A stretch of 64,000 nucleotides of DNA, taken from NCBI GenBank assembly GCA_021792365.1, contig JAJYUT010000001.1, forward strand, positions 310,001 to 374,000. The letters run 5' to 3'. Below the pieces are notes generated by a model. That model saw nothing but the letters and a program-made list of their open reading frames with translations. It ran no database searches and was not told the origin of the DNA. Positions 1 to 64,000 of this stretch are shown here, one piece after another. Source of the DNA: Pseudomonadota bacterium (GTDB lineage: Bacteria > Pseudomonadota > Alphaproteobacteria > Dongiales > Dongiaceae). The translations under genes and the position numbers were made by a program. Numbering within the stretch: the stretch's first letter is position 1; each line of letters starts with the position of its first letter.

Positions 1-1004
1 TGAACGCCGCCGACGAGGTGATCGTCGAAGGCCATGTCGTCGGCACGCTCGCCGGCCTGCGCTTCTCGCCGATCTCCGGCGTCGATGCGGAAGAGGCAAA
101 GCCGCTGTTCGCGGCCGCGCGCCGCGCCCTCGGTCCGGCGCTGGCGGACCGCGCCGCGCAATTGACGGAGGACGATGACGGGCATTTCAGGCTCACCGAA
201 GGTGGCGATATCCTGTGGCGCCGCGCCGTCGTGGCGAGCCTCAAACCCGGCGATGGCCCGCTGCATCCGCGCCTGGAGATCAAGGTCGACGATCTGCTGG
301 ATGGCGGGTTCCGCCGCATGATCGAGAAGCGGCTGCGCGCGTGGGTTGACGCGACTTTGCAGCGGCGCCTGCGTCCGCTGTTCACGCTGATGGGCGCGGA
401 CCTGTCGGCGCATGCCCGCGGCCTCGCCTACCAGGTCGCGGAGGCGCTCGGCGCCCTCCCGCGGCGGCAGGTTGCCCAGCAGATCGCGGAGCTCGGCAAG
501 GAAGACCGCCGCCGCCTGCGCGCCCTTGGCCTGCGGCTGGGGCGGGAAACCGTGTGGCTGCCGACCCTGGGCGGCCGTGCCGCGCGCCATCTGCTGATGC
601 GTCTGCAGGCGATCCATGCGCAAAGCGACGGAAAGCTGCCCGATCTGGCGGGCGACCTGGTCCCGCTGCCGCAGCGCGTGCCGGACCGGCTGCTGGCCGT
701 CGCCGGCTATCGCGCGATCGACGGCCATGCGTTGAGCTTCGATCGGCTGGAGCGCCTGTCGGAGCGCACGCACCGCCTTTCCACGCAGGGCGCGTTGAAA
801 TGGGATTCCGCGCTGGCGGCTTCGCTCGACGTGCCGCAGGAACTGGTGCGGCCGCTGATGAGCGAGCTCGGGTTCGTTGCCGCGGGTAAGCACCCGGACG
901 AAAGCTACAAGCGCCGGCGGCCGGCCAAGCCGGGCCCGGTTCCGCCGCCCGATCCCGATTCACCCTTCTCGGTGCTCGCGCGCTTGCGCGAGACCCCGCG
1001 CTAG
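1..1004 (+). CDS. Superfamily II helicase-related protein, C-terminal fragment
   Basis: The reading frame is open from the first base, so this is the 3' part of a gene that starts before the window; about 334 residues are visible. No helicase motif is in this part. The assignment rests on context: in many alphaproteobacteria a long DEAD/DEAH-type helicase directly precedes the S4-domain protein, FdxA and CarD found here in that order. The segment is Arg/Leu-rich and ends in a Pro-rich tail (KPGPVPPPDPDSPFSVLARL), like the helix-rich C-terminal extension of that family. The S4 gene starts 18 bases after the stop, so the two are probably cotranscribed. Confidence 0.6.
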   Translation, partial: NAADEVIVEGHVVGTLAGLRFSPISGVDAEEAKPLFAAARRALGPALADRAAQLTEDDDGHFRLTEGGDILWRRAVVASLKPGDGPLHPRLEIKVDDLLDGGFRRMIEKRLRAWVDATLQRRLRPLFTLMGADLSAHARGLAYQVAEALGALPRRQVAQQIAELGKEDRRRLRALGLRLGRETVWLPTLGGRAARHLLMRLQAIHAQSDGKLPDLAGDLVPLPQRVPDRLLAVAGYRAIDGHALSFDRLERLSERTHRLSTQGALKWDSALAASLDVPQELVRPLMSELGFVAAGKHPDESYKRRRPAKPGPVPPPDPDSPFSVLARLRETPR

Positions 1005-1022
1005 GCCTATGGCGTTCGGCGC

Positions 1023-1418
1023 ATGACGGGAGAATCGCTGCGCCTCGACAAGTGGCTGTGGTATGCGCGCTTCGTGAAGACGCGCTCGCTTGCCACCCGG
1101 CTGGTGATCGATGGCCGCATGCGTATCAACGGCGCGCTGACCCGGAAGGCGCATTACGCGATCAAGTCCGGCGATGTACTGACCTTTCCCCTGGGCCCGC
1201 ATATCCGCGTCATTAAGGTGCTGGCCTTGGGAAGCCGGCGCGGACCGGCAACGGAGGCGCAAGCGCTCTACGAGGACCTCGATCCGCCCCGGGCGCCAGC
1301 GTCGCAACACGCTGCCGCGCCGGCAACCTTCGAGCAGCGCAGTCCGGGCGCGGGCCGCCCAAGCAAGCGCGACGGCCGCAAGATCGCGCAACTGAAGTCG
1401 GGTGAGCCGCACGGATGA
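1023..1418 (+). CDS. S4-domain RNA-binding protein (HslR/Hsp15-like)
   Basis: A 131-residue protein whose first 75 residues form an S4 fold: it opens LRLDKWLWYARFVKTRSLA and continues through VIDGRMRINGALTRKAHYAI to GDVLTFPL. S4 domains of the Hsp15 class bind structured RNA; Hsp15 rescues stalled 50S subunits carrying nascent chains. The C-terminal 50 residues are basic and low in complexity (Gly, Arg, Ala, Pro), as often seen in alphaproteobacterial members. It begins with ATG 18 bases after the helicase stop. The fold assignment is firm; the exact RNA target is inferred from the family. Confidence 0.88.
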   Translation: MTGESLRLDKWLWYARFVKTRSLATRLVIDGRMRINGALTRKAHYAIKSGDVLTFPLGPHIRVIKVLALGSRRGPATEAQALYEDLDPPRAPASQHAAAPATFEQRSPGAGRPSKRDGRKIAQLKSGEPHG

Positions 1419-1578
1419 GATGAGACATGCGAAATGACACATGCGAGGCGCGCCGTAGCGCGGGCTACGCTGTGCGCTCTGGACGCGGTGTTGCATGGCC
1501 CCATCCGGCTGTGCTAACTCCGCGCCGATTGAACGCGGGTGCCAGGTATTTCACACCGCCGAGTGACGGAGTCGATTG

Positions 1579-1914
1579 ATGGCCTATGTCGTGACCGAGG
1601 CTTGCATCAAGTGCAAGTACATGGATTGCGTGGAGGTGTGCCCGGTCGACTGCTTCTACGTCGGCGAGAACATGCTCGTCATCCATCCGGACGAGTGCAT
1701 TGATTGCGGCGTGTGCGAGCCCGAGTGCCCGGCCGACGCCATCCTGCCCGATAGTGAGGGCGGCATGGAGAAGTGGCTGGAGATCAACCGCAAATACGCT
1801 GCGGAGTGGCCCAACATCACGCGCAAGGGCGAGGCGCCGGCGGACGCCGACCAGTGGAAGGGCGTGGCCGATAAATTTGCCGAGCATTTCAGCCCGAATC
1901 CTGGAAAGGTGTAA
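1579..1914 (+). CDS. fdxA: FdxA-type 7Fe ferredoxin
   Basis: A soluble electron carrier of 111 residues with one 3Fe-4S and one 4Fe-4S cluster. The N-terminal half shows the expected cysteines: C9-IKCKYMD-C and C20-PVDC, then the second set [12 protein letters not shown] near residues 39-50. A 55-residue C-terminal tail ([20 protein letters not shown]) is diagnostic of FdxA. I chose ATG at 1579; a TTG lies one codon upstream. The gene sits between the S4 protein and CarD, the usual alphaproteobacterial order. The 160 bases before it contain no other gene, so it may have its own promoter. Confidence 0.95.
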
Positions 1915-2010
1915 TCTTTTCAGGGGTTTGGGGGCAATAGAAGGGCCGCCAGCGGGACTCCTCCGGTCCGCTAGAATGGTTAACTGCGCCTGTTGCATAT
2001 CTGCCCTTCC

Positions 2011-2039
2011 TTGAACCAAAAGGGCCTTTCTGATATATA
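2011..2039 (+). promoter_or_regulatory. Candidate sigma-70 promoter for carD
   Basis: TTGAAC at 2011-2016 and TATATA at 2034-2039 are separated by exactly 17 bases, which fits a housekeeping promoter. It lies in the 369-base gap between fdxA and carD and would give carD a 5' leader of about 240 bases. This is sequence matching only; no transcript start is known. Confidence 0.45.
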
Positions 2040-2228
2040 TTTGTCAGGTCTGGTTGGCGGCGCGCATGGTTAACCGCGGGTTTCCCAAGCGCCTGTTTTT
2101 GGTCGCCCAAGCCTACAAGTAGTGTGTTGCCAGTCTGGATCCACAAGGGTCCGGGAGCGGTGTTTGGCTGCTATGCGGAACCGGGGCGGGTTGTCCGCCT
2201 CGTCCGCGTCGAGGGCTTCGCAACGAGG

Positions 2229-2254
2229 CCTCCTCAAAGGAGGTTCTCCAGATG
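2229..2254 (+). promoter_or_regulatory. Shine-Dalgarno hairpin and decoy start in the carD leader
   Basis: CCTCC (2229-2233) and GGAGG (2239-2243) can pair across TCAAA, hiding a strong ribosome site. Eight bases after it is an ATG (2252) that is out of frame with carD and opens a 71-codon Arg/Ser-rich frame overlapping carD. CarD itself has its own GGAGG at 2272-2276 before GTG 2284. The arrangement could tune carD translation or be chance. Confidence 0.3.
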
Positions 2255-2283
2255 CGGACGGCGGCCGGTTCGGAGGTTATATC

Positions 2284-2826
2284 GTGGTTGAGAAGGCGAA
2301 GAAGAGCGCAACGAAGGATAGCAAGGAGAAGGACTCCGGCTTCCGGAAGGGTGATTTCGTGGTTTACCCGACCCATGGCGTCGGCAAGATCCTGGGCGTC
2401 GAGGCCCAGGAAGTGTCTGGTCATGCGCTGCAGCTCATCATCATCCATTTCGAGAAGGATCGGATGACCCTGCGCGTGCCGGTTGCCAAGGCCAAGAATT
2501 CCGGCTTGCGCAAGCTGTCTTCGCGTAAGGTGATGGACGCGGCTTTGCAGACCCTGAAGGGCCGTTCGCGCGTCAAGCGCGCCATGTGGTCGCGCCGGGC
2601 CCAGGAATACGAGGCCAAGATCAATTCCGGGGATCCGGTTTCGATCGCCGAGGTGGTGCGCGACCTGCATCGCAACGCGGACCAGCCGGACCAGTCCTAC
2701 AGCGAGCGGCAGATCTATCAGGCCGCTCTGGATCGCCTCGTGCGCGAGCTTGCGGCGATCGATGGCATCGATGAGCAATCCGCTCATCAGCGTCTGCACC
2801 AGGTGCTGAAGGCCGTAGCCGCCTGA
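2284..2826 (+). CDS. carD: CarD/CdnL-family RNA polymerase-binding transcription factor
   Basis: A 180-residue CdnL-type CarD, which binds the RNA polymerase beta subunit and stabilises open complexes at housekeeping promoters. The Tudor-like RNAP-interaction domain begins at about residue 18 (FRKGDFVVYPTHGVGKILG) and is followed by the helical DNA-contacting domain, including SRVKRAMWSRRAQEYEAKI and a C-terminal helix rich in Leu and His. I chose GTG 2284 because GGAGG lies seven bases upstream and the Lys-rich opening (VEKAKKSATKDSKEKDS) matches the family. An in-frame extension to 2122 is open but has no family-like sequence. The gene is probably monocistronic, with a hairpin 77 bases after the stop. 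Confidence 0.93.
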   Translation: MVEKAKKSATKDSKEKDSGFRKGDFVVYPTHGVGKILGVEAQEVSGHALQLIIIHFEKDRMTLRVPVAKAKNSGLRKLSSRKVMDAALQTLKGRSRVKRAMWSRRAQEYEAKINSGDPVSIAEVVRDLHRNADQPDQSYSERQIYQAALDRLVRELAAIDGIDEQSAHQRLHQVLKAVAA

Positions 2827-2902
2827 CGGCGGTCGATCTTGATATCCGAGCTCTCTCCTCGAGAGGCCCCCTAGCGGCGGGATCCTCGGGTCCCGACCGC
2901 CG

Positions 2903-2927
2903 GACGGATGGCTCCCCGCCATCCGTC
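2903..2927 (+). terminator. Stem-loop after carD
   Basis: GACGGATGG and CCATCCGTC form a perfect 9-bp stem around a 7-base loop (CTCCCCG), 77 bases after the carD stop. There is no clear T-run, so it may be a factor-dependent terminator or an RNA 3'-end stabiliser. Confidence 0.5.
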
Positions 2928-3044
2928 GGGGGAGTTTCGGTTCCCTTGACAGTGCCCCTTTTGGCATTCCGATGGCCGCTTGCTAGAGTTCAGCCGCGCT
3001 CCGATTCGGTCGGAACCGCGGCTTTCCGGGAAACTTCAGGCACA

Positions 3045-3845
3045 ATGCCCGAGCAAGAGAAATTCGCCGTCCTGCGCGCCGCGCGGCGCATCTGGGCGAT
3101 ATCGCCGGTGCATGGCGACATGCCGCGGCTGCGCGCACTCCACGGCTACGTAGCCGAGCAGTTCCAGGACGGCGACCGGCTGATCTACCTGGGCGGCATG
3201 ATGGGCCGCGGCGGCGACGTCGCGGGCGTGGTCGACGAGCTGGTCAGCTTCCGCCGGCAGATCCTCGCGCGGCCGCGCATGTTCACCATCGACATCGCCT
3301 ATCTGCGCGGGCAGCAGGAGGTCATGTGGCAGAAGCTGCTGCAGCTTCAGTTCGCGCCCAATCCGAAGGAGGTGCTGCCCTGGATGCTGCAGCAGGGCGT
3401 CGGCAGCACGATCACCGCCTATGGGGGCGATCCGGCGGAAGGCATCGTCCGTTGCCGCGAAGGCGCCCTCGCCATCACGCGCTGGACCGGTAGCCTGCGC
3501 GCGGCGATGCAGGCGCGCCCCGGCCACTACCAGCTCATGGCCGAGCTGCGTCGCGCCGCCTATACCGACGAGTACGGCCTGCTGTTCGTCCATGCCGGGA
3601 TCGATCCCGACCGGCCGCTCGATGCGCAAGGCGACACGCTGTGGTGGGGCAGCGCCGGCTTCGCGTCACTCGATCATCCCTATGGCGAGTTCCTGAAAGT
3701 GGTGCGCGGCTTCGACCGCCATCATGCCGGCCCAGCCATGAGCGCGTTTGCCATCACGCTCGACGGCGGCTGCGGCTATGGCGGCAAGGCGCTGGTCGCC
3801 TGCCTCGATCCCAAGGGCGACATCCTCGACCTGGTCGAGGCGTGA
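3045..3845 (+). CDS. Calcineurin-like phosphoesterase homologue with degenerate metal site
   Basis: A 266-residue protein with the layout of bacterial PPP-type metallophosphoesterases: a start resembling GDxHG, a GDxVDRG-like block, a GNHE-like block and a late His motif. Every metal-binding block is altered. The first reads SPVHGDMPRL instead of GDIHG; the second is LGGMMGRGGD, without the Asp-Arg; the third is RGQQE in place of GNHE. FVHAGIDPDRPL resembles the C-terminal His motif. I infer a non-catalytic or altered member; an alphaproteobacterial subfamily with this look may exist. I chose ATG 3045 because the homology starts a few residues after it; the frame is open to 2946. Confidence 0.7.
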   Translation: MPEQEKFAVLRAARRIWAISPVHGDMPRLRALHGYVAEQFQDGDRLIYLGGMMGRGGDVAGVVDELVSFRRQILARPRMFTIDIAYLRGQQEVMWQKLLQLQFAPNPKEVLPWMLQQGVGSTITAYGGDPAEGIVRCREGALAITRWTGSLRAAMQARPGHYQLMAELRRAAYTDEYGLLFVHAGIDPDRPLDAQGDTLWWGSAGFASLDHPYGEFLKVVRGFDRHHAGPAMSAFAITLDGGCGYGGKALVACLDPKGDILDLVEA

Positions 3846-3848
3846 GCG

Positions 3849-5702
3849 CTACGCCATCGGAACCTGGAACACGCGCGTGGCGGTGCTGCGGCCGTGGAAC
3901 AACTGGTCGCCGCGGTCGATCAGCGCCAAGCCGGGAGGCAGCGCCGATGCCAGCTCGCCACTGATGACGATGACGGCGTCAGAGGCGCCGTCGTCGATCT
4001 CTCGGCCGAACTGCTCCAGCCGTTGGGCAACGTTCACCGTGTCGCCCACCAGCGTGTAGTTGACGCGGCCCGGCGCGCCGATATTGCCGACCAGCGCCGA
4101 CCCCTTGTGGATGCCGATGCGGATGCGGATCGGCCGCAACCCCTTGCGCGCGCGGCGCGCGTTGTCGACGTGCAGCTTGCGCGCGATGCGCCGCGCGGCG
4201 CTCAACGCGCGATCGGCCCGGTCATCCTGGTCCAACGGAGCCCCCCAGAACGCCATGATGGAATCGCCGATGTACTTGTCGATGGTGCCGCCCTCCTGGT
4301 CGATGATCGCGCCCAGCAATCCGAAATGGCGGTTGAGCAGGGCCGCAACCTTGGCCGCGGCGCGGCCTTCGGCGGTCGCCGAGAAGCCGACGATGTCGGT
4401 GAACAGCACCACGATATCGCGCTCGCGCGAGATCAGCTCGTCGCCGCTCTTCATGAGCAGCGGCGTCAGCGAGCGCGGGATGTAGTTGCTCAGCCATTGC
4501 AAGCCGTTGCGCATGGCCTGCTGGGCCTCCACGGCGCGCTCGACCTCCTGGATGCGGCTGGACTTGATTTCCAGCGGCGTGAAGTCGAGACGGGCCAGCC
4601 GCTGGCCTGACTGCGAGAGGATGATCATGGGCTTCGCGATCGAGCGTCCCAGCCAGTAGGCGAGCGCCAGCGCGACCCCCAGCACGATCAACGCGAAGGG
4701 AATGGCGCGATTGATGGTGGCGTAGGACTGGTCGAGCCAGGTCTCCGGCAGGTGATAGCCGACGAACCAAGCGTCGGACCCATATCCGCCGAAGCGCCGG
4801 TAAATGACGAAATGCGTCCCGTCCGGCAGCGACACGCGCTCGATGTGAAAGCCGGTATCAGGCGTGCCCGGCACCTCGCCGGGATCGTCTGGCGGCGGCC
4901 ATTGCATCGCCGCGAGCACCGGGTCCGGAAACTCCCGCCGATCCGCGAGGATCGCGCCGCCCGACCATTCCCGTCCCGGCGGCACATCCGCCGGCACGCT
5001 GCCATGCATCAGGATGCGCCCGTCCGGCGTCAGCACGAAGGGCACGAGGCCGCTGATGCCGGCCAGCCGCGCAAGACGCTCGGAGGCGGCGCGGGTCGAC
5101 ACCGCCGCGCCGATGATGCCGACGACGTCGCCTTGCTGGAACACCGGGGCAACAGCGATGAGCAGCGGACCGGTGGCCCAGTCGAACTGGATCGGCCGCG
5201 ACCAGAATTGCGCCCCGCTGCGCTGCGCCTGGGCGAGCAGCGCCGGCACCTGCGGCTCGTCCGTCATGGGCGAGACCTGGGTCGTGTAGCCGCGGCCGCT
5301 CTCGTCGAGCCCCGCCCAGACGAGGCGGTGATCGAGCCCGACATAGGCAACGGCGCGCAACTGGCGCACAGCAGCCAGCGAGCCCAGCAGCAGATCCTGC
5401 AGCCGCTGATTGTCCCTGGGATTTACCTGGTCGCGGCTCACAAGGTTCGCCAGGAACTTGGCCTGGTCGGCCGCGGGCTGCAATTGCGATTCAATTGTCC
5501 CCGTGAGCTGCGCGAGCGCGGAGCGGCCGAGGTCTTCGACCAGCATGTTGGTGGAGGCGAGGCCCGCCAGATAGAACCGGACTCCAATCACCACCGCCAT
5601 GACGCTGGTCATGCCGCCGAGCACCATGACGAGCACGAGCCAGATCGGCACGCGCACGCGACGCTTGGCTTTCCGGCTCTCGCGGGTGGCAAGGGTTGTC
5701 AT
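3849..5702 (-). CDS. Membrane class III adenylate cyclase with extracytoplasmic Cache-like sensor
   Basis: A 617-residue inner-membrane sensor that should make cAMP from ATP. A first membrane helix (about residues 18-46) is followed by a 285-residue periplasmic region of dCache type. A second helix (FALIVLGVALALAYWL) leads into a HAMP-like linker (SIAKPMIILSQSGQRLARLD) and then the cyclase domain. Both metal aspartates are present (LFTDIVGFS and YIGDSIMAFWG). The Asn/Arg of the active site are in GDTVNVAQRLEQ, and KGSALVGNIGAPGRVNYT matches the family. It converges on the phosphoesterase gene with 3 bases between stops. Substrate choice (ATP rather than GTP) is inferred from the family, not proven by residues. 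Confidence 0.9.
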   Translation of the reverse strand: MTTLATRESRKAKRRVRVPIWLVLVMVLGGMTSVMAVVIGVRFYLAGLASTNMLVEDLGRSALAQLTGTIESQLQPAADQAKFLANLVSRDQVNPRDNQRLQDLLLGSLAAVRQLRAVAYVGLDHRLVWAGLDESGRGYTTQVSPMTDEPQVPALLAQAQRSGAQFWSRPIQFDWATGPLLIAVAPVFQQGDVVGIIGAAVSTRAASERLARLAGISGLVPFVLTPDGRILMHGSVPADVPPGREWSGGAILADRREFPDPVLAAMQWPPPDDPGEVPGTPDTGFHIERVSLPDGTHFVIYRRFGGYGSDAWFVGYHLPETWLDQSYATINRAIPFALIVLGVALALAYWLGRSIAKPMIILSQSGQRLARLDFTPLEIKSSRIQEVERAVEAQQAMRNGLQWLSNYIPRSLTPLLMKSGDELISRERDIVVLFTDIVGFSATAEGRAAAKVAALLNRHFGLLGAIIDQEGGTIDKYIGDSIMAFWGAPLDQDDRADRALSAARRIARKLHVDNARRARKGLRPIRIRIGIHKGSALVGNIGAPGRVNYTLVGDTVNVAQRLEQFGREIDDGASDAVIVISGELASALPPGLALIDRGDQLFHGRSTATRVFQVPMA

Positions 5703-5828
5703 CGATGCGCTGCGCTACCGCCGTTGGATCCGGTCAAGACATAGCATATCCACGGTGGTCGCAGGCGAGCAGGCGCGGCAGCGCGCCATCGGCTCCGGAG
5801 ATACGGCACCAGGCGGCGTGGGAGCGTG

Positions 5829-7358
5829 CTACGAAACCGGCGTGCCGTCCTGCAGCACCAGCTTCACCTTCTGGCCGGCCTGCAGGCCTTGCCCATTGGT
5901 GAGGCCATTCAGGACCCGGAACCACGCTTCCTTCTCGCGGCTGACGGCCATCCGGCTGGACAGGGATTGCACCGTGTCGCCCGGCTGCACGGTGACGACG
6001 CGGATGCGCCGCGGTTTGCTGTATTGCGCGGCTTCATTGGCATTGATGTTGCGGAAGCTTAAGGCGATTTTCTGGAAGTCGCCGTCGTAGCGCCCGCCGA
6101 GATCGGCGACCGACAGGAACACGAACTCGTAGACCTTGCCGCCGGGATGGCGGACCAGCACCGCGCGGTAATCGGCGGCGCCCGACTTGGTGTTGACGCG
6201 CGTGATCGCCGTCGCGGCCTCCATGCCGTTGATCGTCAGGGTCTCGATGTTGCGGAAGGTGATGTTGCCCTTCGGATCGTAACTTTGCAGGGCGGCAGTG
6301 AGGCTCCCGGTCGGCTGCGGATTGGCGAGCGTGAAATTGCCGAGCGTTCCTTTGGGACCCTTGATCGCCACCACGTCGGGCAGGTTGACCAGCTTGTAGG
6401 CGCTCGGCACCTCGAAGGCGAAGCGCAGCGGCGGGTGCACGAACTTCCCGCCAACGACCACGCCCTGCGCCGGATCGTCGCCGAACATGAGACCGTCGAT
6501 CTTCGAGAGATAGATGTCGCGCTCCAGCATGGCGCCGGGCTGCGTGCCACCGGCCTCGTTGATCGCGCGCTGCACGCGGTCGAGCGTGCGCGGATGCGTG
6601 GCCTTCATGCTGACCTGATCAAGGGCGTTCGGGTCCTGCCCGGCGAGCTGCGCCTCCAGGCGGGTCTGCGCATCCAGGCTGGCAAGGAAGCTCGCCGCGG
6701 CGCGCGGATCGTAGGTGGCGCGCTTCATGTAGCGCACGCCCAGCATGTCGGCCTCGAACTCCTGTTCCTGCGAGTAGCTGCCGAGATAATTGGCGATGCT
6801 CTCCTGCGCGATGCCGCCGGCGATAGACGCGCCGGGCTGGCCGAGCAGCAGCCCGCCGGCCAGCACGCCCAAGGTTCCGAGAATGCTCGCCTGCTGCTGC
6901 CGGCCCGCGCGCTCCGCGGTGTGGCGCCCGGTGATGTGGCCGGTCTCGTGACCCAGTACGCTCGCCAGCTCCGCCTCGTTGTTCGCGAGCGCGAGCAGGC
7001 CGCGCGTGGTGTAGATGTAGCCGCCCGGAACCGCGAAGGCGTTGACGTCGGGCGTGTCGAGCAGCGTGAAGGTATACTTGACCTCCTGGCGCTCGGAGGT
7101 CGCGGCGACAAGCTGGCCAACGGAGCTGACATAGGCGGCGATGTCGGGCCTTTCCTTGTACTCGCCGCCGAACTCCCGGAGGATCTTCGGATGCTCCTGG
7201 CGGCCGATCTGCGCCTCCTGCTGCTCGGAGATCGGCGTGGAGAAGGTGCGGCCGGTGGCGGGGCTGGTCGCGGTGGCGCAACCGCCGGCCAGCAGACCGA
7301 GCGCGACGGCGAGCGCGAGCGGCCCGTGCCATGTCTTCGTGGTTCCGGTCCTGGTCAT
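5829..7358 (-). CDS. M48-family zinc metalloprotease lipoprotein with LysM domain
   Basis: A 509-residue predicted lipoprotein. The signal ends in the lipobox LLAGGC, so the protein is probably anchored in the outer or inner membrane facing the periplasm. The zinc site is HETGH (in LGHETGHITGRHTAERAG) and the third ligand Glu lies in QEQEFEADMLGVRYM, as in BepA/LoiP-type M48 proteases that degrade misassembled envelope proteins. A second domain of about 150 residues follows. The last 50 residues form a LysM-like module (VVTVQPGDTVQSLSSRMA ... GLQAGQKVKLV) likely to bind peptidoglycan. The start at 7358 gives a clean signal peptide; the frame is open a further 166 codons upstream without family-like sequence. 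Confidence 0.92.
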   Translation of the reverse strand: MTRTGTTKTWHGPLALAVALGLLAGGCATATSPATGRTFSTPISEQQEAQIGRQEHPKILREFGGEYKERPDIAAYVSSVGQLVAATSERQEVKYTFTLLDTPDVNAFAVPGGYIYTTRGLLALANNEAELASVLGHETGHITGRHTAERAGRQQQASILGTLGVLAGGLLLGQPGASIAGGIAQESIANYLGSYSQEQEFEADMLGVRYMKRATYDPRAAASFLASLDAQTRLEAQLAGQDPNALDQVSMKATHPRTLDRVQRAINEAGGTQPGAMLERDIYLSKIDGLMFGDDPAQGVVVGGKFVHPPLRFAFEVPSAYKLVNLPDVVAIKGPKGTLGNFTLANPQPTGSLTAALQSYDPKGNITFRNIETLTINGMEAATAITRVNTKSGAADYRAVLVRHPGGKVYEFVFLSVADLGGRYDGDFQKIALSFRNINANEAAQYSKPRRIRVVTVQPGDTVQSLSSRMAVSREKEAWFRVLNGLTNGQGLQAGQKVKLVLQDGTPVS

Positions 7359-7621
7359 GCGATCGCTCCTTCGAAAGATCCTGGGAAGTTCCGGCTCGCT
7401 GGCTGGAGCTGCGACTCTATCGCCCTGTCCGCTCGCCTTCCAAGTGCCTCGGTGCGCCGGGGCGTCAAAACGCCGTGACGGGGCGCAAAGCGGGACCCCG
7501 GTGCGGCGCGGCGCTGGTGAATCCGGGCCGATTTGGGGTTGAGGGATGCGGATTGGCCTCTTACAACCTCCTGAGCCCTCCTTCGGGACGGCCCCTTTTC
7601 CAGATCGGATGTAAGCGCGCA

Positions 7622-8572
7622 ATGCCCGCCAAGGACTTGTTCCCCGAAATCGAGCCTTACGACACCGGCTTCCTCGCCCTCTCCCAGCCCCATCGCATGT
7701 ATTACGAGCAATCCGGCAATCCAACCGGCGTGCCGGTGGTCTTCCTGCATGGCGGGCCGGGCGCGGGCGCGAACGCGACCCACCGGCGCTTTTTCGATCC
7801 CGCCTTCTATCGCATCGTGATTTTCGATCAGCGCGGCAGCGGCCGCTCCCATCCACTGGGCGAGATCAAGGACAACACGACGCCGCACCTGATCCAGGAC
7901 ATGGAAAGCCTGCGCACACATCTCGGCATCGATCGCTGGTTCGTGTTCGGCGGATCCTGGGGCTCGACGCTCGCCTTGGCCTATGCCGAGCATCATCCGG
8001 AGCGCGTGCGCGGACTCGCATTGCGCGGCATCTTCCTCTGCCGCAAGTCGGAGATCGACTGGTTCCTCTATGGCCTGCGCGAATTCGCGCCGGAGGCCTG
8101 GCGCGCCTTCGCCGGGCATCTGCCCGAGAACGAGCGCGGCAATATCCTGGAGGCGTATTGGACGCGCCTCAGCAATCCAGATCCCAAGGTCCACATGCCG
8201 GCGGCGCGCGCCTGGAGTGTTTATGAGGGCGCCTGCTCCACCCTGCTCCCCAGTCCGGAGACGGTGCGCGCCTTCTCCGGCGACGTGCTGGCTCTCGGCC
8301 TTGCCCGCATGGAGGCGCATTACTTCCGCAACAACATTTTCCTGCCCGAGAACTTCATCCTCGACAACATCGACCGCATCCGGAACATCCCGGCCTTCAT
8401 CGTGCAGGGTCGCTACGATCTGGTCTGCCCGGTCCGCAGCGCCGACGACCTCGCCCGCGCCTGGCCGCAGGCGCGCTACACCGTCGTCCCCGATGCCGGC
8501 CACTCCGCCATGGAATCCGGCACCCGCGCGGCGCTGGTTGCCGGAATGGAGGCGTTCAGGAGCGTGGCCTAG
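7622..8572 (+). CDS. pip: Prolyl aminopeptidase (S33 family)
   Basis: A 316-residue cytoplasmic alpha/beta hydrolase that removes N-terminal proline from peptides. The oxyanion-hole motif HGGPGAGANATHRRFFDP is characteristic of the family. The nucleophile serine is in GGSWGSTLALAYAEHHPERV, the catalytic Asp in QGRYDLVCP and the His in DAGHSAMESGT. Length matches the usual 310-320 residues. ATG 7622 starts close to the conserved FPEIEPYDTGFL segment; an open extension upstream to 7331 overlaps the M48 gene start and looks non-coding. Confidence 0.95.
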   Translation: MPAKDLFPEIEPYDTGFLALSQPHRMYYEQSGNPTGVPVVFLHGGPGAGANATHRRFFDPAFYRIVIFDQRGSGRSHPLGEIKDNTTPHLIQDMESLRTHLGIDRWFVFGGSWGSTLALAYAEHHPERVRGLALRGIFLCRKSEIDWFLYGLREFAPEAWRAFAGHLPENERGNILEAYWTRLSNPDPKVHMPAARAWSVYEGACSTLLPSPETVRAFSGDVLALGLARMEAHYFRNNIFLPENFILDNIDRIRNIPAFIVQGRYDLVCPVRSADDLARAWPQARYTVVPDAGHSAMESGTRAALVAGMEAFRSVA

Positions 8573-9120
8573 CCTCAGCCGAGGCAGGCCGCCAGAGTTC
8601 GGTGCCACGCGGTGAAGCCGCAAAGAAAATCCCTCCCTTCGGGGAAGGGAGGGGAGATGCCGGCGCCCGGGCCCTCGGGGTTGGCCTCGCGCCGTCGCGG
8701 GTGTCTGCTCTCCGACCGGCGGCTGCCGCCTGGTCGTGTCGGGCTTCTCGAGTTATTTGGTCCCCAACGGAACCCACTATGCCGATCCCGGATGAACTGC
8801 TGCTGAACCGATCCCGGTCGAGGGACGAGGCACAGGGACCGCCCGGGAATGCCGTCGAGCGGGAATAAGCGTTGCGTGACAACACCCTAAGCACCGCGTG
8901 CCGGCAGCGCCATGCAAGATGACGCAACCGGCCCTGCGGATCCGACCTCACACCTATGGGTTCGGCATCACAGATTCGTGAGCGCGCCGCGTTCCGCCGA
9001 GCCCGATTCAGGCAGAACGTTCGGCGCACATTCGCGCACGGCCCGCGACATCTGGTTCGCGGAGCCGAAGCACGCTATGAATGCGGCCGACCGTCGTGCT
9101 TTCTCTATCCGGAGGAATCC
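8573..9120 (+). other. Intergenic stretch without a convincing gene
   Basis: These 548 bases contain short open frames in several phases, none with a good start or recognisable sequence. The only clear structure is the stem-loop at 8631-8653. The ribosome site for the next gene (GGAGGAATCC) is at the right end. Confidence 0.6.
8631..8653. terminator. Stem-loop downstream of pip
   Basis: CCCTCCCTT and AAGGGAGGG pair perfectly over 9 bp around CGGGG, 58 bases after the pip stop. The position fits a terminator or mRNA 3'-end hairpin; no T-run follows. Confidence 0.45.
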
Positions 9121-9477
9121 ATGACAGCCATCACGCGCCGCCTGTTCCTGTCCCTGTCCGCCGCGTTGATCCCGAGCGCGGCCGCCGCGCATCACGGCTG
9201 GAGCCGATACGACACCTCCAAGGCGTTCGAGGCGACCGGCCGGATCACGGCATCGACCTTCGAGTATCCGCATTGCGAGATCGAGGTCGATGTCGAGGGC
9301 AAGCTCTGGCATTTCGTGCTTGCGCCACCCTCGCGCATGCAACGCCGCGGCGTCACGCCGGAGATGATCGGCGTGGGCCGGACCTGCACCGTGTTCGGCT
9401 ATCCGCACACCAGCACGGCGGACGAGGCGCGCATCGAGTACATCGTCCTGGACGGCAAACGCTTCGAGCTGCGGTAG
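9121..9477 (+). CDS. DUF6152-like small exported protein
   Basis: A 118-residue protein with an N-terminal export signal (RRLFLSLSAALIPSAAAAHH) that contains a twin arginine, then a compact domain opening HHGWSRYDTSKAFEATG and continuing YPHCEIEVDVEGKLWHF. This matches the DUF6152 pattern: HHG right after cleavage and a beta-rich domain of about 90 residues. Function is unknown; the family often lies beside DUF6644-type membrane genes, as here. The start ATG 9121 is preceded by GGAGGAATCC. The next gene begins 6 bases after the stop. Confidence 0.75.
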   Translation: MTAITRRLFLSLSAALIPSAAAAHHGWSRYDTSKAFEATGRITASTFEYPHCEIEVDVEGKLWHFVLAPPSRMQRRGVTPEMIGVGRTCTVFGYPHTSTADEARIEYIVLDGKRFELR

Positions 9478-9483
9478 ACCGCG

Positions 9484-9972
9484 GTGGAGCACCAGCCGGC
9501 TGCGTCGATCTTCCTGGCGCTGCAGGAAAGCGCTCTCGGCCACCTCATGCGGTCTTCGCCCGTGATGTATCCCGCGGCGGAGATCCTGCACATCATGGGA
9601 TTCGTCCTGCTGGTGGGCTCGATCGCCGCGCTGGACCTGAGGCTCCTGGGCATCGGGCAGACGATCGCGATCCAGCCGCTCGCGCGCTTGCTGCTGCCGC
9701 TGTCGCGCGTCGGCTTCATCGTCGCGATCGCAATGGGCTTCCTGCTGTTCAGCGCCGATGCGGCGCATGTCGTGGGCAATCCGGCGTTCCAGGCCAAGCT
9801 GCTGCTGATTGCGGCGGCGCTCGTCAACGTCGCGATCGCGCATGTCGGCCCGTGGCGCAAGCTCGGCACCTGGCAGGGCGAGGCGCCGGCCGGCGCCAAG
9901 GCGACCGCACTCGCCTCGCTGCTGCTCTGGCTGGGCGCGCTCACCGCCGGGCGGCTGATCGCCTATCTCTGA
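9484..9972 (+). CDS. DUF6644-like four-helix membrane protein
   Basis: A 162-residue integral membrane protein with about four hydrophobic helices: EILHIMGFVLLVGSIAALDL, LLPLSRVGFIVAIAMGFLLF, LLLIAAALVNVAIA and ALASLLLWLGALTAGRLIAY. The His in the first helix (LHIMGF) and the SADAAHV segment are typical of the DUF6644/DUF2214 group. The likely start is GTG 9484, six bases after the DUF6152 stop, so the two should be cotranscribed. Function is unknown; the pairing suggests a membrane partner for the exported DUF6152 protein. Confidence 0.7.
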   Translation: MEHQPAASIFLALQESALGHLMRSSPVMYPAAEILHIMGFVLLVGSIAALDLRLLGIGQTIAIQPLARLLLPLSRVGFIVAIAMGFLLFSADAAHVVGNPAFQAKLLLIAAALVNVAIAHVGPWRKLGTWQGEAPAGAKATALASLLLWLGALTAGRLIAYL

Positions 9973-9983
9973 GGATCGGCGCC

Positions 9984-10550
9984 ATGCTCATGCGCATCTG
10001 CATCGTCCTGGCCATTCTCACCGCCATCGGCCATGGCGCACGGGCCGACGAGGCGGCGGCGTGGCAGGCCCTGCGCGCGGGCGGCCACGTCGCGCTGATG
10101 CGGCACACCTCCGCGCCCGGCGGCGTCGGCGACCCGGCCGGCTTCACGCTCCGCGATTGCGCGACCCAGCGCAACCTCAGCGCCGAGGGCCGGGCGGAGG
10201 CGCAGGCGATGGGCGCGCGCGTCAAGGCTGAGGGGATCGCTTTCGAGAAGATCATGTCCTCCCCCTGGTGCCGCTGCGTGGATACCGCGACACTGATGGA
10301 CTTGGGACCGGTCGAGACCGAAGCCACCTTCGGCAATGTCGTCGTGCTCCGCGATCAGCGGGAGGAACTGGCCGCCGGCGGCCGCCAGATCATCCAGGCG
10401 TGGAAAGGGCCGGGAAACCTGCTGGTCGTCACGCATGGCGCCAACATCCGGGCAATGATCGGCGTGTCGCCCGCCGAAGGAGAGATCGTCGTGGTTGCGA
10501 ACAGCTCCGATGAAGCGATCAGCGTGATCGGCCGCATTCCGCCGCCGTGA
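9984..10550 (+). CDS. Periplasmic histidine phosphatase family protein
   Basis: A 188-residue branch-2-like histidine phosphatase with a signal peptide ending at ARADEAAAW. The catalytic RHG-type block reads ALMRHTSAPG (Arg and His present, Gly replaced by Thr). The late conserved His is in LLVVTHGANIRAMIG. SSPWCRCVDTATLM carries the phosphate-binding Arg with two cysteines. It starts 12 bases after the DUF6644 gene and probably ends the three-gene operon. Substrate is not evident. Confidence 0.85.
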   Translation: MLMRICIVLAILTAIGHGARADEAAAWQALRAGGHVALMRHTSAPGGVGDPAGFTLRDCATQRNLSAEGRAEAQAMGARVKAEGIAFEKIMSSPWCRCVDTATLMDLGPVETEATFGNVVVLRDQREELAAGGRQIIQAWKGPGNLLVVTHGANIRAMIGVSPAEGEIVVVANSSDEAISVIGRIPPP

Positions 10551-10654
10551 ACCGGAACCATGGGCCATGGATGCAAGCAGCATCGCTCCAAGGTCCGATA
10601 TCATCGAGATGTTTGTGGTCCGTCCGCGCGGCCCATGGAAGATTTGAGCTTCGG

Positions 10655-10983
10655 GTTCGAGTGGCGCTTTCTGTCCCGGCTATCTGCACGGCCTTGCCTT
10701 ATCGCGGTTTCGCCATCGCCGGCTGGTCGCCGCCGCGCGAGGCCAGGACTTCAGCGGATTGCCGCTCGACGAGGCGCTGGCTCGCCGGAACGCGGGTCCG
10801 ATCTGCGCCCCCTGATGGTGATCGACCTCAAGACCGGGGCAACCGTGCATGGCTGAAGTTCGAAGGCGTGGTGCACGAACTCTATTATCTATGATGTGGG
10901 TTGCGTCGCCCGGCGTTGGCGGGCCCCAGGCCGTCGGCCTCAAGACCGACGAAATCCGCCGTGTGCTGACGATCGAGGAATAG
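10655..10983 (+). pseudogene. Decayed 3' end of a TIGR03032/DUF4915-like gene
   Basis: In shifting frames the region encodes pieces that join into the end of a TIGR03032-type protein: YRGFAIAGWSPPRE, then QDFSGLPLDEALARRNAGP, then LMVIDLKTGATVH, then WLKFEGVVHELYY, then GGPQAVGLKTDEIRRVLTIE and a stop at 10981-10983. At least three frameshifts or small deletions separate the pieces, and nothing resembling the N-terminal two thirds remains upstream. The family match is from memory of its C-terminal motifs. This explains most of the otherwise empty 600-base gap before the radical-SAM gene. Confidence 0.7.
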
Positions 10984-11153
10984 GTGCTTCGCGTGCCGCC
11001 TCGGGTCGCCCGGCATAAAAAGCCCTAACGTAGCCGCCAAATTCATCCTAATGTTGGTGGTCAGCCAGCGCCCTGCCCGCGCGCCCCAGGGAACAAGCGT
11101 CGGGGAACGGTCTTAATTCTGAAAAATTAACAGCCCATCGGGAGGGGCCGGCC

Positions 11154-12755
11154 ATGAGAAGCCAGACCGTTGTCCAGAACACCCGCCGCATCCTGTGCGT
11201 CTTCCCCCGCTACACGCCATCGTTCGGAACCTTCGAGCATGCCTACAGGCTGATGGGCGTAAAGGCCTTCATGCCGCCGCAGGGCATCCTGCTCATCGCC
11301 GCCTATCTGCCGGAGCAATGGGAGGTGCGGTTCGTCGACGAGAACATACGCCCGGCCAAGGATCGCGAGCTCGACTGGGCCGATGCGGTCTTCGTCAGCG
11401 GCATGCACATCCAGCGCCAGGCGATGCTCGACATCGCGCGCCGCGCCCATGGGCGCGGCAAGGTCTGCGCGCTCGGCGGCCCGTCCGTCTCCGCAAGCCC
11501 GGAACTCTATCCCGAGTTCGACTATCTCCATATCGGCGAAGTCGGCGACGCGACCGATGCGCTGATCGCAACACTGGATCGCGATGTCGGGCGTCCCGCG
11601 ACGCAGCGGCGCTTCGAGACGGCGGAACGGCTGCCGCTGCCGGATTTTCCGATCCCTGCCTATCATCTGATCGATATCGGCAAATACATGCTCGGTTCGG
11701 TGCAATTCTCCAGCGGCTGCCCGTACCGCTGCGAGTTCTGCGACATCCCTGCCCTCTACGGACGCCAGCCGCGGCTGAAGGAGCCGAAACAGATCCTGGC
11801 CGAGCTGGACGCGATGCTGGCGCGCGGGCCGGTCGGCGCGATCTATTTCGTCGACGACAATTTCATCGCCAACCGCAAGGCCGCGCGCGAGCTGTTGCCC
11901 CACCTCATCACCTGGCAGAAGGCGCGCGGCTATCCGGTCCGCTTCGCTTGCGAGGCCACGCTCAACATCGCGAAGCTGCCAGACCTGCTGGAGCAGATGC
12001 GCGAAGCCTATTTCACTACCGTCTTCTGCGGCATCGAGACGCCGGAGCTCGCGGCGCTGGACGCCATGTCCAAGGAGCACAACCTCGCCGTGCCGCTGCT
12101 GGAGGGCGTCGAGACGCTCAACCGCCACGGCATGGAGGTGGTCTCCGGCATCATCATCGGGCTCGACACCGACACGCCTGAGACGGCGGCGCATATCAAC
12201 GAGTTCATCGACTCCTCGCGCATTCCGCTGCTCGCCATCAACCTGCTGCAGGCGTTGCCGCGCACGCCATTGTGGGACCGGCTGAAGGCGGCGGGCCGCC
12301 TGGTCGACGACTCCACGCGGGATTCGAACGTGGTGTTCCTGCGGCCGTACGAGGAGGTGCTGGAAAGCTGGCGGGATTGCGTCCGGCATGCCTATGAGCC
12401 GGAAGCACTCTATGCCCGGTTCGATCACAATGCGCACCGCACCTTTGCCAACCGCATCAAGCCGCCGGTCACGCGCGCGCGGCTGAACTGGCCCAACGTC
12501 CGCCGCGGGCTGACCTGCCTCGGCAACATCTTCCTGCATGTCGGCATTCTGTCAGATTACCGCCGGACCTTCTGGCGCATGGCTTGGCCCGCTTTGCGCA
12601 ACGGCAAGATCGAGGAGCTGATCCATATCGCGCTGGTGTCGCACCACCTCATCACCTATGCGCGCGAATGCGAGCGAGGGATGCAGATGGCATCGAACTA
12701 TGCCGCCAAGCCCGTCCCGCCGCGCAAGGCGGCGGTGGCCGCTACGGGACGTTGA
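11154..12755 (+). CDS. hpnP: B12-binding radical SAM protein, probable hopanoid C-2 methylase
   Basis: A 533-residue enzyme with an N-terminal cobalamin-binding-type domain (MPPQGILLIAAYLPEQWEVR, then VFVSGMHIQRQ and CALGGPSVS). A radical-SAM domain follows with the 4Fe-4S motif CPYRCEFC near residue 190. The C-terminal segment of about 130 residues is of DUF4070 type. The overall pattern (ILCVFPRYTPSFGTFEHAYR at the start, FVDDNFIANRKAARELLPHL, SGIIIGLDTDTPET) agrees with my recall of HpnP, which methylates hopanoids at C-2 using SAM and B12. Other hopanoid genes are not in the window, so the specific substrate is inferred. The start ATG follows GGAGGGGCCGGCC. Confidence 0.65.
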   Translation: MRSQTVVQNTRRILCVFPRYTPSFGTFEHAYRLMGVKAFMPPQGILLIAAYLPEQWEVRFVDENIRPAKDRELDWADAVFVSGMHIQRQAMLDIARRAHGRGKVCALGGPSVSASPELYPEFDYLHIGEVGDATDALIATLDRDVGRPATQRRFETAERLPLPDFPIPAYHLIDIGKYMLGSVQFSSGCPYRCEFCDIPALYGRQPRLKEPKQILAELDAMLARGPVGAIYFVDDNFIANRKAARELLPHLITWQKARGYPVRFACEATLNIAKLPDLLEQMREAYFTTVFCGIETPELAALDAMSKEHNLAVPLLEGVETLNRHGMEVVSGIIIGLDTDTPETAAHINEFIDSSRIPLLAINLLQALPRTPLWDRLKAAGRLVDDSTRDSNVVFLRPYEEVLESWRDCVRHAYEPEALYARFDHNAHRTFANRIKPPVTRARLNWPNVRRGLTCLGNIFLHVGILSDYRRTFWRMAWPALRNGKIEELIHIALVSHHLITYARECERGMQMASNYAAKPVPPRKAAVAATGR

Positions 12756-12895
12756 CCGGGCGCGCCTTGTTCGGCCGCTAGCTGGACGCTAAGCTCCGGC
12801 TCGGGGGCATCGCTCCGCCTGCAAGCTCGGCCGGGCGCGGGCATTGGCGCGTCGTGACCATCACGCATGCCTCTCGCTCCGGAGAAGGTGCTTTC

Positions 12896-14602
12896 ATGAC
12901 CGCGTCCCATGTTCCCGCCGTCAGCGAACCGGCCGGCCAGCGGCCCGTCACCTATTTCGGCCCGGACTTCCCCTTCGCCTACGATGACTGGATCAAGCAC
13001 CCGGCGGGCCTTGGCCGGCTGCCGGCGGAGAAGCTGGGCACCGAGGTGGCAGTGGTCGGCGCCGGCGCGGCGGGCATGGTGGCCGCGTTCGAGTTGATGA
13101 AGCTGGGCCTGAAGCCGGTCCTCTACGAGGCGGGGCGGATCGGCGGCCGCTTGCGCTCCGTCCCGTTCGAGGGAGCAGAGGGCATCGTCGCGGAACTGGG
13201 CGGGATGCGCTTCCCGACCTCCTCCACCGCCTTCTACCACTATCTCGACCAGGTCGGGCTGGAGACCAGTCCCTTTCCCAATCCGCTGACACCGGCGGCG
13301 CGCAGCACGGTCATCGACCTCGCCGGCCAGCCGCTCTATGCCGAGACGCTCGACGACCTGCCGAAGGTCTTCCACGAGGTGGCGGCGGCCTGGGCCGAGG
13401 CGCTGGAGCATGGCGCGCAGTTCCGCGACATGCAGGCGGCGATCCGCGCCCGCGACGTGCGCCGCATCAAGGAGATCTGGAACCGCCTGATCCCGATCTG
13501 GGACGACCGCACCTTCTACGGCTTCATAGCGACCTCCGATGCCTTCATGCGGCGATCGTTCCGCCACCTGGAGATCTTCGGTCAAGTCGGGTTCGGCACC
13601 GGCGGGTGGGATACCGACTTCCCCAATTCGATGCTGGAAATCCTGCGCGTCGTCTACACTAACTGCGACGAGGACCAGCGGCTGGTGGTCGGTGGGGTCG
13701 AGCAGATGCCGCGCCGGCTGTGGAAGATGCGGCCCGACAAGCTGGCGCATTGGCCGCGCGGCACCTCCTTGGAGAGCCTGCACGCGGGCGCACCGCGGCC
13801 GGGCGTGGTGCGGATCGCGCCAGCGCCAAAGGGGCAGGACGGGGGCAATCACTTCGCCGTCACCGACCGCTGGGGCGTGACACGCGAATACCCGGCGGTC
13901 CTGGTCACCTGCCAATCCTGGCTGCTCACCACCCATATCGAGGTGGCGGAGCAGCTCTTTTCCCAGAAGCTCTGGATGGCGCTGGACCGCACGCGCTACA
14001 TGCAGTCCTCCAAGACCTTCGTGATGGTTGACCGGCCGTTCTGGCAGGACAAGGACCCGAAGACCGGCCGCGATGTCATGAGCATGACATTGAGCGACCG
14101 CCTGACCCGCGGCACCTATCTGTTTGACAACGGGCCGGCCAAGCCGGGCGTCATCTGCCTGTCCTATTCGTGGATGGGCGACGCGCTGAAGCTGCTGCCG
14201 CTCCCGGTCGAGAAACGCGTGACGCTGATGCTGAACGCGCTGAAGCAGGTTTATCCCGATGTCGACATCGCCAGCCATATCATCGGCGATCCGATCACGG
14301 TGTCCTGGGAATCCGATCCAAATTTCCTGGGCGCGTTCAAAGGCGCCTTGCCGGGGCACTACCGCTATAACCACCGCATGTATTGCCACTTCATGCAGGA
14401 AGCGCTGCCGCCACAGGAGCGCGGCATCTTCCTTGCGGGCGACGATGTCTCCTGGACGCCCGCCTGGGTCGAAGGCGCGGTTACGACCGGCCTCAACGCG
14501 GTCTGGGGCATCCTCAAGCATCTCGGCGGCAAGGCACCAAGAGAGAATCCCGGCCCCGGCGACCGGTTTGAAGAGCTGAAGCCGATGGCGCTGCCCGATT
14601 AA
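12896..14602 (+). CDS. Flavin monoamine oxidase family protein (tryptophan 2-monooxygenase-like)
   Basis: A 568-residue FAD-dependent amine or amino-acid oxidase. The dinucleotide-binding motif is VAVVGAGAAGMVAAFELMKL with the distal acid in LYEAGRIGGRLRS, followed by LGGMRFPTSSTAFYHYL. A C-terminal FAD-contact block reads GIFLAGDDVSWTPAWVEGAV. This arrangement matches L-amino-acid oxidases of the IaaM (tryptophan 2-monooxygenase) group, which make an amide from tryptophan on the indole-acetic acid route; the true substrate cannot be read here. I chose ATG 12896 because GGAGAAGG lies upstream; an in-frame ATG at 12854 would add 14 residues. It lies 140 bases after the radical-SAM gene on the same strand. 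Confidence 0.85.
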   Translation: MTASHVPAVSEPAGQRPVTYFGPDFPFAYDDWIKHPAGLGRLPAEKLGTEVAVVGAGAAGMVAAFELMKLGLKPVLYEAGRIGGRLRSVPFEGAEGIVAELGGMRFPTSSTAFYHYLDQVGLETSPFPNPLTPAARSTVIDLAGQPLYAETLDDLPKVFHEVAAAWAEALEHGAQFRDMQAAIRARDVRRIKEIWNRLIPIWDDRTFYGFIATSDAFMRRSFRHLEIFGQVGFGTGGWDTDFPNSMLEILRVVYTNCDEDQRLVVGGVEQMPRRLWKMRPDKLAHWPRGTSLESLHAGAPRPGVVRIAPAPKGQDGGNHFAVTDRWGVTREYPAVLVTCQSWLLTTHIEVAEQLFSQKLWMALDRTRYMQSSKTFVMVDRPFWQDKDPKTGRDVMSMTLSDRLTRGTYLFDNGPAKPGVICLSYSWMGDALKLLPLPVEKRVTLMLNALKQVYPDVDIASHIIGDPITVSWESDPNFLGAFKGALPGHYRYNHRMYCHFMQEALPPQERGIFLAGDDVSWTPAWVEGAVTTGLNAVWGILKHLGGKAPRENPGPGDRFEELKPMALPD

Positions 14603-14868
14603 TCACGTTGTGGCAGAACGCGTGCTGCGACCTGGAGCAGCGGCTGCGACGTTGCGCCGCGATTCGCGATAGGTCGCAGCGATCACACACTATTGTCTCA
14701 AGGGCAGCGGGTTGGCCCTTGATATTCTCAAGGCGCAAACCGAAATTCCGGCCGTCTGCGGACGGGCTCTGCTGATTTTCGAGTTCCGATGGAACGGCCG
14801 AAGGTGCCGGGCGTTTGTCTGCGGGCGCCCAACACAAGCTGGCAACGCGGGGCCCGGAATTGGCATAC

Positions 14869-17535
14869 ATGCGTCTCTCGAACTGGATCATCGGCCTGGT
14901 GGTAGCGGTGCTCTTCGCCGGCACCTGGGTGCTGCTGAACCGGCCTGTCGAGCAGGATCCCTGGACGCAGGACGTCTCCGGGCTCACCTACACGCCGTTC
15001 CGTCAAAACGCCAATCCGACCAATGGGCGCGAGCCGACCCTGGCCGAAGTGCGCCAGGATCTCTCGCTGATGGCGGGTCTCACCACCCAGATCCGCACCT
15101 ATTCCACAATCGGCGCCAATTACGGCGTGCCGACGATGGCGGACAAGATGGGCCTGCGCGTGATGGCGGGCGCCTGGATCGACGTCGACCCGAAACGGAA
15201 CCAGCAGGAGATCGACAACCTCGTCTCGCTTGCCATGAGCAACGGCAGCGTCAGCCGGCTGACGGTCGGCAACGAGGCGATCTACAAGAACCTGGTCACG
15301 GTTCCGGAACTCATCGAATACATCCGCGAGGTCAAGCGCCGGCTGCCCGGCATCCCGGTCAGCACCGCGGAGCCTTATGGCATCTGGCTCGACAATCCGG
15401 AGCTTCTGGAAGAAGTCGATTTCGTCGCCGTCCACATCCTGCCGTTCTGGAACGGCATCCCGGTCGAGGATGCCGTCGATTGGACGTTCGGAAACTATCA
15501 GGCCGTGAAGGACGCGCTGGCGGCGCGCGGGCTCGACAAGCGCGTGGTGCTGACGGAGGTCGGCTGGCCGAGCCAGGGGCTGCAGCGCCAGGGCGCCATC
15601 GCCTCTCCGGTGAACCAGGGCATCTTCCTGCGCAACTTCGTGCGCGAGGCGAAGAAGCACGACGTCGAGTATTTCATCATCGAGGGCTTCGACCAGCCGT
15701 GGAAGGCAGAGTTCGAAGGCGGGGTCGGCGCCTATTGGGGCGTGTGGGACGGTCATCGCAACCTGAAGCCCGCCTTGCAAGGCATTCTGGTCAATTACCA
15801 GAACTGGCGACTGCTGGGCGGGGCCATCCTGGCGTTCGGCCTGCCCTTCGTGCTGTGGATGCTGCGCGCCGAACTGGGTTTGATCGGGCGCGGCAGGTTC
15901 TTCCTGGCGCTGCTGGGGCAGAGCGGCGTGATGATTGCCGTCTGGATCTACGCGACCTATAGCGGGCGGTATCTCACCTGGTTCGATATCGTAGCGCTGG
16001 CGATGATCGCGCCGGCAACGGTTCTGCTGCTCGGGATCTTCCTGATCGAAGGCGTGGAGATGGCCGTCAATCTCTGGCTGGGCCAGAGCCGGCGCCGGCG
16101 CATCCCGCCCCCGGTGCGCGGCACCTGGAAGCTGCCCAAGGTTTCCATCCACGTGCCGTGCTACAACGAGCCGCCGGAAATGATGATCGAGACCATCCGT
16201 GCGCTCGAGAAGCTGGACTACGCGCGTTTTGAAGTCCTCATCATCGACAACAACACCAAGGACGATGCGGTGTGGAAGCCGGTGGAGGCCTATATCGCCT
16301 CGCTGAACCGGCCGAACTTCAAGTTCTTCCACCTGCCGAAATGGCCGGGCTTCAAGGCCGGCGCGCTGAACTATGGCCTCAGCCAGACCGATCCGGAGGC
16401 CGAGATCGTCGCCACCATCGACAGCGACTACAAGGTCCGCCCCGAGTGGCTGAAGGAGCTCGTCCCCTATTTCGCCGATCCGGAAGTTGCGCTCATGCAG
16501 GCGCCGCAGGACTACCGCGACGCGCACGAGGATCTCTTCAAGCGCATGTGCTTCTGGGAGTATGCCGGCTTCTTCCATCTCGGCATGAAGACGCGCGACG
16601 AGAAGAACGCGATCATCCAGCACGGCACCATGGCGTTGATCCGCAAGTCGGCGCTGATCGAGGTCGGCGGCTGGGGCGAATGGTGCATCACGGAAGATGC
16701 CGAGCTTGGCCTGCGCCTGTTCGAGGCCGGCTACCGCGCCGTCTATACCGAGAAGAGCTACGGCAAGGGCCTGATGCCGGACAGCTTCGACGCCTATCGC
16801 AAGCAGCGCTATCGCTGGGCCTATGGCGCGATGACCATCCTGAAGGGCCATGCGCGCGACCTGCTGCCGTTTGGCCGGCGGCGCCTGAATTCGGAGCAGC
16901 GTTACCAGTTCATGGCCGGCTGGATGCCCTGGATCGCCGACGGGCTGCAGTTGCTGTTCGTCTATCTGGCGATCGCCTGGAGCTTCGGCATGATCGTGTT
17001 TCCGGACAAGGTCGAGCCGCCGCTGACGCTGTATCTCATCGTCACCCTAGGCATGTTCTTCTTCAAGGTCGGCAAGTCGATGTGGCTCTACGCCCGCAAG
17101 GTGCCGTGCGGCTTCCTTGACAACCTGGGCGCCGCCTTCGCCGGCCTGTCGCTGTCCTATGCGGTGTCCAAGGCGGTGTGGCGCGGCCTCTTCACCTCCA
17201 ACCTGCCGTTCCATCGCACGCCCAAGATGGAAAACCAGCCGGCCATCATCCGCGGCGTCATCGCGGCGCGGGAGGAGACTGCCATCTTCCTGATGCTGGT
17301 GCTCTCCGCCATCGGCATCCTCTGGCAGCGCGGCACGATGGAGCCGACCTCCACCTTGTGGGCGGTTTTGCTGTGCATCCAGGCCCTGCCCTTCTTCGCG
17401 TCCCTGGTCATGTCCATGATCAACGTGCTGCCGATTTTCAAGTGGCGGCGCGGCGCGGCGCCGATGCCGGACCTGCCCGCGACGGTGCTCGGGGCCGGCA
17501 CGCCCGCGACCGGCGAGCTGACAACCGGGCGCTAA
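14869..17535 (+). CDS. ndvB: GH17-GT2 fusion: beta-(1,3)(1,6)-glucan synthase, NdvB-like
   Basis: An 888-residue membrane protein with two catalytic halves. After an N-terminal helix, residues about 30-330 form a family 17 glycoside hydrolase/transglycosylase, with acid Glu in TVGNEAIYKN and nucleophile Glu in LTEVGWPSQG. Two or three membrane helices lead to a family 2 glycosyltransferase with VSIHVPCYNEPPEMM, DSDY as the DxD-type motif, TEDAELGLRL and QRYRWAYG, then about five membrane helices. Bradyrhizobium NdvB, which makes cyclic beta-1,3-1,6-glucan, has similar size and domains. I chose ATG 14869; the frame extends 18 codons to a TTG. The second GH17 gene starts 6 bases after the stop. 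Confidence 0.88.
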   Translation: MRLSNWIIGLVVAVLFAGTWVLLNRPVEQDPWTQDVSGLTYTPFRQNANPTNGREPTLAEVRQDLSLMAGLTTQIRTYSTIGANYGVPTMADKMGLRVMAGAWIDVDPKRNQQEIDNLVSLAMSNGSVSRLTVGNEAIYKNLVTVPELIEYIREVKRRLPGIPVSTAEPYGIWLDNPELLEEVDFVAVHILPFWNGIPVEDAVDWTFGNYQAVKDALAARGLDKRVVLTEVGWPSQGLQRQGAIASPVNQGIFLRNFVREAKKHDVEYFIIEGFDQPWKAEFEGGVGAYWGVWDGHRNLKPALQGILVNYQNWRLLGGAILAFGLPFVLWMLRAELGLIGRGRFFLALLGQSGVMIAVWIYATYSGRYLTWFDIVALAMIAPATVLLLGIFLIEGVEMAVNLWLGQSRRRRIPPPVRGTWKLPKVSIHVPCYNEPPEMMIETIRALEKLDYARFEVLIIDNNTKDDAVWKPVEAYIASLNRPNFKFFHLPKWPGFKAGALNYGLSQTDPEAEIVATIDSDYKVRPEWLKELVPYFADPEVALMQAPQDYRDAHEDLFKRMCFWEYAGFFHLGMKTRDEKNAIIQHGTMALIRKSALIEVGGWGEWCITEDAELGLRLFEAGYRAVYTEKSYGKGLMPDSFDAYRKQRYRWAYGAMTILKGHARDLLPFGRRRLNSEQRYQFMAGWMPWIADGLQLLFVYLAIAWSFGMIVFPDKVEPPLTLYLIVTLGMFFFKVGKSMWLYARKVPCGFLDNLGAAFAGLSLSYAVSKAVWRGLFTSNLPFHRTPKMENQPAIIRGVIAAREETAIFLMLVLSAIGILWQRGTMEPTSTLWAVLLCIQALPFFASLVMSMINVLPIFKWRRGAAPMPDLPATVLGAGTPATGELTTGR

Positions 17536-17541
17536 CGGGAG

Positions 17542-19245
17542 ATGGCCACCCGCATCTTCGCCGCGCTGGTCGGCGGTATCCTCGCGAGTCTCGCCATCGC
17601 CGGCTTCTGGCTGTGGCGCGCCACGCCGGTGGCTCTGCCCGATGCTCCTGGTGGACGCTTCGCGTGCGTCTCCTACACGCCGTTCCGCGGCGCACAGACA
17701 CCGTTCGACCAGAGCCTCGTCATTCCCCCGCAGCAGATTGAGGAAGATCTGGCCCGCCTCAAGACCGAGACCGATTGCGTACGCACCTATGGCGTCAACC
17801 AGGGACTCGACCAGGTGGTGCCGATCGCCGAGGCGCTGGGCATGAAGGTGCTGCTCGGAATCTGGATCGGGCGCGAGGCCAGGGACAACGAGATGCAGGT
17901 CGCGCGCGCGATCGAACTGGCCAGGGCGCATCCGGCGGCCATCAAGGGCATTATCGTCGGCAATGAGGTGCTGCTGCGCCAGGAGCAGCCGGCCTCGGTC
18001 CTGGAAGGCCTGCTTCAGCGTGTGAAGGCGGAAACCGGCCTGCCCGTCACCTATGCCGATGTCTGGGAGTTCTGGCTGCGCCATCCCGTGCTGGCCGACG
18101 ATGTCGATTTCGTCACCATCCACATCCTGCCGTATTGGGAGGATGACCCGGTGCCGGCCGGCGAAGGCATCGCGCATATCGATGAGATCCTGCGCGACGT
18201 GCAGGCGAAGATGCCAGGCAAGACCATCTATATCGGCGAGACCGGCTATCCCTCCGCGGGCAAGCAGCGCGAGCGCGCTCTGCCCGGCCTGGTCGAGCAG
18301 GCGGCCTTCATCCGCGGGTTCCTGGCATATGCGAATGACCATGGGCTCGACTACAACCTCATCGAGGCGTTCGACCAGCCCTGGAAGCGCGCGCTGGAAG
18401 GAACCGTCGGGGGCTATTGGGGCGTGTTCGGAGAGGACCGCACGCCGAAATTTCCGCTGACCGGGCCGGTGGCGCGTATGGCATCGCCATGGCCGTGGCT
18501 CGGCGCCACCCTGGCGCTTGCGCTGGTGCTGTGGTGGCCGTCGCGCCGTGCGTCGGCAAGCGCGATGACGGCGTTCGCGGCGCCCGTGCTGGCCAGCGCC
18601 GCCGCGCTCGCGATCGTGCTGCATATCGACCACGCGCGCTTCGCCGCGTGGCATTGGCACGAATGGGCGCTCGAGCTTGCGCTGGCGCTGGTCGCCGTCA
18701 TGGTCGCGAGCTTGGCGCTGCCGCGCATCCTGGCTGGCAACGGCGCCCGGATCGCCACCGCCGAGCAAGGCCTGGCGTGGCTGCGCCGGCCCTGGACCCG
18801 CCGGCCCGAGTCCGGCCTCGTCCTGGGCGCGCTGAATTCGATCGCGATAGCCGGCGCATCCGTGGTGGCGCTCGGCCTCGATTTCGACCAGCGCTACCGC
18901 GATTTCCCGATCTGGGCGTTCGCGGTTCCGGTCGCCGCCTTCGCGCTGCTCCACCTGCGCTCGGCGCGGCCAGCGATTGCTGGGCAGATGCCGATCGAGC
19001 TTTGCTTCGCCAGCCTCCTTGCGGCCTCTGCCGTCTTCATCGTCCTTAACGAAAATGTCTTTACGCGGCCGGAGATGCGCGAATCCATCGCCGCCGCGTT
19101 CGGCCCCGCCCTGCGCGGTGAGATCAGCGGCAACTCCTTGATCTGGTGCGGAATGCTGCTGACCCTCGCCTATCCCTGGTTCGCGATCCGCCGCCGTGCG
19201 CGCGTCGCCGACCCGGCGGTCACCTCAAGTTCGATCCACAATTAA
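17542..19245 (+). CDS. ndvC: GH17 domain membrane protein, NdvC-like
   Basis: A 567-residue protein. One signal-anchor helix is followed by a GH17 domain (YTPFRGAQTPFDQSLV; acid Glu in VGNEVLLRQEQP; nucleophile Glu in IGETGYPSAGKQR) and then about eight hydrophobic helices from residue 310 to the end. It pairs with the upstream synthase, as ndvC does with ndvB in Bradyrhizobium, where NdvC is needed for beta-1,6 linkages in the cyclic glucan. The likely role is branching or cyclising the glucan in the periplasm. The symbol is by architecture and pairing, not direct alignment. The six-base gap implies one operon. Confidence 0.75.
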   Translation: MATRIFAALVGGILASLAIAGFWLWRATPVALPDAPGGRFACVSYTPFRGAQTPFDQSLVIPPQQIEEDLARLKTETDCVRTYGVNQGLDQVVPIAEALGMKVLLGIWIGREARDNEMQVARAIELARAHPAAIKGIIVGNEVLLRQEQPASVLEGLLQRVKAETGLPVTYADVWEFWLRHPVLADDVDFVTIHILPYWEDDPVPAGEGIAHIDEILRDVQAKMPGKTIYIGETGYPSAGKQRERALPGLVEQAAFIRGFLAYANDHGLDYNLIEAFDQPWKRALEGTVGGYWGVFGEDRTPKFPLTGPVARMASPWPWLGATLALALVLWWPSRRASASAMTAFAAPVLASAAALAIVLHIDHARFAAWHWHEWALELALALVAVMVASLALPRILAGNGARIATAEQGLAWLRRPWTRRPESGLVLGALNSIAIAGASVVALGLDFDQRYRDFPIWAFAVPVAAFALLHLRSARPAIAGQMPIELCFASLLAASAVFIVLNENVFTRPEMRESIAAAFGPALRGEISGNSLIWCGMLLTLAYPWFAIRRRARVADPAVTSSSIHN

Positions 19246-19345
19246 CCCCGCGTTAACCGCGCCCCTTAAGGATGCGGAGAGGATATCGGCGCTACGCTCC
19301 GCAGCCGGATTGTCCAAGATCGTCAATCAAATCGGGAGCGGATTC

Positions 19346-20944
19346 ATGGACGGAGCGACGGCCCCCGTCATCACCTTCGGCACGGTCGCGGCGATCGAGG
19401 GCGCGCGCGCCCGCGTGGTCCTCGACATGGCCGAAGACGGTTCCGGTTTCGCCGGGCCGGTTCCGCCGCAGATCGGCCAGGTCGTGCGCATCGATGTCGG
19501 GGAGTCGCGCGTGTTCGGCATGGTGATCGGCTTGCGCACGCCGGCGGCCGAGCAGGCCATCATCGGGCCGCCGAACCAGATCATGGACCTCGACCTGATC
19601 GGCGAGCTTCTGGAAACCGACGAGAGCAAGAGGTTCCGCCGCGGCGTCTCCGAGTTTCCGCGCCTGGGCGATCGCGTGTCGGCGGCGGGCAGCGAGGACC
19701 TGTGGAAGATCTTCACGCGCTCCGACCGCGAAGGCGTGCGGGTCGGCTGCGTGCACCAGGACCCTTCGATACCGGCCAACATCTTCACAGACGACCTGCT
19801 GGGCAAGCATTTCGCCGTGCTCGGCACCACGGGCTCGGGCAAGTCCTGCGCGCTGGCCGCGATCGTGCGCGGCATCCTCAGCAAGCACCCGCACGGCCAT
19901 GTCCTCATCCTCGATCCGCACAACGAATACAGCGCGGCTTTTGGCGAGCTGGCGGACGTGATCAGCCCGGCCAATCTCGAGCTGCCATACTGGCTGCTGA
20001 ACTTCGAGGAGATGAAGGAGCTGGTCATCGGCGAATCCAGCCGCATGCCGGAAATCGAGGCGGCGATCCTCAACCACGTGATCGTCGAGGCGAAGAAGAA
20101 GCTGGCCGGCGGGACGCCGGATTTCGCGATGACGGTCGACACGCCGGTGCCCTATCGCCTGTCGGACGTGACGCGGATCATCGACGACCTGATGGGCAAA
20201 TACGAGCGCCCGCTCGAGCTCGCGCCCTACATGCGCATCAAGGACCGCTTCAACAGCCTGCAGGCCGACCGGCGCTACGCCTTCATGTTTCCCGGGCTGA
20301 TGGTACGCGACGAGATGACCCGCCTTCTGTCGCGCATCTTCCGCGTGCCGGTGGACGGCAAGCCGGTGACGATCTTCGACACCTCCGGCGTTCCGACCGA
20401 GATCCTCAACGTCGTCGTGTCGATGCTGTGCCGCCTTACCTTCGATTTCGCGCTGTGGAACGACCGCACCGTCCCCATCCTGCTGGTCTGCGAGGAGGCG
20501 CACCGCTACGCGCCGAGCAACGAGAAGCTGGGCTTCGAGCCCACCAAGCGCGCGATCGCGCGCATCGCGCTGGAAGGTCGCAAATACGGCGTCTCGCTCG
20601 GTCTGGTGACGCAGCGCCCGTCGGAGCTGGCGAGCAACATCCTGTCGCAATGCAACACGATCTTCGCGATGCGCATCACCAACAACAGGGACCGCGAGTA
20701 TCTGGCGGCCGCCATGCCGGAATCGGGCAGCGGCATGCTGGAGGAGCTGCCGGCGCTGCGTGCCGCGGAAGCGATCGCGATCGGCGAAGGCGTGCCGGTG
20801 CCGCTGCGCATCATGTTCGATCCGCTGCCGGAGAATTGCCGGCCGCACAGCAACACGGCGAAGTTCAGCGATGCCTGGGACCAGGACAGCATCCCGGCCG
20901 ACTTCCTGAGCGAAGTCGTCAGCCGCTGGCGCCGCCAGCGCTAG
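19346..20944 (+). CDS. HerA-like ATPase (DUF87)
   Basis: A 532-residue hexameric-type ATPase of the HerA/FtsK superfamily. An N-terminal HAS-barrel (about residues 8-110) precedes Walker A GTTGSGKSCALAAI. The Walker B region is ILLVCEEAHRYAPSNEKLGF, and LVTQRPSELASNILSQCNTIFAMRI is the usual sensor/arginine region of HerA. HerA ATPases pump DNA and usually work with the nuclease NurA; no nurA is next to it, which is common in bacterial stand-alone copies. ATG 19346 has GGGAGCG upstream; the frame stays open to 19196, overlapping the glucan gene, but without family-like sequence. Confidence 0.85.
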   Translation: MDGATAPVITFGTVAAIEGARARVVLDMAEDGSGFAGPVPPQIGQVVRIDVGESRVFGMVIGLRTPAAEQAIIGPPNQIMDLDLIGELLETDESKRFRRGVSEFPRLGDRVSAAGSEDLWKIFTRSDREGVRVGCVHQDPSIPANIFTDDLLGKHFAVLGTTGSGKSCALAAIVRGILSKHPHGHVLILDPHNEYSAAFGELADVISPANLELPYWLLNFEEMKELVIGESSRMPEIEAAILNHVIVEAKKKLAGGTPDFAMTVDTPVPYRLSDVTRIIDDLMGKYERPLELAPYMRIKDRFNSLQADRRYAFMFPGLMVRDEMTRLLSRIFRVPVDGKPVTIFDTSGVPTEILNVVVSMLCRLTFDFALWNDRTVPILLVCEEAHRYAPSNEKLGFEPTKRAIARIALEGRKYGVSLGLVTQRPSELASNILSQCNTIFAMRITNNRDREYLAAAMPESGSGMLEELPALRAAEAIAIGEGVPVPLRIMFDPLPENCRPHSNTAKFSDAWDQDSIPADFLSEVVSRWRRQR

Positions 20945-21034
20945 GAGACCGGCGCAACCGGCGGCAGCCCACTGGCGCCGCCGATCGCGCCTTCTCTCAT
21001 CTTCCAGCGAACGGGCATGCCTCGCGCGGCGGCG

Positions 21035-21421
21035 TTATCGCCGCAGCAGCGCAAGCAGCGCCAGCACCAAAGCGAGCGCGCCGAGGGTCGTGTTGTAGAG
21101 CACGAGGGCGAGGGCGCTGAACACCAGCGCGATTGCCAGCAGCACGCGCAGGAGTGGCGGCGGCAGCGTGATGAGGAGCACGACCGCCGCGCCGACGAGC
21201 GCGATCCATCCCCAGACCTGGTAATGCTGACCCAGGATCAGCCATTGCCGCACGCCGCACCAGGCCGGTGCATCCGCCTGGGCGCATTGGAGCGAGACAG
21301 CTTCCGGCTGGATGACGCCGTAGCGCAGCCAGAACGCCAGGACGAAGCCGCAGAACAGCACCAGCGCCCAGCCAAGGGCGCGGCGTCCGGTCCAGGCGCG
21401 CGGAACATGAGCATCGTTCAT
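21035..21421 (-). CDS. Small membrane protein of unknown function
   Basis: A 128-residue protein with three or four hydrophobic helices (ALGWALVLFCGFVLAFWLRY, WGWIALVGAAVVLLITL and two overlapping helices in the last 40 residues). A pair of cysteines (LQCAQADAPAWCGVRQW) lies in the likely periplasmic loop and could form a disulfide. I do not recognise a family. It is transcribed away from the esterase gene, with 137 bases between the starts. Confidence 0.65.
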   Translation of the reverse strand: MNDAHVPRAWTGRRALGWALVLFCGFVLAFWLRYGVIQPEAVSLQCAQADAPAWCGVRQWLILGQHYQVWGWIALVGAAVVLLITLPPPLLRVLLAIALVFSALALVLYNTTLGALALVLALLALLRR

Positions 21422-21558
21422 TCATTGCCGTTCTATCGGAAATGCCGGCGCCTGCAAATGTCTGCCTGCGAATGTCCGTGGGCCGGGCAAGGCGGAATGA
21501 TACTGGCCTTCCGTTCCATCCTCGGCCAACATCGCCACATGTTCCCAAGGGAGGAGAC

Positions 21559-22578
21559 ATGCGCAGAAACCGAGATGTTCCACGCGGACAGGTGCATCGC
21601 CTGGCGCACACGAGCGCGGTGCTGGCCGGCAACCTGCTGGGCGATCCCGTCTCGCGCGAACTCCATGTCTACACGCCGCACGGTTACACGGAAGGCGCAC
21701 GGCTGCCCCTGCTGGTGGATGTGGTCGGGTTCACGGGCTCCGGGATGGGCCACACCAACTGGAAGGCCTTCACCGAGAACGTGCCGGAGCGGCTCGACCG
21801 GCTGATCGGCGAAGGCAAGATGGGGCCGGTCGTGGTCGCCTTCCCCGATTGCTACTCGCGGCTTGGCGGCAACCAGTACATCAACTCCGCCGCTCTCGGC
21901 CGCTACGAGGATTACCTGGTGGACGAGATCGTGCCCTTGGTCGAGCAGCGTTTCGCCTGCGGCGGCGCCGGCAGCCGCGCGATCTTCGGCAAGTCCTCCG
22001 GCGGCTTCGGCGCCATCACGCACGGGATGCGGCGCGCCGACATCTGGGCGGCCTGTGCCTGCCATTCCGGCGATATGGGCTTCGACATGTGCTACCTGAA
22101 CGACGTGCCGAAGGTGCTGAACGAGCTGGCCAAGCACGGCCGCTCGATCGAGAAGTTCATGGCGCATTTCGAGACCACGCAGAAGCCGAGCGAGGACGAG
22201 ATCGCGGTTCTCAACCTGCTCGCGATGGCCGCCAGCTACGATCCAGATTCCACATGCTTTCTTGGCATAAGGATGCCGGTGGACCTCTATACCGGCGAGC
22301 TGATCCACGAGCGCTGGCGCAACTGGCTGGCCTGGGACCCGGCACTATCGGCCGAGAAATACGCCGACAACCTGCGCAAACTGAAGGCGATCTACATCGA
22401 TTGCGGCGATCGAGACCAGTTCACGCTGCATTACGGCGCGCGCCGCCTGCACCGCACGCTCGAGCGGCTGGGCATCACGCACGTCTACGAGGAGTTCCCG
22501 GACGACCACACCGCGGTCGATTACCGGATGGATCGGTCGCTGCCGCTCCTCGAGAAGGCGCTGCGCGGCGTGGGTTAG
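21559..22578 (+). CDS. Putative esterase D-like alpha/beta hydrolase
   Basis: A 339-residue hydrolase of the esterase D/PF00756 type. The N-terminal strand reads SRELHVYTPHGYTEGARLPL, typical of esterases acting on short acyl groups. The serine nucleophile is in IFGKSSGGFGAITHGM (GxSxG-like KSSGG), a likely Asp is in IDCGDRDQFTLHY and the His is in EFPDDHTAVDYRM. No export signal is evident. ATG 21559 is preceded by GGGAGGAG. It converges on the EF-hand gene with a 4-base overlap of the ends. Confidence 0.85.
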   Translation: MRRNRDVPRGQVHRLAHTSAVLAGNLLGDPVSRELHVYTPHGYTEGARLPLLVDVVGFTGSGMGHTNWKAFTENVPERLDRLIGEGKMGPVVVAFPDCYSRLGGNQYINSAALGRYEDYLVDEIVPLVEQRFACGGAGSRAIFGKSSGGFGAITHGMRRADIWAACACHSGDMGFDMCYLNDVPKVLNELAKHGRSIEKFMAHFETTQKPSEDEIAVLNLLAMAASYDPDSTCFLGIRMPVDLYTGELIHERWRNWLAWDPALSAEKYADNLRKLKAIYIDCGDRDQFTLHYGARRLHRTLERLGITHVYEEFPDDHTAVDYRMDRSLPLLEKALRGVG

Positions 22579-22967
22579 TCCGAGTACTTGGCGACGTGGG
22601 CGGCGAGCTCGGCGAAATCGAGATAGTGGTCCTGGTTCTGGTCGATCACGTCGAACCGGCCGATCTCTGCTTCCAGGAACTCCTCGCCATCGACCGAGCC
22701 GTCGGCGCCAGCCAGCAGCTTCAAGCTCTCCGGCGTGATGCGCACCTCGTTCTGCGTCAGGGTCATGCTGCCGTCGGTATCGAGCGCGAGGAAGACGGCG
22801 CCCCTCCCGGCCTGGAACTCCGGCCGGGAGATCTGCTCGTCGCCATCGGTGTCCATGATGGCAAAAAGGCGCTGCAGCCGAGCTTCATCCACTGCCAGGG
22901 CCGGCCCACCCAGTAAGGAAACCAAGACAGTCCCGAGGAGTAAACCGCTGATCCGCGCTTGCGTCAT
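22575..22967 (-). CDS. Exported EF-hand calcium-binding protein
   Basis: A 130-residue secreted protein. Its signal peptide (ISGLLLGTVLVSLLGGPALA) precedes a helical domain with EF-hand loops: DTDGDEQISRPEF (canonical), DTDGSMTLTQNEV and a C-terminal DQNQDHYLDFAEL, plus a weaker site near GADGSVDGEEF. The Asp/Glu ligand spacing supports calcium binding. No enzyme domain is present; it is likely a calcium sensor or buffer in the periplasm. ATG 22967 was chosen because it gives the signal peptide; the frame allows 10 more codons upstream. Confidence 0.85.
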   Translation of the reverse strand: MTQARISGLLLGTVLVSLLGGPALAVDEARLQRLFAIMDTDGDEQISRPEFQAGRGAVFLALDTDGSMTLTQNEVRITPESLKLLAGADGSVDGEEFLEAEIGRFDVIDQNQDHYLDFAELAAHVAKYSD

Positions 22968-23039
22968 GATCGATCCCGAATACGTGGCAGTGCACATTCA
23001 TACCACGGCTCAACCACCGCGGGAAAGCAGGCAGCGTCG

Positions 23040-25355
23040 CTACCGCATCCGGGCGAGGCTTGCCTGGATGCCGGGGATCAGGCCCGGATCGGCGGTCAGA
23101 TGCGGCGCCTCGGACTCGAGGATGGCGCGGAACAACTCGACGCGCAAACGGTCGAGGTCGAGCGGCTGGGCAAGGCGCCCGCCGATGGCCGAGGCCAGCA
23201 CGTCTATGCAGCGATCGGCAGCGTTGAGCCGACCCCAGAGATAATCGTGCTCGCGCCAGGCGCGGTTGAAGAAGGCGCCGAAGCTCATCAGCGCCGTTCC
23301 CTTCAGCATGATCTTCTCCGATGGCAGTCCGTGGGAATCGGCCGGGCTGATGCGATCGACCAGCACCTCGTTGACCTCGTCCATGTCGGTCCATTGCAGG
23401 ATGGGGAAGGTGATGAGGTCGTAGAAGGCGAAGCCGACATAGGCCATGGTGACCGCGCGCCGGGCCAGCGGCGGCAGGTAGTTGAGCCCCATGAGCGAGA
23501 TGATCTCGTCGAGGTCGTGGTCGATCCGGAGGAGGCTCATCGAGCGCTCCAGAGGCGCGAACAGCTCCAGGGTCGGCGTTTCATAGGCGGCCGCGGCCTG
23601 CGCAACCCGCACGGCCGATGCCGCGGCCTCCGGTCCGTGGCACGGCGTGCTCCAGCGCAGCGTCAGCTTGTCGATCACCTCGTAGAGCGCGCCCTTCAGC
23701 TCGTCGAGCGAGCCGGATTCGATGCGCAGCCCCGCCTCCTCCATGATGCGATAGAGCCCGTTCAGCCGCCGAATCACGAAGCGGATGCGGCGCACGCGAA
23801 AATCGACGTCGAACGACCGCAGGAAGGGGACGAGCCGCGACGCCCCCTCCTCGTTCGGCGCCACCATCCGGTCCAACAGCAGCTCGATCTGCGCGGCATC
23901 CGCCTCGCCGCCGCCTGCCTTGGCCAGGGCCGCGATCAAGGCGGCGAGGCGCTCGATCACGCGCCGCAGCTTCAAGGTCTGGTAGCTGAGATAGGCGAAG
24001 CCGGCGCCGGCATGGGTCCGCTCGTTCGCCGCGCTGCGGTAGCGGCCGATCTCCTCGATCGAGGGCGGATTCTCCAGGTCGTCATCGACGATCTCGTCCA
24101 CCAGCTTTTCCACCTGGGGATCGGCGGCGGCCAGAATCTCCGCCATGCGCCGCGCGCGCTCGTTCCATTCCTGGATCGCCATCAGGTCGTCGGCGATCGG
24201 CTCGTTGCGGGGGATCAGCGCCAGCGCGGTCAGGATGGTGCGGAAGAAGCCGGGTGTTCCCTGATCTCCGCGCTGCGCCGCCTCGCGATGGGGATTGGGA
24301 TCGACATAGATGATGCGGCGCGCCACCTCGCGGCTGGCGGGACGGTTGCCGAGGGCGTGGATGACGGGGGAGAACGGCTTGTTCATCACCACGCTGCCGT
24401 CGATGAAATAGCCGCCGGCATTGGCCGCCGCCTGGGGATCACCGGCCGCGAGCTTCCGGGCGATGAAATCCTGGCGCGTGGGCCAGTCGCGGCCGCGCGC
24501 CACGAGGACGCGGTCCATTTCTGCGACCGTCGCGGGCGGAAACGCGCCGGGGAACGACGCGGTCGCACGGGCGGCGAATACCAGCGCCGGCGCGTCGCCG
24601 CGAGTAAACTCGCTGGCGATCTCGCCCGACAGCGCGCGGCGGCAAGTGAAGGAGACGATGCGGCGATGCTCCGTCTCGTGCACCGCGGGCGGGTCATGCA
24701 ACTGGATGCGATGCCGATGACCGCGATAATCGGTCAGGGTCACGAACAGATCCAGCCGATGGCCCGGCGGCAGCAGGGTGCCGTTGGGCTCCGCGCCGCG
24801 CTCCATCGCATCGCAGGCATCGAGCAGCCAGCCGCTGAACCGCTCGCCCGAGAAGGGCGGCTTGAACCATTGCGCCTGGATGAACTGCCGCATCTTGGCG
24901 CGCGTCTCCGGATCGGCGACCTGCTGGCCGAAGCGGCGGGTCAGGAGATGGTCGAACAACGGCGCCAGCGCCGCCTTGGTCACGCGGCCGAGCGTGCTGC
25001 CCGGGTCGGAAAGGCTGGTGACGTCGGCATTCTTCAGCCACAGCTCCCGGTGGGGCTCCAGCGGCAGGTCGTGCGCCAGGGCCTTTGCCAGCAGCACGCC
25101 GTTGATGCCGCCGGCCGAGGCGCCGGAAATGAGGTCTACGACGACCCTGAGATCAAGCTCGGGCGAGAGCCGACGCAGCAGCTCGTGATAGATCGCGGTG
25201 GAATCGCCCGCCGGCGGAGTCGCGCCGCGCCCGGCGCGGAACAGCTTCGAGGCGCGCACGAGATTGAGGATCTCCCGCGTCACGCCATGGATATAGACCG
25301 CCAGCGAAACGCCGCCATAGAGCACGACCGCCAGCCGCACCTCGATCTGCTTCAT
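23040..25355 (-). CDS. Large patatin-like phospholipase (DUF3376-type C-terminus)
   Basis: A 771-residue patatin-family lipid acyl hydrolase. The N-terminus KQIEVRLAVVLYGGVSLAVY carries the glycine-rich oxyanion segment. The nucleophile serine sits in DLISGASAGGINGVLLAKAL and the catalytic Asp in YFIDGSVVMNKPF, so the Ser-Asp dyad is complete. Beyond residue 400 a long helical region (DLITFPILQWTDMDEVNEVL and others) matches the patatin-related family with a DUF3376 end. No signal peptide is visible, suggesting cytoplasmic or membrane-peripheral action. I chose ATG 25355; another ATG lies 11 codons upstream. Function in the cell is unknown. Confidence 0.85.
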   Translation of the reverse strand: MKQIEVRLAVVLYGGVSLAVYIHGVTREILNLVRASKLFRAGRGATPPAGDSTAIYHELLRRLSPELDLRVVVDLISGASAGGINGVLLAKALAHDLPLEPHRELWLKNADVTSLSDPGSTLGRVTKAALAPLFDHLLTRRFGQQVADPETRAKMRQFIQAQWFKPPFSGERFSGWLLDACDAMERGAEPNGTLLPPGHRLDLFVTLTDYRGHRHRIQLHDPPAVHETEHRRIVSFTCRRALSGEIASEFTRGDAPALVFAARATASFPGAFPPATVAEMDRVLVARGRDWPTRQDFIARKLAAGDPQAAANAGGYFIDGSVVMNKPFSPVIHALGNRPASREVARRIIYVDPNPHREAAQRGDQGTPGFFRTILTALALIPRNEPIADDLMAIQEWNERARRMAEILAAADPQVEKLVDEIVDDDLENPPSIEEIGRYRSAANERTHAGAGFAYLSYQTLKLRRVIERLAALIAALAKAGGGEADAAQIELLLDRMVAPNEEGASRLVPFLRSFDVDFRVRRIRFVIRRLNGLYRIMEEAGLRIESGSLDELKGALYEVIDKLTLRWSTPCHGPEAAASAVRVAQAAAAYETPTLELFAPLERSMSLLRIDHDLDEIISLMGLNYLPPLARRAVTMAYVGFAFYDLITFPILQWTDMDEVNEVLVDRISPADSHGLPSEKIMLKGTALMSFGAFFNRAWREHDYLWGRLNAADRCIDVLASAIGGRLAQPLDLDRLRVELFRAILESEAPHLTADPGLIPGIQASLARMR

Positions 25356-25728
25356 GGAACGGAAGTCCCCGAGTCGCGATCCGGTCATGTTACAGGTCGA
25401 AACGCCGCTTGCCACGCTTTGCCGGCGGCCGATTGCCTAGCAAGGCCGGGGGTGTTCGGCGCTCATGTGACGATGCCGCGACTTTTCACGCCCGCCCCTT
25501 GCGCATCGCGTGCGCGAAGCCAATGTGCTGGGAGAAGCACGCGGCCGAACGATGGTGACGCCGACCACCACATGGACAGGAAACATGCTTTTGCCTGACA
25601 TCATCGTGCAATGCCCCGACCCTATGATCTGTTGTGAGCGCGGCGAGGCGCTCCGCCTTGCTGCGAGGTGAGTGGAATTTTACCGGAACTGCGATTTCAA
25701 GAACATGCATATGCCGAGGAGCGCAACC

Positions 25729-25941
25729 ATGGCCAACCCGTCCACCGTCGAATTGACCCGCGGCTCGATCAAGGTCGGTGTGCTGGTGCCCGAGAGCGAG
25801 CGCGCCATGCGCCTGGTCGTGACCGATGAACGCTATCGCCTGCTCGACGGCAGCCGTTTCCCGAGCGTCCAGCAGGCGGAATTGACGGTGCAGCGCCTTT
25901 CGAATTTCGTGGACCGCCCGCCTGCTGCGCATGCGGCATAG
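25729..25941 (+). CDS. Small hypothetical protein
   Basis: A 70-residue protein (VELTRGSIKVGVLVPESERA ... YRLLDGSRFPSVQQAELTVQ) with a well-placed GAGGAG nine bases before ATG 25729. It looks like a single alpha/beta domain with a charged C-terminal helix. I do not recognise a family. It converges on the gluconate dehydrogenase-type subunit with 3 bases between stops. Confidence 0.6.
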   Translation: MANPSTVELTRGSIKVGVLVPESERAMRLVVTDERYRLLDGSRFPSVQQAELTVQRLSNFVDRPPAAHAA

Positions 25942-25944
25942 CAA

Positions 25945-26349
25945 CTAGGTGCGCCAGAGCCGTCCGCGGCTTCTGACCTTTTCCAGAGCGCCGAGAATCC
26001 CAGCATCGTCGGGCGCCAGCGCGTGCCCATGCGGCTGCGGCGGAGCGGCGCGCCAGCCGAGGGCGGCGAGAACGGGCGGCGATTCGTAGTAGCTCGCCAG
26101 GGCTTCGGCCAACAGCGCCTTGAAGGCGGGCGCCGCGTTCAGCTCCACGATGCGCAGCTTCGCCACGCGGTCAGCTGGCGCGGCCAACAGGAACGCATCA
26201 ACACCGCCAAGCCCGGCGGCGACGGGCGCGGCCAGCCGCTCCAGTTTCGCGAGATCCAGGCCGGCTTCCGAGGCGCGCGGCAGCGGCGACTCGCCGTCAT
26301 CGCCGGGGAGCATCGTGTCCAGGATCGCGAGCAGCACCGCGCGCTTCAT
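25945..26349 (-). CDS. Gluconate 2-dehydrogenase subunit 3-like protein
   Basis: A 134-residue helical protein (LLAILDTMLPGDDGESPLPR ... ALLAEALASYYESPPVLAAL) that follows a GMC oxidoreductase with overlapping start and stop (ATGA). Small subunits of this kind (subunit 3) accompany membrane FAD-GMC dehydrogenases and carry the Tat signal in some cases; none is visible here. YYESPPVLAALGW is typical of the family C-terminus. It probably chaperones or stabilises the flavoprotein. Confidence 0.7.
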   Translation of the reverse strand: MKRAVLLAILDTMLPGDDGESPLPRASEAGLDLAKLERLAAPVAAGLGGVDAFLLAAPADRVAKLRIVELNAAPAFKALLAEALASYYESPPVLAALGWRAAPPQPHGHALAPDDAGILGALEKVRSRGRLWRT

Positions 26350-27938
26350 GGCTTTTCTCCCAGCAAGGCATCGGCCATTTTCAGGGCCAGCGCGCCGATC
26401 GTGGCGCCGGGATTGCAAGCCCCGACGGTCGGGAACAGGCTGCCATCGACGACGATCAGATTGGGCGCGTCGTGGCAGCATCCAGTGGCATTGGTGACCG
26501 AGGTCGTGGGATCGCTGCCCATGCGCGCGGTGCCGAGCAGGTGCCAGCCGGTGTAGGGCGCCAGCGGCACCCGCACAATGCGATGGGCGCCCGCCGCGCG
26601 CAGCATCTCCTCCGCCCGCGCCAGGCCGAAATCGAGCGCACGCCGTGCTTCGCGCGACAAGGCGTATTCAACCCGCACACCCGGCAAGCCGTCAGCCTCC
26701 GTCGCGCCGGTCAGCGTCACGCGATTGTGCGGCTCCGGCAGGTCTTCCGCCAGCACCAGGACCGCCATGGAATGACGGAACTCCTCGCGCAGCAGGCGCT
26801 GCGCCTCGGCGCCCCAGCCAGGCTCGAGGCGCAAGGCCTGCACCAGCAGCGGGTTCTCCCGCGTCACCTGCAGATGGATGCCACGTTTGAATCCGCGCGT
26901 CTCGTCGGTCTCGTAGAATTCGTGGGAATAGAGTGCGCAGCCGACCGGACCCACCGGGCCGTCCAGTTCCTCCGCGAACATGCCGCGCACATAGGCCGCC
27001 GGATGGAACATGAGGTTGCGGCCGAGCGCGGGTGACGGGAGGCCGGAAGCCAGCAACAGGCGCGCGGTCCCGATGCCGTTCCCCGCCACCACGACAGTCG
27101 AGGCGGGCTGCCAGCATGCGCGCCCCTCACCGTCGCGATAACGGATGCCCTTCGCAAGGCCGCCTTCGAGGACGATCTCCTGCACAATGCAATTCGTGCG
27201 CAGATCAACGCCATGCGCCAGCGCGCGCGGCCAATAGGTGAGATCGGTGGAGGATTTCGCCCCGGTGGCGCAGCCCTGCTGGCATGGGCCGCAGTAATTG
27301 CAGGCTTGCCGCGCGCCCTCCGCGACGGTGTTGATCGCCGCGTCGACCGGCCACCAATGCCAGCCGAGCTCATCGAAGGCCCGGGCAGCCTTGGCGCCGC
27401 CGCGGCCGAGCGGCAAAGGCTGCATGCGGCGCGATCTCTTCGGCGGATAGGCCGGATCGCCGGCGATCCCCGCGACGCCGAACATCTCATCGTTCAGGTC
27501 GTAATAGGGCTCGAGATCGGAATAGGAGAACGGCCAATCATCGCCGACCCCATCAAGTGTGCGCGTCCTGAAATCCGACGGATGCAGGCGCGGGAAATGC
27601 GCCGCCCAGTTGATGGTGGAACCGCCCACGCCGTTCCACATCAGCGGCTTGAACTCCGATCCGGAATCGTCGATCGGATAATCCGCAGAGACGCCATTGC
27701 CGCCCGCCTGCAGCCGCAGATTGGGCGAGGTCGCCCAGGATCCGAGCGCGAGGCGCTGCCAATCTGGCTTCTGTGCCGGAAGATCGGTGCGGTCCAGCCA
27801 ATCCCCGCGTTCGAAGCATACGATGTGCAGGTGCGGCGCGCGGCTGGCGAGGCGCCAGGCAAAGGCCGCGCCGCCCAACCCCGCGCCCACGATCGCCACG
27901 TCGACCGGGTCGCATCTGACCTGTCTGCCGGATGCCAT
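26346..27938 (-). CDS. GMC-family FAD oxidoreductase (gluconate/alcohol dehydrogenase type)
   Basis: A 530-residue flavoprotein with N-terminal FAD motif VAIVGAGLGGAAFAWRLAS and a GMC C-terminal block HLLGTARMGSDPTTSVTNAT followed by LIVVDGSLFPTVGACNPGAT. A cysteine-rich stretch (ACNYCGPCQQGCATGAKSST) is shared with the gluconate 2-dehydrogenase and fructose/sorbosone dehydrogenase subgroup, which oxidises sugars or polyols and passes electrons to cytochrome c. The subunit 3-like gene overlaps its stop. No cytochrome c subunit gene is adjacent, so the electron acceptor is unclear. ATG 27938 is preferred over an upstream in-frame ATG at 27980. Confidence 0.88.
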   Translation of the reverse strand: MASGRQVRCDPVDVAIVGAGLGGAAFAWRLASRAPHLHIVCFERGDWLDRTDLPAQKPDWQRLALGSWATSPNLRLQAGGNGVSADYPIDDSGSEFKPLMWNGVGGSTINWAAHFPRLHPSDFRTRTLDGVGDDWPFSYSDLEPYYDLNDEMFGVAGIAGDPAYPPKRSRRMQPLPLGRGGAKAARAFDELGWHWWPVDAAINTVAEGARQACNYCGPCQQGCATGAKSSTDLTYWPRALAHGVDLRTNCIVQEIVLEGGLAKGIRYRDGEGRACWQPASTVVVAGNGIGTARLLLASGLPSPALGRNLMFHPAAYVRGMFAEELDGPVGPVGCALYSHEFYETDETRGFKRGIHLQVTRENPLLVQALRLEPGWGAEAQRLLREEFRHSMAVLVLAEDLPEPHNRVTLTGATEADGLPGVRVEYALSREARRALDFGLARAEEMLRAAGAHRIVRVPLAPYTGWHLLGTARMGSDPTTSVTNATGCCHDAPNLIVVDGSLFPTVGACNPGATIGALALKMADALLGEKP

Positions 27939-28019
27939 GAACGCTATCGCACGACCAACACGGCGATGATCATGGGGCAAGGACGTGCCTTCGGCAATCG
28001 GCCGCGCATCAACGCGAAT

Positions 28020-28253
28020 TCACGCCCGCCATGTCCCAACGTCGCGCACGAGCTCTTGTGCCGTCGCGTAGAGGCCGGTGCACGCGTTCGATATGCGATT
28101 CCAATAATAGACGTCCTCTTCGTCATTGTAGAGCAGCTGGTCTTCAAAGCCCTGAAACAGGCCATCTGCGCGTGCGATGACCGCAATGCACAGCCGCCCA
28201 CAATTACTGTAGACCGTGCAGACCTCATTGGGAAAGCTTCGGCGTGGTATCAT
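28020..28253 (-). CDS. Small Cys-containing hypothetical protein
   Basis: A 77-residue protein (RRSFPNEVCTVYSNCGRLCI ... DEEDVYYWNRISNACTGLYA) with four cysteines and an acidic, aromatic-rich middle. The composition is protein-like rather than a GC-rich shadow. I do not recognise a family. A strong hairpin lies just upstream, separating it from slipin. Confidence 0.55.
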   Translation of the reverse strand: MIPRRSFPNEVCTVYSNCGRLCIAVIARADGLFQGFEDQLLYNDEEDVYYWNRISNACTGLYATAQELVRDVGTWRA

Positions 28254-28279
28254 AATCGTCCCATTGGCTGCAGCGAGAC

Positions 28280-28307
28280 AGGGCCGCACCGTTCCCGGTG
28301 CGGCCCT
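28280..28307 (-). terminator. Strong hairpin after the slipin gene
   Basis: GGGCCGCACC (28281-28290) and GGTGCGGCCC (28297-28306) form a 10-bp perfect stem, extended by one A-T pair, with a 6-base loop, directly after the slipin stop on the minus strand. There is no T-run; it probably ends the slipin transcript. Confidence 0.6.
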
Positions 28308-28311
28308 GCTA

Positions 28312-29463
28312 TTAGGCGCTTTCGCTCGCCTTCAAGCGGACGAGCTTGCTGAGCAGGGCGTCGAGCCCCTGCCCCTCTCCTGCGTGCAGGTCGATGCGCC
28401 CGACCTTCTCCACCAGGCGCTCGAGGCTCTCGAGCTCCTTCAGACGGAGCAGAAGCGGGTTCTCTTCCATCAGCTTGGCGGTGTTCAGGAGCGAGCGCGT
28501 CGCCGCGGTCTCCTCCTGGCGGCGGATCAGGTTGGCCTTCGCCGTCCGCTCCGCCTCCACCACCTTGTTCACGAGCTCGCGGATCTCGCCGGGCAGGATC
28601 ACGTCCTTCACGCCGAGCTCCGTCACCTCGATGCCGGCGTCGCCGAGACGCTCGCGCACGAAGCTGCGCAGCTCCGCGTCGAGCGCCGACTTGGCCGACA
28701 GCACCTCGTCCAGCGTGCGGGCCGCCACCGCCTCGCGGATCGCGAACTGCACCAGGCGGTACAGCCAGCCATCCACGTCCACGACCGCGCTCACCGCGCG
28801 CTCGGGATCGACGATGCGCCGCAGCGCCGTCAGCGTCACGCGCAGGGCGATGCGGTCCTTGGTCAGCATCTCCTGCGCGGTGATCTCCACCGCCTGCGGA
28901 CGCAGATCGAGGCGCTTCACCTCGACCTTGCGGCCGACGGTCCAGAAGGCGTGACGGCCGGCGGCGAGCCGCTCGACCAGGCGCCCCTCGACGTACAGCA
29001 ATCCCGCCTCGTGGTTCTCGACCACGGTCTCCATCACGTGCGGGTTGCGTGCACGCTCGATCAGCGACAAGTGCCGCGGCGCCACCTTGAGGTCGCTGGT
29101 CACGTCGATGCGCTCGACCGTGACCTCGGTCGCGACCTTCCAGTAGACGCGCACCTGCCAGGGCGCCATCAGGTGCATGGGACGCCCGTCGAGACTGACG
29201 ATCGCCAGTTCGTCGGCACGCGTCTCCGCCGCCTCGAACAAAGCAGCCGCGATTTCCGGCCGCTCCGCCTTCAGGACGGCGTAGCGCTCGGCCGGGAACT
29301 CGGCGCGCACGACGTTGAAGACCTCGACCTTCAGCGCGCCGCGCGGATCGAACAGCCGGTGCAAGCCCGGCCCGAGCACGCGATCGTAGCGGCCGTCGCG
29401 CTGCACCAGCGCGCGCTCTCCATCCTTCACCAGCACACGCAGGAACAAACCCATGCGAGCCAT
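28312..29463 (-). CDS. Slipin (SPFH/stomatin family) protein
   Basis: A 383-residue SPFH-domain protein. The N-terminal 130 residues (LVKDGERALVQRDGRYDRVL) repeat the beta-rich SPFH entry region. The core is LLYVEGRLVERLAAGRHAFW, LVQFAIREAVAARTLDEVLS and GIEVTELGVKDVILPGEIRE, then a coiled-coil helix (VVEAERTAKANLIRRQEETA). This is the slipin subgroup. No N-terminal membrane helix is visible, unlike classical stomatins, so attachment would be peripheral. The gene lies downstream of a structured non-coding stretch and two tRNA-like sequences on the same strand, which is why it may belong to an RNA-stress locus. It has a good ribosome site (GAAGGAGGG) before ATG 29463. Confidence 0.88.
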   Translation of the reverse strand: MARMGLFLRVLVKDGERALVQRDGRYDRVLGPGLHRLFDPRGALKVEVFNVVRAEFPAERYAVLKAERPEIAAALFEAAETRADELAIVSLDGRPMHLMAPWQVRVYWKVATEVTVERIDVTSDLKVAPRHLSLIERARNPHVMETVVENHEAGLLYVEGRLVERLAAGRHAFWTVGRKVEVKRLDLRPQAVEITAQEMLTKDRIALRVTLTALRRIVDPERAVSAVVDVDGWLYRLVQFAIREAVAARTLDEVLSAKSALDAELRSFVRERLGDAGIEVTELGVKDVILPGEIRELVNKVVEAERTAKANLIRRQEETAATRSLLNTAKLMEENPLLLRLKELESLERLVEKVGRIDLHAGEGQGLDALLSKLVRLKASESA

Positions 29464-29519
29464 TGTGCCCTCCTTCCATGCGCCGCGCGGCCCGTGCCAT
29501 GCGGCTTCGTTTCAGATCC

Positions 29520-29792
29520 GAGGAACCGGGTTCCGGACGCGTTTTCCTTTGTGATCGGCGGGCCTGGGCTTCAGCCCGGCGGCGCGCGGGTACAGGATTC
29601 CCGCTCACCGAACGTGCGTTCGGCGTTCGAGAACTGGACTCGCGATCCGCGCGGGCGGTATCCGCCCCGGCGCAGAGCCGGTCTCAAAGTGTCTGGTTCG
29701 TTCGAGAGGCCTTTCGGCCAGACGACCGGACCGCGACTGAAATCCGCGTCCGGTTCCCTTCAGAGGTTATCGGCTTATGAGGCCGAACCGGA
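29520..29792 (-). ncRNA. Candidate structured RNA upstream of slipin
   Basis: Read on the minus strand, this stretch has a dense chain of perfect helices. The 29749-29755/29786-29792 helix (7 bp) encloses a 5-bp hairpin with loop CTCATAA (29770-29786). The 29678-29683/29724-29729 helix (6 bp) encloses 29691-29696/29718-29723 (6 bp) and a GGCC-GAAA-GGCC tetraloop hairpin. Further stems are at 29653-29667, 29608-29623, 29586-29604 and 29566-29577. CTCATAA is identical to the anticodon loop of tRNA-Met. No protein-like frame covers it on this strand. Whether it is a separate RNA or a leader of slipin mRNA cannot be told from sequence. Confidence 0.5.
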
Positions 29793-29793
29793 G

Positions 29794-29867
29794 CGTAGGA
29801 GCGGGAATTGAACCCGCGACACAATGCTTACAAAGCATTTGCTCTACCTTACTGAGCTATCCTCGGT
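29794..29867 (-). tRNA. tRNA-like sequence, anticodon UGU (Thr), imperfect acceptor
   Basis: On the minus strand the D arm (GCTC/GAGC), anticodon stem-loop AATGC-TTTGTAA-GCATT and T arm GCGGG-TTCAATT-CCCGC are perfect, and the loop gives anticodon TGT. The acceptor stem pairs only at positions 1 and 4-7; positions 2-71 and 3-70 are mismatched and no CCA is encoded. It could be a diverged tRNA-Thr or a tRNA-like decoy. It is one base from the next tRNA-like unit. Confidence 0.6.
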
Positions 29868-29868
29868 G

Positions 29869-29940
29869 TGCATTCGACCGGATTCGAACCGGCGACCTCC
29901 GGATTTCTCCGGCGCTCTCCCTGGCTGAGCCACGAATGCC
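29869..29940 (-). tRNA. tRNA-like sequence with aberrant anticodon loop
   Basis: On the minus strand a good acceptor (GCATTC/GAATGC, first pair mismatched), D arm (GCTC/GAGC) and T arm GCCGG-TTCGAAT-CCGGT are visible. The anticodon region is CCGGA-GAAA-TCCGG or CCGG-AGAAAT-CCGG, so it cannot form the standard 7-base loop. This points to a tRNA-like or pseudo-tRNA, possibly from a GAA (Phe) anticodon. It is first in the transcription order tRNA-like, tRNA-like, structured RNA, slipin. Confidence 0.6.
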
Positions 29941-30194
29941 TGCTTCTTCACCTGGCGGAACACGATACACGCAGAGCGCGCCGCGCCGGCCGGGACCAAC
30001 AGCCCGAGCCCTGAGGCCAAGCGAAGGAGCGCGCTTATGACGCAGGCCGGTTTTTCATGCAAGCGGAATCTGCGCCCGAAGGTTGCAGAGCCGCGCCCAT
30101 TGTGGCCGGCTCGACACAGCGCGCAGGACAGCGTGGTGTTGCGTTCAGCATGGGCGGCCCCATATTGCTGGGGTGTTCCAGCGGGATCGTGACC

Positions 30195-30395
30195 ATGTCA
30201 CGGACACTGATCGTCCTCGGATTGTTGCTGGTCGCGACGGGCGTGCTTTGGCCCTGGCTGCAGAAGGCGGGCCTCGGCCGGCTACCGGGCGACTTCGTCA
30301 TCCGGCGGGAGGGCTTCACCTTCTATGCCCCGATCGCGACTTGCATCGTCATCAGCATCGTGCTGTCGGTCATCTTCTGGTTCCTGAGACGGTGA
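30195..30395 (+). CDS. DUF2905 small membrane protein
   Basis: A 66-residue protein with two membrane helices (RTLIVLGLLLVATGVLWPWL and FYAPIATCIVISIVLSVIFW) joined by the conserved loop GLGRLPGDFVIRREGFTFYA, which defines DUF2905. Function is unknown. ATG 30195 fits the family length; the frame is open upstream to 30057. The aldo/keto reductase starts 18 bases after its stop. Confidence 0.85.
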   Translation: MSRTLIVLGLLLVATGVLWPWLQKAGLGRLPGDFVIRREGFTFYAPIATCIVISIVLSVIFWFLRR

Positions 30396-30413
30396 GCTGA
30401 GAAGGAGGTGCTC

Positions 30414-31334
30414 ATGGACTTCCGCCACACCACGCGGCGCGCCGTTCTCGCAGGCGGGGTCGCGCTCGCCGCTTCGACCGTCGCGCGGCCGCTCCACGCC
30501 CAGAGTCCACAAGTTCTCACGCGGCCCATCCCCTCCACAGGCGAGCAGATCCCGGCGATGGGGCTCGGCACGTGGATCACGTTCAATGTCGGGAACGATC
30601 CCGTGCTGCGCGACGAATGCGCCGCTGTGATGGCGGCGTTCTTTGAACACGGCGGGCGCATGATCGATTCCTCGCCGATGTACGGCTCGTCCCAGCCTGT
30701 GATCGGCCACGGCCTGCAGAAGCTCGGCGCGCCGCCGGTCTTCTCCGCCGAGAAGGTCTGGACCTCCTCCGGCGAGGACGGGCCGGAGCAGATGGAGCAA
30801 TCGCGCCGCTATTGGGGCGTGCCGCGCTTCGATCTCATGCAGGTGCACAACCTGCTCGCCTGGCAGGATCACCTGAAGACGCTCCGCGCCATGAAGGAGG
30901 CGGGCCAGGTTCGCTATGTCGGCATCACCACCTCGGAGGGGCGGCGGCATGACTTGTTCGAGGAGATCATGCGCAGCGAGACGCTCGACTTCGTGCAACT
31001 CACCTACAACATCGTCGACCGCGAGGTGGAGCAACGCCTGCTGCCCCTGGCGCGCGACCGTGGCATGGCCGTGATCGTCAACCGCCCGTTCCAGCAGGGC
31101 TATCTCACGCGCCAACTCGAGGGCGAAAAGCTCCCCGACTGGGCGGGCGAGATCGGCGCGAATACCTGGGCGCAGTTCATTCTCAAGTTCATCCTGTCGC
31201 ACCCGGCGGTTACGGTCGCGATCCCGGCGACCACGCGGGTGGACCATGTGCGTGAGAACGTGGCGGCCGCCATCGGCCCGCTGCCCGACGAGGCCATGCG
31301 GCAACGCATGGCCGCCTATGTCGAAGAGCTCTGA
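30414..31334 (+). CDS. Exported aldo/keto reductase with Tat signal
   Basis: A 306-residue aldo/keto reductase. The N-terminus has a twin-arginine export signal (TTRRAVLAGGVALAASTVAR), so it acts in the periplasm with a cofactor loaded before export. The AKR barrel shows MGLGTWITF, MIDSSPMYGSSQPVIG with the catalytic Asp and Tyr, FDLMQVHNLL with the His, YVGITTSEGRRHDLF and VAIPATTRVDHVRENV. The usual catalytic Lys is in SAEKVWTSSG. ATG 30414 follows AAGGAGG. The DUF6064 gene starts directly after the stop, so they are coexpressed. Substrate is unknown. Confidence 0.88.
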   Translation: MDFRHTTRRAVLAGGVALAASTVARPLHAQSPQVLTRPIPSTGEQIPAMGLGTWITFNVGNDPVLRDECAAVMAAFFEHGGRMIDSSPMYGSSQPVIGHGLQKLGAPPVFSAEKVWTSSGEDGPEQMEQSRRYWGVPRFDLMQVHNLLAWQDHLKTLRAMKEAGQVRYVGITTSEGRRHDLFEEIMRSETLDFVQLTYNIVDREVEQRLLPLARDRGMAVIVNRPFQQGYLTRQLEGEKLPDWAGEIGANTWAQFILKFILSHPAVTVAIPATTRVDHVRENVAAAIGPLPDEAMRQRMAAYVEEL

Positions 31335-32045
31335 ATGTCAGAGTGGTGGAGCTATCGCCTCTCGGACTTCCTGCTCTTCTCCCCGCGCACGTATTGGCGT
31401 TTGTTCGAGTTGCACAACGAAGCGCTCTGGCCACTGCCGCTGGTGACGCTGGCGCTCGGGCTCGCGGCGCTCGCTCTTGCTTTGCTGCGGGCGCGGCACC
31501 ACGGAAAGCTGATCGCGTTCGTGCTCGCCATCCTGTGGGCGTTCGTCGGCTGGAGCTTTCTGTGGCAGCGCTACGCCACCATCAACTGGGCGGCCGTCTA
31601 TATCGCACCCGTCTTCGCGCTCGAGGCGCTGCTGCTCGCCCTCCTGGCCGGCGCGCGGGATGGGCTGACGGTGGATCAGCCCGGCTTCCGCCGCATGGCA
31701 GCGATGGCGCTCATCGCGCTCGGGCTTGGCTATCCGCTGCTGGCGCCGCTGTTCGGCCGACCGTGGCAGGGCGCGGAGGTCTTCGGGACGGCGCCCGACC
31801 CGACGGCGATCGCCACGCTCGGCTTCGCGCTTCTCGCGGGCGGGGGGCGGGCGATGCTGCTCTGCCTGGTGCCGCTGCTCTGGTGCGCCGCAAGCGGCGT
31901 TACGCTCTGGGCGATGGACGATGCGCAGGCCTGGGTGCTTTTCGCGTCCGCCGCGCTGAGCATTGCGGCCCTCACCGCTGTTATCTGGACGGCCTTTCAC
32001 CGGCCCATCCGCACAGCAGGGCTGCGGCAGAAGGGGCCGGTATAG
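31335..32045 (+). CDS. DUF6064 family membrane protein
   Basis: A 236-residue integral membrane protein opening with WWSYRLSDFLLFSPRTYWRL, the signature of DUF6064, then about seven hydrophobic helices. Conserved aromatic clusters (FVGWSFLWQRYATINWAAVY) lie near the third helix. Function is unknown. It begins with ATG right after the reductase stop, so translation is probably coupled. Confidence 0.8.
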   Translation: MSEWWSYRLSDFLLFSPRTYWRLFELHNEALWPLPLVTLALGLAALALALLRARHHGKLIAFVLAILWAFVGWSFLWQRYATINWAAVYIAPVFALEALLLALLAGARDGLTVDQPGFRRMAAMALIALGLGYPLLAPLFGRPWQGAEVFGTAPDPTAIATLGFALLAGGGRAMLLCLVPLLWCAASGVTLWAMDDAQAWVLFASAALSIAALTAVIWTAFHRPIRTAGLRQKGPV

Positions 32046-32110
32046 CGGCCGTTTCAATTCGAAACTGCGCCGGTGTAGCATGATCAATAGAACGAGCGAG
32101 CGCCGAGAGC

Positions 32111-32830
32111 ATGCCTCCTGATCGCGACAAGCTGCCTGGAGCGCCCACGACCAGCACCGAAGTGGACGCTTTCCTGAAAAAGTTGACGACGGCGCCACGC
32201 ATCCACCCGGCGCCGGGTCAGCGTGGCCGCCTGATGTTCGCACTCGATGCCACGGCGAGTCGGCAGCCGACTTGGAATCAGGCCTGTCATCTCCAGGCGG
32301 ACATGTTCAAGGAGACCGCTGCGCTTGGCGGTCTCGACATCCAGCTCGTCTTCTATCGCGGCTTCGCCGAGTTCCGCGCCAGCGAGTGGTTCGGAGAAGC
32401 CGCCGGCTTGCTGAAGTATATGAGCGCCGTCACCTGCCTTGGCGGCAAGACACAGATCGGCAGGGTTTTGAGTTTTGCCATCGATGAGACGAAGCGCCGA
32501 CGGGTCAATGCGCTGGTCTTCGTAGGTGATTGCATGGAGGAAGACATCGACGCACTTTGCCACAAGGCGGGCGAACTGGGCTTGCTCGGCGTGCCGGTCT
32601 TTGTTTTTCACGAGGGCAGCGATCCGACAGCGGCAGCTGCGTTCCGGCAGATCGCGCGCCTGACGCATGGCGCCTATTGCCCGTTCGATTCCAACAGTGC
32701 GCGACAGCTGCGCGAGCTGCTCAGTGCGGTCGCGGTCTATGCCGCTGGCGGACCCGCGGCGCTGGAGGACTACAGCCGGCGGGCAGGTGGTGCGACCTTG
32801 CTGCTCGCGCGGCAGGTCCCTAGGTCCTAG
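32111..32830 (+). CDS. VWA-domain protein
   Basis: A 239-residue protein with a von Willebrand factor A fold. The metal-ion site begins MFALDATASRQPTWNQ (DxTxS), with the later Thr in TCLGGKTQIGRVL and Asp in LVFVGDCMEED. There is no signal peptide or membrane helix. The J-domain gene starts 16 bases after its stop, suggesting a chaperone-linked role for the pair. Similar VWA proteins act as adaptors in metal-dependent binding; the partner is not visible. Confidence 0.8.
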   Translation: MPPDRDKLPGAPTTSTEVDAFLKKLTTAPRIHPAPGQRGRLMFALDATASRQPTWNQACHLQADMFKETAALGGLDIQLVFYRGFAEFRASEWFGEAAGLLKYMSAVTCLGGKTQIGRVLSFAIDETKRRRVNALVFVGDCMEEDIDALCHKAGELGLLGVPVFVFHEGSDPTAAAAFRQIARLTHGAYCPFDSNSARQLRELLSAVAVYAAGGPAALEDYSRRAGGATLLLARQVPRS

Positions 32831-32846
32831 CGACAGGGCGGAGTGC

Positions 32847-33566
32847 ATGTCGCCTGGGTACCTCCTGCTCGGCCTCCTCGTTCTCGCGGGCACCATCCTC
32901 CTGCTGCGCGCGTTTGCGTCGTCCAGTCCGGAAGGCCTGACGCGCGCGGTGCGGCGCGTCGCGATCGCTTCGGGAGCACTCGGCGTTCTGTTGCTGCTCT
33001 TCCGGGCGCCGCTCGGTTCCGTCCTGGTTGGCCTTGGTGCCGTTCTGCCCCTGACGCTGCGATGGCGCGCCTTGTGGCCAGCATTCGGGCCGGCGCCGCA
33101 CCAGCCTGCAGGCAAGACCTCGCGCATCGACACGAAGTATCTGCGCATGGCGCTCGACCACGACACGGGCGCGCTCGACGGGTTGGTGCTGGCCGGCAAG
33201 CATCGCGACGCCCTGTTGAGCAAGCTGACGCTGGAGCAGCTTCTCGAGGTAAGGGAGGATTGCCTGGCTGGCGATATGGAGGGAGTGCCGCTGATCGAGG
33301 CCTATCTCGACCGGATCCACGGCGCGGCCTGGCGCGGCGCAAGCGCCAGCCAGCGCTCCTCCGGGGACGAGGCCCCGAAGCGTGCTTCGGCTGCGATGAC
33401 CCGCGAGGAGGCGCTGCAGGTGCTGGGCCTCTCAGCCAGCGCCACCGAGGCGGAGATCCGCGCCGCATATCACAACCTGATCCGCAAATTGCACCCGGAC
33501 CATGGCGGCTCCGATTATCTGGCGGCCAAGGTCAATCAGGCCCGGGACATCCTGATCGGCACCTGA
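32847..33566 (+). CDS. Membrane-anchored DnaJ-domain protein
   Basis: A 239-residue protein with two N-terminal membrane helices (SPGYLLLGLLVLAGTILLLR and GALGVLLLLFRAPLGSVLV), a helical middle and a C-terminal J domain of about 55 residues. The J domain includes the HPD tripeptide (LIRKLHPDHGGSDYLAAKVN) needed to stimulate Hsp70/DnaK. The layout resembles the TIM14/DjlC type of membrane co-chaperone. It follows the VWA gene at 16 bases. ATG 32847 gives the complete first helix. Confidence 0.85.
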   Translation: MSPGYLLLGLLVLAGTILLLRAFASSSPEGLTRAVRRVAIASGALGVLLLLFRAPLGSVLVGLGAVLPLTLRWRALWPAFGPAPHQPAGKTSRIDTKYLRMALDHDTGALDGLVLAGKHRDALLSKLTLEQLLEVREDCLAGDMEGVPLIEAYLDRIHGAAWRGASASQRSSGDEAPKRASAAMTREEALQVLGLSASATEAEIRAAYHNLIRKLHPDHGGSDYLAAKVNQARDILIGT

Positions 33567-33614
33567 GGTGCCAGCTTGCGCGGGCTGAGAGTCCAGACTG
33601 GCCAAGGCGGGAAA

Positions 33615-33631
33615 TGGCGACCCCGAGAGGA
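33615..33631. repeat. 17-bp copy of the tRNA-Arg(CCU) 3' end (outer att-like repeat)
   Basis: TGGCGACCCCGAGAGGA is identical to 34638-34654. Read on the minus strand it is the 3' end of tRNA-Arg(CCU) including CCA. The two copies bracket a single gene (33838-34551), as after integration at a tRNA 3' end. Confidence 0.65.
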
Positions 33632-33837
33632 CGGGGACTCGTTCGTCTCCCACCTCCTGCGCTCTGCGAACCTGAGCACCCCGCCCCCCGCCTTCATGCG
33701 CCCGCCGCCCCCGGCCTGCCCCATGCGGCGGAAAGTCGGAAGAACGGTCTTACGATATGGGCGAACGGATTTTGTTGGTTGAACCTTCGGGAATGCTCCG
33801 CGACTATCCGCTGTGTATTGCCTTCGGGGGAAAGACG

Positions 33838-34551
33838 ATGAATGGCTTCGTTTCTGGATCGCTGGTTGCGTTGGGCGTTGCAGGTTTAGTCGCCACGATA
33901 GTAGCCGTCTTCTGGCTCAAGCTTGATGCCAAGCAGGCTGGCGTCGTGCTCGCGGCCTCGGTGTTCCTCCTGCTTGCTTCTCGGCTGGATCAAATTACGG
34001 CCTTTTCGTTCGCAGGAGCGGAAGCCAAGCTCGACCGGAAGGTGGCTGAAGCCGACGCCACCTTAAATGAACTGCGCGAAGCGATGACTACCTTCGCGCA
34101 AGCGATGCTCACCTCCTCCATGGCGAATGAATTCATGGACGGTCTGCCGACGCGCAGGCGGTTCGATTATCACGATCAGGTCATGGATTCGCTGCGCGAT
34201 CTCAAGCTTACTAGTACGCAACTCGCCAAGGCTGAGAGTGGATGGCGGCAAGGCGTGGCAATTCTGTACCATCGGCTATTCGCCAATGTGGTAGCTCACC
34301 AACTCAAATCGAGTGACAAGCCCAATCAGGAGCGGAGCGCCATCGTGGACAAGCTCCATAAGTTGGGCGATTTCAGTACGTGGACCAGCCCATCGCCCGC
34401 TGTGGTGCGTGACTTCCTCAAGAAGGAGGGAGTGTACAACGCGGAATTGGAACAGTGGTTAGAGGACTACGAGCATTTCCTCACCACGGGCGAACTGAGG
34501 CGGCGTGACAGTTTTCTTTACGAGACCTCTGAGAGGCCCTACGCCCGGTGA
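33838..34551 (+). CDS. Two-helix membrane protein with coiled coil, cargo between att-like repeats
   Basis: A 237-residue protein of unknown family. Two membrane helices (VALGVAGLVATIVAVFWL and AGVVLAASVFLLLASRL) are followed by a coiled coil (LDRKVAEADATLNELREAMT) and a soluble helical domain to the end. Its base composition is lower in GC than the genes to its left. It is the only gene between two 17-bp copies of the tRNA-Arg 3' end, so it is probably cargo of a small integrated element. ATG 33838 has GGGGGAAAG upstream; the frame is open a further 27 codons. Confidence 0.65.
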   Translation: MNGFVSGSLVALGVAGLVATIVAVFWLKLDAKQAGVVLAASVFLLLASRLDQITAFSFAGAEAKLDRKVAEADATLNELREAMTTFAQAMLTSSMANEFMDGLPTRRRFDYHDQVMDSLRDLKLTSTQLAKAESGWRQGVAILYHRLFANVVAHQLKSSDKPNQERSAIVDKLHKLGDFSTWTSPSPAVVRDFLKKEGVYNAELEQWLEDYEHFLTTGELRRRDSFLYETSERPYAR

Positions 34552-34637
34552 TCGTGTGGGGGAAACATGTGGGGAATGGTAAATCGGCATCCCAGCAACC
34601 ACCTGATGCATAACGATTTTGTAAATCAGCGAAGGAC

Positions 34638-34654
34638 TGGCGACCCCGAGAGGA
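34638..34654. repeat. 17-bp tRNA-Arg 3'-end repeat, inner copy
   Basis: Identical to 33615-33631 and part of the tRNA-Arg(CCU) 3' half. Forms the right side of the pair flanking the 237-residue membrane/coiled-coil gene. Confidence 0.65.
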
Positions 34655-34685
34655 TTCGAACCTCCGACCTGCGGTTTAGGAAACC
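34638..34685 (-). other. 3' half of tRNA-Arg(CCU), candidate attachment site
   Basis: On the minus strand this is the last part of a tRNA-Arg: most of the anticodon stem-loop (CGGT-TTCCTAA-ACCG), a variable loop, T arm GGAGG-TTCGAAT-CCTCT and a 3' end with CCA. The 5' half (D arm, 5' acceptor strand) is missing; sequence diverges in the anticodon stem. A break there is typical of tyrosine-recombinase attachment sites. By orientation, chromosome lies to the left and inserted DNA to the right; the complete tRNA should lie at the far end of the insertion, beyond the window. The first 17 bases match the repeat at 33615. Confidence 0.7.
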
Positions 34686-34858
34686 GACGCGGCCAGGTCA
34701 AGTGGCTTGATTCAAACGAATTTTTGCTGAGTCGCAGCATCTGGGTCGCAACTGGGTCGCAGAGGGTCGGTAAATTGAGGAAACGCAGCGCTTTTGGTCG
34801 CACGCCTGAACTTCCGGGCTAGCCAGGCGCACGGCGGTCGGGCTATCAATCGCACGGG

Positions 34859-35151
34859 TCCCCGTAGCTCAGCTGGATAGAGCACAGGTTTCCTAGAATT
34901 GGGCACTGAGGTCGGAAACGCCTCTGTGAATCCGCTCAAAGTCGGGGAAAGTTTCGGCGCCAATGCGCCATACCAATCCCGAGCCAAGCCTCCTAGCGGA
35001 GGAAGGTGTAGAGACTAGACGGGCGGCGCCTACGGCCTCTCCAAGGTCACGGCGAAGGGATAGTCCAGACCACAAACGCCGGCCGGCGGCGGTGAAAACC
35101 GAAGTGGTATGAAACCTGGGGTCGCGTGTTCGAATCACGCCGGGGACGCCA
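34859..35151 (+). tRNA. tRNA-Arg(CCU) interrupted by a group I intron
   Basis: Exon 1 (34859-34895) has the D arm GCTC/GAGC and the 5' anticodon stem CAGGT with loop TTCCT. Exon 2 (35112-35151) continues AA, stem ACCTG, T arm GCGTG-TTCGAAT-CACGC, the 3' acceptor strand CGGGGAC, G and an encoded CCA. The anticodon is CCT after splicing. The 5' acceptor strand has one C too many (GTCCCCCG against CGGGGAC), giving a bulge or two mismatches, so function is uncertain. It differs in T arm and acceptor from the 3' half at 34638-34685, so it is a separate copy, perhaps carried by the element. Confidence 0.85.
34896..35111 (+). ncRNA. Group I (IC3-like) self-splicing intron in the tRNA anticodon loop
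   Basis: The 216-base insertion begins after the T of the CCT anticodon (a U.G splice pair with GGG downstream is possible) and ends in G before AA-ACCTG. Inside are a P2-like hairpin (GAGG/CCTC), CCCGAGCCAAGCC (P3/J3-4 region) and the strongly conserved GAAGGTGTAGAGACTAGACG with the partner GAAGGGATAGTCCAGACC (P7 and flanks). These are nearly the same as in the Azoarcus tRNA-Ile intron as I recall it. It has no open frame for a homing nuclease. Introns at this tRNA-Arg position are known in alphaproteobacteria such as Agrobacterium. Confidence 0.9.
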
Positions 35152-35173
35152 TTCCTTTCGGCAAGTCGTTCCG

Positions 35174-35219
35174 ATTGCCAAGGTTGGGGTCGAGGGTTCG
35201 AATCCCTTCGCCCGCTCCA
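35174..35219 (+). other. 3' half of tRNA-Gly(GCC), candidate attachment site
   Basis: Starting in the anticodon loop (TTGCCAA), the sequence runs through a variable loop, T arm GAGGG-TTCGAAT-CCCTT and a 3' end CGCCCGCT with CCA, as in tRNA-Gly. No D arm or matching 5' acceptor strand is upstream, and the 5' anticodon stem does not pair. It faces the opposite way from the tRNA-Arg half 500 bases to the left, so the two would belong to different integration events. Confidence 0.6.
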
Positions 35220-35691
35220 ATCATTCAATCACTTAGCTCGTCAAGATCTGCTTCCCCGCGGTGTTACGCGGTTCCGGGGAAGCATGGGGGAAGCACAAGA
35301 GGGCGCAATTCGTCGAACTTGGACGACAGCAATTTGAAGCCGCATAGCGACGTCGCCGCGATTCTTCATGAGCGGGCTTTCGGTCGCTGCAAAGCGATCA
35401 GTTGGCTACAAGGATTGCCTTAACGCGGCTATTCATCTGTGTGCCACCCGACATTAAGCCGCTCTTATAGCTAAGAAGTGCCAAACTCGGTCGACACTTT
35501 GGGTCCGCTGGAGATCTGCTCGGTCTTCGATAGCGGACCAGGTCAACTCACATCAAGCCGTCCGCGGCGCGCCCAACCTGTTGTTCGTTGACCAAGAGCA
35601 AAGGACCTGCTTCGAGACACGCATCACTTTCGAGGTGCATCGCATCCGAAACGTGACCCGCCATACATAACGAACTCTCTTGTGGTCTAGG
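35220..35691. other. Intergenic stretch right of the tRNA cluster
   Basis: About 470 bases of lower-GC sequence with no convincing gene. A GGGGAAGC motif recurs (TTCCGGGGAAGC and GGGGGAAGC near 35270-35300), and GTGGGGGAAACATG at 34556 is similar; these could be remnants of an integrase 3' end or binding sites. Short frames here lack starts and family-like sequence. Confidence 0.4.
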
Positions 35692-38028
35692 TCAGTCTGC
35701 AACCACTTTGGAAGCGAATACACACGGCTCCGCATTGGGAGGCGCGGCAAATACAGGCCACCAAAAGTTATGGGCAGTCCATCCAGCGCTTTTACCGCCC
35801 TCCTGGCGGAGCAAGATCAAGGCCGGTTTCGTGCGCGAAGGCCCTAATACCTTGGCGCGAAGTGTGGTGCCGAGGATTGAGCGGCCGGACTTGTCGCCCG
35901 ATCCAGCCTTGCTCAGCATTCTGCCCGTGCCGGCCATGAGCAAAATCTTGCCGTCTCCACCTTTGGCCGCATCTCCATAGTAGTCGATCAGGGCGCGCAT
36001 GGCATCCCATTCAAACTCGACATCGTCGAACTCCATGCTAGGTTCGATGGCGTCGATGATTTCGAGCGCAGTCTCGCGATCGATCGTTACGAAGGTCTCG
36101 GTGTCGCGCCATTCCGGCTTGATAAGCGCCTCAAGCTTCGCCTGAATGGCGGCCATTTTAGCTCCACCGCGCGTCTGGAAGTCGGTCGGCAAGAGCATGC
36201 TGCTGCCAGATACGGCTACGACAGCACTTTTCAGCACCTTGTTCGGCGCGCAAGGCCGAACGCCGTTGCTTCCATTGGCCTGGATGAAGACAACGCCTTG
36301 GCCGTGGGCGCCGCTTTCGAAAGCTTCGCGTAACGTGTTTTCGACATTGTTGATTGCGTAGAGGCGATCATAGACAGCACGGGACGTATAGAAACGCGTT
36401 ACCGCCAAGTCGCGCCGGTCGCGGTTCCCATACATGCGGGAATGTTGCAAGACTGTGTCCGCCTGCATTGTGCGCGGGTTGCGGCCGTAGTAGAAGGCGA
36501 TGAGGTTCGGGATCGTGATGCCGCGATCCAAGATGTTGCCGCCCACGAAGATATTGTAAGGCGTGCGCAACCTAAGTTCGGCTTTCTGGTCCAACAGGTT
36601 CATCACCTCCGCGTCGGAATTCACGCGCTCGACGACCACATCGTCGCTTTGCAGGGCGTCGATGAAGAAGTCAAAGGCATCATCCCGGCTCGGCATGCGC
36701 CCACCATCGGCCCTAACGGAAGCGTCCAGATCCGAATAGGCTTCGTCGAAAAGCGACCGCAGAGACTCGGGCTTCTTTTCAGCCGCGTCGATCACGGCGT
36801 CGAAGATCCAATCGATGACCTCGCCCTGCCAGGCGTGGGCAGCCTTCTGCGTGTCGTTATGAATAATCATCGAGTATTTTTTCTTCTTCTCGCCGGCTTC
36901 CCGCTGCTGCCACTGACGGACGCCGACTGCGACGATAAAAGTGACGATTGCGCGGCGCAGGCCTGTGGTATTGGGACTATCCAAGACCCGATCGCTGCTG
37001 ATGCGGCGCATGTCCGGACGGCGAAGCGCATCCTGCTCTTGTGGCGAGACTTCGACATATAGTCGTCGGCGAGGGTCCGTGTCCTCAAAATCCCCGAAAT
37101 AGTCGTTGCCGCCGACATATCCGCTGTGGATTGGAAGAATCTCGGTGAAGGCCGGTCGCTTGGGCTTGAACACGTAGTTCCGGCCGTTGGTGCCGTCCTC
37201 ATAGTCCTCGGGTTGGAGATAGAGGGAGTAGGGCGTCGCGGTGACCTGGAGGAAATAGATATCCTGCACCACGTGGCGCAGCTCATCGATCTGGTCGGCG
37301 ATCGTCCCCTGCTTGATCGTGTTCTCAGCCGGCTTGGATACAAACCGGACGCTGGCCAGATCGGCTTCGTCGTCGACCAGCAAGACCTTCCTGTTCTGAA
37401 GGGCCTCATGCTCCTGCAAGAAGGCGATGAGTTTGTCGAGATTGCGCGCTTGCTTCTTGGCAACCACGACGAGTTTCCGTCGCAATTCGCTGCGCGTCAG
37501 CTTGGGCAGCTTCATGATGTCGAGAACCTGAAGCTCATCCTCGTCGATTAACTCTGCAAAATCGGCTTCAAGCCGGGCGACGGTCTGTGCGGACAGGGTT
37601 TTCGTACCCTTCGTCAGGACCAGGGCGATGTCGATGCCGCGGTCGAAAGCCTGCGCGATGGCGCCAACAAAAGCGCGGGTTTTTCCCGACTGAATCCGGC
37701 CCAACAACATGCCAGGGCGATCGCCTGTGGTCTTATGGTGTTCAAGCTGATCCATAACTTTGGTGATGCATTCCGCCAGAGCGTCGTCGTCATTCCGGAA
37801 GCTCTTCAGGCGCGAGTAGAACGCCGGTCCATTCTGCAAATCTTCCAACTTGCGATTGTTCCGTCGCAACCAAGCGCGGATCTGGGCCCGGCGAAATACC
37901 GGACCAGAGGCAAGGGTGCTCAACGGTTGGGGAAAGTCCGCCGCGCGCGCTCTCCAATTGATCACCGCCTGGCTAGTGACGCCGGCCATGGTGGCAATCT
38001 CATTAATTCCAACGAGATCGTGTTCCAT
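35692..38028 (-). CDS. Z1-domain ATPase with N-terminal DNA-binding domain (restriction-type)
   Basis: A 778-residue P-loop protein. Residues 1-60 form a helix-turn-helix-like domain (VGINEIATMAGVTSQAVINW) ending in RRAQIRAWLRRNNRKL. The ATPase follows: Walker A MLLGRIQSGKTRAFVGA, Walker B KVLLVDDEADLAS and a late helicase-like block with GGNILDRGITIPNLIAFYYG and QHSRMYGNRDRRDLAV. This is the Z1 family, found with DNA methyltransferases in restriction systems. It is divergent from the regulator/methylase operon across an 140-base region with two inverted repeats, so it is probably the ATP-dependent arm of the same system. I chose the start at 38028, just before the conserved HTH; an upstream in-frame ATG at 38058 would cover the palindrome. 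Confidence 0.85.
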   Translation of the reverse strand: MEHDLVGINEIATMAGVTSQAVINWRARAADFPQPLSTLASGPVFRRAQIRAWLRRNNRKLEDLQNGPAFYSRLKSFRNDDDALAECITKVMDQLEHHKTTGDRPGMLLGRIQSGKTRAFVGAIAQAFDRGIDIALVLTKGTKTLSAQTVARLEADFAELIDEDELQVLDIMKLPKLTRSELRRKLVVVAKKQARNLDKLIAFLQEHEALQNRKVLLVDDEADLASVRFVSKPAENTIKQGTIADQIDELRHVVQDIYFLQVTATPYSLYLQPEDYEDGTNGRNYVFKPKRPAFTEILPIHSGYVGGNDYFGDFEDTDPRRRLYVEVSPQEQDALRRPDMRRISSDRVLDSPNTTGLRRAIVTFIVAVGVRQWQQREAGEKKKKYSMIIHNDTQKAAHAWQGEVIDWIFDAVIDAAEKKPESLRSLFDEAYSDLDASVRADGGRMPSRDDAFDFFIDALQSDDVVVERVNSDAEVMNLLDQKAELRLRTPYNIFVGGNILDRGITIPNLIAFYYGRNPRTMQADTVLQHSRMYGNRDRRDLAVTRFYTSRAVYDRLYAINNVENTLREAFESGAHGQGVVFIQANGSNGVRPCAPNKVLKSAVVAVSGSSMLLPTDFQTRGGAKMAAIQAKLEALIKPEWRDTETFVTIDRETALEIIDAIEPSMEFDDVEFEWDAMRALIDYYGDAAKGGDGKILLMAGTGRMLSKAGSGDKSGRSILGTTLRAKVLGPSRTKPALILLRQEGGKSAGWTAHNFWWPVFAAPPNAEPCVFASKVVAD

Positions 38029-38040
38029 ATGCGATCCAAC

Positions 38041-38055
38041 TGTGTGTATGATACA
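38041..38055. promoter_or_regulatory. Perfect palindrome in the Z1 promoter region
   Basis: TGTGTAT-G-ATACACA is a 7-bp perfect inverted repeat around one base, 13 bases before the chosen Z1 start. It has the size of an operator and could allow control of the Z1 gene by the neighbouring ribbon-helix-helix protein or by Z1's own N-terminal domain. Confidence 0.5.
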
Positions 38056-38137
38056 CACGCAGGATTGCTCGCTCTGTGTTAATTGTCAACGTGAATATGG
38101 CTAGAGATATCGGGCTCTGTTCCCCGAAAGTTCTTGC

Positions 38138-38162
38138 AATAGGCGCCATTTTGGCGCCTATT
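38138..38162. promoter_or_regulatory. 11-bp inverted repeat, operator candidate for the RHH-methylase operon
   Basis: AATAGGCGCCA and TGGCGCCTATT form a perfect inverted repeat around TTT, ending seven bases before the regulator start. Its position over the probable promoter/ribosome site suggests autorepression. In RNA it would form a stem just before the start codon. Confidence 0.6.
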
Positions 38163-38168
38163 TTGACC

Positions 38169-38366
38169 ATGAGCCGCGAGAGGCAATTCGAGTCGCGCCC
38201 CCGGAACAATTTGCGGTTGGAGGCGGAATTGTGGAAGGCGATAGACGCTGCCAGAAGACAGCGCCCTGGCAGTGTATCACGCAATACATGGATTACAGAG
38301 GCCGTCCTTGAAAAGTTGAAGCGGGACGGCATCGATACACCGAAGACCGGGGGCTCCGATGTATGA
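38169..38366 (+). CDS. Small ribbon-helix-helix regulator
   Basis: A 65-residue protein with the RHH plan: a basic N-terminal strand (RERQFESRPRNNLRLEAELW), then helices KAIDAARRQRPG and SRNTWITEAVLEKLKRDG. Such proteins bind palindromic operators as dimers. Its last codons overlap the methyltransferase start by 8 bases, so it is the first gene of that operon and probably its repressor, analogous to C proteins of restriction systems. I chose ATG 38169; the frame is open to 38076 but the added sequence crosses the inverted repeat. Confidence 0.75.
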   Translation: MSRERQFESRPRNNLRLEAELWKAIDAARRQRPGSVSRNTWITEAVLEKLKRDGIDTPKTGGSDV

Positions 38367-39510
38367 CTTCTATGAGTTCTTCGCCGGCGGCGGGATGGCG
38401 CGAGCCGGGCTTGGCGATAACTGGAAATGCCTTTTCGCAAATGACTTCGACCGCAAGAAAGCTGCTGTCTACCAGAAAAATTGGGGCGGCGATCATCTAA
38501 GGATCGCCGATGTCAAGTCATTGACGCCTGGTGACCTACCGCACATTGCGAGCCTCGTCTGGGCATCGTTTCCGTGCCAAGACCTATCTCTCGCCGGCGG
38601 CGGGGCGGGTCTCAAAGGTGATCGCTCTGGCACGTTCTGGCCGTTCTGGAATCTGATGAAGGGCCTTATCAAAGCCGACCGTGCGCCACACATCATCGTC
38701 GTTGAAAACGTCTGCGGGACACTTACCTCCCATGGCGGCAAAGACTTCGCGGCGATCTGCTCTGCTTTTGAACAAGAGCATTATCGCTGTGGCGCGATCG
38801 TCGTGGATGCGGCGCTGTTCCTGCCCCAGTCGAGGCCACGGTTGTTCATTATTGGTATCAAAGATACAATTGAGACGCCCCAAACCCTGATTGGCGACGT
38901 TTCGGCGACGTGGCATCCGCGTGCTCTACAAACTGCCTACCAGGGCTTGCCAACCAGCGCAAAACAGAACTGGATTTGGTGGAATCTGGCAAAGCCGACT
39001 GCATCAGACAGGCGCTTCGCGGATCTGATTGAAGACAATCCAACGAGCGTCCGGTGGCACTCGGTATCGGAAACGAAGCGGCTCCTTGCAATGATGAGCG
39101 ATATCAATCTGGACAAGATTGAAGCCGCAAAGCACGCGGGCCGACGCATGGTCGGAGCCATCTACAAACGCACCAGGCTGGACGATGATGGCCTAAAGGT
39201 GCAGCGGGCGGAGGTTCGGTTTGATGATGTAGCCGGGTGCCTTCGCACGCCGGCCGGCGGCTCAAGCCGGCAGCTCATTATTGTGGTGGACGGCGATTCC
39301 GTGAGATCGCGGCTCATTTCCAGCCGCGAAACGGCGCGCCTGATGGGATTGCCAGACTCCTATGTACTCCCTGAGAACTACAACGAAGCCTATCACCTGA
39401 CTGGTGATGGCGTGGTAGTCCCAGTGGTGCGCCATCTAGCGCACCACTTACTTGAGCCAATCCTTGAGTCGGTCGAGGACGACAGGGGATCGGCCCGAGT
39501 CGCCGCATGA
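38359..39510 (+). CDS. DNA (cytosine-5) methyltransferase
   Basis: A 383-residue C5-methyltransferase. Motif I is YEFFAGGGMARAGLG, the catalytic Cys is in WASFPCQDLSLAGGGAGL (motif IV), ENV of motif VI is in IIVVENVCGTL and motif VIII is FLPQSRPRLFIIG. The C-terminal motifs IX/X (RLISSRETARLMGLPDSY) are present, so the enzyme looks intact. It should protect the host sites recognised by the endonuclease encoded next. It overlaps the regulator before it and the endonuclease after it by 4-8 bases, which implies translational coupling. Confidence 0.95.
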   Translation: MYDFYEFFAGGGMARAGLGDNWKCLFANDFDRKKAAVYQKNWGGDHLRIADVKSLTPGDLPHIASLVWASFPCQDLSLAGGGAGLKGDRSGTFWPFWNLMKGLIKADRAPHIIVVENVCGTLTSHGGKDFAAICSAFEQEHYRCGAIVVDAALFLPQSRPRLFIIGIKDTIETPQTLIGDVSATWHPRALQTAYQGLPTSAKQNWIWWNLAKPTASDRRFADLIEDNPTSVRWHSVSETKRLLAMMSDINLDKIEAAKHAGRRMVGAIYKRTRLDDDGLKVQRAEVRFDDVAGCLRTPAGGSSRQLIIVVDGDSVRSRLISSRETARLMGLPDSYVLPENYNEAYHLTGDGVVVPVVRHLAHHLLEPILESVEDDRGSARVAA

Positions 39511-40364
39511 CAATTATTCCCTGCGAGCAAAACTCTGAGCTCCGCAGGAAGATTGAACGATTCGCGGAGACACTGAAGGTCGAAGCTCACAAGCTCGGCG
39601 ATCATGGCCTAGATGAGCTCGAGTTCTACAACAGCGGACTCTTCCGCGGCGCGATAGAGCGCGTTCGAGGCCAATTCTCCGCGACCATGCGTGAGAAGCG
39701 AGAATTCGTGCGCGACGCACTTAATTTCATGCAAGACCGCGGCTTCATCAAGGAGTGGGACTCCGCCGGGGATGCCAATCGTCATGACTACGCGGTCACG
39801 CTCAACACTGGAAAAATCGGAATCATTGAGTTGAAGGGTTGTCTTGACGGCAATAACACGAACATCTTTGAGCGGCCGCCTCATGCCAGTGAGTTTGTGA
39901 TTTGGAGCGTATGCACCAATCCTGGCGCCGACCCGCGCCACAACGTATGGTCCGGAATCCACACTAGGCTCAGCGCTGAGATCATCTCGCGAGAGCAGCG
40001 CGTTGACGGCGTGATCGTGTGGGACATGGTCTGCGGAACAATTGGCCGTCCCTGTCCGAAGGTGGAAGGGAGGCCAGAAAGGCTGACTGAGGTTGCGCAT
40101 TACGTACTGCCTCCCCCCTGCATTTATGTCCTGCCCGCCACCGTCCCAAGCCCACGCAACAATCCGACGCCAAAGGCGCAGGCTTTGGACGATGTGGAGC
40201 TACTGAGAGCCTTCTATGACTGCTTCGGTGGTGATCCGAGTGAAATCAACTATGTTGATTTCGAGGTGCAGTACAGAGGTGTCGACTTGCTGCGCACGAC
40301 ATCGGTCACGCGGGGCGGAAGCGTTACCCGCGCGTCTGAGGCGACTGCCATCCGCCGGTCATGA
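39507..40364 (+). CDS. Probable restriction endonuclease (PD-(D/E)XK-like)
   Basis: A 285-residue protein overlapping the methyltransferase stop by 4 bases. A nuclease-like core is seen in NRHDYAVTLNTGKIGIIELK, where the Asp and the E-x-K of ELK would be the metal-binding residues. The rest has no recognisable domain. The position between a C5-methylase and Vsr makes it the likely cognate endonuclease. I do not recognise a named restriction family, and the recognition site cannot be read from sequence. Confidence 0.7.
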   Translation: MTIIPCEQNSELRRKIERFAETLKVEAHKLGDHGLDELEFYNSGLFRGAIERVRGQFSATMREKREFVRDALNFMQDRGFIKEWDSAGDANRHDYAVTLNTGKIGIIELKGCLDGNNTNIFERPPHASEFVIWSVCTNPGADPRHNVWSGIHTRLSAEIISREQRVDGVIVWDMVCGTIGRPCPKVEGRPERLTEVAHYVLPPPCIYVLPATVPSPRNNPTPKAQALDDVELLRAFYDCFGGDPSEINYVDFEVQYRGVDLLRTTSVTRGGSVTRASEATAIRRS

Positions 40365-40801
40365 CGGCTGAGACGCCAGAGCAGCGAAGCAGAATCATGC
40401 GCGCCATAAAAGCGCGCGACACCAAGCCCGAACTTTTGGTACGGCGCATGGTGCATGCCATAGGAGGTAGATTTCGTCTGCATCGGAAGGATCTGCCAGG
40501 CACCCCCGATCTGGTTTTTCCCTCGGCTCGGAAAGTCATTTTTGTGCACGGTTGCTTCTGGCACGGCCACACGTGCCGCCGCGGCGACCGAATGCCCGCC
40601 ACGAATCAGGTTTATTGGCGCAACAAGATCGACCGGAATCGAAGGCGGGACAGGACAGCGCGCGCGACGCTGCGGGGCCAAGGGTGGGATGTGCTGGTTA
40701 TCTGGGAATGCCAGATTAATCCATTGCGCATGCCCAGTTTGAGAAAGAGGCTGCGTAGGTTTCTTAGCAAGCCAGTTAACGGAGCTGCGCGAAGCATGTA
40801 G
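40361..40801 (+). CDS. vsr: Very short patch repair endonuclease
   Basis: A 146-residue Vsr nuclease, which nicks beside T:G mismatches created when 5-methylcytosine deaminates. The family signature is clear: SRIMRAIKARDTKPELLVRR with the acid, FRLHRKDLPGTPDLVFPSAR with the catalytic Asp, and VIFVHGCFWHGHTC, which carries the zinc-type Cys/His residues. It overlaps the endonuclease by 4 bases, completing a compact regulator-methylase-nuclease-repair operon. Confidence 0.95.
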   Translation: MTAETPEQRSRIMRAIKARDTKPELLVRRMVHAIGGRFRLHRKDLPGTPDLVFPSARKVIFVHGCFWHGHTCRRGDRMPATNQVYWRNKIDRNRRRDRTARATLRGQGWDVLVIWECQINPLRMPSLRKRLRRFLSKPVNGAARSM

Positions 40802-40846
40802 AATTGTTAGCGGGTCGAGCTGGGATGCGGCGTCTAGGGGGACACC

Positions 40847-41323
40847 ATGAAGGAGCAGAAGAAGCCGTACAGCGAGCGCTCGGATCTTGAGCGTATCGAA
40901 TCGCAGTGGAACAAGCTCTCCGGTCTTCATACGCGTGAAGAATGGTCCGCTGCCATGGTTCGTGCTGCTACCGCAGCAGAAATCGCAGCCAACCTCGCCA
41001 TAAGGAAAGAATTTCAAACAAGAAGCCAATTCGACGCCGAGTTGGTGGATGAGTTCCTTCGTTGGGCCAATGGCTTGGGCGGTAAGATCCAACGGCTGTT
41101 AATTCCGCTCACAGTTACGCAGCCGTATGCTCTTGCTATCGCAAACTTGCGGCAAGTCGCTGAGCGGATCGGTAGAGCGCGCAACGAGGTCGTGCACCAA
41201 GGTCATTTCTGCAACGATCAAGAAGCGAAAGCCACGATAGACGATGCGCGACATTTCGTGGAGACGCTTGTCAAGCTCTATGAGCCAGAATTCAGTCTGA
41301 AGGAGCATGCTCGCAGTGAATAG
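40847..41323 (+). CDS. HEPN-like helical protein
   Basis: A 158-residue all-helical protein. Near residue 120 it has GRARNEVVHQGHF, an R-x4-H pattern like the active site of HEPN RNases. The rest is a long Ala/Leu-rich helix pair (WSAAMVRAATAAEIAANLAI). Stand-alone HEPN proteins are frequent in defence islands. The R-x4-H match is short, so RNase activity is uncertain. It begins 45 bases after vsr and may be the last gene of that operon. Confidence 0.6.
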   Translation: MKEQKKPYSERSDLERIESQWNKLSGLHTREEWSAAMVRAATAAEIAANLAIRKEFQTRSQFDAELVDEFLRWANGLGGKIQRLLIPLTVTQPYALAIANLRQVAERIGRARNEVVHQGHFCNDQEAKATIDDARHFVETLVKLYEPEFSLKEHARSE

Positions 41324-41370
41324 GGCTAGCTAGGTGTCAGACGCTGTCACTTACTGCAATCAGGCGAAAA

Positions 41371-41517
41371 GTGCTTGAACGGGCGAACAGTGATCGCGGC
41401 TGCATCGACGACATTCCGCTTGCCGGCGTTGCAGTAGCGGCGTCGATTTCAGGTCAACTGGCCAACAAGCTAGATGAGCCAAAGTTGGTCCGCTTTTACG
41501 TGCTGGCTAATTTCTAG
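41371..41517 (+). CDS. Possible small ORF or remnant
   Basis: A 48-codon frame (LERANSDRGCIDDIPLAGVA ... LVRFYVLANF) with protein-like composition lies in the 450-base gap after the HEPN gene. It begins with GTG without a good ribosome site; the frame is open about 10 codons further upstream. It may be the end of a lost gene. The rest of the gap (41518-41773) shows nothing convincing. Confidence 0.25.
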   Translation: MLERANSDRGCIDDIPLAGVAVAASISGQLANKLDEPKLVRFYVLANF

Positions 41518-41773
41518 GAGAGGACGGGCGGGGCATAGACGGATGGAGTACCGGCCCCAAGCCACACGACCAAGTGTCCTGTGGGCTAGCTAGGCGACGG
41601 CCCTTTTCGGAGTCGGATTTTGGGACCCTTGAAGGTAATCGACCGAGCGGTTGCATGGCTGGTGGCTGTTAGAGTGGCGGGCGTCGTTGATTGGACTCTT
41701 AAACGCGAATCTGTTAGAGGCGGTTTTGGCGGCGCCCAGCAAGACGTTAAATGGCCGTCGGACAGGCGGCCAG

Positions 41774-42523
41774 ATGGTCAAGAAAAAGTCCAAGATTTCA
41801 AGAGCGGTGAAAACACCGCCCTTTGAAACCGACGAGCTTCGCAAGGCGCTCAAACAGTTCTACGAGACTCCATACACAGATCCGTCCACCGGGATAACCC
41901 GGAGCATCGGCTCATACAAATGGGGAGTCTATCTCTTCTATGACTACGATGGGGAGCCCATTTATGTGGGCCAAACGGCCGAGAAAATCTCAGGCCGTAT
42001 TGGCCGCCACCTTACGAATCAGCGCAGTGATGCCATTGCGATGTCAGTGCTTGATCCTTTTGAGGTCGCGGAGATCGAAGTCTATCCGCTTCCCGAATTT
42101 GAGGCGGTGAACTCTAAATCGTCGAACTATAAGCAAGCGAAAGCGCATCTTGACGCACTCGAATATGCTGTCCATGAAAAAGCGATCGCTCATAGCAAGT
42201 TCAAGGCAATTCTCAATGAGAAGGACCCGCGTAAGCCCAAAAGACCAGTGAGCCTTCCCTTGTATTTACGTGGGTCAATAGTTTCTGATCGCGTTCGAGA
42301 ACTGAGAGCCCATTCTGATGTTCGTCTAGCCCGCCGCGCGTTGATCATTTGGAAGTTGGCGCAGACAATTTCCGAACGGCAAGTGCAGAATGGGCTCCGC
42401 AGGACACTAATAACCCAAGCAGTTCGGCTCCGAACGTTGGCCGAAAGGCGCTTCATCGAGCTCGGCGGAGAGAGTACGGTCGAGATAGGTGCCGAAAGTG
42501 AAGGCGAGGAAGGGCCAAGTTAG
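41774..42523 (+). CDS. Eco29kI-like GIY-YIG restriction endonuclease
   Basis: A 249-residue protein whose nuclease core is WGVYLFYDYDGEPIYVGQTA (GVY...YVG version of GIY-YIG), followed by the conserved Arg and His in SGRIGRHLTNQRSDAIAM and a late metal-binding Glu candidate in LEYAVHEKAI. This matches the Eco29kI/NgoMIII group of GIY-YIG restriction enzymes. The C-terminal third is helical and basic. No second methyltransferase accompanies it, so it may share the upstream C5-methylase or be an orphan. ATG 41774 is my choice; the frame stays open upstream to 41651. Confidence 0.8.
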   Translation: MVKKKSKISRAVKTPPFETDELRKALKQFYETPYTDPSTGITRSIGSYKWGVYLFYDYDGEPIYVGQTAEKISGRIGRHLTNQRSDAIAMSVLDPFEVAEIEVYPLPEFEAVNSKSSNYKQAKAHLDALEYAVHEKAIAHSKFKAILNEKDPRKPKRPVSLPLYLRGSIVSDRVRELRAHSDVRLARRALIIWKLAQTISERQVQNGLRRTLITQAVRLRTLAERRFIELGGESTVEIGAESEGEEGPS

Positions 42524-42560
42524 CATTCCAACGATTCGGCCCTAAGAGGATCGTCCGACG

Positions 42561-43193
42561 ATGACATCATTCCGCAAGTTCGATGTGGAGATATCGAGGA
42601 GCGTGACTCTGGATACGCTTTCGTGGCCCAGCCCAGGTGATGCCTCCGATGAATCCGGTCTTGGCTGCAATCGAGAGTACTGTGATCTTCGACGAATGCC
42701 TTGGTCCGAGGCGAAACGAGCTCTTGTGCTCGAGGAGCGGTTGCTGGCGCGCCTAGCCAGCGCTCCAGATATCCAGGAGGAGTTAGAGAAAATAGAAGAA
42801 GAACTCATCGAAGGGCCCGAGGGGCTTTACGGATTAGATGTTGGTGTAGCATCAGTCGTAGTCGCATTGTCGGCCGCTCGATGCATACCATTTAGTAGCT
42901 GCAATGGCGGTGCGCTTGGGGACGGTCACCACAATGAGCAGTACCCGCTCGTTGCGTTTTACGCCAGACCACTAATCGCTGAAGTCATTCTCCGTTGCGC
43001 GGAGCTCGCCAATGTTGGAATCCACGACCATGGAGGTTGCCTCGTCGCTTACGCTGATTCAGTTGAGGGAATGATCCACTTTGCCCGTGAGTTAACTTCC
43101 GCACGAAGCACCTTTCGAAAGGTGCGACTTAGAAAACCAAAATCCTCTACCAAGCTAGAGGTGGACCCCTTACCGGGCCTCTTCGATGACTAA
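42561..43193 (+). CDS. Hypothetical protein of the defence island
   Basis: A 210-residue soluble protein. The N-terminal 90 residues are charged (EERLLARLASAPDIQEELEK), followed by a compact domain with GLYGLDVGVASVVVALSAAR, SSCNGGALGDGHHNEQYPLV and VGIHDHGGCLVAYADSVEG. The two His/Cys/Gly-rich loops could form a metal or active site. I do not recognise a family. It follows the GIY-YIG gene at 37 bases on the same strand, so it may be a partner or immunity function for that nuclease. Confidence 0.6.
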   Translation: MTSFRKFDVEISRSVTLDTLSWPSPGDASDESGLGCNREYCDLRRMPWSEAKRALVLEERLLARLASAPDIQEELEKIEEELIEGPEGLYGLDVGVASVVVALSAARCIPFSSCNGGALGDGHHNEQYPLVAFYARPLIAEVILRCAELANVGIHDHGGCLVAYADSVEGMIHFARELTSARSTFRKVRLRKPKSSTKLEVDPLPGLFDD

Positions 43194-43466
43194 GTGCCGC
43201 TGCTGCCAACCACCCCCCACTGGCAGCGTTGCCGCCGCTGCGCATTATGCATTCGCGCGCTGCGTGCCGTCGCTTCCGATCGGTGGCCCTCCCACCATCG
43301 CAGTCAAAGCCTGCAGATGGGCATCCGAGGCGCTGGACCATGCCTCCTGGCGATCCGTATTGCGCCCGTGCGGTGCGCGTCTGAGGCGCGAGATCAATCG
43401 GACCAACTCGCGCAAGCGGAACTAGATTATCCTCATGCACCGGAGTGGCAGTAGACGCTCTTGCCG

Positions 43467-43799
43467 TCACGAGTCTGCTCGAAAGTCAGTTCGTCTCGCC
43501 CAAAGCAATTGTGCTGAGCTCCCATCTGTCGCCTCAAACATCGCGGCATTGATCGGCTGCGGCAGCATTGGATCATCCAACTTGATCCTGAGATAATCCT
43601 TAGGGTTCAGCCCCGCTGTTTTCGCCTCCCAGGCTTCGCCAATCCTGGATTGCCCGACGAATATGCGAAACGCCGGCGCTTTCTTGCTGGTGCGGTCATC
43701 GTTCGGCACCAAGCGAACCTTGGCATCGATGGTGAGGGTCCGTATCGTCCCGACCCACCCGCCGTCTTTCGCCGGCGTGAATGTCCCGATGACAGCCAT
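43467..43799 (-). CDS. DUF736 family protein
   Basis: A 110-residue protein opening AVIGTFTPAKDGGWVGTIRT, with the charged middle VRLVPNDDRTSKKAPAFRIF and SRIGEAWEAKT, all typical of DUF736. This family occurs almost only on conjugative elements with Trb-type transfer genes, as here. Its function is unknown. It is the last gene of the long minus-strand transfer run, 3 bases after the DUF2274 gene. Confidence 0.85.
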   Translation of the reverse strand: MAVIGTFTPAKDGGWVGTIRTLTIDAKVRLVPNDDRTSKKAPAFRIFVGQSRIGEAWEAKTAGLNPKDYLRIKLDDPMLPQPINAAMFEATDGSSAQLLWARRTDFRADS

Positions 43800-43802
43800 C
43801 AC

Positions 43803-44105
43803 TTACATCTCCTCGGATTCATCGCCGTTCTGTTGAGCAGCAACCTTCCTTCGCCCGCGCCGCGGTCGAGGCTCGACAACCGGAAGCTCCGCCACCTCTT
43901 TCCGCGCCTTCGCGAAGCCTCGATCCCCCTCCAGAAAGCTCGCCAGCATGAAGGGGACAAGCTCCTCCACGGATTCCTCTTCTCCATAGGTCGCACAATA
44001 GACGGCCGCGTATTGGCGAAGCGCTTGGGCGAGATCCGGCTGGACGGCGATTGTCAACTTGACCGGGACGCGGTCGGGGAGCTTGGCAAGCTTCAACTCA
44101 GGCAT
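43803..44105 (-). CDS. DUF2274 family protein
   Basis: A 100-residue protein (PELKLAKLPDRVPVKLTIAV at the start; a predicted ribbon-helix-helix-like N-terminal half; basic tail RPRRGRRKV). DUF2274 genes regularly follow trbI in alphaproteobacterial ICEs. The role is unknown; the fold suggests DNA binding or regulation. It starts 11 bases after the trbI stop, and ATG 44105 is the start nearest the conserved sequence. Confidence 0.8.
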   Translation of the reverse strand: MPELKLAKLPDRVPVKLTIAVQPDLAQALRQYAAVYCATYGEEESVEELVPFMLASFLEGDRGFAKARKEVAELPVVEPRPRRGRRKVAAQQNGDESEEM

Positions 44106-44116
44106 GATTCCCTTCT

Positions 44117-45334
44117 TCACCGACGGTAAGGCCGGAGGACGAGATCCTTCTCGACAAGAATGCGGAGCGGCCAGCCTGGTCGAACTGTGACTGTGGGCTG
44201 GATGTCGAGGTTTTTCTCGACCAGGCGCTGGCCCGCTTGGTTGGTGCTCTCCTGACTTGATTGCCGAAGGGCGCGGACGAGATCGCTCTCATCGCTACCA
44301 AACGAAAGCTCAGTGCCGAAACCCAGCAGAGTTGCGAGACCGATGCCCCTGATGAGCCGCCAGGTGTGGAAGTCGACCGCGTCCTCGAGCCCGGCATAGC
44401 CCGCCGTATCAGTTGCGGGCAGGTTGTCGATCTCGATCGAAGACCCATCGGGCATGATGATCCGGCGCCAGACGACCAATGCGCGCGATTGCCCAAATGC
44501 AACGACATGGTCGTAGCTGCCGATGACACGAGAACCGGATGGAACTAGAAGCGTGCGCCCTGAGACGCTATCGAAAATGTTTTCGGTCACCTGCGCAATC
44601 ACCGGTCCGGGCAGGTCAGAGTTCAGCCCAGTCACGAGCGCCGCCGGGATCACGGTCCCGGCCATGACCTGGTGTGGCGAGATTGGATCCCGCAGAGCAT
44701 GTGGGTTGTAGATTTCGCCAGCGGCTTTCCCGTTCAGGAAATCCAACTTGTGCTGCTGGTAGTTCGGGTCGCGCTCGGGATCAAGGTTGAGACGGGTTGC
44801 GTCGGACTGAGCCGCCTCGCTCGCATCGAGCGCTGCATGATGGTCGGTCCCCTCCTCGACCGCGGCCGAAGAACGGTTGGCGACCTGAAAGAAGACGCCG
44901 GCTTCCCGGGCAGCTAGCGCCTGTTGCGCCAGCCTCTGGCGCTCGGCCTCGGCTTCCCGATCCGCCTCGCTCTCCGGCACGCCGGAGCTCAATCCCAGCT
45001 GCCTCTGTCGTTCAAGGATTGGCGGTCCGAGATCGCCGGGGAGTGGCGGCCCCAGAACGGGCACCTGCTGCTTGATTTCGCCATAGTCCTTCGGGAGCTC
45101 GGTCAGCCCGTCCGGCGCCGACTTCCGCTCGATGCTGTAGAGTTCCTGCGTTTGCTGGCCAAAGCGCAGGGTCGGACCTTTAAGCGCCAACCAGGTCACG
45201 GCGAATATCCCCGCCATGCCGACCGCGGCGATGCCGATCATCAGTCGCCGCTTGAAGCGCACGACCCGGCGCGGCGTCGCTCTGAGCGCCAAGGTTTCGG
45301 GGTCGATCTTGCCAACCGGAGTCTCGCCCGCCAT
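44117..45334 (-). CDS. trbI: TrbI/VirB10-like conjugation protein
   Basis: A 405-residue protein that spans the envelope and links the inner- and outer-membrane parts of the type IV secretion channel. It has a short cytoplasmic part, one membrane helix (LMIGIAAVGMAGIFAVTWLA), a Pro-rich linker (KQQVPVLGPPLPGDLGPPIL) and the VirB10 C-terminal domain with VPSGSRVIGSYDHVVAFGQS and VDFHTWRLIRGIGLATLL. ATG 45334 overlaps the trbG stop (ATGA), which fixes the start; the open frame upstream is a shadow of trbG. Confidence 0.93.
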   Translation of the reverse strand: MAGETPVGKIDPETLALRATPRRVVRFKRRLMIGIAAVGMAGIFAVTWLALKGPTLRFGQQTQELYSIERKSAPDGLTELPKDYGEIKQQVPVLGPPLPGDLGPPILERQRQLGLSSGVPESEADREAEAERQRLAQQALAAREAGVFFQVANRSSAAVEEGTDHHAALDASEAAQSDATRLNLDPERDPNYQQHKLDFLNGKAAGEIYNPHALRDPISPHQVMAGTVIPAALVTGLNSDLPGPVIAQVTENIFDSVSGRTLLVPSGSRVIGSYDHVVAFGQSRALVVWRRIIMPDGSSIEIDNLPATDTAGYAGLEDAVDFHTWRLIRGIGLATLLGFGTELSFGSDESDLVRALRQSSQESTNQAGQRLVEKNLDIQPTVTVRPGWPLRILVEKDLVLRPYRR

Positions 45335-46383
45335 CAGCGGTCCCTCCGGAACGTGGGACGCGCATAGGACTTTTCCGGCGTCGCATCTTCCGCTTGGCGG
45401 ACATCGTCGCGGCTGATTCGGACGACTTGCTGCGGGTCCTCCCCCAAGCGCAGCTCCGCTGCCGCGAACAGGCGATCGACGATGTAGTAGTTCCGCCGGA
45501 CCCGGTAGTTGACGAGCTCGTTGTCGCCCCTCGGCCCGACGACGAAGAGCGGCGGCGCCTCGCCCTGGTCGATCCGACCGGGGAACTCGATATAGACCTT
45601 GGATCCGTCGTCGAAGGCCCGGACCGGCCGCCACGGCGGGTTATCGCCGGTGATCGCGTAGCGGAAGTGGAGATCCTCCAAGGCAAGACCGGATGCCACC
45701 GGCGCCGCGGCATCGGCGCGTTCGTTCTGCGCCTTGAGCGCGATCAGTTGGTCTTCGGGGTAGGTCCAGGAGAGCGCCGTCATGGCTGTTTTCTCAGTGC
45801 TCTCGAGCGCGAGGTGATAGGTTCGACGGTCCGTCGTGATCACCATGTTGGTCTTGAGGTCCGGCGCGAAGGGCTTCACCAGGATATGGACCTGCGAATC
45901 GTCGCCGCTGCCGCTCGTGGTGTTGCCGACCACCCATCGCACGGTGTCACCGGCGGAGACCGCGACAAGAGACTCGCCCGGTTCAAGGGTGATGTCGCTC
46001 ACCTGTTCCGGCGCTGCATAGAGCCGGTAGAGCGCACCCTCCACATAGGGATAGACCTGGACGGCGTTGATATAGCCGTGCGTCGTCGGTTCCTGGAGCG
46101 CCGCCGCATTGGCGGCATCGACCCGCGCTGTCGGCAGTGGCGTGTCGGCAGGTGCCGCGCTCGCCACTGGCTGCAGCTGTCCCGGCAAGGGCAGCGGTTC
46201 CGGAATCTTCACGACCGTGACCGGCTTCGGTGGATGGGGCTCAATTGCTGCCGGCTGGAATGCCTCTTTGTCGTACTGGATCGCCGGCGGCGGGACCTTG
46301 GTGGCGCACGCGGCCAGGGCAAGGCTTGAGATCGAGAAGGCAAGCGCCAGCTTCGTGTGCCTAGTGCACGTGCGTCCGTTCAT
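45334..46383 (-). CDS. trbG: TrbG/VirB9-like conjugation protein
   Basis: A 349-residue outer-membrane-complex component. The signal peptide has a lipobox (SISSLALAACATK). The C-terminal half is the VirB9 domain (FRYAITGDNPPWRPVRAFDD, then GRIDQGEAPPLFVVGPRG and YYIVDRLFAAAELRL). It binds TrbI/VirB10 in the channel core. The reading frame overlaps trbF by 4 bases and trbI by 1. Confidence 0.93.
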   Translation of the reverse strand: MNGRTCTRHTKLALAFSISSLALAACATKVPPPAIQYDKEAFQPAAIEPHPPKPVTVVKIPEPLPLPGQLQPVASAAPADTPLPTARVDAANAAALQEPTTHGYINAVQVYPYVEGALYRLYAAPEQVSDITLEPGESLVAVSAGDTVRWVVGNTTSGSGDDSQVHILVKPFAPDLKTNMVITTDRRTYHLALESTEKTAMTALSWTYPEDQLIALKAQNERADAAAPVASGLALEDLHFRYAITGDNPPWRPVRAFDDGSKVYIEFPGRIDQGEAPPLFVVGPRGDNELVNYRVRRNYYIVDRLFAAAELRLGEDPQQVVRISRDDVRQAEDATPEKSYARPTFRRDR

Positions 46384-47093
46384 CGCGTCTTCCTCTCATC
46401 CTGGACTTGATTGGGATCGAGCTCGCGCGACCAGGCGAGGCCATTGACGTAGATGCCAAGGGGGTTCTTGCGGAGCTTGTCTGCCGTTCGCGGCAGGTCG
46501 ATGACCAGCGTCAGGAGGGCAGTCCAGCGCTCGGTGCTGGCAATGGCGCCACGCTCATAGGCCGTCTCTACCCACTTCACCTGGAAGGAGGAGTCGGATG
46601 CCCGAACGACACTGGTGACCTGAATGGAGATGCTGCGGGTCCCGATCTTGGCGAAGGGATCGCTGGCCCGTGCATAGTCGTTGAGGAACACCGCCGCCTT
46701 GTCGGTTACGAAGTCATAGGCTTCGAGCCAGTTCTTTCGGACCAGCACCGGATCGATCGATATCCCGCGGACATGCTCGATGAAGCGCGCGAGATACCAG
46801 GCGATCTCGACGTCGGCCGGCTGATAGTTCTGAATGGCCGGCGCCACCGCCTGGACGGCGCCGAACCTGTCGACCTCGACGACATAGGGCGTCACCCGGC
46901 TCTGCATCGACTGCCAGACGGACGAAGCCGCAAGGCCGCCGCTCAGCAGGAGCGAACCGAACGCCATCAACCGCCAGTTCCGTGCCTGGACGCGGGCGGA
47001 GCCGATCCGGTCGTCCCAGACCTGGGCTGCGCGCTGATAGGGCGTCACCGGCTCAGGCGTCCTGCCATAGCGTTGGATTGTCCTCCTGAACAC
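46380..47093 (-). CDS. trbF: TrbF/VirB8-like conjugation protein
   Basis: A 237-residue inner-membrane protein with a short cytoplasmic tail, one helix (WRLMAFGSLLLSGGLAASSV) and a periplasmic VirB8-type domain containing VTPYVVEVDRFGAVQAVAPA, WYLARFIEHVRGI and SFQVKWVETAYERGA. It nucleates assembly of the channel. It begins 3 bases after trbL and overlaps trbG. Confidence 0.93.
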   Translation of the reverse strand: MFRRTIQRYGRTPEPVTPYQRAAQVWDDRIGSARVQARNWRLMAFGSLLLSGGLAASSVWQSMQSRVTPYVVEVDRFGAVQAVAPAIQNYQPADVEIAWYLARFIEHVRGISIDPVLVRKNWLEAYDFVTDKAAVFLNDYARASDPFAKIGTRSISIQVTSVVRASDSSFQVKWVETAYERGAIASTERWTALLTLVIDLPRTADKLRKNPLGIYVNGLAWSRELDPNQVQDERKTR

Positions 47094-47096
47094 GAG

Positions 47097-48443
47097 TCAG
47101 TCCTCCTTCATGTGAAGATCGGGATTGGCGGGGCTTCCGGGCCGGTCCCCGTCCTTGATGGCCTGGGTTGCTGCATGCCGGTGCGCCCGCGCTACCTGTT
47201 CGGCGCGCAGCCGTCGCGCCCAATCTGGCGCCACAGACGAGTGCGCGAACTGCGCGGTCGCTTGAGGCGAAGAGGCTGCTGGAGCTCCGCCCGTTGCTTC
47301 CCAGGCAGCGGCCCTTCCAGCGTCGGCGCCCTCCGAGACGGCATCGCCCACGCGACCAACGGCTGACCGGACTCCACGCGTTGCTGCACCGGCGCCCGCA
47401 CGAGCTATTCCGCCAAGACCGGCTGCGACGCCGCCGATGCCGGCTGCCCCAGACGCTGTTTGCCCCAGGGCAAAGGCCGTTTGCGTCGCGGAGCCCAATG
47501 CGGCTCCGGCGCGAATGGCGCCAAGACCGGCAGCGCCCGTCGCACGCAGCGCACCGGCGCCGGCGAGCACCGCGCCGCCGGTCAGCATGGCAGCGCCCGC
47601 AGCCGCACCCGCCGTGCCGATCGCCGCCACCGCTCCCAATTGGGGTGCACCGGAGACAAGGCCGGAGGCGATGCCGGGACCGAAGATCCCGAGACCGAGC
47701 AGCGCCAAGGACGCAAGCACCAGGGACATGGCCTGGCCGATGTCCGGCTCCTGGCCCTGCAGTGCCGTGATGAACTCGTCGAAGAAGGTCGATCCGATAC
47801 CGGTGACGACGGCGAGCACCATCACCTTGACGCCGGTCGCGATAACGTTGCCGAGCACGCGCTCCGCGAGGAACGACGTGCGGTTCCATAGCGCAAACGG
47901 CACCAGCACGAACCCGGCCAGGCTGGTCAGCTTGAACTCGAGGATGGTGATGAAGAGCTGCACCGAGAGGATGAAGAAGGCGATGATGACCACCAGCCAG
48001 GAGATCAGCAGCACGATGATGGTCAGGAAATTGTCGAAGAAGCTGGTGAACCCAAGGAGCGCCGCCACCTGCTTTAGGAGCGGCCAGGCCGCTTCGAAGC
48101 CGGTCCCGGCTAGGCGCCCCGGCTTCAGGAGATCCTCCGGCGTCAGCGTGTTCGACGTGGCCGCCAGCCCCAGCCCGGCAAAGGAGCGGTAGATGATGTC
48201 GGCTAGCGTGCTGAACTGGTTGAGGATGAGGGCGAAGACCCCGACATAGAGGATCTTCTTCAGGAGCCGGGCGAGGACATTCGCTTCGGAATCCATGATC
48301 CAGAAGAGGCCCGCCAAGGTGATGTCGATCCCAATCAAGATCGAGCTCAGCCGCGCCACGTCGTCGTTCAGCAGCCCGAACCCGCTGTCGATATAGCGGA
48401 TGAAGGTCGCCATGAAGCGGTCGATGACGTTGAGGTCGCCCAA
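47097..48443 (-). CDS. trbL: TrbL/VirB6-like conjugation protein
   Basis: A 448-residue polytopic inner-membrane protein. About six helices lie in the first 290 residues (FLTIIVLLISWLVVIIAFFI, AMSLVLASLALLGLGIFGP). A long Ala/Gly-rich C-terminal tail follows, typical of TrbL, ending in a charged segment (ARRLRAEQVARAHRH). The gene normally before it, trbK (entry exclusion), is absent; only 29 bases separate it from trbJ. Confidence 0.9.
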   Translation of the reverse strand: MGDLNVIDRFMATFIRYIDSGFGLLNDDVARLSSILIGIDITLAGLFWIMDSEANVLARLLKKILYVGVFALILNQFSTLADIIYRSFAGLGLAATSNTLTPEDLLKPGRLAGTGFEAAWPLLKQVAALLGFTSFFDNFLTIIVLLISWLVVIIAFFILSVQLFITILEFKLTSLAGFVLVPFALWNRTSFLAERVLGNVIATGVKVMVLAVVTGIGSTFFDEFITALQGQEPDIGQAMSLVLASLALLGLGIFGPGIASGLVSGAPQLGAVAAIGTAGAAAGAAMLTGGAVLAGAGALRATGAAGLGAIRAGAALGSATQTAFALGQTASGAAGIGGVAAGLGGIARAGAGAATRGVRSAVGRVGDAVSEGADAGRAAAWEATGGAPAASSPQATAQFAHSSVAPDWARRLRAEQVARAHRHAATQAIKDGDRPGSPANPDLHMKED

Positions 48444-48472
48444 GCGGATTCCCTCTCTTCCAGGTTTAGGAG

Positions 48473-49198
48473 TTACTCCGGCGTATAGGCGTGGCCGGGT
48501 CCGAGAAACCGGTCGGTCGCGGTCCGGGCCGCCTGCTCCGCTTCCGCCTCCCGCGCCTGCTCCAGCGCCTCGGCGCGGTACTGGGCGGCCATCAGATTCT
48601 GGATCTGGAGTTGCTGCTTGGCAGAGTGGGCCATCAGCTGGTTGGTCGCCTGCTGGGCCTGCAGGCTGCCGACTGCGCTGTCACTGGCTGCAAGCAATTG
48701 GGCCAGCGTGGCGCTGTCGGCCTGGACGTTCTCCACCACCTGAGCCTGGACCATCATGGTGTGGCGATAGGCGTCGATGGTGCTTTGCCAGCGGGCGAGT
48801 GCATCGCTCACCGCCTCGTCGGTGGTCGTCGCGGCGCTGTATTCTTTCGGGAACTGCCGCTGCAGCTGAACCGTCGTCTCCCGGACCTCGAAGGCGATGC
48901 CCTCCGCCTGGCTCATGAGACGGTCGATCCGACGCAAGGCCGCGGTGATCTCGCCGAGCGATGTGACGTCGAGCTGCTTCAGGTTGAGCGCCATGTTGGT
49001 CAGCATCTGCGCTTCGTTCTGCAGCGACTTGACCTGGTTCTGGATCTGCTCGAGCGCGCGCGCCGCCTGCAGCAGGTTCTGGGCATAGTTCGTGGGATCG
49101 AAGACGATCCTGGCCGAGGCTGGCAGGACGATCGTGATGCTCGCTGCTGCGATGAACACGGAGGCAAACAGTCGCGTCCAAAGATTCGCTTTCTTCAT
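48473..49198 (-). CDS. trbJ: TrbJ/VirB5-like conjugation protein
   Basis: A 241-residue exported, mostly helical protein. The signal peptide is KKANLWTRLFASVFIAAASI ... PASA. The mature part starts RIVFDPTNYAQNLLQAARAL, a signature of TrbJ, then coiled-coil helices rich in Gln and Ala. It is a minor pilus component. The start overlaps the trbE stop by 4 bases (ATGA). Confidence 0.92.
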   Translation of the reverse strand: MKKANLWTRLFASVFIAAASITIVLPASARIVFDPTNYAQNLLQAARALEQIQNQVKSLQNEAQMLTNMALNLKQLDVTSLGEITAALRRIDRLMSQAEGIAFEVRETTVQLQRQFPKEYSAATTTDEAVSDALARWQSTIDAYRHTMMVQAQVVENVQADSATLAQLLAASDSAVGSLQAQQATNQLMAHSAKQQLQIQNLMAAQYRAEALEQAREAEAEQAARTATDRFLGPGHAYTPE

Positions 49199-51639
49199 GG
49201 AGTGATCTCCTGTTCGTTGGTTGGGAACTGATCGATCAGGGCCGCCGCCCAATCGAGACCTTTGGCTTCCAGGACACCACGGAGGAATCCGTCGGCGCCA
49301 TGCCGATCGAGGACGGCGTCGATCAGCTTCTGGTTGGCGGGATCGGACGTGCCGCAGAGCACCAGCGCGATCGATCCCAGCCCCAACTGGAACAGCCGGT
49401 TGCCATGGCGGGATTGCAGGTAGTAGTCCCGCTTCGGTATTGCTGCTGCGATCAGCTCGATCTGCCGCGCATTGAGTCCGAAGCGCTCGTAGCCGGCACG
49501 GGACTGCGGCTCGATGGCCCGGTCGTTCGGCAGGAAGACCCGCTGCGGACAGCTCTCGATGACGGCCGGTGCGATCGCGCTTCCTGCGATGTCAGCCAAG
49601 GATTGGGTCGCGAACAGCACCGCGACGTTCTTCTTGCGCAGGACCTTCAGCCATTCCCGGATCCGGGCAGCGAACAGCGGGTGGTCGAGATAGATCCAGG
49701 CCTCGTCGAGGACCAGCAGGGTCGGGCGACCATCGAAGCGCTCCTCCAGGCGATGGAAGAGATAGGTCAGGACTGGCGCCACCGCGCCGGTGCTCCGCAT
49801 CAGCTCCTCGGTCTCGAAGCATTGGACGTCGTCAAGGTCGAATTCGGATTCGGCCGCATCCAGCAATCGACCGTATGGTCCGTCTAATGTGTACGGCGTC
49901 AGCGCAGCCTTCAGCGCATTCGACTGGAGCAAGGAGACGAGACCGGTCAGGGTCCGCTCCTCGCCCGGTGCCGACGCGAGGCTTCCCAACGCTGACCAGA
50001 CGGCGTCCTTCACCTCAGGCGTCACCGTCACGTTCTCGTGCGCCAGCAATGCGGCGATCCACTCGGCGGCCCAGCCTCGCTCATCGGCTTGGTCGATCGC
50101 CGCCAGTGGTTGAAAAGCTAGCGCCCCATCATCCGCGCTTGCGCCCAATCGATGATGCTGTCCGCCCATGGCCAGCACCGCGGCCCTGGCAGAGAGTCCC
50201 TTGTCGAACATGAAGACCTGTGACCGGGCATAGCGCCGGAACTGCAGCGCCATCAGCGCCAGGAGCACGGACTTGCCGGCGCCCGTCGGCCCAACGACCA
50301 GCATGTGCCCGACATCACCGACATGAGTCGAAAGCCGGAATGGCGTCGCCCCCGATGTCTCCGACATGAGCAGCGCTGGTCCGCCGAGGTGCTCGTTGCG
50401 CTCCGAGCCCGCCCAGAGCGCGGAGAGCGGCATCAAGTGGGCGAGGTTGAGGGTGTGAACGGGCGGCTGGCGTACGTTGGCATAGACATGCCCCGGCAGG
50501 CTTCCGAGCCAGGCTTCCACGGCATTGACGCTCTCGCGGATCGACGTGAAGCCGAGGCCATGCAGCACCCGCTCGATCTCGCGCAGGCGACGCTCGGCCT
50601 CTATCCGATCCGGATCAGCGACCGTGATCGTGGTCGTGAGATAGCCGAAGCCGATGTCGTCACCGCCCAAGGCTTGCAGCGCCAAATCGGCATCGACGAC
50701 CTTGTTCTCGGCATCGGAATCGAGCAGCGCGCTCGGCTGGTTGTAGAGCACCTCGCGCAGCAGAGCCGCGATCGACTTCCGCTTGTTGAACCATTGCCGG
50801 CGGATCCGGGTCAGGAGCTTGGCGGCATCGGTGCGGTCGAGCGCCAGGTAGCGCGACATCCAGCGATAGCGGAAGCCGAGCCGGTTGAGCGCATCGAGGA
50901 GCCCGGGGCGCGTCAGGTTGGGGAAGCCGAGGAGTGTGACCGTCCGCAGGTGGTGGTCGCCCAGCATCGGCTCGATGCCACCACTGAGGAGCGTGTCCAC
51001 CAGCAGGGCATCGAGATAAGCCGGCGTCTCCGGCACCGAGACGGGATGCCGGCGGGTGGAGATCGTATGGTGCAAGTAGGTCAGCGTCTCGGCGCTATCG
51101 AGGGACGCGACCTCCGGCAGGAAGCCGCTGAGGAGATCGAGGGCGCGATCCGTCTCGGTCATGAAGGCCGCCAGCTCGGCGCGCCAGTCGCGCGCCTGTC
51201 GGTCGGCGCCGCCTTCCATGAGTTTCCGGCCAAGCTGCGCCTGGGCATCCGGCTGCGGCAGATAAAGCAGCGTCAGGTGATAGCGGCTCTCGTAGTGCTC
51301 TCCCCGCCGCCCATCGAAGGCCGCGCGCCGTTCCTCGTCGACCAGCCATGAGGCGGGATCGGAAAACTCGGCTAACGGGTAGTCCTGGCACCGGATCCGT
51401 TCCGCCTCGAAGAACAGCGCCCAGCCGGAGCCGAACCGGCGGAACACATTGTTGGCCCGTGCCGACACAGCGACGAGCTCGGCTTCCGTGGCGCTCTCGA
51501 TATCCGGGCCACGAAAGCGAAAGGTCCGCTGGAAGCTGCCATCCTTGTTGAGGACGACACCCGGTGCGACCAATGCCGCCCAGGGCAGATGGTCAACCAG
51601 TCGATCAGCCTTGTTGCGATATTCCGCGATCCTCAGCAT
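49195..51639 (-). CDS. trbE: TrbE/VirB4-like conjugation ATPase
   Basis: An 814-residue ATPase that powers assembly of the transfer apparatus. The N-terminal half is the CagE/TrbE domain (RADRLVDHLPWAAL-type opening, here KADRLVDHLPWAALVAPGVV). Walker A is VVGPTGAGKSVLLALMAL and Walker B is TLLVLDEAWIYLDHPLFAAR, with FATQSLADIAGSAIAPAVIE after it. ATG 51639 lies in the trbD overlap; the open frame upstream is a shadow. Confidence 0.95.
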   Translation of the reverse strand: MLRIAEYRNKADRLVDHLPWAALVAPGVVLNKDGSFQRTFRFRGPDIESATEAELVAVSARANNVFRRFGSGWALFFEAERIRCQDYPLAEFSDPASWLVDEERRAAFDGRRGEHYESRYHLTLLYLPQPDAQAQLGRKLMEGGADRQARDWRAELAAFMTETDRALDLLSGFLPEVASLDSAETLTYLHHTISTRRHPVSVPETPAYLDALLVDTLLSGGIEPMLGDHHLRTVTLLGFPNLTRPGLLDALNRLGFRYRWMSRYLALDRTDAAKLLTRIRRQWFNKRKSIAALLREVLYNQPSALLDSDAENKVVDADLALQALGGDDIGFGYLTTTITVADPDRIEAERRLREIERVLHGLGFTSIRESVNAVEAWLGSLPGHVYANVRQPPVHTLNLAHLMPLSALWAGSERNEHLGGPALLMSETSGATPFRLSTHVGDVGHMLVVGPTGAGKSVLLALMALQFRRYARSQVFMFDKGLSARAAVLAMGGQHHRLGASADDGALAFQPLAAIDQADERGWAAEWIAALLAHENVTVTPEVKDAVWSALGSLASAPGEERTLTGLVSLLQSNALKAALTPYTLDGPYGRLLDAAESEFDLDDVQCFETEELMRSTGAVAPVLTYLFHRLEERFDGRPTLLVLDEAWIYLDHPLFAARIREWLKVLRKKNVAVLFATQSLADIAGSAIAPAVIESCPQRVFLPNDRAIEPQSRAGYERFGLNARQIELIAAAIPKRDYYLQSRHGNRLFQLGLGSIALVLCGTSDPANQKLIDAVLDRHGADGFLRGVLEAKGLDWAAALIDQFPTNEQEITP

Positions 51640-51899
51640 GCGAGCCAGGCCTTCTGCCGGAGATGACGGATGAGGACCGGCGCGAAAGCGGGATCCCGCC
51701 GCGCGGCGAAGACGCTCAGACTGTGCCCGATCGCCCAGACCAGGATGCCGGCCAGCCACATCTGGAGACCGAGCCCCAGCGCCGCCGCGATCGTGCCATT
51801 CAGGATGGCGATGTTCCGCGGTGCACCGGCCAAAAGGATGGGCTCGGTCAGAGACCGGTGCAGCGGCACCTCGAACCCAGGAAGATGCTGCCCGCTCAC
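51633..51899 (-). CDS. trbD: TrbD/VirB3-like conjugation protein
   Basis: An 88-residue inner-membrane protein (GQHLPGFEVPLHRSLTEPIL, then two close hydrophobic segments LNGTIAAALGLGLQMWLAGI and LVWAIGHSLSVFAA). It uses a GTG start at 51899, fixed by the overlap with the trbC stop (4 bases) and the conserved opening; it overlaps trbE by 7 bases. VirB3-like proteins work with the VirB4 ATPase. Confidence 0.9.
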   Translation of the reverse strand: MSGQHLPGFEVPLHRSLTEPILLAGAPRNIAILNGTIAAALGLGLQMWLAGILVWAIGHSLSVFAARRDPAFAPVLIRHLRQKAWLAC

Positions 51900-52210
51900 G
51901 AGATGAGCGCTCCGCCGGCGAAGCTGAAGAAGCTCAGGAAGAAGCTCGATGCTGCGAAGGCGATCGAGAGCCCGAAGACGATCTGGATCAGCCGCCGGAA
52001 TCCACCGGAGGTCTCGCCGAACGCCAGGGTCAAACCGGTGGTGATGATGATGATCACGGCGATGATCTTGGCGACCGGCCCCTGGACCGATTCCAGGACC
52101 TGCTGCAGCGGCTCCTCCCAGGGCATGCCCGAGCCGGCAGCAAACGCTGCGCTCGAGAACAAGAGTGACATCGCGACAGTGACGTTCAGGAGGCAGAGTC
52201 TGTGGCGCAT
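51896..52210 (-). CDS. trbC: TrbC/VirB2-like prepilin
   Basis: A 104-residue pilin precursor. A signal peptide (LCLLNVTVAMSLLFSSAAFA) precedes MPWEEPLQQVLESVQGP and two hydrophobic helices (AKIIAVIIIITTGLTLAFGE and LIQIVFGLSIAFAASSFFLS), the normal TrbC layout. No TraF-type cyclising peptidase gene is in the window. ATG 52210 lies 20 bases after the trbB stop. Confidence 0.92.
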   Translation of the reverse strand: MRHRLCLLNVTVAMSLLFSSAAFAAGSGMPWEEPLQQVLESVQGPVAKIIAVIIIITTGLTLAFGETSGGFRRLIQIVFGLSIAFAASSFFLSFFSFAGGALIS

Positions 52211-52230
52211 GAAGACCTCTCGAGTTGCGT

Positions 52231-53223
52231 TTAATCGTTCGGAGATGGTGCAGCGGCAAGCTCGGAGAGCCGGTAGTCGCCATTCGCGTCCAGGCCTTTG
52301 ACCTCGGCGATGGTCTGGACCTGGCGTGTGAGACCGCGGCCGGCGATGAAGACGACCATGTCGATCGCCTCGGCGATGAGGCGCCGGGGCGGTATGGCGA
52401 TCGCTTCCTGGATCAGCTGCTCCAGGCGATAAAGCGCGGCATGGGCGGAATTGGCATGGACGGTGGCGATCCCGCCTGGATGACCGGTGTTCCAGGCTTT
52501 CAGGAGATCGAGCGCTTCCGGCCCTCGCACTTCGCCGACGATGATGCGGTCCGGCCGCAACCGCAGGGTCGAGCGCACCAGGTCGGACAGCGAGACGATG
52601 CCGGGCTTGGTGCGAAGAGCCACGCAATCCGGCGCCGCGCATTGCAGTTCCCGCGTATCTTCGATCAGGACCACCCGCTCTTGGAGGCCTGCGATCTCGG
52701 CCAAGAGCGCGTTCGCCAGCGTGGTCTTGCCGGAGCTCGTTCCGCCGGCGATCAACAGGTTCCGGCGCGTGGCGAGGGCCTTCCGGAGGATCTCCGCCTG
52801 GATCGGCGTGACGATCCGCTCGCTGACATAGTCATCCAGGACAAAGACCTTGGCGGCCGGCTTCCGGATGGCGAAGCAAGGCGCGCGCGAGACTGGCGGC
52901 AACAGACCCTCGAACCGCTCACCGGCGAGCCCTTCGCCATGCGGTGGCAGTTCGGCGCTGACGATCGGGTTGTGCTCATGCGCCTCCACGCGGACGTAGG
53001 AGGCGACCAGCCGGATGATCCGCTCGATCGCGGCCGAGTCCAGCCTGTGGCCGGTATCGACGATGCCTTCGCCCAAGCGGTCGAGACGCAGGCATCCGTC
53101 CGGATTGACCATGATCTCGATGACGGCGGGATCGGCGAGCGCCGCGGCGATCCTGTGCCCCAATGCAGTCCGCAGCATGGCGCGGCGCCGATCGCTGGAT
53201 TCGGGATTGCGCCCGCCACTCAT
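52231..53223 (-). CDS. trbB: TrbB/VirB11-like conjugation ATPase
   Basis: A 330-residue hexameric secretion ATPase. Walker A is LIAGGTSSGKTTLANALLAE, the Asp box is RVVLIEDTRELQCAAPDCVA, Walker B lies in RPDRIIVGEVRGPEALDLLK and the His box in GHPGGIATVHANSAHAALYR. All are intact. It energises pilus assembly and substrate transfer at the inner membrane. Its start overlaps the CopG-like gene by 4 bases. Confidence 0.95.
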   Translation of the reverse strand: MSGGRNPESSDRRRAMLRTALGHRIAAALADPAVIEIMVNPDGCLRLDRLGEGIVDTGHRLDSAAIERIIRLVASYVRVEAHEHNPIVSAELPPHGEGLAGERFEGLLPPVSRAPCFAIRKPAAKVFVLDDYVSERIVTPIQAEILRKALATRRNLLIAGGTSSGKTTLANALLAEIAGLQERVVLIEDTRELQCAAPDCVALRTKPGIVSLSDLVRSTLRLRPDRIIVGEVRGPEALDLLKAWNTGHPGGIATVHANSAHAALYRLEQLIQEAIAIPPRRLIAEAIDMVVFIAGRGLTRQVQTIAEVKGLDANGDYRLSELAAAPSPND

Positions 53224-53657
53224 GACTCGCCTCCCGGATGCGGCTCGTCCGGACCGGCCGTGCTCCGGTCCAGCGTGCGGTCGCCGCGGGCGAGCTGACG
53301 AGCGACCTGCTCGATAAAGGCCTGGAACCGATCGCGCCCGACGGCACGGGCGGCCGCGTCCGCTTCGGGCAAAGGCGCGGTCACGTTGAGCTGATAGCGG
53401 ATGAAGAGCGCCAGGCTTTCGAGCAGGACCTGGCCGTCGCGCTCGATCCGGCCAAGCTGCATGCTGATGCGGTTCAAGCGGACGCCGAACCGGTCGTCGA
53501 GTTCATGGCCGGCCCGGCGGCCGAGCCAGGCGATCAGGGCGTCGGTCAGAATCGCGGACTTCGAGCATCCTGGCTTGGCTGCCAGGGCCTCCAGCTTTTC
53601 GGTTACGTCGGCCGGCAGGAAGAGTTGGTGCCGGACCTTTTCTTGTTTCCTGGCCAT
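53220..53657 (-). CDS. CopG-family (ribbon-helix-helix) protein of the transfer operon
   Basis: A 145-residue protein with an RHH N-terminus (RHQLFLPADVTEKLEALAAK, then SKSAILTDALIAWLGRR) and a helical C-terminal half. Proteins of this type sit between traG and trbB in alphaproteobacterial ICEs and are thought to regulate transfer or help at oriT. It starts 2 bases after the traG stop and overlaps trbB. Confidence 0.85.
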   Translation of the reverse strand: MARKQEKVRHQLFLPADVTEKLEALAAKPGCSKSAILTDALIAWLGRRAGHELDDRFGVRLNRISMQLGRIERDGQVLLESLALFIRYQLNVTAPLPEADAAARAVGRDRFQAFIEQVARQLARGDRTLDRSTAGPDEPHPGGES

Positions 53658-53659
53658 GA

Positions 53660-55693
53660 TCAGAACCTCGGCATCAGGTCGTCGCTGGCGCTGCCTTCAT
53701 TGACGGCGTGCGCGCGGGCGACCGGGCTCAGAGAACGCAGACGATCCATCGCGCGTTTGTCGGCGGCGACATCGGACTCATCCTCGCCGAGGCCGAGTGG
53801 GTCAGCGGGATCGGCGTCGACCGGTCTGACGATTGCCTCCTCGCCAAGACCAGGGTGGCGTTGCTGCTGAAGTCCGCCCTCGTCCTCTTCCAGCAGGCCG
53901 GACGTCCTTTCGCCCACAAGCTCAAGATGTGGTCCCCGAACCTGTCCGCCCCAATCGTCCGGCCGCGAGGCCGGCCGGTCGGCATAGGCCCGGTCGCTCA
54001 AGACCGGCGCCGTCAGGACACGGGCCGTGAAGTTGCGGTCTTCGTAGTAGCGGAGCTTCCTGGCCCGGATCGGAGCGAGCCCCGAGACCAGCACCAGTTC
54101 GTCCGACGGTGGCAGCTGCATGACCTCGCCGGGCGTGAGCAGCGGCCGGGCGGTTTCCTGGCGCGAGACCATGACATGGGAGAGCCAGGGTGCCAGGCGG
54201 TGACCGGCGTAGTTCCGCTGCGCCCGAAGCTCGGTCGCGGTACCCAGAGCATCCGAGATTCGTTTCGCCGTCCGCTCGTCATTGCTGCTGAAGGCGATCC
54301 GGACATGGCAGTTGTCGAGGATCGAATTGTTCTCGCCGTACGCCTTGGAGATCTGGTTCAGGGATTGGGCGATGAGATAGGCCCGGATCCCATAGCCCGC
54401 CATGAAGGCCAAGGCGGTCTCGAAGAAGTCGAGCCGTCCCAATGCAGGGAACTCGTCCAGCATCATGAGGAGCTGGTGCTTGCGGCTCTTCCTGGGATCG
54501 CCCTCCAGGCGCTCGGTCAGCCGCCGGCCGATCTGGTTCAACACCAGGCGGACCAGGGGTTTGGTCCGGGAGATGTCCGAAGGCGGGATCACGAGGTAGA
54601 GCGAGACCGGACGCGCCGCGTCGACCAAATCGGCGATCCGCCAATCGCAGGCGGCCGTGGTCGCCGCAACTGTTGGGTCCCGGTATAGGCCCAGGAACGA
54701 CATGGCGGTCGAGAGCACGCCGGACCGCTCGTTCTCGGATTTGTTGAGAACCTCGCGGGCGGCCGATGCCACGACCGGGTGAACCTCGGGCTTCTCTGGC
54801 GTGCCCAGGTGATTGGTCGCCATCATCCGGCGCAGGGTATGGGCGAAGGAGCGCTGCGGATCGGAGAGGAAGGTGGCAACCCGCGCCAAGGTCTTCTCTT
54901 CCTCGGCATAGAGGACATGGAGGATGGCGCCGACCAGCAAGGAATGACTCGTCTTCTCCCAATGCGACCGCCGTTCCAAGGCTCCTTCGGGGTCGACCAG
55001 GATATCGGCAATGTTCTGGACGTCGCGGACCTCGTCCGGTCCCTTCCGCACTTCGAGGAGAGGGTTGTAGCGGGCCGACCGCGGATCGGTCGGATTGAAG
55101 AGCAGGCAGTGCGAGAATCGAGACCGCCAACCGGCGGTCAGCTGCCAGTTCTCACCCTTGATGTCGTGGACGACGGCGGAGCCGGTCCAGGACAACAGCG
55201 TCGGGATGACCAGCCCGACACCCTTCCCGCTCCGGGTCGGCGCGAAGGCCATGACATGCTCGGGACCATCATGGCGCAGGTAGCGTCGATCGAGCCGTCC
55301 CAGGAAGACTCCGGATGCCTTGAAGAGGCTGGCGCGGGCAATCTCGCGGAAACTTGCCCAGCGCGATGAGCCGTAGGTAGTGACGAGCCGCGTCTGCCGT
55401 GCCCGCCAGAGCGAGCCGGCAATTGCGGCGGCGCAGCCCAGGAACCCGCTGGTGCCCGCCAGCATGCCGGCACGATTGAAGACGTGCGGCGCGTAGGCGT
55501 CATACGAATACCACCACGGAAACAGCTCCCAGGGTTTGTAGAGCGGAACACCAAACAGAACGGCCCATGGCGCCCCAAGCTGGGCCTGGTAGCCGAGCAT
55601 CGCCGCGGCCCATTGTGTTGCCGACCAGACGCCGGCGATGACGATCGCAAAGACAGTGGCTATCTGCCCGATGAGGAGGCTGGTCGGTGTCAT
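53660..55693 (-). CDS. traG: TraG/VirD4 coupling protein
   Basis: A 677-residue coupling ATPase that brings the relaxase-DNA complex to the channel. Two N-terminal membrane helices (SLLIGQIATVFAIVIAGVWS and the GFLGCAAAIAGSLWR segment) precede Walker A AFAPTRSGKGVGLVIPTL and Walker B LLMMLDEFPALGRLDFFETA, with the sensor region AYLIAQSLNQISKAYGENNS. The acidic tail of about 80 residues is typical. ATG 55693 is chosen; an upstream extension lacks homology. A 222-base gap separates it from the relaxase. Confidence 0.95.
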   Translation of the reverse strand: MTPTSLLIGQIATVFAIVIAGVWSATQWAAAMLGYQAQLGAPWAVLFGVPLYKPWELFPWWYSYDAYAPHVFNRAGMLAGTSGFLGCAAAIAGSLWRARQTRLVTTYGSSRWASFREIARASLFKASGVFLGRLDRRYLRHDGPEHVMAFAPTRSGKGVGLVIPTLLSWTGSAVVHDIKGENWQLTAGWRSRFSHCLLFNPTDPRSARYNPLLEVRKGPDEVRDVQNIADILVDPEGALERRSHWEKTSHSLLVGAILHVLYAEEEKTLARVATFLSDPQRSFAHTLRRMMATNHLGTPEKPEVHPVVASAAREVLNKSENERSGVLSTAMSFLGLYRDPTVAATTAACDWRIADLVDAARPVSLYLVIPPSDISRTKPLVRLVLNQIGRRLTERLEGDPRKSRKHQLLMMLDEFPALGRLDFFETALAFMAGYGIRAYLIAQSLNQISKAYGENNSILDNCHVRIAFSSNDERTAKRISDALGTATELRAQRNYAGHRLAPWLSHVMVSRQETARPLLTPGEVMQLPPSDELVLVSGLAPIRARKLRYYEDRNFTARVLTAPVLSDRAYADRPASRPDDWGGQVRGPHLELVGERTSGLLEEDEGGLQQQRHPGLGEEAIVRPVDADPADPLGLGEDESDVAADKRAMDRLRSLSPVARAHAVNEGSASDDLMPRF

Positions 55694-55915
55694 GTCGCTT
55701 ATCCCGGAGGGCGCTGCCCAGGCAGCGCGACGGAGACAAGGATTCACCAACAGCCCAGAATCTCTCAGCGCCGTTATCTGCGCTCAACTACGCCGATCTG
55801 ACGCTTTCATGCCGCGTGACGTGATGCGGACCACAAGACTGGTCGATGACTGTCCAATCAATGCTCGACAGGACTTTGGCTGCCGCCCGGCTGAACCAGA
55901 AATCGCCGCAAAGAG

Positions 55916-57898
55916 CTATGAGATTGAAGGGCCTCTCGTCCGTCCGAGCGTCCAGGAGATTCCGCCATCACCTTTAGCGATGCCCGCGACGTGCTGTCCA
56001 AGATTGCGTTCGAGCACCGGCCGCCATGGTACTAGCGTGAATTCCTGCGATCGCTCGATCAGGGCGTATCGCCCGCTGGCGAGATCGACACGACGGCGAT
56101 AGATGCCTTCTATCCTCCGACCGGATTCCTGGGCGACGTAGCGAAGGCCAAGCTGGCCAGCGAGTTGGCCACCGACCTTCTGCAGTTCGCGTTCCCTCAG
56201 GATCCGAAGGAGATTGGCCCTGTAGACGATGCTCCCCTGCTGCTCGGATGCCAGGCCCTGATCGAGTAGCCATTGTCGACGCTGCGCCAGCGCCTGCCGT
56301 ACTTCGCGCCCGAAGCCGCTGTCTCTCAGCACAGCTGGATCGCCGTCAACCAGCTCGTGATCCAGCCAAGTCGCGCCTTCTGCACTAGTCTGGCGGTCAA
56401 GCTTGACCGTGGAGAGAAGTTCCACATGGACCGGCGCTTTGCGGATGTGCATCCGCTCGTACCGGAGCACGCGATCCAGGTGATCGGACGCAATGGTCCA
56501 GGTGCCGTCCGCCTCGCGCTCGACACCGATCCCAGCACGCCTCATGGTCTCCAGCCGGCGGACGTGGGTCTCCACGAACGCTTCCGTTGCGGTCGGGTCG
56601 TGCTTGAGGTGAAGGTCAGGGCTGTAACGCCCGCCCTGCGCCTCGGCGATGGCTGCAATGGTCCGGTCAACCGCCTTGACGGTCGCCTGCTTGGGCATGA
56701 CGGCAACGATGCTGCCTTCGGGAGTCGGTTCGGTCGCGTCGGCATTGCCAATGCCGATGTAGTGGGCGCGGCCGTCGACCGCGTCAACGATGAGGTAGTG
56801 GCGGTCCGAGAGCTCGTCGGCGAGGCCCCGCTTTTCGACGCGGCCGATCAGAGGGGCGCTGATCGTGCCGGCATCGTAGACCACCAGATCCATGGAATTC
56901 CGGTCGATGCGGGCGCGGACGAGCTCCTGATGCAGCGCCTTAATGATGTCGCCGCGCTCGCCCATCCGGCGGAGGATGGGCTCCAGGTCTTGCGCCAGGC
57001 GCCACTGTCCGGGGGAGATGTCGTCTGCCAAGCCGAGGCGCTTGAGCTTCTGGAGCCGGCCGGCACGGAGGGTCTGACGAAAGCTGTCCTGGTCTCGCCC
57101 AGATCGGACCATACCGTCGGTTCCTGCTTCCCGCAGGAGACTCCGGTCGAGGCTGGTCAAACGTTCCTGCTCGACCTCGGCGCGGAGGCGGGATTGGATT
57201 TCGTGGTCGGTACGAGGGCCGAGATCGAGGGCGACGATCTCGGCAGCCCGCTCCCGCATGCCTCGACTCAGATACTCTCGCGCGATGATGAGGTCTTTCC
57301 CTTGGTCATCTTTACCTCGCAGGACGATGTGCGTGTGCGGATGGCCGGTGTTGTAATGGTCAACGGCGATCCAATCGAGCTTCGTTCCGAGATCCTGCTC
57401 TATCTGGAGCATCAGGCGGCGAGTCAGCGGTTTCAGGTCCTGGTACTCGATCGCGTCCTCTGCGGAGACGATGAAACGGAACTGATGCCGGTCGCCGTGA
57501 CAGCGGCCGAGAAAGACCTCTCTATCGCAGCGGTCACTCTGGGAGTCATAGAGATCGCCCGGCGCCCCCTCGCGCGTGACGCCATCGCGTTGCAGGTATC
57601 GGAGATGAGCTTTTGCGCCGCTCAGGCCGGCGCCGGCCAGCCGTATCAGCCGCGCCTTGATGACCACTCGGCGAGACCGAAGTGCACTGTAGTGGTCTCT
57701 TGAAGCGAGAAAACGACCGGTGCCACTGCCCCGACCTATCCGGCTGCCATCGAACCGGCCAGGACGACGTGAACTACGCCCATAGAGGCCGCTCGAGCGC
57801 CCAATGGTCCTCTGGATCTCCCGCAGAAGGGCGCTCCGCGGAAGAGAGCGCGATCGGATCTTGCCAAGTTTCGGCTCGAACCCGTCGTCATGCTGCAT
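55916..57898 (-). CDS. Relaxase/mobilisation nuclease (VirD2/DUF3363 type)
   Basis: A 660-residue relaxase that nicks oriT and pilots the strand. After a basic N-terminal region, the relaxase fold includes KAHLRYLQRDGVTREGAPGD and the metal-binding triple-His motif YNTGHPHTHIVLRGKDDQGK. A DUF3363 C-terminal domain (LGRDQDSF-type linker to LASGRYALIERSQEFTLVPW) completes it. The catalytic Tyr is probably the one in LRYLQRD. It is the first gene of the minus-strand transfer run. Other ICEs of this DUF736 type carry the same relaxase directly upstream of traG. Confidence 0.88.
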   Translation of the reverse strand: MQHDDGFEPKLGKIRSRSLPRSALLREIQRTIGRSSGLYGRSSRRPGRFDGSRIGRGSGTGRFLASRDHYSALRSRRVVIKARLIRLAGAGLSGAKAHLRYLQRDGVTREGAPGDLYDSQSDRCDREVFLGRCHGDRHQFRFIVSAEDAIEYQDLKPLTRRLMLQIEQDLGTKLDWIAVDHYNTGHPHTHIVLRGKDDQGKDLIIAREYLSRGMRERAAEIVALDLGPRTDHEIQSRLRAEVEQERLTSLDRSLLREAGTDGMVRSGRDQDSFRQTLRAGRLQKLKRLGLADDISPGQWRLAQDLEPILRRMGERGDIIKALHQELVRARIDRNSMDLVVYDAGTISAPLIGRVEKRGLADELSDRHYLIVDAVDGRAHYIGIGNADATEPTPEGSIVAVMPKQATVKAVDRTIAAIAEAQGGRYSPDLHLKHDPTATEAFVETHVRRLETMRRAGIGVEREADGTWTIASDHLDRVLRYERMHIRKAPVHVELLSTVKLDRQTSAEGATWLDHELVDGDPAVLRDSGFGREVRQALAQRRQWLLDQGLASEQQGSIVYRANLLRILRERELQKVGGQLAGQLGLRYVAQESGRRIEGIYRRRVDLASGRYALIERSQEFTLVPWRPVLERNLGQHVAGIAKGDGGISWTLGRTRGPSIS

Positions 57899-58280
57899 GG
57901 AGCTACCATTACAATGCCTGATGATCAGAAGGTGATCCGCGAGATCAGATGCAAGTATAAACTTGAGAGCCTAAGGATCGGCCGCATGGCTACTGCCAGG
58001 AGAAGCACCCGCCGACTCGTGGGCCTTGACGGCCCGGGGGTTGCAAGCCCCCCAAGAAATAGAAATGCGGCTGTAAAGCCTCCTCGAGAGCGCAAGGGAT
58101 CGTTACCCGCATGGGGCCGAGATCCTGCGAAGCAGGCACTCGGGGGCTTAGAAAACCCTAGAGCCCGGTCCGGTCCTTGGGCCAGGTCAACAGGGATTGA
58201 AAACTGCGGCGTCGCAGAGGGCGAGAGCACGGCTGCGGAGAGGACTGGCGCCTGCAGCTGAATTGTCCGAAATTGGGTTG
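57899..58280. other. Non-coding stretch upstream of the relaxase, possible oriT
   Basis: These 382 bases separate the divergent relaxase and TIR genes. A near-perfect inverted repeat GGGGGTTGCAAGCCCCC lies near 58039-58055, and several short GC-rich repeats follow. The transfer origin of such elements is usually beside the relaxase gene, so oriT may be here. Short open frames on both strands look non-coding. Confidence 0.35.
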
Positions 58281-59165
58281 ATGATGACCTCTCCTGCCTA
58301 TGATGTCTTCATATCTCATGCCAGCGAGGACAAGGAAACCTTTGTCCGGCCGCTGGCGGTCGCGCTGAATGCAATGGGCGTGTCGGTCTGGTATGACGAG
58401 TTCTCGCTGCGCGTCGGCGACAGTCTGTCGCGCTCGATCGACAAGGGCATCGCGGGCTCCCGCCACGGTCTTGTCGTGGTAAGCCGGGCGTTTATTGAGA
58501 AACCTTGGCCGGAATATGAGCTGCGCGGCCTGGTCACGCGCGAGATCGCGGGCAAGGGCTCGATCCTGCCCATATGGCATGGCGTCGGCCATGACGAGGT
58601 TGCCGGCTTCAGCCCGACGCTTGCCGACAAGGTGGCGATCCGCACCGGCGAGGCCGGTGCCGCTGACATTGCGGTGCAGATTGTGGCTGTGGTGCGCCCC
58701 GACATTTACGCGGCCCACCCGCGTCACGAACTTCAGAAACTTGCGAGCGGCGACGCTGTCAGGGAGTTGCAGGCCGAACTTGATGACGTGCGGCGGGATC
58801 TAGCCGATTTCCAGTGCCCTCATTGTGGTGCCCTTCAGGCCGAGCATGCAGTGCATGGCAATGGCGAAGACGAAGTGGAGATCACGATCTACGACTGTGG
58901 TCATCATCTCGAGGACGGCGTGTCCGTCCGCATGTGCGCTCGCGACCCCGACTTCCCCAAGCTTGACGACTATGATCTTGAATATCGCGAGCTGGCGCCC
59001 AAACTTTGGGAGTGCACGGCACGGCCCAAGACGCAGCACGCCCGCCGCCACAGAGTCGGCTCCGTGAAGGGCCATACAAAAGAGGCGGCCGCCCTGGCGA
59101 TGGTCGAGGTGTACAGGCGAAGCGCCGGTTATCCACCCGACCATAGTGTTGTAATCTACTACTGA
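58281..59165 (+). CDS. TIR-domain protein with C-terminal Cys/His segment
   Basis: A 294-residue protein. Residues 6-140 are a TIR domain: YDVFISHASEDKETFVRPLA, then VSVWYDEFSLRVGDSLSRSI, then VVVSRAFIEKPWPEYELRGL, in which the Glu after the W is the likely catalytic residue for NAD hydrolysis. After a coiled-coil stretch (VRELQAELDDVRRDLADF) comes a Cys/His segment (FQCPHCGALQ ... DCGHH) that could bind zinc. A C-terminal domain of about 80 residues ends the protein. Bacterial TIR proteins act in phage defence; no Thoeris or other partner is adjacent. Two adjacent ATG codons (58281, 58284) serve as start. Confidence 0.85.
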   Translation: MMTSPAYDVFISHASEDKETFVRPLAVALNAMGVSVWYDEFSLRVGDSLSRSIDKGIAGSRHGLVVVSRAFIEKPWPEYELRGLVTREIAGKGSILPIWHGVGHDEVAGFSPTLADKVAIRTGEAGAADIAVQIVAVVRPDIYAAHPRHELQKLASGDAVRELQAELDDVRRDLADFQCPHCGALQAEHAVHGNGEDEVEITIYDCGHHLEDGVSVRMCARDPDFPKLDDYDLEYRELAPKLWECTARPKTQHARRHRVGSVKGHTKEAAALAMVEVYRRSAGYPPDHSVVIYY

Positions 59166-59241
59166 ACGTTCAGCGACTGGCGTATCCTCTCGACGCCACA
59201 GGTATGCAACTTTGCATGAAATACGGTCGCGCGCCTGCTGT

Positions 59242-61269
59242 CTATTGAAGGCTCAATTTCTCGAACAGAACGCGATTCCGCTTCTTCGCGTCTGCCGCCA
59301 GTTTGGTGTAAGAAATGACTTCGTAGTACGCATTGAGCGTCTCGTTGAAGCCGTAGTACCCAAGATTGTCAGGCGTACGGCGGGCTCCCATGTTCTGAAT
59401 TCGCGTTTCTATGGGCGGCGTCAGATCGCAAATGACATAGCAGTATGCGGGGATGCTTTCATTGGCAGGACGGATATAGCGTCCGTCCTTGTCTTTCATC
59501 TTGCCCTCACGGATTTCGCGAATCATCCGGTAAGCCTGGGAGATCGGGTCTTCGTCACGAAGCCTAGTCAGATCGGGTTTCTTGAATTCAATTACGATCA
59601 CGGATGATAGAGGCTGGGAGTCTTCGGCGAACGATAATGGCCGGTCGAAAATCAGTATGTCGGGCCGGCTCGACGAATCGTTGTCGAGCACCGACACCTT
59701 CTCCAGCGGCGTGTCAGACGACAGATATGTATGGAAGGTCAGCCGCTCGTCGATGATCCAGAGATTCTGTTGCTCGAAGGGCACGTCATCTGAGGTGGTC
59801 TTCATGGGAAACACGAGACTATGAACGGTCTTTTCCAGACCGTGCTTGCCCGTTTCAGGATCTAGTTTCAGCGCTTTGTCCAGCAGGTCGAGAATGACGC
59901 GCCGGTGCACGACGTACTGTGCGAGCGCCGTCTTCCCCAGTTCATTCTCATCCGACACAAAGCGATCGAAGCGCTCGTAGAAATCCTCCGGATTCTGGAC
60001 GTTCGTTGCCTCCTCCAGAATGCGGCGTCCTTCGTCCTTAAGCCTCACCTGCCTCTGATAGAGTTGCCGGTGCAAGGCGGTCTCCATCTCAGACTTCGAC
60101 GCGCCGGGAGGTATCTGGTCGATGAATTCGTCCTTGTATTTCATCAGCGGGCGATATTGCGGCGCATCCTCATGAATGTAATGGGAGAGTGCGGCTTCCT
60201 TGGCGCTGTTGATCTCCTCGATGTAGGGCTTCAGATCCGCCGTGATGGACTCAAGGGCGGCATCACGGATAGTCTTCAGGCTAAGCTCGCCCGCGAACAG
60301 ATCGGTGGATTTATCGCCAGCGGGCGCGTTCGCATCGGCCGCCGGTGCGTCGCGAGGAATCGAAAAGTCGGTCCGCTCGGAGTTGACCTTTTGATTCAGA
60401 TAGTCCCCCTGGACGAACGCCAGATATGTGAAGCTCCGATGATCGGCATCGACAAATTTGGCCTTTAGGTTGGGTAGGTACCTGGAGAGACGGTCAGTAG
60501 TGACCTCGCGGTAGTGCGCTCCGAACACGATTTCATGGTGATCGGCGGCGGTACTGTGTAGCCGGAAGCCATTGAGGGTGAAGCGCTGTCCGCCGACTTT
60601 GAACTCATGTTTGGTCGCCTGCGACTCGAAGTGCTCCGCAAAGTATTTCTTCAGGTCAAGTTCGTCGCTGTCGTCGGACAGAGTTATTTCCGGCAAGTGC
60701 GGGTCGAGAAATAGCGGCAGGAAATGTTCGACGACGCGATGCGCAAGGGCGTCAAGGCCTCGCGGGCACTCGTCGAGGTAGGGGGGCCGCAGCCCGATAA
60801 GCCGAACCGTCGTAAGTGGTTTCCCGAGGTCTGAGGCCTTCAGCTCACACGGCTGATCTTCGTCCGTCGCGACAAATGCAAAGCGGCGATGAGTCAGGTC
60901 GGCGTTGTCACCGGTGCGATAGTGACTATCGATCTCAACGCGTTCAAATGCCTTGAGCCAGACAAAGCGACCCAGTCCCTTGCCACCGTGTTCTGCCTTG
61001 TAAGGCGAATCTACGATGTTGAATGAATCGTAATTGTCGTCTGTAAATCCGGCTCCCGTATCCGATATGGTGAACATGTCGAAGGGCGCATGCTTGGCGT
61101 CGTCCAGCGACCCTTGGCGAGCGCAGTGAATACGAATGACATGTCCCGTCTGTTCGCCCGTTTCCTCAATCGCCTGAAGCGAATTGATGATGGCTTCGAA
61201 AGCCGGCAAGAGCGGTTTTGTCCGTGGCAGCTGGGTGTTCCGGACGCGACCGGCAACGCTGGCTTTCAT
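59242..61269 (-). CDS. GHKL ATPase fused to a PD-(D/E)XK-like domain
   Basis: A 675-residue protein. The N-terminal part is a GHKL (Hsp90/MutL-type) ATPase: N box FEAIINSLQAIEETGE, G1 box TISDTGAGFTDDNYDSFN and G2 region HGGKGLGRFVWLKAFERVEI. A long helical middle follows. Residues about 550-600 look like a nuclease core, RPDILIFDRPLSFAEDSQ followed by SVIVIEFKKPDLTRLRDEDP, with Asp and E-x-K in register. ATP-driven conformational change coupled to DNA cleavage is a reasonable inference. It is tail-to-tail with the TIR gene (76 bases between stops). ATG 61269 starts close to the conserved region. Confidence 0.8.
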   Translation of the reverse strand: MKASVAGRVRNTQLPRTKPLLPAFEAIINSLQAIEETGEQTGHVIRIHCARQGSLDDAKHAPFDMFTISDTGAGFTDDNYDSFNIVDSPYKAEHGGKGLGRFVWLKAFERVEIDSHYRTGDNADLTHRRFAFVATDEDQPCELKASDLGKPLTTVRLIGLRPPYLDECPRGLDALAHRVVEHFLPLFLDPHLPEITLSDDSDELDLKKYFAEHFESQATKHEFKVGGQRFTLNGFRLHSTAADHHEIVFGAHYREVTTDRLSRYLPNLKAKFVDADHRSFTYLAFVQGDYLNQKVNSERTDFSIPRDAPAADANAPAGDKSTDLFAGELSLKTIRDAALESITADLKPYIEEINSAKEAALSHYIHEDAPQYRPLMKYKDEFIDQIPPGASKSEMETALHRQLYQRQVRLKDEGRRILEEATNVQNPEDFYERFDRFVSDENELGKTALAQYVVHRRVILDLLDKALKLDPETGKHGLEKTVHSLVFPMKTTSDDVPFEQQNLWIIDERLTFHTYLSSDTPLEKVSVLDNDSSSRPDILIFDRPLSFAEDSQPLSSVIVIEFKKPDLTRLRDEDPISQAYRMIREIREGKMKDKDGRYIRPANESIPAYCYVICDLTPPIETRIQNMGARRTPDNLGYYGFNETLNAYYEVISYTKLAADAKKRNRVLFEKLSLQ

Positions 61270-61329
61270 TGGGCACCGGTCCCCGGGCAACGCCGCGACG
61301 GGCGGTCGCGGTCAGCAGGACAATGGCTC

Positions 61330-61661
61330 GCCGGCATATCGACCCTCCTTCAGTGCGCGGTTGGGTTGAAACCCATTCCTAGCACGTTCTTACCCCAAAT
61401 AGAACATTTCCGGAACTCGTCCGATATAGGCCTTTCTTTTCTCGATCGACTTTCTGCGCCAGGTGGGGCCGAATAAGTCGGTCACCCACAGCCTTCATCG
61501 CCTTACGCGCACGGCTTCCAACCCTGCCCGCCTTTGGACCTGCTGTTCAGCAAATAACCGTCCGTTGGCCGCCAGCCGATTCCAACGCACTGGTGCCGGT
61601 ACCAGCGTTGCCACATGCCAGGATATTGATCTTCAAGGCACCTGACCTGCCAAAGCGCCAT
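61330..61661 (-). pseudogene. Truncated N-terminus of a restriction-type protein
   Basis: ATG 61661 opens a 52-codon frame (ALWQVRCLEDQYPGMWQRWY, then RHQCVGIGW) that ends at 61503. The opening resembles the N-terminal module of bacterial proteins with W-x-R-A-x-E and an A-I-G-W motif that normally lead into a nuclease domain. Sequence past the stop has protein-like pieces in other frames (KAMKAVGDRLIRPHLAQKVD), so I read it as a frameshifted remnant extending to about 61330. Its start overlaps the upstream DUF6998-like gene by 29 bases, as in an operon. Confidence 0.45.
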
Positions 61662-62163
61662 GCTTTCCCCCTTTTCGTTTCGGTGCTGCCTTGCGCCTCG
61701 CAACAATCTTGGTCGGCCAGATTTGCTTCCCGATGCTCTTGAATGCCGATACCGACAGCGCTCCGCGAACATTGCGAGCATTGCTTCCTGGCTTCTTCAG
61801 CGCCGCGGCGATTGCCCGGCGCTTCGCTTCATAGATCGCAAAGGCCTCAAACCGGTCGTCGAGCAGCACGAGCATGGCAACGTCCCAGGCATAATCGAGC
61901 TTGACCGAGCCGACGCGCTGCGTCTTGCCCTTGCGGTTCGCGGCGACACGGCGTGCTTTGATCTGGATGCGCCGCCCCTTCCCGTCTATGGCGTCATAGC
62001 CGGGCGTTCGGACGACCGCGAGCTGAAGCCCGAGAAGCTTCGCAGCATGGCACTCGGCAATCTCGCCCGTGATGCCGAGTGGCTTCCCGGTCAGTTCCTG
62101 ATAGGCAATGGCAGCCCTCTTGGCGCCCTGCAGGATCTTTTCCAGCTTTTCCTGATCGCTCAT
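61633..62163 (-). CDS. DUF6998-like PD-(D/E)XK nuclease-type protein
   Basis: A 176-residue protein. GITGEIAECHAAKLLGLQL is followed by VVRTPGYDAIDGKGRRIQIK, which gives the acid-Asp-QIK arrangement of small PD-(D/E)XK-like proteins (DUF6998). The basic C-terminus (RRKAAPKRKGGKHG) may contact nucleic acid. Function is unknown; the family is common in accessory regions. ATG 62163 gives a normal family length. Confidence 0.7.
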   Translation of the reverse strand: MSDQEKLEKILQGAKRAAIAYQELTGKPLGITGEIAECHAAKLLGLQLAVVRTPGYDAIDGKGRRIQIKARRVAANRKGKTQRVGSVKLDYAWDVAMLVLLDDRFEAFAIYEAKRRAIAAALKKPGSNARNVRGALSVSAFKSIGKQIWPTKIVARRKAAPKRKGGKHGALAGQVP

Positions 62164-62309
62164 GGGCCCCCGATCGGGCTTTATCCCCGGCCGCATAATA
62201 CACAAGGCCGGCTGCCCGCGATAAGGCCTATGCGACGATCAGATTGCCACTCGTGACAAGGGCCGCTTCGTCAGTGAGGTCTGTTACCCCTACAATCGTG
62301 GTAATCTGC

Positions 62310-62558
62310 CTAGACTGCGCTGTGCAGCGCAGGGACAAGCGCCTGTGCCGTGGCGGCATTACGGCGCGCTTCATCCAGCTCGGACCGTAGCGCCTGCGAT
62401 CACTCCGGCATCACCATGAGGATGCGAAAGAAGCATCTGAAAGCCTGATAGCCCGTCAATCGCTCCAAGTCGATTGAACTATTTGATGATCCTTCATCAG
62501 AATTGGTAGAGCCATATTCAATTCTTCGCTGCTTTAGCAATGAGACGTGGGCGGCCAT
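62310..62558 (-). pseudogene. Small gene with in-frame stop, unknown function
   Basis: From ATG 62558 a 52-residue frame (ERLTGYQAFRCFFRILMVMP) ends in TGA at 62400-62402. The same frame then continues in protein-like sequence (SQALRSELDEARRNAATAQA) for 30 codons to TAG at 62310. A TGG-to-TGA change would explain this. I do not recognise the family. Apart from this, 62164-62708 holds nothing I can support. Confidence 0.35.
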
Positions 62559-62792
62559 CGAGTTCAATAGCTTGGCCGGCGCATTGAGCTATCGATCGCC
62601 AAAAATCTCCCGTGAAAGGGACGTGCAGACAGTCGCTTGAATGTCTCAATGAGACATTGCTTTTATCTTGCCATCCCGCGAATTCGACTCGGCTCCCTCC
62701 CCTCTCATGTAAGCGTCGTGCCGTTGCACGCTTGTTCCCCTCTGTAGAGCTGCGATTCTGATCTCCGCGTTCATGCGAACAGGAGACGAACG

Positions 62793-63479
62793 ATGCGTCA
62801 GAATCTGCAGACCGAACGCGCCACCTGGTGGCGCGAACACATTGATGGATGGAAGAAAAGTGATTTGAGCCAGAGGGCTTATTGTCGGGCGAACGGGCTC
62901 CATCCCAAGTCCTTTTCGCGCTGGCGGCGATGGTTCAAGGAGGAGGCTGACATCGCCGAGCGAAAGCTGCTTCAGCGCCACCGGCGTCGTCCTGATGGCG
63001 CCCTAAGCACTAGTCTCAACACTAGTCTCAACACTAGTCTCAACACTAGGACGATGGGGGCGGACCACCCCTTACTCGGCCTCCCGCAACGGAATCGCAG
63101 GCGCCAGTTTCCCGACCTGCTTAAGAGACAGATCGTCGAGGAAACACTGCTCCCAGGGACCACAGTTTCCTCCGTGGCGCGGCTGTACGGCGTGACCGCG
63201 CCCTGCCTGTTCCGCTGGCGGAAGGAGCTTGGATACGGCTCCGCCGATAAGCAAATCGAGTTCGCTGCTGTGCAAATTGGTGAGCCTGCTGGAGCTGCCT
63301 TCGGCGGTGAATCCACCGCTCCGGAGTTGCCAGTTCCGTTGCCCAACCTGCTGCCGGAGCGTCCTGCCGGCGGCATTGAGATCGAGCTGGCGGGTGGCAA
63401 AAAGCTGCGCTTCGACCCCGGCACCGACCCTGAATCGATCCGACGCGTGGTCGAACTTCTGGAGGGCCGGACCACATGA
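62793..63479 (+). CDS. tnpA: IS66 accessory protein TnpA, unusually long
   Basis: A 228-residue IS66 TnpA. The first helix-turn-helix opens TWWREHIDGWKKSDLSQRAY with GLHPKSFSRWRRWF. A second one is RQIVEETLLPGTTVSSVARL ... APCLFRWRKELG. The C-terminus GIEIELAGGKKLRFDPGTDP is typical. Typical TnpA is about 120-150 residues; this one has an insertion between the two halves that includes a tandem TSLN repeat. It overlaps tnpB by 4 bases. Confidence 0.88.
   Translation: MRQNLQTERATWWREHIDGWKKSDLSQRAYCRANGLHPKSFSRWRRWFKEEADIAERKLLQRHRRRPDGALSTSLNTSLNTSLNTRTMGADHPLLGLPQRNRRRQFPDLLKRQIVEETLLPGTTVSSVARLYGVTAPCLFRWRKELGYGSADKQIEFAAVQIGEPAGAAFGGESTAPELPVPLPNLLPERPAGGIEIELAGGKKLRFDPGTDPESIRRVVELLEGRTT
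63009..63049 (+). repeat. 12-bp tandem repeat inside tnpA
   Basis: ACTAGTCTCAAC is repeated three times in tandem, then ACTAG begins a fourth. The 12-base unit keeps the frame and encodes Thr-Ser-Leu-Asn. Copy number could vary by slippage without disrupting tnpA. Confidence 0.9.
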
Positions 63480-63829
63480 TTGTCGTTCCGAGTAATGTCC
63501 GCGTGCACCTGGCGCTTGGCGCCGCGGACATGCGCAAAGGCCTGTGTGGCCTCTCCATGCTGGTGCAGAACGTGCTCTGCCGTGATCCGTTCTCGGGGCA
63601 TATGTTCGTGTTCCGCGGCAAGTCCGCGAGGTACATCAAGGTGCTCTACTGGGACGGCAGCGGACTCTGCCTCTTCAGCAAAAGACTGGAGCGCGGGCGC
63701 TTCGCTTGGCCCACGGCGCCGGAAGCAGGCGCCACGGTGACGCTCAGTCCGGCGCAGCTCTCGATGCTGATTGAAGGGATCGACTGGCGCTCGCCGGAAC
63801 GCACCTGGCGACCTGCTATCGCTGGCTGA
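63476..63829 (+). CDS. tnpB: IS66 accessory protein TnpB
   Basis: A 117-residue IS66 Orf2 protein with the family signature VHLALGAADMRKGLCGLSML, FVFRGKSARYIKVLYWDGSG and LCLFSKRLERGRFAWP. It is needed for transposition of IS66 elements but its biochemical role is unclear. It overlaps tnpA by 4 bases (ATGA) and precedes tnpC by 59 bases. Confidence 0.93.
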   Translation: MIVVPSNVRVHLALGAADMRKGLCGLSMLVQNVLCRDPFSGHMFVFRGKSARYIKVLYWDGSGLCLFSKRLERGRFAWPTAPEAGATVTLSPAQLSMLIEGIDWRSPERTWRPAIAG

Positions 63830-63888
63830 TCGCAAGAGAGTCGGCGAAGATTTCTTGGTGAGAGTCGGCGCGCGTAGTAGAATCCTGC

Positions 63889-64000
63889 ATGCGCGTCGAC
63901 CTCAACGATCTGCCCCGCGACATCGCTCTGCTGCAGGACCTGGTGCGCGATCTCGTAGGCGAGATCGAGAGCAAGCAGACGCTTCTTTCCGAGGCGGAAG
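63889..64000 (+). CDS. tnpC: IS66 transposase TnpC, N-terminal fragment
   Basis: From ATG 63889 the frame reads RVDLNDLPRDIALLQDLVRD followed by a coiled-coil-like stretch to the window end. A leucine-zipper-like N-terminus is normal for TnpC, and the position after tnpB fits. The DDE catalytic domain lies outside the window. Confidence 0.8.
   Translation, partial: MRVDLNDLPRDIALLQDLVRDLVGEIESKQTLLSEAE

What the first reader, a model, noticed from the sequence alone, without database searches (positions are those of the whole stretch)
28312..29940. Slipin locus led by two degenerate tRNA-like units and a chain of RNA helices
Seen: on the minus strand, two tRNA-like sequences stand one base apart. 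One has a mismatched acceptor and no CCA; the other cannot form a 7-base anticodon loop. They are followed by about 270 bases with at least seven perfect stems, one carrying a loop identical to that of tRNA-Met (CTCATAA), and then slipin. Known: SPFH/slipin genes and degenerate tRNAs occur, as I recall, near RtcR-controlled RNA-repair operons (rtcB, Ro60/Y RNA) in some bacteria. Inferred: this is a tRNA-mimic RNA that reports or buffers tRNA damage and acts with slipin. No rtcB or rtcR is in the window, so a stand-alone version would be new.
Basis: partly seen in the sequence, partly recalled or inferred. Interest (0 to 1): 0.82.

Follow-up and report, generated by a model that had tools for sequence, protein, structure and literature searches.

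The report
tRNA-mimic RNA paired with slipin
In front of a ring-forming slipin protein gene, many bacteria carry a folded RNA that imitates transfer RNAs, and its fake anticodon changes unusually fast, as expected of a bait for enzymes that cut tRNAs.

Summary
On the minus strand two tRNA-like units (29868-29939, 29793-29866) and a bare anticodon-arm mimic (29770-29786) lead into an SPFH protein (28312-29463) with three repeats and no predicted membrane segment. The leader is a conserved RNA, not decaying tRNA genes: a tRNA T-arm lies upstream of this slipin in 104 of 105 loci, against 2 of 103 downstream; covariation supports the arms. In 98 genomes of one genus (inferred Bradyrhizobium) RNA and full-length slipin occur in the same 29.

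New here: unit 2 keeps its scaffold, but its anticodon differs 2.7 times as often as four-fold sites of the adjoining slipin, with A37 always and U33 mostly kept; its loops match real tRNA loops above shuffles.

Citrobacter has rtcR beside slipin and RlaP; the window's genome has no RtcB, RtcA, RtcR or RlaP. I read it as bait or sensor RNA for anticodon nucleases, held by a slipin cage. Conservation and coupling are shown; cutting and binding are inferred. SPFH with a tRNA-like partner was, as I recall, predicted in 2016: a new variant.

The parts
30034..30062 (-). promoter-like pair TTGCAT-17 nt-CATAAG
   Evidence: A similar pair, mostly TTGCAA-17-TATTAG, lies about 100 nt upstream of the GTGTTCCG motif in 40 of 61 alphaproteobacterial leaders including this one; consensus match only, no chance control, not shown active
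29955..30031 (-). 5' part of the leader, ending in the motif GTGTTCCGC (29955-29963)
   Evidence: Alignments of alphaproteobacterial relatives; GTGTTCCGT also in the E. coli and Citrobacter leaders, but GTGTTCCG in only 1 (L185) of the 26 new loci
29868..29939 (-). tRNA-like unit 1: perfect acceptor, GAAA tetraloop (29904-29907) in place of the anticodon loop, no CCA
   Evidence: ARAGORN, Rfam tRNA 55.1 bits; loop length varies 3 to 7 nt among relatives; reduced or lost in L035, L046, L060
29793..29866 (-). tRNA-like unit 2: anticodon arm 29823-29839 with loop TTTGTAA (29828-29834), mismatched acceptor, no CCA
   Evidence: ARAGORN tRNA-Thr(UGU), Rfam 54.5 bits, 3 of 5 anticodon-stem pairs with two-sided changes, hypervariable anticodon in Bradyrhizobium; coordinates
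29770..29786 (-). unit 3: bare anticodon-arm mimic TCGGC-CTCATAA-GCCGA
   Evidence: 4 of 5 pairs show changes on both sides, 96.3% of cells paired; loop equals a tRNA-Met loop; coordinates
29726..29753 (-). conserved helix CCGGACGCG...CGC.GTCCGG
   Evidence: 99.2% of cells paired, 5 of 9 pairs invariant; coordinates
29667..29681 (-). conserved hairpin CCGGC-TCTGC-GCCGG
   Evidence: Four consensus pairs kept in 31-32 of 32 rows; coordinates
29464..29725 (-). rest of the GC-rich structured leader up to the slipin start, including the conserved GGCCCGC (29558-29564)
   Evidence: Alignment and consensus fold
28312..29463 (-). slipin: three tandem SPFH1-like beta repeats, SPFH core, long helix, no membrane segment by hydropathy
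   Evidence: Pfam Band_7, AF2 model pLDDT 83.3, repeats homologous by HHalign, maximum 19-residue hydropathy 1.11, stomatin fold

Best explanation
The locus makes one transcript: a structured leader with two tRNA-like domains and a bare anticodon arm, followed by a soluble three-repeat SPFH (slipin) protein. I propose that the leader RNA is a partner of the slipin ring or cage and presents fake anticodon loops as bait for anticodon nucleases (toxins, phage-exclusion nucleases, colicin-type enzymes). Cutting the bait spares real tRNAs or serves as a damage signal. The anticodon of unit 2 is therefore free, or pressed, to change, while the fold, A37 and mostly U33, which make it look like a tRNA, are kept. 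In some enterics the cassette is probably switched on by RtcR through sigma-54 when tRNAs are cut, and works beside RlaP or RtcB. In the window's genome and some other alphaproteobacteria these repair enzymes are missing and a sigma-70-like promoter is probably used, so here the RNA would act as decoy or sensor without RtcB re-ligation. Shown: conservation, structure, strict pairing with slipin, anticodon hypervariability, absence of the four repair families searched. Inferred: transcription as one unit, promoter use, RNA-protein binding, nuclease cutting.
For: T-arm upstream of slipin in 104 of 105 leaders, 9 of 105 on their opposite strand, 2 of 103 downstream. Rfam on ten 13-kb loci: 12 hits above gathering, all these units, in 8 of the 10. 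RNA and full-length slipin in the same 29 of 98 genomes of one genus. Covariation: 7 pairs changed on both sides against 1.6 in shuffles, 0 of 500. Anticodon differences in 20 disjoint related pairs: 23/60 against 638/4464 four-fold sites (p 5e-6) and 32/1000 in the rest of unit 2. 16 anticodons in the 42 of 50 Bradyrhizobium loci with a 5-7-5 arm, A37 in 42 and U33 in 32. 10 of 31 distinct loops equal real tRNA loops, shuffled mean 3.3, 0 of 5000. RtcR and RlaP context in Citrobacter, RlaP in E. coli, sigma-54-like sites. That a tRNA-like RNA may be a competitive inhibitor of an anticodon nuclease is suggested for YrlA in PMC7790460 (passages read).
Against: No cutting, binding or expression data. 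Four-fold sites are 91% GC, which lowers their divergence and inflates the ratio; Fisher's test treats sites as independent. The same paper that suggested YrlA as inhibitor detected no YrlA fragments, so YrlA is not itself cut. Unit 1 has no anticodon loop here, and unit 3 loops do not match real tRNA loops beyond chance (P 0.076). In E. coli and Citrobacter neither ARAGORN nor Rfam finds a tRNA unit and by eye only a T-arm remains; Rfam also misses the Burkholderia unit that ARAGORN calls. So a full bait is not kept everywhere. L182 has a slipin without a detected unit. Ten of 42 loops lack U33, and 8 of 50 Bradyrhizobium loci have no 5-7-5 arm or were not matched by the pattern. The model R1 was built mostly from Bradyrhizobium, so its clean separation in that genus says little about others.
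Confidence: 0.5

Rival explanations
1. Scaffold RNA without a bait role: the tRNA-like RNA docks the slipin cage onto tRNAs, ribosomes or repair enzymes, as Y RNA tethers Ro60 to PNPase in Deinococcus (passage in PMC7790460); the anticodon varies only because nothing reads it.
For: RtcB within 6 kb in 8 of 80 loci and in 36 of 48 searched genomes; RlaP beside slipin in E. coli and Citrobacter; a Ro-type RNP platform for RNA repair with a tRNA-like partner is mentioned in PMC7824862 (passage); unit 1 has a non-anticodon loop.
Against: A free loop should not keep A37 in 42 of 42 and U33 in 32 of 42, nor equal real tRNA loops above shuffles, nor exceed four-fold sites. The window's genome has none of the four repair families searched.
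Confidence: 0.25
2. Cis-acting leader: the tRNA-like units act only in the slipin mRNA, for example as targets of RNase P/Z, tRNA-modifying or tRNA-binding enzymes that set slipin expression, or as an attenuator released when tRNAs are damaged.
For: The RNA model match lies 5' of slipin on the same strand at 278-340 nt in all 29 genomes of one genus; promoter-like pair upstream in 40 of 61. Terminators and separate transcripts were not looked for.
Against: A cis-regulator that reads tRNA identity needs a stable one, but the anticodon changes among close relatives; the unit-2 acceptor is mismatched here, and CCA follows none of 75 second units.
Confidence: 0.18
3. Decaying ordinary tRNA genes, or a tRNA integration site, that happen to lie upstream of slipin.
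For: Both units score as tRNAs in Rfam and are imperfect as tRNAs; the first detected unit is followed by CCA in 34 of 104 leaders.
Against: Association in contigs named as Proteobacteria, Acidobacteria, Bacteroidota and Acetivibrio, perfect co-occurrence, conserved non-tRNA helices and covariation; neither unit is a near copy of any tRNA of this genome or of the one Bradyrhizobium genome compared (best alignment scores 48 for 72 nt and 52 for 74 nt).
Confidence: 0.02

Closest known systems
SPFH/Band-7 protein with a cognate tRNA-like RNA in RNA-repair systems (Burroughs and Aravind, NAR 2016; recalled, paper not held; its reference seen)
   Same: SPFH gene with an adjacent tRNA-like RNA; relatives lie with RtcB, RtcR or RlaP
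   Different: Here no RtcB, RtcA, RtcR or RlaP in the whole genome; two tRNA-like units plus an anticodon-arm mimic; hypervariable anticodon and three-repeat slipin are described from calls here (I cannot say what the 2016 paper shows of them)
RtcR-controlled rsr-yrlBA-rtcBA operon with Ro60 and Y RNA (Hughes et al. 2020, PMC7790460, abstract and passages)
   Same: tRNA-like noncoding RNA next to a scaffold-type protein; RtcR beside slipin in Citrobacter
   Different: SPFH protein instead of Ro60; Rfam YrlA only 22.5 bits against a cut-off of 69; no RtcR here
Stomatin/slipin, HflK, QmcA (solved: 9oh9, 3bk6, 7vhq, 8z5g)
   Same: SPFH core and long helix: Z about 14 to 16 in VIA-align for the best matches, Foldseek E down to 1.5e-15
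   Different: No membrane segment by hydropathy, two extra N-terminal SPFH1-like repeats
Major vault protein (vault ribonucleoprotein)
   Same: One repeat, SPFH-like shoulder and helix align: residues 143-344, rmsd 3.2 over 194, Z 12.2; one entry, 4hl8, aligns 8-360, rmsd 7.7 over 251, Z 10.5; vaults too are RNPs
   Different: The N-terminal repeats alone do not list MVP and no sequence match to MVP up to E 10; the shared part is the SPFH core
SPFH gene PaFlo8 in the rtc locus of Pseudomonas aeruginosa PA14 (PMC13086221, one passage)
   Same: SPFH gene embedded among rtcA, rtcB, rtcR
   Different: No word beginning with tRNA occurs in the held main text
Slipin alr0740 of Anabaena, de-repressed with rtcB in a trcR mutant (PMC10272220, passages)
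   Same: A slipin gene co-regulated with rtcB under translational stress
   Different: Whether it is of this slipin subfamily or has a tRNA-like leader was not tested here

Membership tests
RtcR-controlled rtc RNA-repair operon | RtcB ligase (PF01139) | tested here: not met
   0 matches in own genome, control rings in 9 of 14 genomes
RtcR-controlled rtc RNA-repair operon | RtcR (PF06956) and sigma-54 promoter | tested here: not met
   No RtcR; -24/-12 pattern with up to 1 mismatch: 18 sites in the window against 17.8 expected, none at 29464-30120
RtcR-controlled rtc RNA-repair operon | RtcA (PF01137) or RlaP (PF10127) | tested here: not met
   0 matches each in own genome
SPFH protein with cognate tRNA-like RNA (2016 class, recalled) | SPFH/Band-7 gene directly preceded by a tRNA-like RNA | tested here: met
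SPFH protein with cognate tRNA-like RNA (2016 class, recalled) | Association with an RNA ligase system | tested here: inconclusive
   RtcB absent from this genome but in 36 of 48 searched relatives; other ligase families were not searched
Functional tRNA gene | Paired acceptor with CCA and 7-nt anticodon loop in the same unit | tested here: not met
   Unit 1 has a tetraloop, unit 2 a mismatched acceptor, neither has an encoded CCA
Canonical membrane slipin/stomatin | SPFH domain | tested here: met
Canonical membrane slipin/stomatin | N-terminal membrane segment | tested here: not met
   Maximum mean hydropathy over 19 residues 1.11; by hydropathy only
YrlA / Y RNA | Rfam YrlA model at gathering score | tested here: not met
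   22.5 bits against 69 in 26000-33000
YrlA / Y RNA | Ro60 (Rsr) partner protein | not tested
   Ro60 was not searched in the genome
Major vault protein | MVP repeats plus shoulder by sequence or fold | tested here: inconclusive
   Core aligns, N-terminal part alone does not list it, no Pfam vault family among 27 members

The most novel reading that the evidence does not exclude
The leader is a decoy array whose anticodons diversify under an arms race with anticodon nucleases: a genome-encoded bait RNA held in a soluble SPFH cage (a vault-like RNP), working here without any of the known Rtc-type repair enzymes, so that anticodon hypervariability records which nucleases each lineage has faced.
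Probability: 0.3. Interest if true: 0.92.

Novelty: new variant of a known kind. Interest (0 to 1): 0.74.

Why it matters
A tRNA imitation whose scaffold is nearly frozen while its anticodon differs more often than synonymous sites is a rare signature of conflict in an RNA. It turns a vague association (SPFH proteins, tRNA-like RNAs, RNA repair) into a direct prediction that can be tested in ordinary laboratory strains: which anticodon nuclease does each bait match? A related slipin plus RlaP cassette, with only a tRNA remnant in its leader as read in L084, is on 1617 of 5426 complete E. coli genomes (at least 80% of the query covered), so a model host is at hand.

Tried and rejected
Phage origin: a scan of 2.9 million viral contigs for close relatives of the slipin confirmed none (28 pattern matches, none by tblastn). 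Rfam families other than tRNA: only sub-threshold matches in 26000-33000. Sigma-54 promoter in the window: none in the leader. The idea that the alpha GGCTGGCGCG stretch is a degenerate sigma-54 site was dropped because the spacing is off (by eye). Vault membership: a good match for the SPFH core, not for the N-terminal repeats, so kept as speculation. Viral structure library: SPFH proteins of giant viruses and phages, nothing specific. Unit-3 loops as copies of real tRNA loops: not above chance (P 0.076; the automatic assignment also misplaced some loops, e.g. L018). ARAGORN alone under-counts: 61 of 80 loci and 18 of 26, so a T-arm search with controls was used. An orientation error for loci of whole genomes was corrected. 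Comparison with the 2016 paper could not be made. Ten paper searches listed, among the rows shown (at most 25 each), no paper whose title or abstract start describes this RNA; that says nothing about papers not held or not shown.

Rows left out: L064 (269 nt upstream) and L192 (82 nt) from unit counts; L049 from the protein alignment after a stop; L054, L050 and L048 from A3 because a pattern missed them; from the loop test, of 61 leaders, 6 whose anticodon arm is not 5-7-5 and 3 where unit 2 was not located; 8 of 50 Bradyrhizobium loci; 30 of the 80 loci were not given to the RtcB search, and 2 of the 50 given were not held.
Full report
WHAT IS THERE. The minus strand of 28312-30062 carries, in order of transcription: a promoter-like pair (TTGCAT-17-CATAAG, 30034-30062), a 5' stretch ending in GTGTTCCGC (29955-29963), tRNA-like unit 1 (29868-29939), unit 2 (29793-29866), a bare anticodon-arm mimic (29770-29786), a conserved helix (29726-29753), a conserved hairpin (29667-29681), further GC-rich stems, and slipin (28312-29463). 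ARAGORN reports only these two units in the 64 kb. Unit 1 cannot form an anticodon loop (GAAA tetraloop). Unit 2 has a normal anticodon arm (UGU) but a mismatched acceptor. Neither has CCA.

IT IS A CONSERVED RNA, NOT DECAYING TRNA GENES. The best matches are Dongia deserti (93%) and a Rhodospirillum MAG (91%), so the window is probably from a Dongia-like alphaproteobacterium (inference). ARAGORN finds a unit within up to 1.5 kb upstream in 61 of 80. Cmscan of ten of these loci, 130,788 bases, gives 12 hits above gathering; all are tRNA units upstream of slipin, in 8 of the ten, with none in L080 and L083. Of these 26, 18 have an ARAGORN unit and 24 a unit or T-arm upstream; L182 has none and L192 has only 82 nt of upstream sequence; downstream, 0 of 26 have an ARAGORN unit and 1 of 26 a T-arm. 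With one uniform T-arm test, 104 of 105 leaders are positive, against 9 of 105 on their opposite strand and 2 of 103 downstream of slipin. The two other SPFH matches of the own genome have none. The records are named as Proteobacteria, Acidobacteria, Bacteroidota (Flavobacterium, Myroides, Saprospiraceae) and Acetivibrio.

STRUCTURE AND LINKAGE. In 27 aligned sequences covering unit 2, the anticodon-arm mimic and the next helix, 98.7% of cells pair. Seven pairs change on both sides, against 1.6 in shuffles (0 of 500), and slid controls pair 29 to 49%. The covariation lies in the anticodon stem of unit 2 (3 of 5 pairs) and the mimic (4 of 5); the D-arm, T-arm and next helix hardly vary and so say little. 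Twenty-nine genomes give matches of 137 bits or more, while all others listed are 67 bits or less, which I take to be ordinary tRNAs; with over 40 genomes the stricter filters apply and the list is cut. Full-length slipin is in exactly the same 29 genomes, same contig and strand, 278-340 nt downstream. One further genome, G712, has only a partial match (residues 247-383). The cassette is therefore accessory, and its RNA and protein come and go together.

THE ANTICODON IS HYPERVARIABLE. In 24 aligned Bradyrhizobium rows the three anticodon columns are the most variable of unit 2 (1.83, 1.55, 1.52 bits), while the next base, A37, is invariant. In 42 of 50 Bradyrhizobium loci, those with a 5-7-5 arm, there are 16 anticodons, A37 in 42 and U33 in 32. 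In 20 disjoint closely related pairs the anticodon differs at 23 of 60 sites, four-fold sites of slipin at 638 of 4464, and the rest of unit 2 at 32 of 1000; Fisher p 5e-6 and 1e-16. Four-fold sites are 91% GC, which lowers their divergence, so the excess over neutral is probable, not proven. Ten of 31 distinct unit-2 loops, from 52 leaders, are identical to real anticodon loops taken from one Bradyrhizobium genome and the own genome (56 distinct loops), against 3.3 in column shuffles (0 of 5000); for unit 3 it is 5 of 23 against 2.8 (P 0.076). So the unit-2 loop behaves as an imitation of tRNA loops with an exchangeable anticodon. Unit 1 is looser: loop lengths from 3 to 7 nt, lost or shortened in L035, L046 and L060. 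The first detected unit is followed by CCA in 34 of 104 leaders, second units in 0 of 75, third units in 2 of 2.

THE PROTEIN. Pfam sees only Band_7 families. The AlphaFold2 model (mean pLDDT 83.3, pTM 0.59) shows three tandem beta units, then the SPFH core and a long helix. The three units are homologous by HHalign (E 1e-9 to 6e-12 in pairwise comparison). There is no membrane segment by hydropathy (maximum 1.11). The fold is stomatin, prohibitin and HflK-like. The major vault protein aligns over the last repeat, shoulder and helix (rmsd 3.2 over 194 residues, Z 12.2), and in one entry, 4hl8, over 8-360 (rmsd 7.7 over 251, Z 10.5), but the N-terminal repeats alone do not list it.

LINK TO RNA REPAIR. 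Citrobacter carries rtcR, then 448 bp, then slipin and a nucleotidyltransferase; Pfam names them RtcR, Band_7 and RlaP, the RNA-repair polymerase-beta family. E. coli H5 carries slipin plus RlaP between yjbD and lysC; a query of this cassette is covered to 80% or more in 1617 of 5426 E. coli genomes. Sigma-54-like sites (TGGCAC and a -12 element) lie before the leaders of E. coli, Citrobacter and Burkholderia (by eye) and in 5 of the 26 further loci (no chance control). In E. coli, Citrobacter and Burkholderia Rfam finds no tRNA unit, though ARAGORN calls one in Burkholderia with a GAAA tetraloop in the anticodon arm, like unit 1 here. RtcB is in 36 of 48 searched genomes with the locus, and within the 6-kb flanks in 8 of 80 loci. 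The own genome (5.43 Mb, completeness 100) has no RtcB, RtcR, RlaP or RtcA and no sigma-54 site in the leader. The window's neighbours include GMC oxidoreductase, patatin, DUF2905, aldo/keto reductase and DUF6064 genes.

PRIOR WORK. I recall from Burroughs and Aravind (NAR 2016) that SPFH/Band-7 modules are named as scaffolds with a cognate novel tRNA-like RNA in RNA-repair systems. I could not read it and saw only its reference. Passages of PMC7790460 show that RtcR responds to tRNA fragments and suggest YrlA as a possible competitive inhibitor of an anticodon nuclease, while YrlA itself was not cut. PMC13086221 (one passage) places an SPFH gene in the P. aeruginosa rtc locus. PMC10272220 (passages) lists a slipin de-repressed together with rtcB in an Anabaena trcR mutant. 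PMC6514570 and PMC7824862 (passages) describe RlaP.

READING. The best-supported mechanism is a tRNA-imitating RNA partner of a soluble SPFH cage that offers exchangeable anticodon loops to anticodon nucleases, as bait or sensor (0.5). A scaffold without bait (0.25) and a purely cis-acting leader (0.18) remain. Shown: conservation, fold, strict pairing with slipin, anticodon turnover, absence of the four repair families searched here. Inferred: one transcript, binding, cutting, protection. It is a new variant of a known kind, and the anticodon turnover is what a specialist should find surprising.

Noticed in passing
L207:4513-7399 (E. coli strain H5), L084, L085: The slipin plus RlaP cassette sits between yjbD and lysC; in E. 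coli H5 a zeta toxin family gene lies just after it. The L084 (E. coli) and L085 (Citrobacter) leaders keep, by eye, only a T-arm of the tRNA-like unit.
   Followed up: partly
Leaders of the 105 loci tested: The first detected tRNA-like unit is followed by an encoded CCA in 34 of 104 leaders, second units never (0 of 75), so the units may be processed differently.
   Followed up: partly
L066, L069, L075 (Competibacteraceae), upstream of slipin: The second unit looks like a tRNA without a D-arm: short acceptor, anticodon arm (loop CTGTCAC in L066), T-arm. Seen by eye only.
   Followed up: no
G712:C1:3834471-3834881: A genome of the Bradyrhizobium-like genus shows only a partial slipin match (residues 247-383, 88% identity) and no full RNA match, as if protein and RNA decayed together.
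   Followed up: no
window:23040-25415 (-): Patatin-like phospholipase with DUF3376, beyond the GMC oxidoreductase gene (26346-27980); unrelated neighbours of slipin.
   Followed up: no
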